Origin: Neisseriales bacterium
Lineage (GTDB): Bacteria > Pseudomonadota > Gammaproteobacteria > Burkholderiales > UBA11063
DNA length: 16,358 bases
Assembly: GCA_008017145.1 (NCBI GenBank)
Contig: SSGY01000042.1
Coordinates: 1-16,358, forward strand
Direction of reading: 5' to 3'
Within the stretch, counting starts at the first letter, position 1; the number at the start of each line of letters is the position of its first letter. The notes below the pieces were generated by a model that was given only the letters and a program-made list of their open reading frames with translations, did no database searches and had not been told where the DNA came from. The position numbers were made by a program, and so were the translations under genes. Positions 1 to 16,358 of the stretch are shown piece by piece.

Positions 1-89
1 GCAACAATATCAATTGCACCTAATGCAGTAATCTCGTCTGCCAGTAATTGCTCTAATCCACGCACTGTAGTTACAAAACATGCTAACAC
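1..89 (-). CDS. rlmL: RlmL-like 23S rRNA guanine methyltransferase, N-terminal fragment (cut by window edge)
   Basis: Only the first 29 codons are in the window. The reading frame opens after an in-frame stop at 102-104, and the best start is GTG at 87-89, with GGA at 96-98 as a weak ribosome binding site. The visible peptide contains FVTTVRGLEQLLADEI followed by TALGAIDIV. This matches the N-terminus of the RlmL/YcbY group of THUMP-domain RNA methyltransferases, where a 'RGLEELL..EL..LGA' segment comes just before the THUMP domain. Enzymes of this group methylate a guanine of 23S rRNA (m2G2445 in E. coli). The catalytic part lies outside the window, so the exact modification site is inferred. 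It is divergent from hpf; the two share a 189-bp intergenic region. Confidence 0.75.
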   Translation of the reverse strand, partial: MLACFVTTVRGLEQLLADEITALGAIDIV

Positions 90-122
90 TATATATCCAA
101 TTTAAAACAAATAATTAGGCGA

Positions 123-131
123 ATTGTAGCA
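123..131 (-). promoter_or_regulatory. Candidate extended -10 promoter of the rlmL-like gene
   Basis: Read on the minus strand, 131 to 123 is TGCTACAAT, an extended -10 (TGn) joined to a five-of-six match to TATAAT. No convincing -35 lies at 16-18 bp; a TTGTCA at 150-155 is 21 bp away. It would place transcription start about 27 nt before the GTG start. Confidence 0.4.
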
Positions 132-170
132 CAGTAAGCCTATTTTTTTTGACAAATATCTTTAAAAATT

Positions 171-201
171 TTGCGCAAAGCTTATTATTTAGAGCTATAA
201 T
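171..201 (+). promoter_or_regulatory. Candidate hpf promoter
   Basis: A perfect TATAAT lies at 196-201. The best upstream partner is TTGCGC at 171-176, with a long 19-bp spacer, inside the palindrome TTTGCGCAAA (170-179). Transcription would start near 208, giving a leader of about 70 nt. A consensus TTGACA also occurs at 230-235, but nothing convincing sits 16-18 bp downstream of it, so the TATAAT is preferred. Confidence 0.35.
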
Positions 202-278
202 AGCCCTATAAGTCAACAAGTATGTTGGCTTGACAGTTTTTTTATCTGTTATGTGTATCAAAGACGAAAGGAACGTCC

Positions 279-647
279 ATGAAAAACTTATCAATTTTAT
301 GCAAAGATTTTGACTTAACTGACGCGATTAAACTTTATGCCACAGAAAAACTATCTGCGCTAAATAAGTATTTCCCAAATAATGGTTCGGAAGCAAGTTT
401 TAATTTACGCCTAGGAAAAGTTACGCAAAGCCAACACAGTGGTAAGATATACTATGCTGAAGTCAGTATTAAATCACCAGAAAAAAACTTTGGTGCATTG
501 GTTGAATCTGATGATATTTACTCAGCATTGGATATGCTAAAAGACGATCTAGCTCATAATATTGCGCATTATAAAGACAAAGAACATAGCAAAAACATCC
601 GCAGCGCGCGCAAATTCAAGGAAGAGCTCCACACAACCGCAGAATAA
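279..647 (+). CDS. hpf: Ribosome hibernation promoting factor HPF (short form)
   Basis: This 122-residue protein belongs to the HPF/YfiA (RaiA) family. It binds the small ribosomal subunit near the decoding centre in stationary phase and shuts down or dimerises idle ribosomes. The sequence shows the beta-alpha-beta-beta-beta-alpha pattern of the family: the opening MKNLSILCKDFDLTDAIK strand and helix, a central YYAEVSIKSPEKN strand pair, then DDIYSALDMLKDDLAHNI as the second helix. A basic tail (HYKDKEHSKNIRSARKFK) follows. The length fits the short HPF/YfiA class; the long form has an extra C-terminal dimerisation domain that is absent here. The start is set by AAAGGAA at 267-273. That ribosome binding site sits in the loop of a small GACG/CGTC hairpin (263-277). 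Downstream is a palindromic terminator. Confidence 0.93.
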   Translation: MKNLSILCKDFDLTDAIKLYATEKLSALNKYFPNNGSEASFNLRLGKVTQSQHSGKIYYAEVSIKSPEKNFGALVESDDIYSALDMLKDDLAHNIAHYKDKEHSKNIRSARKFKEELHTTAE

Positions 648-650
648 TCT

Positions 651-712
651 CTACAATATAGAAAATAAAATATCCAGATAAAAATCTGGATATTTTATTT
701 TCTATATTGTAG
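651..712. terminator. Bidirectional terminator, 29-bp perfect palindrome
   Basis: The arms 651-679 and 684-712 are exact reverse complements (29 bp) around an AAAA loop (680-683). The inner part is CCAGAT/ATCTGG and the outer part is A/T-rich, giving a T-rich tail in either direction. It lies between the convergent hpf (stop 645-647) and nifJ (stop 702-704). The last codons of nifJ are inside the right arm. Confidence 0.85.
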
Positions 713-3700
713 CACTACTTGGCATATTTGCCAGATACTGATAATATTCAAAGCGACGCATAATATTTTCTTGTGCCTGCTCTAAAAACTCCGCTGCAAG
801 TTTCGCATCTTGCTGACTTACACCACGAAAGCGGTTTTCAGAGTTAAAATATTCACTCAGTGGAAGCATTGGTGCTTTACTATCCAGCTGTAGCGGTTGT
901 TTATTTTGGCTAATTAATAGTGGATTAAAGCGATAAAGCAGCCAATAGCCACTTTGTACCGCTCGGCGTTGCTGCTCAGCACCATGCGTCATATCAATCC
1001 CATGCGCGATACATTGTGCATAGGCAATTACGATTGCCGGACCATCATAAGACTCTGCTTCATTTAACGCACGGATGGCTTGCATAGGATTTGCTTCCAG
1101 TGCGATTTGAGCAACATATACATGACGATAACTCATTGCAAGCATGCCCAAATCTTTTTTGAACATATTTTTACCTGCGCTGGCAAATTTGGCAATTGCA
1201 CCCAGCGGAGTGGATTTGGACATCTGCCCACCAGTATTGGAATAGCTTTCGGTATCCAAAATCAAAAGCTTAACTTTTCTACCACTGGCAATTACATGAT
1301 CCAAGCCACCATAGCCAATATCATACGCCCAACCATCGCCACCTAATGCCCACACGCTTTTATCTAGCACATGATCAATGATTTCGAGTAGTTGTTGGCT
1401 CTCTGTGCTGGTTTGCGCTTGTAACAATGTTTTGAGCTGTAAAATACGTTGGCGTTGTTCTTCAATTTCAGCTGCGCTTTGCGGTTTCGCATTTAAAATT
1501 GCTAAAATTAACTCTTCTGCATCAGTCACTTGATGATTTTTAATGAGATTTAACAACATTAAACGTGCTTTTTCCTGCAGCTGTTCTTGTGCTAAGCGCA
1601 TACCTAAAGCAAATTCGGCATTATCTTCAAAGAGTGAGTTTGCCCATGCCGGGCCACGTCCCTGATCATTGGTGCAGTAAGGGGTAGTCGGTAAATTTCC
1701 GCCAAAAATCGAAGAGCAACCCGTTGCATTGGCAATTATTAAACGATCACCAATTAATTGGGTTAATAATTTGATATACGGCGTTTCACCACAACCAGAA
1801 CACGCACCAGAAAACTCAAATAGCGGCTGCATCAGCTGGCTACCTTTGAGGTTGTTGATTCCTCCAACAACTTCTGCGGCATGAGTTTCACTCAGTTTGC
1901 TAAAGAACGCAAAGTTTTCCCGCTCTGCAGTCAAGACTGGCGCAGGGGCAATCATATTGAGTGCCTTGCGACCATTAAACTCACCATCCGCATTTTTTTC
2001 TAAAACCGGGCAGATATTAAAGCAGGCATCGCAGCCAGTACAATCTTCGGGGGCAACTTGCAATGAGTATTGTTTATCCTGAAAGCCTTTGATTTTAGCT
2101 TTCTCATGTTTAAAGCTCGGTGGAGCTGCAGCTAATTCGTCTAAAGCAAACACTTTGCTACGAATTGCAGCATGTGGGCAAACTAAGGTACATAGCCCAC
2201 ATTGAGTGCATAATGTCTGATTCCATTCGGGGATTTTGGCTGCAATATTCCGCTTTTCATATTTGGAAGTTGCACTTGGCCATGCTCCGTCATCCGGCAA
2301 GCTTGATACTGGAAGCTGGTCGCCCTGAAGTTTAAGCATTGGCGCGACAATTTTTTGCACAAAAGCACTCGCATCAGCACTAATCGGATTAGACATCGGA
2401 ATGCTACTCGTTACCTGATCTGGTAGATTAACTTCTTCGATTGCAGCAAGAGCAGAACCAACTGCTGCAATATTTTGCGCAACTACGTCCGCACCTTTAC
2501 GCGCATAAGTTTTTTGGATAGATTCTTTGATTGCACCGATTGCTCGCTCAAGTGGCAAAACTTGGCTCAACGCAAAAAATGCGCATTGCATAATCGTGTT
2601 AATTCGTTTACCAAGCTGATGTTGTGCAGCAATTTTATGTGCTTGGACATTGTATAAATGGATTTTTTTAGTAATTAATTGTGCTTGAAGCTGCTGAGGT
2701 AATTGTGCCCAGAGTTCACTAGCATTATATGAGCTAGCCAGCAATAGAGTAGCACCCTCTTCGGCATCAGCTAAAATATCATATTTGGACACAAAACTGA
2801 AATTATGGCAGGCAATAAAATTAGCTTTTTGGACTAGATAACTGCTTTGAATGGCTTGTTTGCCAAAGCGTAGGTGCGAAATGGTATAAGAACCTGATTT
2901 TTTAGAGTCGTATTCAAAAAAACCTTGTACCGCCAAATCACTATGTTCACCAATAATTTTGATTGAGTTTTTATTGGCGCTAACTGTACCATCCGAGCCC
3001 ATGCCGTAAAATTTACCACGGAAGTTATCCAAACACTCACTAGTAAAATTGATATCATAATCCAAACTAAGGTGAGTTACATCATCGTTGATTCCAACCA
3101 CAAATTTACGTTTTTGCTGTGTTTTGTTAAGTGACAAGTTATCAAAAACAGCTTTAACCATCGCAGGGGTAAATTCTTTGGAACTTAGTCCGTAACGCCC
3201 ACCGATAATATTAGGTAATTGTTTAAATGGAGCTTTGTCAGTTTCCCAAGCTTCAACTACTGCTGTTTTAATATCCAGATAGAGCGGTTCACCCAACGAA
3301 CCAGATTCTTTGGTACGGTCTAATACCGCAATTGCCTGCGTAGTTATTGGTAACTGACTGATAAAATCTTCGGCATAAAACGGACGATATAAATGAATTT
3401 TAATTGCGCCAACTTTTTCACCCTGTTGATTGAGTTTGGTAACGGTTTCATTAATGGTTTCACACGCAGAACCCATGGCAATAATTACTCGCGTTGCACC
3501 TGCAGCACCATAATATTCAAATGGCAGATAATTGCGACCAGTAACTTGAGCAAGGCGCTGCAAGTTATTTTTAATTATACCTTGAGCTTCTTGATAATAA
3601 CGATTACCAGCTTCACGTCCTTGAAAAAAAACATCCGGATTTTGTGCTGTACCTAAAATGTGTGGATTATCTGGTGTTAAACGTCGGCTACGGTGCGCCA

Positions 3701-4298
3701 GAACTGCTTCATGATTAATAAATTGTTTAATCGTCGCAAAATCAATAACTTCGATTTTATTGAGCTCATGTGACGTACGAAAACCATCAAATGCCAACAT
3801 GAATGGAATCCGTGATTCTAAGGTTGCATTTTGCGCAAGCAAAGATAAATCCATTACCTCTTGAACATTGCTGGCAAATAAAATTGCGAAGCCAGTATTT
3901 CTGGCAGCCATTACATCCGAGTGATCACAAAAAATAGATAAAGCGTGGCTGGCAATTGTTCGTGCAGTTACATAAAAAACAGTTGGCGTTAATTCTCCAG
4001 CGATTTTATGCATATTGGGAAGCATTAAGAGTAGGCCTTGTGATGCGGTAAAGGTTGTACTCAATGATCCAGCGGCCAAGGCACCATGAACAGTAGCAAC
4101 AGCTCCAGCTTCCGATTGTAATTCTGTAACGGAAGGAATTTGTCCCCAGATATTGGTTTCGCCATTGGCGGATTTTTCATCGGCAATTTCGCCTATCGTT
4201 GATGAGGGGGTGATTGGATAAATTGCAATTACTTCATTCGTTGCATGAGCAATATAGGCTGCCGCTGCATTACCATCCATTACCTGAAGCTGTTTCAT
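702..4298 (-). CDS. nifJ: Pyruvate:ferredoxin/flavodoxin oxidoreductase
   Basis: This is a single-chain PFOR of 1198 residues, the usual length. It converts pyruvate and CoA to acetyl-CoA and CO2 and reduces ferredoxin or flavodoxin. Domains appear in family order. The N-terminal pyruvate-binding domain carries IAIYPITPSS (about 24-33), QSEAGAVATVHGA and SQGLLLM. Two ferredoxin-type 4Fe-4S motifs follow at C697/C700/C703/C707 and C753/C756/C759/C763. The C-terminal thiamine diphosphate domain has GGDGWAYDIGYGG (about 986-998). The proximal cluster ligands are probably C833, C836, C861 and C1097, as in crystallised PFORs. The ATG at 4296-4298 aligns with known N-termini. The gene appears monocistronic, with its own extended -10 promoter and the palindromic terminator at 651-712. 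The enzyme is usually oxygen-sensitive, so microaerobic or redox-related use is likely, though the window does not show it. No frameshift or missing ligand was seen. Confidence 0.97.
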   Translation of the reverse strand: MKQLQVMDGNAAAAYIAHATNEVIAIYPITPSSTIGEIADEKSANGETNIWGQIPSVTELQSEAGAVATVHGALAAGSLSTTFTASQGLLLMLPNMHKIAGELTPTVFYVTARTIASHALSIFCDHSDVMAARNTGFAILFASNVQEVMDLSLLAQNATLESRIPFMLAFDGFRTSHELNKIEVIDFATIKQFINHEAVLAHRSRRLTPDNPHILGTAQNPDVFFQGREAGNRYYQEAQGIIKNNLQRLAQVTGRNYLPFEYYGAAGATRVIIAMGSACETINETVTKLNQQGEKVGAIKIHLYRPFYAEDFISQLPITTQAIAVLDRTKESGSLGEPLYLDIKTAVVEAWETDKAPFKQLPNIIGGRYGLSSKEFTPAMVKAVFDNLSLNKTQQKRKFVVGINDDVTHLSLDYDINFTSECLDNFRGKFYGMGSDGTVSANKNSIKIIGEHSDLAVQGFFEYDSKKSGSYTISHLRFGKQAIQSSYLVQKANFIACHNFSFVSKYDILADAEEGATLLLASSYNASELWAQLPQQLQAQLITKKIHLYNVQAHKIAAQHQLGKRINTIMQCAFFALSQVLPLERAIGAIKESIQKTYARKGADVVAQNIAAVGSALAAIEEVNLPDQVTSSIPMSNPISADASAFVQKIVAPMLKLQGDQLPVSSLPDDGAWPSATSKYEKRNIAAKIPEWNQTLCTQCGLCTLVCPHAAIRSKVFALDELAAAPPSFKHEKAKIKGFQDKQYSLQVAPEDCTGCDACFNICPVLEKNADGEFNGRKALNMIAPAPVLTAERENFAFFSKLSETHAAEVVGGINNLKGSQLMQPLFEFSGACSGCGETPYIKLLTQLIGDRLIIANATGCSSIFGGNLPTTPYCTNDQGRGPAWANSLFEDNAEFALGMRLAQEQLQEKARLMLLNLIKNHQVTDAEELILAILNAKPQSAAEIEEQRQRILQLKTLLQAQTSTESQQLLEIIDHVLDKSVWALGGDGWAYDIGYGGLDHVIASGRKVKLLILDTESYSNTGGQMSKSTPLGAIAKFASAGKNMFKKDLGMLAMSYRHVYVAQIALEANPMQAIRALNEAESYDGPAIVIAYAQCIAHGIDMTHGAEQQRRAVQSGYWLLYRFNPLLISQNKQPLQLDSKAPMLPLSEYFNSENRFRGVSQQDAKLAAEFLEQAQENIMRRFEYYQYLANMPSSATI

Positions 4299-4336
4299 TT
4301 TTTTACGCTTTCTGTTACAATATGAATTAAACCATT

Positions 4337-4345
4337 ATTATAACA
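4337..4345 (-). promoter_or_regulatory. Candidate nifJ promoter (extended -10)
   Basis: Read on the minus strand, 4345 to 4337 is TGTTATAAT, an extended -10 with a perfect TATAAT. No good -35 lies upstream, which is usual for extended -10 promoters. The leader would be about 32 nt. Confidence 0.5.
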
Positions 4346-4392
4346 TTGATATGCGTTTGCTTCCCAAACTAACATTATTAATTATATGGTTA

Positions 4393-4404
4393 ATTATCGA
4401 TAAT
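4393..4404. promoter_or_regulatory. 12-bp palindrome upstream of nifJ, possible operator
   Basis: ATTATCGATAAT is a perfect 12-bp palindrome about 50-60 bp upstream of the candidate nifJ -10. The position suits an activator site, but the sequence matches no FNR box (TTGAT-N4-ATCAA) and I cannot name a regulator. In A/T-rich DNA such a palindrome could be chance. Confidence 0.2.
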
Positions 4405-4504
4405 GCGCAGAATATTTTGCTAAAAAAATGTCTCTTCGCTAACTACTAAATTATATTATGTCATGATAGAATTGGTTTATTAATATAACTTAAAAGCTAA
4501 TATC

Positions 4505-5116
4505 TTAGTTTACATCAAAAATAAAAGCGTCATAAAATCCACAACTCCCACCGTTATTACACTGACGTGAATAATATGCATTTATATAATCAGCAATTTG
4601 TCCAAGATTATTACTTTGACTGGAGCTTGACGAAATACAAGATTCAGAAATTTTACCAACTTCGTCATAAAATTCAAATTTGATACTGCTGGTCCACATT
4701 GATTGTATAACACAGCCAGTTCCCTGAAAACTAAATTTATTGCACAAGTAATAGCTTGACTGATTATTAGTTGTATAGTATCCTTGTAGTGGATCAACCG
4801 AGCCACTAATTGAATAACCAGTCAAATAAACATTACATTGCGGTAGCTGATAGAATGAAACTTGCAGCTTATTTAGTAACGCATCATCATGGTTAAAGAC
4901 AAACGAAAGCTGCTTAGGCCATCCAGAGCTCTGAGCAGGCGATTCAGAACTAAAGCTAAGTATTGCAAAAAAGTTCTTAAGTTCGTCATCAACAGGTGGT
5001 GAGGGAGTCGGGCTAATCGTTGGACTTGGCGTAGGGTTGTCTCCCCCTCCTCCACTGCCACAGGAAATTAGACCAGAAATAGTTACTATTAATGTAAAAT
5101 AAATCAAATTTTTCAT
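4505..5116 (-). CDS. Small six-cysteine lipoprotein, paralogous to the N-terminal domain of the neighbouring RCC1-repeat lipoprotein
   Basis: This is a predicted lipoprotein of 203 residues and unknown function. The N-terminus is a hydrophobic signal peptide ending in the lipobox LISC (Cys19). A Gly run and a Pro/Ser/Thr-rich spacer (about 20-45) then tether a globular domain to the membrane. That domain (about 85-195) has six cysteines at 94, 125, 135, 160, 186 and 192. They match in order and spacing the six cysteines in residues 98-201 of the adjacent large lipoprotein, with shared local sequence (GYYTTNNQSSYYLCN here, GTYYTSDASNQYLCN there). Disulfide bonding in the periplasm or at the surface is likely. 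The gene lies 30 nt after the stop of the large lipoprotein gene, with AAGAG before the ATG, so co-transcription is likely. No homologue of known function is recognised. Confidence 0.8.
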   Translation of the reverse strand: MKNLIYFTLIVTISGLISCGSGGGGDNPTPSPTISPTPSPPVDDELKNFFAILSFSSESPAQSSGWPKQLSFVFNHDDALLNKLQVSFYQLPQCNVYLTGYSISGSVDPLQGYYTTNNQSSYYLCNKFSFQGTGCVIQSMWTSSIKFEFYDEVGKISESCISSSSSQSNNLGQIADYINAYYSRQCNNGGSCGFYDAFIFDVN

Positions 5117-5146
5117 TATTACTCTTATATTATGTAAAATATAAAT

Positions 5147-8100
5147 TTAATTAACTAATGTTGGAATATTCTTATTAACACCATCACCTGTACCTAATTG
5201 TCCAGAAAAATTATCTCCCCAACAGTAGCGCTTACCAGCATTGACTCCACTGGCTGCTATCGCACAAGCATAATTATTGCTGGTCCACACTTGACCAAAA
5301 GCACTTACTCCTGATGGCATCGTTACTGAAGTTGGAACATTGACATCGCTACTTGCACCGTTACCAATTTGTCCACTTGTGCCAAGTCCCCAACAGTAAA
5401 CTTTACCTGCACTTTCGCCACTACCGGCAAGCGCACAACTAAAATTAGGGTTAGTTGAAACCTGACTAAAGCTATCTACTCCTGAGGGCATCGTTACTGA
5501 AGTGGGAACATCAACATCACCATTTGCTCCATTACCAATTCTTCCACTACCACCTGCTCCCCAGCAGTAAACTTTACCAGCACTTTCGCCACTACCTGCA
5601 AGCGCACAACTAAAATTAGTATTAGTTGAAATCTGACTAAAACTATCTACTCCGGAGGGCATCGTTACTAAAGTTGGAACATTTACAATACTACTAGCTC
5701 CATTACCAATTTGTCCACTTGTGCCACTTCCCCAGCAGTAAACTTTACCTGCGTTCGTACCACTACCGGCAAGCGCACAACTAAAATTATCATTAGTTGA
5801 TACCTGACTAAAACTATCTACTCCTGAAGGCGTCGTTACTGAAGTTGGAACATTTACAGCACTATTCGCTCCATTACCAATTTGTCCACCTGTGCCACCT
5901 CCCCAACAGTATACCCTACCAGCATTTACACCACTACCGGCAAGCGCGCAACTAAAACTGGTATTAGTTGATACCTGACTAAAGCTATCTACTCCTGAAG
6001 GCGTCGTTACTAAAGTTGGAACATTGACACTACTATTTGCTCCATTACCAATTCGTCCATTAGTACCAGCTCCCCAGCAGTAAACTTTACCTGCGTTCGT
6101 ACCACTACCTGCAAGCGCACAACTAAAAAGAGAATTAGTCGATACCTGACTAAAACTATCTACTCCTGAAGGCATCGTTGCCTGAGTTGGAACATTTACA
6201 GTGCTATTCTCCCCATTACCAATTTGTCCAGTTGTGCCAGTTCCCCAGCAGTAAACTTTACCTGCGTTCGTACCACTACCAGCTATCGCGCAACTAAAAC
6301 TAGCATTAGTTGATAGCTGGTTGTAAGTACTAACACCTTCTGGCAGTTGGCTGGAAAGTGGAGCAGAAACTCCTGCACTTCCCATAGAAGAAACATTCAA
6401 GTTATTACCCCAACAGTAAACTTTACCTGTATTCCTGCCACTACTTGCTATCGCACAACTAAAATTATTGTTTGTTGAGATCTGAATAGAACTCTCCACT
6501 CCAGAGGGCATCGTTGCCTGAGTTGGAACATTGACAGTGCTACTAGCTCCATTGCCAATCTGTCCAATTGTGCCAACTCCCCAGCAGTAAACTTTGCCTG
6601 CGTTCGTACCACTACCTGCAAGCGCACAACTAAAACTGCTATTAGTTGATACCTGACTAAAACTATCTACTCCCGATGGCATCGTTGCCTGAGTTGGAAC
6701 ATTTACAGTGCTATTCGCCCCATTACCAATTTGTCCACTTCCGCCAGTTCCCCAGCAGTAAACTTTACCTGCGTTCGTACCACTACTAGCAAGCGCACAA
6801 CTAAAACTAGCATTAGTTGAAATCTGACTAAAACTATCCACTCCTGAAGGCATCGTTGCCTGAGTTGGAACATTTACAGTGCTATTCGCCCCATTACCAA
6901 TTTGTCCACTTGTGCCAAGTCCCCAACAGTAAACTTTACCTGCACTTTCGCCACTACCGGCAAGCGCACAACTAAAATTAACATTAGTCGATACCTGACT
7001 AAAACTATCTACCCCTGAGGGCATCGTTACTAAAGTAGGAACATTGACATTGCTAAATGCGCCATTACCAATTCGTCCATTAGAACCTGATCCCCAGCAA
7101 TAAACTTTGCCAGCACTTTCGCCACTACCTGCAAGCGCACAACTAAAACTAGAATTAGTCGATACCTGACTAAAACTATCCACTCCTGAAGGCATCGTTG
7201 CCTGAGTTGGAACATTTACAGCACTATTCGCTCCATTACCAATTTGTCCACTTGTACCAATTCCCCAGCAGTAGACTTTACCTGCGTTCGTACCACTACC
7301 GGCAATTGCACAGCTAAAGTTAGTATTAGTCGAGACTTGACTAAAGCCATCTACTCCGGAGGGCATCGTTACTGAGGTTGGAACATTGATATTACTATTT
7401 GCCCCATTACCAATTCTTCCATTTGAGCCAGTTCCCCAGCAGTAAACTTTACCTGCGTTCGTACCACTACTAGCTATCGCACAACTAAAACTGCTATTAG
7501 TTGATACCTGACTAAAGCCATCTACTCCTGCTGGCATCGTGACCGGAGTAGGAACATTTACAGCGCTATTCGCCCCATTGCCGATTTGTCCAGCTGTGCC
7601 AACTCCCCAACAGTAAATTTTACCTGCGTTCGTACCACTACCAGCTATCGCACAGCTAAAACTAGCATTAGTCGATACCTGACTAAAACTTTCAACTCCA
7701 TCAGGCATGATCGCTGGATATATCACATATCCATTACCAATAGCACCATTTGTTGGAGCTCCCCAGCATTCAAGATTATTATTCGAACTTTCGTTTAGAT
7801 AACAACTATTCGCAGCAGTAGCTGACGAATATGCTATTGAAAACGAATTTATACCAACTCCACTCGTTAAGTAGCTTGTTGAATAACCACAATTGCTACT
7901 GCTACAAGCTACTGGATTCTGCGGATCGCTATAATTTGCTGTCGCTTCATAACCATTGCCGTTAAACTGGTTATATAGGCAAAGAGACCTTGATGATGAA
8001 CCATTCGTAAAATTATAGATTATCTGCATCGATTTATAATCACCAGCCTGAGCACCAGCTAATGCTCCACTACATCCACTACGCGAATTATAATTGTATT

Positions 8101-8488
8101 GATTACATAAATATTGATTTGATGCATCGCTAGTATAGTATGTACCAGCTTGCATTGTTACACCGCCATTAAAAGATGTAAGCGCTACTTGATTATTGCA
8201 AACTGTATCGTTGTAATAGCCTACAACTATTGATGATAAACTAACTGGTGATGCAACATAAATACTTGTTTGATTCCCATTACTAGCAAAATTCTTCAGA
8301 TCCAGCAAGCTTTTCAAATTATTAAACTGATATTTAGCATTGTTCTCAACTGGAATATAATTTAATCGGCCGATATAGCCTTCTAGATTTACACTTGTGG
8401 TATTTGTACTCACATTTGCATTATTACCACTATTACATGATGTCAATAATAATATTAAACCAATCAATTTACATAATCTCTGCATCAT
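5147..8488 (-). CDS. Large RCC1-repeat lipoprotein with a six-cysteine N-terminal domain
   Basis: The protein is 1113 residues if started at ATG 8486-8488. A TTG just before and another ATG just after are alternatives; AAGG about 5 nt upstream favours an ATG. Residue numbers here count from the TTG at 8491. A signal peptide ends in the lipobox LTSC (Cys19). A globular domain (about 75-205) has cysteines at 98, 129, 140, 171, 196 and 201. After a divergent repeat (about 214-265), 15 tandem units of about 57 residues run to the C-terminus. Each unit carries FSCA, then GKVYCWG, GQIGNG or GRIGNG, and VPT, which is the RCC1 beta-propeller blade signature. The two cysteines per unit could form disulfides. 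Unit 8 is short and degenerate and divides the array into 7+7. RCC1-like propellers usually bind proteins; the partner and role are unknown. The gene starts 17 nt after the 54-aa peptide gene. Confidence 0.9.
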   Translation of the reverse strand: MMQRLCKLIGLILLLTSCNSGNNANVSTNTTSVNLEGYIGRLNYIPVENNAKYQFNNLKSLLDLKNFASNGNQTSIYVASPVSLSSIVVGYYNDTVCNNQVALTSFNGGVTMQAGTYYTSDASNQYLCNQYNYNSRSGCSGALAGAQAGDYKSMQIIYNFTNGSSSRSLCLYNQFNGNGYEATANYSDPQNPVACSSSNCGYSTSYLTSGVGINSFSIAYSSATAANSCYLNESSNNNLECWGAPTNGAIGNGYVIYPAIMPDGVESFSQVSTNASFSCAIAGSGTNAGKIYCWGVGTAGQIGNGANSAVNVPTPVTMPAGVDGFSQVSTNSSFSCAIASSGTNAGKVYCWGTGSNGRIGNGANSNINVPTSVTMPSGVDGFSQVSTNTNFSCAIAGSGTNAGKVYCWGIGTSGQIGNGANSAVNVPTQATMPSGVDSFSQVSTNSSFSCALAGSGESAGKVYCWGSGSNGRIGNGAFSNVNVPTLVTMPSGVDSFSQVSTNVNFSCALAGSGESAGKVYCWGLGTSGQIGNGANSTVNVPTQATMPSGVDSFSQISTNASFSCALASSGTNAGKVYCWGTGGSGQIGNGANSTVNVPTQATMPSGVDSFSQVSTNSSFSCALAGSGTNAGKVYCWGVGTIGQIGNGASSTVNVPTQATMPSGVESSIQISTNNNFSCAIASSGRNTGKVYCWGNNLNVSSMGSAGVSAPLSSQLPEGVSTYNQLSTNASFSCAIAGSGTNAGKVYCWGTGTTGQIGNGENSTVNVPTQATMPSGVDSFSQVSTNSLFSCALAGSGTNAGKVYCWGAGTNGRIGNGANSSVNVPTLVTTPSGVDSFSQVSTNTSFSCALAGSGVNAGRVYCWGGGTGGQIGNGANSAVNVPTSVTTPSGVDSFSQVSTNDNFSCALAGSGTNAGKVYCWGSGTSGQIGNGASSIVNVPTLVTMPSGVDSFSQISTNTNFSCALAGSGESAGKVYCWGAGGSGRIGNGANGDVDVPTSVTMPSGVDSFSQVSTNPNFSCALAGSGESAGKVYCWGLGTSGQIGNGASSDVNVPTSVTMPSGVSAFGQVWTSNNYACAIAASGVNAGKRYCWGDNFSGQLGTGDGVNKNIPTLVN
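5150..7696 (-). repeat. Tandem repeat array, 15 units of about 171 bp (RCC1 blades)
   Basis: Counting from 7696 down to 5150, fifteen units of the pattern V-D-S-F-S-Q-V-S-T-N ... M-P-S-G follow one another. Thirteen are exactly 57 codons (171 bp), unit 8 is 55 codons and the last is 53 codons. The same stretches recur almost unchanged in many units on the DNA level, for example the ones encoding FSCALAGSG and GKVYCWG. Such similarity allows unit gain, loss and gene conversion and may cause assembly errors. Confidence 0.92.
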
Positions 8489-8505
8489 CAATACCTTATT
8501 ACAAA

Positions 8506-8670
8506 TTATGATAAAAAACCGCCACCTTGGCTCTCAAGAGCATTGGGACCACCACCTTCAATTACATCAGCACAAAACAATTCAGTAACTTTTGGTGAGG
8601 CATAGCTCAATTTGGCTTCTGTTTTTATCAACTCGACTTGAGGAATATTTGTATTCAATTGTTTCATCAT
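8506..8670 (-). CDS. 54-residue Gly-rich peptide, candidate modified or secreted peptide precursor
   Basis: The gene encodes 54 residues from tandem ATG codons (8668-8670 and 8665-8667) and ends at TAA 8506-8508. A strong ribosome binding site AGGAGAGG lies at 8673-8680. It is 5 nt before the first ATG and 8 nt before the second when measured from AGGAG, so either could be used. The N-terminal half is polar and leader-like (MMKQLNTNIPQVELIK). The middle contains SYASPKVTELFCADVIEGGG, and the C-terminus has a second Gly triplet before a terminal FLS. A 'Y-x-S-P-x-V-x-x-L' segment followed by a Gly-rich tail is common in short ribosomally made peptide precursors. No maturation enzyme or transporter is visible in the window, so the precursor role is inference. 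The stop is 17 nt before the RCC1 lipoprotein ATG, so the genes are probably one operon. I do not recognise a named family. Confidence 0.72.
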   Translation of the reverse strand: MMKQLNTNIPQVELIKTEAKLSYASPKVTELFCADVIEGGGPNALESQGGGFLS

Positions 8671-8710
8671 AACCTCTCCTTCTTATAATAATAGCAACAT
8701 TAAACGTTTT

Positions 8711-8716
8711 ATTATA
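8711..8716 (-). promoter_or_regulatory. Candidate -10 box of the peptide-lipoprotein operon
   Basis: A perfect TATAAT reads on the minus strand from 8716 to 8711, in CTACTATAATAAAACG. No good -35 is seen at 16-18 bp. Transcription would start near 8704 and give a leader of about 34 nt before the peptide ATG. The stretch 8671-8922 holds this element, the divergent grpE promoter and no clear gene. Confidence 0.4.
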
Positions 8717-8856
8717 GTAGAATCCATAACAAATGCACGAATAAATTCATTCACCTCACTTGAAATAGTTTTTTCCATAATCTTTCAATTTGCCATCACT
8801 GAAACAACCACAATACAACATTTTATAAGTTAATATAAAATATAGTCTAAAGCTGC

Positions 8857-8887
8857 CTTGAAAAATAAGTTTCATGCACTATATACT
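8857..8887 (+). promoter_or_regulatory. grpE promoter, sigma-32-like overlapping sigma-70-like
   Basis: CTTGAAA at 8857-8863 equals the heat-shock sigma-32 -35 consensus. After 13 bp, CACTATAT (8877-8884) partly matches the heat-shock -10 consensus CCCCATNT. The same DNA also reads as sigma-70, with TTGAAA (8858-8863), an 18-bp spacer and TATACT (8882-8887). A heat-shock promoter before a chaperone cofactor gene agrees with the known regulation of grpE in proteobacteria. Confidence 0.55.
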
Positions 8888-8922
8888 ATGACATTGGTAT
8901 TTAATTTTACGAAAGTATAAAG

Positions 8923-9483
8923 ATGGAAAAGCAACAAACTACACAAGAATCAAATGGAGCAACTCAAAACACGGCAGCAGAAAACCAAAATGCTGAGAAT
9001 TTTACCGAAGTTTTAGAAGAAATCGTTCAGGAAGAAACTAATCAGGTTTTAAAACTAGAACAAGAACTAGCAGAATTAAAAGATACTAATTTACGGTTAA
9101 TTGCAGAAATGCAAAATACGCAACGCCGGGGTGCAGAAGAAACCAAAAAAGCGCGTGATTATGCGATCAGTAATTTTGCCAAAGAAATAATCACCGTTAA
9201 AGACTATCTCGAAATGGCACTTAAAGATCAGTCTGGTAATTTTGAGATGTTAAAAATGGGTGTTGATTTAACCTTGCAACAATTAATCAAAGTTTTTGAA
9301 GCGCATCAGATTAAAGATATAAATCCACAAGTTAAAGAAAAGTTGGATGCTAATCTACATCAGGCAATGAGTGTGGTTGAAGAGCATGAGCAAGAAACCA
9401 ATACCATTGTCAGCGTTATGCAAAAAGGCTATTTACTCAATGGTCGGGTACTGCGTCCAGCCATGGTCACTGTAGCTAAATAA
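8923..9483 (+). CDS. grpE: Nucleotide exchange factor GrpE
   Basis: GrpE is a homodimeric cochaperone that releases ADP from DnaK during protein folding and the heat-shock response. The 186-residue product has the family layout. A polar, disordered Gln/Asn/Glu-rich N-terminus (about 1-30) is followed by a long coiled-coil helix with LEQELAELKDTNLRLIAEMQNTQRR (shown only in part: ELAELKDTNLRLIAEMQ) and then RGAEETKKARDYA. The C-terminal beta domain ends in the GrpE signature GYLLNGRVLRPAMVTVAK. The start is ATG 8923; the ribosome binding site is weak (GAAAG at 8911). The gene appears monocistronic, with a terminator at 9490-9516. dnaK and dnaJ are not in the window. Confidence 0.96.
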   Translation: MEKQQTTQESNGATQNTAAENQNAENFTEVLEEIVQEETNQVLKLEQELAELKDTNLRLIAEMQNTQRRGAEETKKARDYAISNFAKEIITVKDYLEMALKDQSGNFEMLKMGVDLTLQQLIKVFEAHQIKDINPQVKEKLDANLHQAMSVVEEHEQETNTIVSVMQKGYLLNGRVLRPAMVTVAK

Positions 9484-9489
9484 ATAATG

Positions 9490-9516
9490 AGCAACCATAA
9501 TCTGGTTGCTTTTTTT
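9490..9516 (+). terminator. Rho-independent terminator of grpE
   Basis: An 8-bp stem AGCAACCA (9490-9497) pairs with TGGTTGCT (9503-9510) around a 5-nt loop and runs into seven T (9510-9516). It lies 6 nt after the grpE stop. Confidence 0.88.
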
Positions 9517-9531
9517 AACACCGTTGAGCAA

Positions 9532-9559
9532 TTCAGCAAAGTTAGATATATGCTATAAT
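9532..9559 (+). promoter_or_regulatory. Candidate promoter of the HAD phosphatase-glycosyltransferase pair
   Basis: TGCTATAAT at 9551-9559 is an extended -10 with a perfect TATAAT. TTCAGC (9532-9537) with a 16-bp spacer is a possible weak -35. Transcription would start near 9566, about 23 nt before the ATG. Confidence 0.55.
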
Positions 9560-9588
9560 TGTGCAAATTTTTTAGAAAAGATAGGTAA

Positions 9589-10245
9589 ATGCGCTTAGTT
9601 TTATTTGATATGGATCATACATTAGTGCCGTGCGATAGCGGAACTTTATGGGCAGAATTTCTTAGCGAACAAAATTTGTTAGCTCAAGATAAAGCGCAGC
9701 AACGAGCAGCCTTTTTGCAAGATTATCAGAATGGCACGTTGGATGTGGAAGCGGCATATCGTTTTGAATTAGAATTATTGCAAAGTTTACCGCTTAGTGA
9801 ACGTAATGATTTATTGCAAGGTTTTTTTACGCATAAAATTCGTCCGCTGATAACAGAATCAGCACAACGTTATGTTGAGCGGCATAAACAAGACGGTGAT
9901 TATGTAGTAATCATTACTGCAACTATCGAAGATATTGCGCGTCCAATCGCTAATTTTTTTGGTGTGGATGCTTTGATTGCTGGACGCGGTAAGCGTGATG
10001 CCTCTGGCGAGTATACAGGTGAAATTGAGCTTGAGCCATGTATGGGGCGTGGGAAATTGGTGCATCTGGAAGAATGGTTGACTAAAAATAATTATAATCC
10101 ACTACATTATGTTTTTTACTCGGACTCACATAACGATTTGCCGTTGCTAGAGCAGGTTGACGATCCGATTGCGGTTGATCCTGACGAAAAACTCCGCCAA
10201 ATTGCACTGGAAAATAACTGGCAAATTATTTCCTTTCTTGATTAA
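9589..10245 (+). CDS. HAD superfamily phosphatase, subfamily IB (SerB/CicA-like)
   Basis: This 218-residue cytoplasmic hydrolase carries all four HAD motifs. Motif I is FDMDHT, with the nucleophile Asp7 and Asp9. Motif II is VVIITAT (Thr110 or Thr112 region), motif III is Lys156 in GRGKLVHLEEW, and motif IV is YSDSHNDLPLL with Asp179 and Asp183. The cap between motifs I and II is helical, as in the IB group that includes phosphoserine phosphatase and the CicA-like hydrolases. The substrate cannot be read from the sequence; small phosphomonoesters are expected. The start ATG follows TAGG at 9581-9584. The stop is 3 nt before the ATG of the membrane glycosyltransferase, so the two are probably translated from one message. 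A functional link between them is only suggested by that spacing. Confidence 0.88.
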   Translation: MRLVLFDMDHTLVPCDSGTLWAEFLSEQNLLAQDKAQQRAAFLQDYQNGTLDVEAAYRFELELLQSLPLSERNDLLQGFFTHKIRPLITESAQRYVERHKQDGDYVVIITATIEDIARPIANFFGVDALIAGRGKRDASGEYTGEIELEPCMGRGKLVHLEEWLTKNNYNPLHYVFYSDSHNDLPLLEQVDDPIAVDPDEKLRQIALENNWQIISFLD

Positions 10246-10248
10246 TCA

Positions 10249-11916
10249 ATGACTGAGCAATTACCTCTTAATCTGAACCGCTCTTGGTGGTGGTTGATTA
10301 TTCTATTATTACTAATTAATGCTTGCGGGATGTTTTCGCCAGTATTGAACAGTAACGATGCTTATTTTTATGCCGTTATTAGTAAGACGATGGTAAGCAA
10401 TCATGACTGGATAAATCTCTATTATGCTAGTCAGGATTGGTTAGATAAGCCACATCTGCCATTTTGGTTAACCGCATTATCATTTAAGATCTTTGGTATT
10501 TCTGCTTTTGCCTATGTGTTACCAGGGTTTATTTTTCATTGTATCGGTGCTATCTATACCTATCGTTTGGGTAAATTGCTTTATTCAGAAGCAACTGGAA
10601 TTGTGGCTACATTAATTTATGTTAGCAGTTTACATCTACTCCTATCCAGTATGGATATCCGTGCGGAAGCATTTCTATTAGGTGAAATTGTTTCAGCCTG
10701 TTACTATTATTTGCGCTATGACCGTATTGGGGGAATAAAAAATCTGCTGTTAGCCAGTATATTTACTGGGCTAGCTTTAATGACTAAAGGCTTATTTGTC
10801 GTTGTCACGATTTTTAGTGGTTTAGTTGCAATGTGGCTATATAGTGGTGAATTGCGTAAGATAATTCAGCCCAAATGGTTGCTGGCTTACGCTTTAAGTC
10901 TACTGGCAACGCTACCAGAGTTAATTTGTCTCTATGTGCAATTTGATCTTCATCCTGAAAAACTCGTTTTTGGACAGCATCAAGTGTCAGGAATCAGCTG
11001 GTTTTTCTGGGGTAGTCAATTTGGACGCTTTTTTAATAGTGGTCCGATTGTCAATAATCATGGCAATCCAGGGTTTTTTATTCATACTTTCTTATGGGCG
11101 TTTTTGCCGTGGTCTTTGCTGTTTATCGCCAGCCTTATTGCAGTATGTCGCTGCTTTAAGGCTGAAGTAACTACACAGCGAGCAATATCAATCTATTTAC
11201 AAAGCAGTTTCTGGCTGACATTTATTATGTTTAGCGCTACCAAGTTTCAGCTTGATCATTATACCAATATTATCATGCCATTTGCGGCAATTATTGTTGC
11301 TAATTATATAGTTAATCAAGCTTCTAAGCTATCTGTGATTGTCAAAATTCAGCAAGGACTAACATTCCTGATTTTGTGTTTGAGCCTTGCGATAAGTATC
11401 TTCTTTTTTAGAGCTAGTTGGTTAATAATCAGTGCATTGATTCCGACTCTGATTCTGGGGTATTCTGTTTTTCAGCGTAGTAAAATCTCTGTGGTTAAGT
11501 GGATTTTAGCTTTGCCAGCTTTGGCGGTGGCTTCGAGTTTTATCGCATTGATGCTGGTTAATGCTTTCGTCTACCGCAGCTACGATGCAGGATATAATAT
11601 TGCTCAGTATTTAGAAGGTAAACCAGTTGCGACAGTATATAATCTAGAAGTTCCGGGATTGATAAATAATCTGGAGTTCCATTCTGATTTGCCAGTGTCA
11701 GAAGCGCATCTGCCTTTGCCGAATAATTATCCATATTATCTTACAATCAAAAATGATAGTCTATTTCAATTAGAAAGTTATAACTATGAAAAATTAGCTA
11801 CATTTAATGAGTTGGAAATGACTAAATTTATTCCAGCAATGTTGAGCGCAAATAAATATCAACATAGTTTAATTGTGATTGATTTAGTAAAAATTACAGG
11901 TCTACGAAACAATTGA
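10249..11916 (+). CDS. ArnT/PMT-like integral membrane glycosyltransferase
   Basis: This 555-residue inner-membrane protein resembles the ArnT/PMT_2 (GT83/GT39-type) transferases, which move a sugar from a polyprenyl-phosphate donor to lipid A or another acceptor at the outer face of the membrane. About a dozen hydrophobic segments cover residues 13-450, starting with WWWLIILLLLINACGMF. The first periplasmic loop has the family pattern NSNDAYFYA with an acidic residue at Asp37, then DWLDKPHLPFWLTALSFKIFG. MTKGLF lies near residue 180. A hydrophilic C-terminal part (about 455-555) is probably periplasmic. The acceptor and the sugar are unknown, and no aminoarabinose synthesis genes lie nearby, so I do not call it arnT. 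There is no clear ribosome binding site; with a 3-nt gap after the phosphatase gene, translational coupling is likely. Confidence 0.85.
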   Translation: MTEQLPLNLNRSWWWLIILLLLINACGMFSPVLNSNDAYFYAVISKTMVSNHDWINLYYASQDWLDKPHLPFWLTALSFKIFGISAFAYVLPGFIFHCIGAIYTYRLGKLLYSEATGIVATLIYVSSLHLLLSSMDIRAEAFLLGEIVSACYYYLRYDRIGGIKNLLLASIFTGLALMTKGLFVVVTIFSGLVAMWLYSGELRKIIQPKWLLAYALSLLATLPELICLYVQFDLHPEKLVFGQHQVSGISWFFWGSQFGRFFNSGPIVNNHGNPGFFIHTFLWAFLPWSLLFIASLIAVCRCFKAEVTTQRAISIYLQSSFWLTFIMFSATKFQLDHYTNIIMPFAAIIVANYIVNQASKLSVIVKIQQGLTFLILCLSLAISIFFFRASWLIISALIPTLILGYSVFQRSKISVVKWILALPALAVASSFIALMLVNAFVYRSYDAGYNIAQYLEGKPVATVYNLEVPGLINNLEFHSDLPVSEAHLPLPNNYPYYLTIKNDSLFQLESYNYEKLATFNELEMTKFIPAMLSANKYQHSLIVIDLVKITGLRNN

Positions 11917-12114
11917 TGCTCAATTATAGAGAAGGAAAAATTTTGGAATTTAATAATTGGAAGCAATAGATATAAACAAGCTTTAATTACTTTTTAGACC
12001 TACGTAATACATACCATTCTCTTACGGGAGTCACAAATGCAAGAATTTCTACTTGATTAATTGCTGTTTAATATCCATCAAAAATAAACACATTTAGAGT
12101 ACAATAAGGTTACC

Positions 12115-12438
12115 ATGAATAATATCAGCATAAAAGCTAAACTAAATGCATTACTCGTTCTTTACACCATTGGAGCACTAATTTTTCAACCGTTGGCAAG
12201 TATAATTCAGGTTGGAGTATTAATTTATCTAAGTCTAAAAAGAGAGTGGAAGTATTTTATCTATGGTACTACTCTTTTTATCTGTGCTGCGATAATTGGT
12301 GCTGCATTTTATAAGCATAGCTTAAATCAAAATAAACAGTTTTACATGATTGCACTGGCGGTGAGTGTTTTTGCCAATTTATTTTGGTTTGCAGCCACAA
12401 TCAAGCAGCTAAAACGAATTTTATATATTGACGAATAA
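12115..12438 (+). CDS. Small integral membrane protein of unknown function
   Basis: The product is 107 residues, with three or four hydrophobic segments: about 11-40 (one long or two short), 46-66 and 76-95. Basic residues lie between them (SLKREWK, and KQLKR near the end), which would place those loops in the cytoplasm. I recognise no family. AAGG at 12105-12108 precedes the ATG by 6 nt and supports the start. The stop is 33 nt before yaeQ on the same strand, so the two could be co-transcribed. The 198 nt upstream (11917-12114) hold no confident promoter or gene. Composition is like that of the neighbours, with no sign of transfer. Confidence 0.65.
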   Translation: MNNISIKAKLNALLVLYTIGALIFQPLASIIQVGVLIYLSLKREWKYFIYGTTLFICAAIIGAAFYKHSLNQNKQFYMIALAVSVFANLFWFAATIKQLKRILYIDE

Positions 12439-12471
12439 TTTAACTAAAATAAATAATAGGATAAATATTTA

Positions 12472-13002
12472 ATGGCAATTAAACCCCGTGTTTTCAAAGC
12501 TAATATTCAAATAGCTGACATGAACCGTCACTATTATCAAGATCATCTATTAACTATTGCACAACACCCTTCGGAAACCGATGAACGAATGATGGTACGT
12601 GTCTTAGCATTTGCGCTTAATGCCAATGACAACCTCAGCTTTGCCGAAGGAATTACCGATACTAATCATGCAGATTTATGGGATCGCGATCATAATGAGC
12701 ATATTGCGCTATGGATTAGTGTTGGCTTACCCGATGAGAAATTGATCCGTAAAGCCTCAATTCGTGCTGATCAGGTAATTGTTTATAGTTATGGTGGACG
12801 TCCTGCAGAAATTTGGTGGAGCAAGTTAAATGTAGCCGATTATGCTAATTTAAAAGTAATCAATCTGGCAGATGAAGATACAAAACAACTAGCGGCAATG
12901 TTCTCTCGTGGTATGAAAATGAGTTTTACAATTCAAGAGGATGATGTTTTAATTACCAACGATACGACAACCCTCAATCTTACTTTACAAAAACTAAAAT
13001 AG
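12472..13002 (+). CDS. yaeQ: YaeQ family protein
   Basis: The 176-residue product is a clear YaeQ family member, close to the usual length. The family opening is evident: MAIKPRVFKANIQIADMNR, then YYQDHLLTIAQHPSETDERM and MVRVLAFALNA. ADLWDRDHNEHIALWISVGL and PDEKLIRKAS follow. Structures of the family show a fold related to PD-(D/E)XK nucleases, and the conserved Glu/Asp/Lys residues around PSETDERM, HIALWISVG and IRKAS are consistent with that. The physiological role is not settled; a link to RfaH-dependent transcription was once proposed for the E. coli protein. Start ATG 12472 with AGGAT at 12458-12462. The 3' end is followed directly by the inverted-repeat element at 13011-13104 and the terminator at 13112-13142. 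Confidence 0.93.
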   Translation: MAIKPRVFKANIQIADMNRHYYQDHLLTIAQHPSETDERMMVRVLAFALNANDNLSFAEGITDTNHADLWDRDHNEHIALWISVGLPDEKLIRKASIRADQVIVYSYGGRPAEIWWSKLNVADYANLKVINLADEDTKQLAAMFSRGMKMSFTIQEDDVLITNDTTTLNLTLQKLK

Positions 13003-13010
13003 CTATAATC

Positions 13011-13104
13011 CAATCAGATTCATCATCTTGGGGTGTTGCCAAGCTCCTCACCGGCTAGCTGTAGGCTTCGTCGCTGTCGCCTACTAATATTTTGAATCTG
13101 ATTG
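13011..13104. repeat. 94-nt structured element with 12-bp terminal inverted repeats
   Basis: CAATCAGATTCA (13011-13022) and TGAATCTGATTG (13093-13104) are exact 12-bp reverse complements. Inside are CTTGG/CCAAG (13027-13031/13039-13043, 7-nt loop) and GTAGGC/GCCTAC (13061-13066/13079-13084, 12-nt loop). GGTG in the first loop (13032-13035) is complementary to CACC at 13049-13052, so a pseudoknot is possible. The core is much more G/C-rich than the surroundings. It has no reading frame and no poly-T end. It could be a short non-autonomous mobile repeat, a REP-like repeat or a structured 3' UTR RNA; the window does not decide. Confidence 0.7.
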
Positions 13105-13111
13105 AGTATTA

Positions 13112-13142
13112 AAAAAGCCTCATGCTATTCATGAGGCTTTTT
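13112..13142. terminator. Bidirectional rho-independent terminator between yaeQ and rplS
   Basis: AAAAAGCCTCATG (13112-13124) and CATGAGGCTTTTT (13130-13142) are perfect complements around the loop CTATT. The A-tract and T-tract make it work in both directions, for yaeQ and for the rpsP-rplS operon. Confidence 0.92.
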
Positions 13143-13169
13143 GCTTTATTGCGAAAAGTAACTTTGTGC

Positions 13170-13544
13170 TTAAGATGCGGCAACAACTTTGCGAACAAGT
13201 TTTTCTTTAATACGTGCTGATTTACCTGAACGATCACGTAAATAGTACAATTTAGCACGACGAACGTCACCACGGCGTTTAACTTCGATCGATTCTACTA
13301 ATGGCGAATATGTTTGGAATGTTCTTTCAACACCTTCACCGGCAGAAATTTTACGCACGATGAATGCTGAGTTAAGACCACGATTACGTTTAGCGATTAC
13401 TACACCTTCATACGCCTGTAAACGCTCACGGTTACCCTCTTTTACTTTAACTTGCACAACAACAGTATCACCAGGTGCAAATGAAGGGATAGTTTTATTT
13501 AAACGAGCAATTTCTTCCTGCTCAAGAATTTGAATGATATTCAT
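13170..13544 (-). CDS. rplS: 50S ribosomal protein L19
   Basis: L19 (bL19) sits at the interface of the large and small ribosomal subunits. The 124-residue product carries the typical beginning [20 protein letters not shown], then [40 protein letters not shown] and a C-terminal [20 protein letters not shown]. Length and sequence fit bacterial L19 throughout. AAGGAAAAA (13549-13557, read on the minus strand) precedes the ATG. It is the last gene of the rpsP-rimM-trmD-rplS operon, 50 nt after trmD, and is followed by the terminator at 13112-13142. Confidence 0.98.
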
Positions 13545-13594
13545 TATTTTTTCCTTATCTTGTTCCTACTTATGTTTAATTACTAAGTATTAGC

Positions 13595-14347
13595 TTAATC
13601 TTGCGACTTTGCCAACATCTCAGAAAGTAGCCGAGATTCTTCTTTGGTTAATTTACGCGTTTGCAATAATTCTGGGCGTCTTTGATAAGTCCGCCACAAG
13701 CTTTGCTGCAAGCGCCATTTTCTAATTTGTTCGTGATTTCCCGAAAATAATACTTCCGGTACTTTGGCATCCTGATAATCGCGTGGAACAGTATAATGCG
13801 GACAATCCAGCAAACCATCCATAAACGAATCACATTCAACCGACTCTTGAGAATTCATTGCTCCAGGGATCTGACGCACAACAGCGTCCATTATCAGCAA
13901 AGCTGGTAACTCACCACCCGAAACCACAAAATCGCCGACCGAGAGCTCAACATCAACATTACGTTGAATAAATCTCTCATCAACGCCCTCATAGCGTCCA
14001 CAAACAAAAATTACGCCTGTCTCTTGGGCTAATTGATTAATTAGCTTTTGATCAGCACGCTTACCCTGTGGCGATAAATACACCACGAGAGGTTTTGCAA
14101 CTCCACACACTTCTTGTTTCGCTTTAGCCGCAGCTAATGCTAATTCAAGTGGCTCGATCTTCATGACCATGCCAGGTCCGCCACCAAAAGTCTTATCATC
14201 AATCCGACGATAATTATCGGTAGTAAAATCACGCGGGTTTATCGCATCTAATTGATACAAATTATTTGCCAATGCGCGGGCAACAATACCATGCTGGTTT
14301 GTCGCTGCAAACATCTCTGGAAATATGGAAATGACACTAAAGATCAA
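13595..14347 (-). CDS. trmD: tRNA (guanine-N1)-methyltransferase TrmD
   Basis: TrmD makes m1G37 next to the anticodon of tRNAs reading codons that begin with C (Leu, Pro, Arg), which prevents +1 frameshifting. The product shows the SPOUT trefoil-knot core: LVVYLSPQGKRADQKL, then VIFVCGRYEGVDERFI and LSVGDFVVSGGELPALLIMD. The early KTFGGGPGMVMKIEPL is the family signature for the S-adenosylmethionine/tRNA site. The C-terminal tRNA-binding domain has SGNHEQIRKWR. No ATG is available at the N-terminus. The best start is TTG at 14345-14347, whose TTGA overlaps the rimM stop and gives 250 residues starting at IFSVISIFPEMF; a further TTG at 14360-14362 would add five residues. The overlap suggests translational coupling to rimM. 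Confidence 0.95.
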   Translation of the reverse strand: MIFSVISIFPEMFAATNQHGIVARALANNLYQLDAINPRDFTTDNYRRIDDKTFGGGPGMVMKIEPLELALAAAKAKQEVCGVAKPLVVYLSPQGKRADQKLINQLAQETGVIFVCGRYEGVDERFIQRNVDVELSVGDFVVSGGELPALLIMDAVVRQIPGAMNSQESVECDSFMDGLLDCPHYTVPRDYQDAKVPEVLFSGNHEQIRKWRLQQSLWRTYQRRPELLQTRKLTKEESRLLSEMLAKSQD

Positions 14348-14856
14348 TAATCCAAACCCCAATCAACAATAATTTGTTTATTTTGCATATCGACTTTGAC
14401 AACATACTGCGCAACAAACGGAATCAAACGTTCTTCTTGTTCAAGCTTGGCAACCAATACATCATTAGCGCCAGTCTCCATCAGATCTTTTACAACCCCA
14501 AGAGACTCACCTTGGACATTGACAACATTCAAACCGATTAAATCAACCCAGTAAAACTCGTCTTCGTCTAAATCTGGAAACTCTTCTCGATCAACCGCAA
14601 CAATTGTTCCTTTAAGAGCAAAGGCAGCATCCCGATCATCAACTCCAGCGAGCTTTGCATGAAACACACCGTCTCGCGCAAAACTTTTTTCAATTTTTTT
14701 GCTAAGAATCGTTCCATCTTTGAGCTTGAGATACACTTGCGTATACTCATCCAAAGAATCACTGTATTCCGTTGCCGTCTTAATTTTTACCCAACCTTGA
14801 ATACCAAAAGCATTGGCTATATAACCCATGTCAATCAGATTTGCAGGTATAGACAT
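14344..14856 (-). CDS. rimM: Ribosome maturation factor RimM
   Basis: RimM binds the head of the pre-30S subunit, near ribosomal protein S19, and assists late maturation of the 16S rRNA. The product is 170 residues from ATG 14854-14856. The N-terminal RimM domain has MGYIANAFGIQGWVKIKTAT and a FARDGVFHAKLAGVDDRDAA segment. The C-terminal PRC-barrel starts at EDEFYWVDLIGLNVV and ends with LIPFVAQYVVKVD. A TTG one codon before the ATG is possible but less likely. The ATG is 3 nt after the rpsP stop, and the rimM TGA overlaps the trmD TTG start, so the operon is tightly coupled. Confidence 0.95.
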   Translation of the reverse strand: MSIPANLIDMGYIANAFGIQGWVKIKTATEYSDSLDEYTQVYLKLKDGTILSKKIEKSFARDGVFHAKLAGVDDRDAAFALKGTIVAVDREEFPDLDEDEFYWVDLIGLNVVNVQGESLGVVKDLMETGANDVLVAKLEQEERLIPFVAQYVVKVDMQNKQIIVDWGLDY

Positions 14857-14859
14857 CAA

Positions 14860-15099
14860 TTAAGCGTTATTTTTGATAAGTTTTTTAACTGCAGGAGATA
14901 CTTGCGCACCAACTGAAGTCCAATGAGCAACACGTTCGCTATTGATACGAACAGCTTCAACACCCTCAGATGCAACTGGGTTGAAGAAACCTAATTTCTC
15001 GATGAAACGTCCATCACGACGCGCACGAGAATCAGCAGCAACGATGCTGAAATATGGGCGGTGTTTATTACCACCACGTGCCAAACGAATAACTACCAT
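14860..15099 (-). CDS. rpsP: 30S ribosomal protein S16
   Basis: S16 (bS16) is a primary assembly protein of the 30S body. The 79-residue product carries [20 protein letters not shown] followed by [20 protein letters not shown], the typical start and conserved core, and ends with [15 protein letters not shown]. Length is typical. AGGAA about 8 nt before the ATG is a good ribosome binding site. It is the first gene of the operon with rimM, trmD and rplS and has a sigma-70-like promoter at 15146-15175. Confidence 0.98.
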
Positions 15100-15145
15100 T
15101 GTGTTATTTCCTATTAAATATAAAGATTAAACAATAAAGCACGTG

Positions 15146-15175
15146 ATTTTACATCATTTCACCATCGCGCGTCAA
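15146..15175 (-). promoter_or_regulatory. Promoter of the rpsP-rimM-trmD-rplS operon
   Basis: Read on the minus strand, TTGACG (15175 to 15170), an 18-bp spacer and TAAAAT (15151 to 15146) form a good sigma-70 pair. Transcription would start near 15139, giving a leader of about 40 nt. Confidence 0.65.
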
Positions 15176-15187
15176 GGGTAAAAACTG

Positions 15188-15208
15188 CTAACGATAGCCG
15201 GATGTTAG
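15188..15208 (-). terminator. Weak terminator-like hairpin after the RTX gene
   Basis: CTAAC (15208 to 15204, minus strand) pairs with GTTAG (15192 to 15188) around an 11-nt loop, followed by CAGTTTTTA. The stem is only 5 bp. It follows the stop codon directly and would separate the RTX gene from the rpsP promoter. Confidence 0.3.
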
Positions 15209-16358
15209 TTACCTAAGAACAACTTGCTTATCACTAAAAACCAAATATTGGATATTAGTCAATGTTTTTACTCCATCTATACCACTTACAACCGTAATGC
15301 CATTTGCCGTGCCTATCGCATATAAGCTTGAGCTTAATTCAAAAACTACACCATTATACCCACTACCACCATCAATAATATCATCACCAGAATAAGGATA
15401 AAATAGATCATTACCGCTGCTACCATACATCTGATCATTAGTTGAAGTGCCATTAATTCTACCGCCTGCTTCGGTTATCACCAATGGTAATACACCTGTT
15501 GGAATAGCCTGTTGTGCTACACTGCCGCCATTACCGCCATTCCAGTAAATCATGCTGTAGCCAAGATCAACATTATCACGTAAATCCATAAAAATAGCAC
15601 TTGGATAGGATTCATTGCCATAATTGTTATACACAGGAGATGAATATAAATCTTGTGCTAGATAGCCACTAGACTTGCTCCAGCCAGCAGGAAATACCGC
15701 TGATTCAAATCTTGCAGCAATCTGCTCAGTAGTTTGATCAGTAGCATTACTTGATTTGATGATATATACATTGCCCCACTGATCTGTCACAAAGAAACGT
15801 AGAATCGGATTTCCATTCTTATCATTTTTAGTAAATAAAATTAACTGATTCTTATTAATCGAAGAATATTTTACCTGAGCTGGCGGTACATACACACCTG
15901 TTTGCCCTGCTTGCCAGCCGTTAACAGGTTGTGGAGCAGGATATGCGGAAGACTCAAATGGCCAGATATAACTGATATTTTGAACGATCAAACCCCAAGT
16001 GTGCCCCTGACAGTCTGTATAAGGGAGAAGTGGACCTGCTGCTGCGTTTGGACTGCCTAATGTATTGGCATAGTCAAATACAGCATTACGAGGCGTATTT
16101 TGTACCCAACTTTCACCACAATTAAATGCTCTAAACTCTTCATCGCTAGCGATTGGATTAGAACCATAATCAATATAAACATAGACAAAACCTTGGAAAT
16201 TAGAACCGATATCTCCGGTATATGCAACCTCATAGCCACTTTTAGCTTCTGTGCTTTTATACCCAGCTGACTCTGCCGCAGTAATTGAAGATGTAACATT
16301 AAATGGATTACTCGTTGCTGAACTAACCCCACTAGCATTAGCTGCTAAAGTATAACCA
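15209..16358 (-). CDS. RTX-type secreted protein, C-terminal part (5' end outside the window)
   Basis: The minus-strand frame ending at TAA 15209-15211 is open all the way to 16357, giving at least 382 residues. A TTG at 15989-15991 that looks like a start is therefore internal. The most N-terminal visible part (GYTLAANASGVSSATSNPFN) resembles the end of a bacterial Ig-like domain. A middle domain with CGESW and TDCQGHTWGLIVQNISY is unrecognised. Near the C-terminus, at about 15356-15454, are RTX calcium-binding nonapeptides (NDQMYGSSGNDLFYPYSGDD, then IIDGGSGYN). The tail with ITVVSGIDGVKTLTNIQYLV and FSDKQVVL matches the C-terminal module found in RTX proteins exported by type I systems. 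It is likely an extracellular protein secreted by an ABC-type exporter; none is visible here. Its enzymatic or adhesive role cannot be told from this fragment. Confidence 0.85.
   Translation of the reverse strand, partial: GYTLAANASGVSSATSNPFNVTSSITAAESAGYKSTEAKSGYEVAYTGDIGSNFQGFVYVYIDYGSNPIASDEEFRAFNCGESWVQNTPRNAVFDYANTLGSPNAAAGPLLPYTDCQGHTWGLIVQNISYIWPFESSAYPAPQPVNGWQAGQTGVYVPPAQVKYSSINKNQLILFTKNDKNGNPILRFFVTDQWGNVYIIKSSNATDQTTEQIAARFESAVFPAGWSKSSGYLAQDLYSSPVYNNYGNESYPSAIFMDLRDNVDLGYSMIYWNGGNGGSVAQQAIPTGVLPLVITEAGGRINGTSTNDQMYGSSGNDLFYPYSGDDIIDGGSGYNGVVFELSSSLYAIGTANGITVVSGIDGVKTLTNIQYLVFSDKQVVLR

Follow-up and report, generated by a model that had tools for sequence, protein, structure and literature searches.

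The DNA analysed here, referred to as the window, is a stretch of 16,358 nucleotides from a Neisseriales bacterium. Its minus strand carries, in this order, a short gene encoding the 54-aa product MMKQLNTNIPQVELIKTEAKLSYASPKVTELFCADVIEGGGPNALESQGGGFLS, the gene of a lipoprotein with RCC1 repeats (14 stretches matching Pfam PF00415, 402.9 bits vs a cut-off of 21.7), the gene of a second, shorter lipoprotein, and a pyruvate:ferredoxin oxidoreductase-like gene (PFOR, 702-4298); a GrpE-like gene starts at 8923 on the plus strand, these last two having been named by eye (Table 1). The short gene opens with a tandem ATG, and its product shows YASPKV at residues 23-28, one cysteine (C33) and glycine triplets at residues 39-41 and 49-51. 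All these features, together with the ribosome binding site, are as described in the original prediction made from the sequence. The stop codon is separated by 17 nt from the ATG of the RCC1 lipoprotein gene (8488) on the same strand, with a TTG one codon 5' of it (8491), and no terminator-like site was found between the two genes, the scan of 4299-8922 having returned a single site at 7023-7010.

Table 1. Features of the precursor locus, with positions in the window
Feature	Positions	Strand	Evidence
Lasso-peptide precursor gene (predicted), 54 aa + stop	8506..8670	-	ORF, homologues, core and leader rules
Ribosome binding site AAGGAG	8676..8681	-	5 nt 5' of the ATG
Leader peptide (predicted), residues 1-38, ending in Ile(-2) Glu(-1)	8557..8670	-	boundary predicted from the 16-residue spacing to the motif Tyr and from Thr/Ile/Val at -2 in 14/14 precursors
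YASPKV, a YxxPx[LIV] leader motif	8587..8604	-	putative recognition motif of the RRE protein B1; function from the available text of PMC10368454
Core peptide (predicted) GGGPNALESQGGGFLS, 16 aa, predicted ring Gly1-Glu8, tail SQGGGFLS	8509..8556	-	core rule, dN/dS
Codon of Glu46 (core Glu8), predicted isopeptide acceptor	8533..8535	-	acid at this offset in 13/14 precursors
RCC1-repeat lipoprotein, 1113 aa from ATG	5147..8488	-	Pfam RCC1, E 2.6e-123; LTSC lipobox by eye; shared N-terminal domain; 16 CWG motifs
Shared N-terminal domain (NTD) of the lipoproteins	7799..8395	-	alignment; 24 matches in 8/23 family genomes; model with mean pLDDT 81
203-aa lipoprotein, consisting of the NTD alone	4505..5116	-	alignment; 202-aa counterpart in G005 (L107 10435-11043), 3' of the RCC1 lipoprotein
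Three-gene cassette segment	4404..8856		missing at the syntenic L002/G002 site (90 bp there); blastn, ORFs

The precursor and the two lipoprotein genes are missing as a block from the PFOR-GrpE gap of the relative G002 (locus L002), where the surrounding DNA is 80-90% identical to the window. In G005, the RCC1 lipoprotein and the 202-aa NTD lipoprotein lie at another genomic site, with insertion-like sequence at the break (by eye). Identity between the window and G005 reaches 93% for the NTD, 74% for the whole lipoprotein, 50% for the precursor and 80% for GrpE; taking into account that the lipoprotein value is below that of GrpE, identity alone does not show a recent transfer, and the mobility of the cassette is suggested by its different genomic sites only. 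Since the search for terminal repeats at the cassette ends gave a lone 10-base inverted match, no type of mobile element is claimed.

Sequence comparison indicates that the 54-aa frame is a real gene. A search of 5.8 billion proteins with the single precursor sequence gave two relatives at E <= 10, namely P0002, 96% identical over the 54 aa, and P0003, which differs in its tail. Compared with the G005 homologue, the 16-codon core shows dN 0.09 and dS 0.57, and residues 20-54 dN 0.30 and dS 0.96; compared with the G012 homologue, the core shows dN 0.44 and dS 0.87, all of these values being drawn from few sites. The existence of database relatives and the low dN/dS of the core argue that the frame is more than a chance ORF. 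In addition to the two database proteins, 13 homologous precursors were found in six relatives. The 54-aa peptide matched no Pfam or NCBIfam family, and the whole window gave no Rfam match at gathering score; 8 stretches of viral contigs (searched with the peptide) and 92 of genome contigs (searched with the peptide alignment) were retrieved, none of which was confirmed.

A query made by joining proteins of the window served to find relatives and gave 25 loci, 16 of them leading to the genomes G001-G016. With seven more, the family sample comprises 23 genomes; as these are mostly small draft assemblies whose completeness is not told, absences from them are weak and the genomes are not independent. 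A first profile, built from the peptide and two relatives, matched 4/16 genomes at E <= 10, clearly in G005 (E 2e-10) and weakly in G012 (E 0.0017), the two others, above 0.4, being uncounted. The G005 peptide, ending in IIE|GGGPFALESQGGGLLS, precedes the start of a lipoprotein resembling that of the window; 3' of the G012 peptide, which ends in LTK|GGGPNISESQGGGQFS, lies the gene of a lipoprotein whose repeats look kelch-like (by eye; no Pfam match). Two further G012 precursors, with cores SNANSGDD... and FMADPGTD..., lie just 5' of an Asn-synthetase-like cyclase gene. Accepted precursors (E <= 0.1 list) are present in 6/23 family genomes (G002, G003, G004, G005, G012 and G013), and among 300 genomes sampled from the order in only one, G002, a member of the family.

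Conformity with the rules for core and leader led to the acceptance of two weak-scoring precursors of G005, namely G005_C23 (E 0.1, then 5.1e-17 once included in the profile) and G005_C53 (E 0.156), which adjoins a cyclase-like gene. The first-profile matches with E 0.385 to 6 (G005:C27, G013:C175, G002:C18 and G013:C29) and the later-profile matches with E 0.0098 to 0.4 (G013:C83, G314, G013:C54, G271, G002:C1:303951 and G057) were left uncounted, and none of them matched the pattern scan. Including them, 9/23 genomes would match at E <= 0.5, the added ones being G057, G271 and G314, whose matches contain internal stop codons or lie inside a 726-aa frame.

The 13 loci of the six relatives and the window make up a set of 14 precursors, in which core position 1 was defined as residue 16 after the motif Tyr. 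The motif YxxPx[LIV] is present in 13 of the 14 (G002_C31 has Leu replacing Tyr), the window having Y23, P26 and V28; in the window, YxxPxV is followed by eight residues and then by Ile(-2)Glu(-1). Position -2 is occupied by Thr in eight precursors, by Ile in five and by Val in one. The Ile of the window departs from a strict Thr rule and agrees with the published substitutes Ile and Val. An Asp or Glu stands at core 8 in 13/14 precursors, a count never reached in 20,000 trials in which residues were permuted within cores (mean 1.79, maximum 9), and which is not free of selection because most precursors were found with profiles containing the core; G013_C236 was found through a leader-and-length pattern without an acid requirement. 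The sole exception is the G004 precursor, with the acid at core 9. Core length varies from 14 to 19, and 13 of the 14 end in Ser. In the window, both glycine triplets fall within the core, which also ends in Ser, while Cys33 is a leader residue common to some homologues only. The polar half noted in the original prediction corresponds to the predicted leader, and its YASPKV fits the RRE-recognition motif.

In 0.86 Mb of fetched loci, counted with their overlaps, the feature pattern selected 13 distinct ORFs, as compared with 2 in first-order random sequence of 1.95 Mb; this shows specificity and not enrichment, as the loci had been chosen for such genes. A larger profile retrieved 18 database proteins at E <= 1, many being the same loci. 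Two of these, P0009 and P0014, are of the G004 type, with the acid at 9, and two others, P0003 and P0019, break the core rule. P0019 looks like a frameshifted P0016 (by eye). P0003 keeps residues 1-41 with two substitutions, followed after GGG by an unrelated tail that has no acid at core 8; a frameshift of the window sequence was rejected by eye, and it may represent a hypervariable core or an assembly chimera. Frame 7164-7352 of L063 and P0017 have very similar leaders and different cores, in which the acid at 8 and the terminal Ser are conserved; this is the typical precursor pattern.

The relatives encode lasso-peptide enzymes, comprising a PqqD-type protein (B1), a transglutaminase-like peptidase (B2), an Asn-synthetase-like cyclase (C), an HprK-like kinase, a nucleotidyltransferase and an ABC exporter, instead of the YcaO, radical SAM and ABC peptidase partners suggested in the original prediction. 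PF13471 (B2) exceeds its cut-off in 6/16 relatives and in 0/7 of the other family genomes, that is, in 6/23; in 14 control genomes it gave a match in three and exceeded the cut-off in one. The genomes with B2 are the same six that have accepted precursors, an overlap with a random chance of 1 in 100,947. The NCBIfam lasso_biosyn_B2 model gives 80.4 bits in G003 and 86.6 bits in G002 (cut-off 33). For the four B1 proteins scanned, the best match is the lasso PqqD model, below the NCBIfam cut-off, with the HPr-rel-A PqqD model TIGR04353 also scoring below its cut-off, and the G003 protein matches a solved lasso PqqD chaperone and TbiB1. The C proteins score best against lasso models, under the NCBIfam cut-offs (G004, 143.3 bits vs 525), and among solved structures the G004 protein matched nothing but a hydroxyamidotransferase at E <= 0.1. 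Four C proteins were examined (G003, G004, G013 and the second of G012); all of them retain SGGLDSS and are without the Cys2 found in AsnB. W.S[KR]CL and [AS]HAW are retained in both B2 proteins examined, and we take these C and B2 motifs to have catalytic meaning. LHGS...GxxGxGKS...DD is present in all three kinases examined (G002, G003 and G004). An asparagine synthase adjoining a G005 precursor was considered as a lasso cyclase and discarded, being a true AsnB (585.8 bits vs a cut-off of 499; N-terminal MC).

In G004, the precursor, an RCC1-type lipoprotein, C, the kinase and B1 follow each other on one strand, the lipoprotein gene overlapping that of the precursor. G003 has, on one contig, a precursor and an RCC1-type lipoprotein up to the contig end and, on a second contig, RCC1-like repeats at the start followed by C (Asn_synthase), an HPr-kinase-like protein, B1 (PqqD), B2 (Transglut_core3), a nucleotidyltransferase (NTP_transf_5) and an ABC exporter. 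A kinase, B1, B2 and a cyclase piece are present in the close relative G002. No kinase match was obtained in the 8.7-kb contig of G013. In G001, which shares the flanks of the window with 88-97% DNA identity, neither B2 nor a precursor was found, and GrpE is also absent from this assembly.

The genes for B1, B2, C and the kinase were not detected in the window (tblastn, E <= 1e-6), nor by the same search within ~4 kb (L109) to 8 kb of the precursors of L039, L060, L062, L063, L064 and L109, bounded by contig ends at L039 and L062; the reach of tblastn is limited, since it missed the cyclase piece of L065, an NCBIfam match. Four of these stretches (L060, L063, L064 and L109) belong to G005 and G002, so that distance from the enzymes is not unusual for a precursor. 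In L064, the G002 precursor (7234-7353) lies ~3 kb from a tyrosine recombinase-like ORF (10526-11728, by eye), and its surroundings are perhaps a mobile region.

The link with a giant RCC1 lipoprotein, regarded as unusual in the original prediction, recurs beyond the window, as RCC1-type lipoproteins lie beside precursors in relatives. An NTD lipoprotein gene adjoins 7/14 precursors, and the domain is common to these seven genes and to the 203-aa gene. The lipoprotein gene follows the precursor immediately and in the same orientation in the window, G005_C38, G012_C71a, G005_C39, G004 and G003, and it is divergent from the precursor, at 303 bp, in G013. The C-terminal part is of the RCC1 type in the window, G004 (61% identity over the alignment) and G003 (by eye), and of other types in G012 (kelch-like, by eye), G013 (weak DUF1554, below the cut-off) and G005_C39 (resembling G013, by eye).

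The NTD has 24 matches in 8/23 genomes: 22 in the six B2 genomes and one each in G179 and G006, which have no B2 (G179 is also without a precursor match). The chance that all six B2 genomes fall within the eight NTD genomes is 0.00028. A precursor lies beside 6/24 of the matches, and the pattern scan of the fetched flanks, which misses the G004 type, found none at the other 18, so that the NTD is not tied to lasso precursors alone. Of these 18, one probably represents the remaining part of the gene that begins 3' of G005_C38. Transposase-like sequences were seen by eye at L107 14321-14495 and L039 16822-16986, where the G005 RCC1 lipoprotein gene splits over two contigs. Among 300 genomes sampled from the order, with at most 10 candidates scored per genome, the NTD was found in three (G002, G179 and G006), all of the family; a protein database search with the NTD alignment retrieved six proteins whose organisms are not given, and restriction of the domain to the family is therefore not proven. 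The same search placed a 203-aa protein, marked as that of the window, on a contig of 66,907 bases, so that more sequence of the strain seems to be available. A moderately confident structure model of the NTD (pTM 0.77) gave no solved-fold match at E <= 0.001.

Taking into account the core and leader rules and the association with B2, the class put forward in the original prediction, that of modified-peptide precursors, was right and can be refined: the gene very probably encodes a lasso-peptide precursor. Its processing is proposed by analogy with relatives, since the window has no maturation genes. Thus, B1 would bind YASPKV in the leader, B2 would cleave after Glu38, and C would activate the side chain of Glu46 and link it to the Gly39 amine; the resulting ring of eight residues would have the tail SQGGGFLS threaded through it. 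The HprK-like kinase may phosphorylate the C-terminal Ser54, and the ABC exporter would release the peptide. The calculated monoisotopic masses are 1446.674 Da for the linear core, 1428.663 Da for the lasso and 1508.630 Da for its phosphorylated form. These enzymes would act in trans from another locus of the strain, as the layout of some related genomes suggests.

Alternatively, the window may hold an orphan lasso precursor, which arrived with the lipoprotein cassette in a strain without lasso enzymes and stays unprocessed. The lack of enzyme genes within 16 kb, the absence of B2 in G001 and G179 and the empty syntenic site of G002 point in this direction; however, the low core dN/dS relative to G005, the kinase, B1, B2 and cyclase piece of the close relative G002, and the four G005 and G002 precursors in whose stretches the same search finds no such enzymes make it unlikely. 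Another class of modified peptides, with a different chemistry that employs a PqqD-type RRE protein plus an HprK-like kinase, might also be considered, and the divergence of the C proteins from the NCBIfam lasso cyclase model and the score of TIGR04353 are consistent with this. Nevertheless, B2 exceeds the lasso cut-off, and the acid, placed at core 8 by a constant offset, and the Thr, Ile or Val at -2 are lasso features (as given in the available text of PMC10368454), so that another class appears very improbable. That no product has been seen and that the window lacks maturation genes would also suit an unmodified small protein or signal peptide merely resembling a precursor, an explanation that we hold to be scarcely credible against the co-occurrence with B2 in the same six genomes and the G004 operon with C, kinase and B1.

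The pairing of precursors with NTD lipoproteins is recurrent, and its function is inferred. Most likely, the lipoprotein acts at the outer membrane as a partner of the mature peptide, with a role in its binding, display or reception, and a working partnership between the two has, in our judgement, even chances. The precursor is the first gene of a cassette (precursor, RCC1 lipoprotein and NTD-only lipoprotein) found at different sites in different strains. A broader model, tentative and rather doubtful at present, is that a central set of B1, B2, C and kinase matures scattered precursors, several in cassettes with their own lipoprotein, of the propeller type or another, binding the threaded peptide at the cell surface, as a matched ligand-receptor (or ligand-display) pair between cells.

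The closest known system is the bsf cluster of Bradymonas sediminis (genes A, B1, B2, C, D, K and N), which, according to the available text of PMC10368454, has a validated Ile(-2) lasso leader with YxxPxL at -17 to -12 and the ring acid at 8. It shares with the family of the window the split B1/B2, C, D, the kinase K, the nucleotidyltransferase N, the leader motif, Ile(-2) and the acid at core 8. The motif Tyr stands at -17 in bsf and at -16 here, the kinase target is Ser3 in bsf whereas the candidate here is the C-terminal Ser, and NTD lipoproteins lie beside or inside the precursor operon only here. Paeninodin, ThcoA/SyanA and pseudomycoidin (PMC9266682, available text) also have a tailoring kinase with a His-Lys-Asp-Asp motif and a conserved C-terminal Ser, and pseudomycoidin a nucleotidyltransferase gene. 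In that text, the kinase PadeK modifies the C-terminal Ser, highly conserved in clusters with such a kinase, and lipoproteins are not mentioned. Unlike in those systems, several precursors here lie apart from the enzymes, and NTD lipoproteins accompany half of the counted set. The lipoprotein of the window has RCC1 repeats in common with the beta-propeller proteins of PF00415, and differs from them in its lipobox, its NTD without a solved-fold match (E <= 0.001) and the position of its gene 3' of a lasso precursor.

FG-GAP repeat proteins are another type of propeller. One of them borders the bsf cluster, its authors presuming no involvement (PMC10368454, available text), and a link with propeller proteins might be wider than the family of the window. 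Full-text searches of open-licence literature gave no match for 'lasso peptide' with RCC1 or with 'orphan precursor', and for 'lasso peptide' with FG-GAP only the Bradymonas paper; as these searches covered open-licence papers only, they do not show absence in print.

What phosphorylated lasso peptides do in nature is, to our knowledge, not settled, and the NTD lipoprotein family, whose genes adjoin half of the precursors counted and form part of the G004 operon, offers a directly testable candidate partner. The present set extends lasso precursors, including some with Ile(-2) leaders, to a family to which Neisseriales/Neisseriaceae assemblies belong. It also suggests that part of the precursors are located apart from their enzymes, where mining beside enzymes alone would miss them. 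As a minor observation, the end of the window (15209-16357) holds a protein fragment that runs off it, with one RTX calcium-binding repeat match (Pfam E 2.3e-05).
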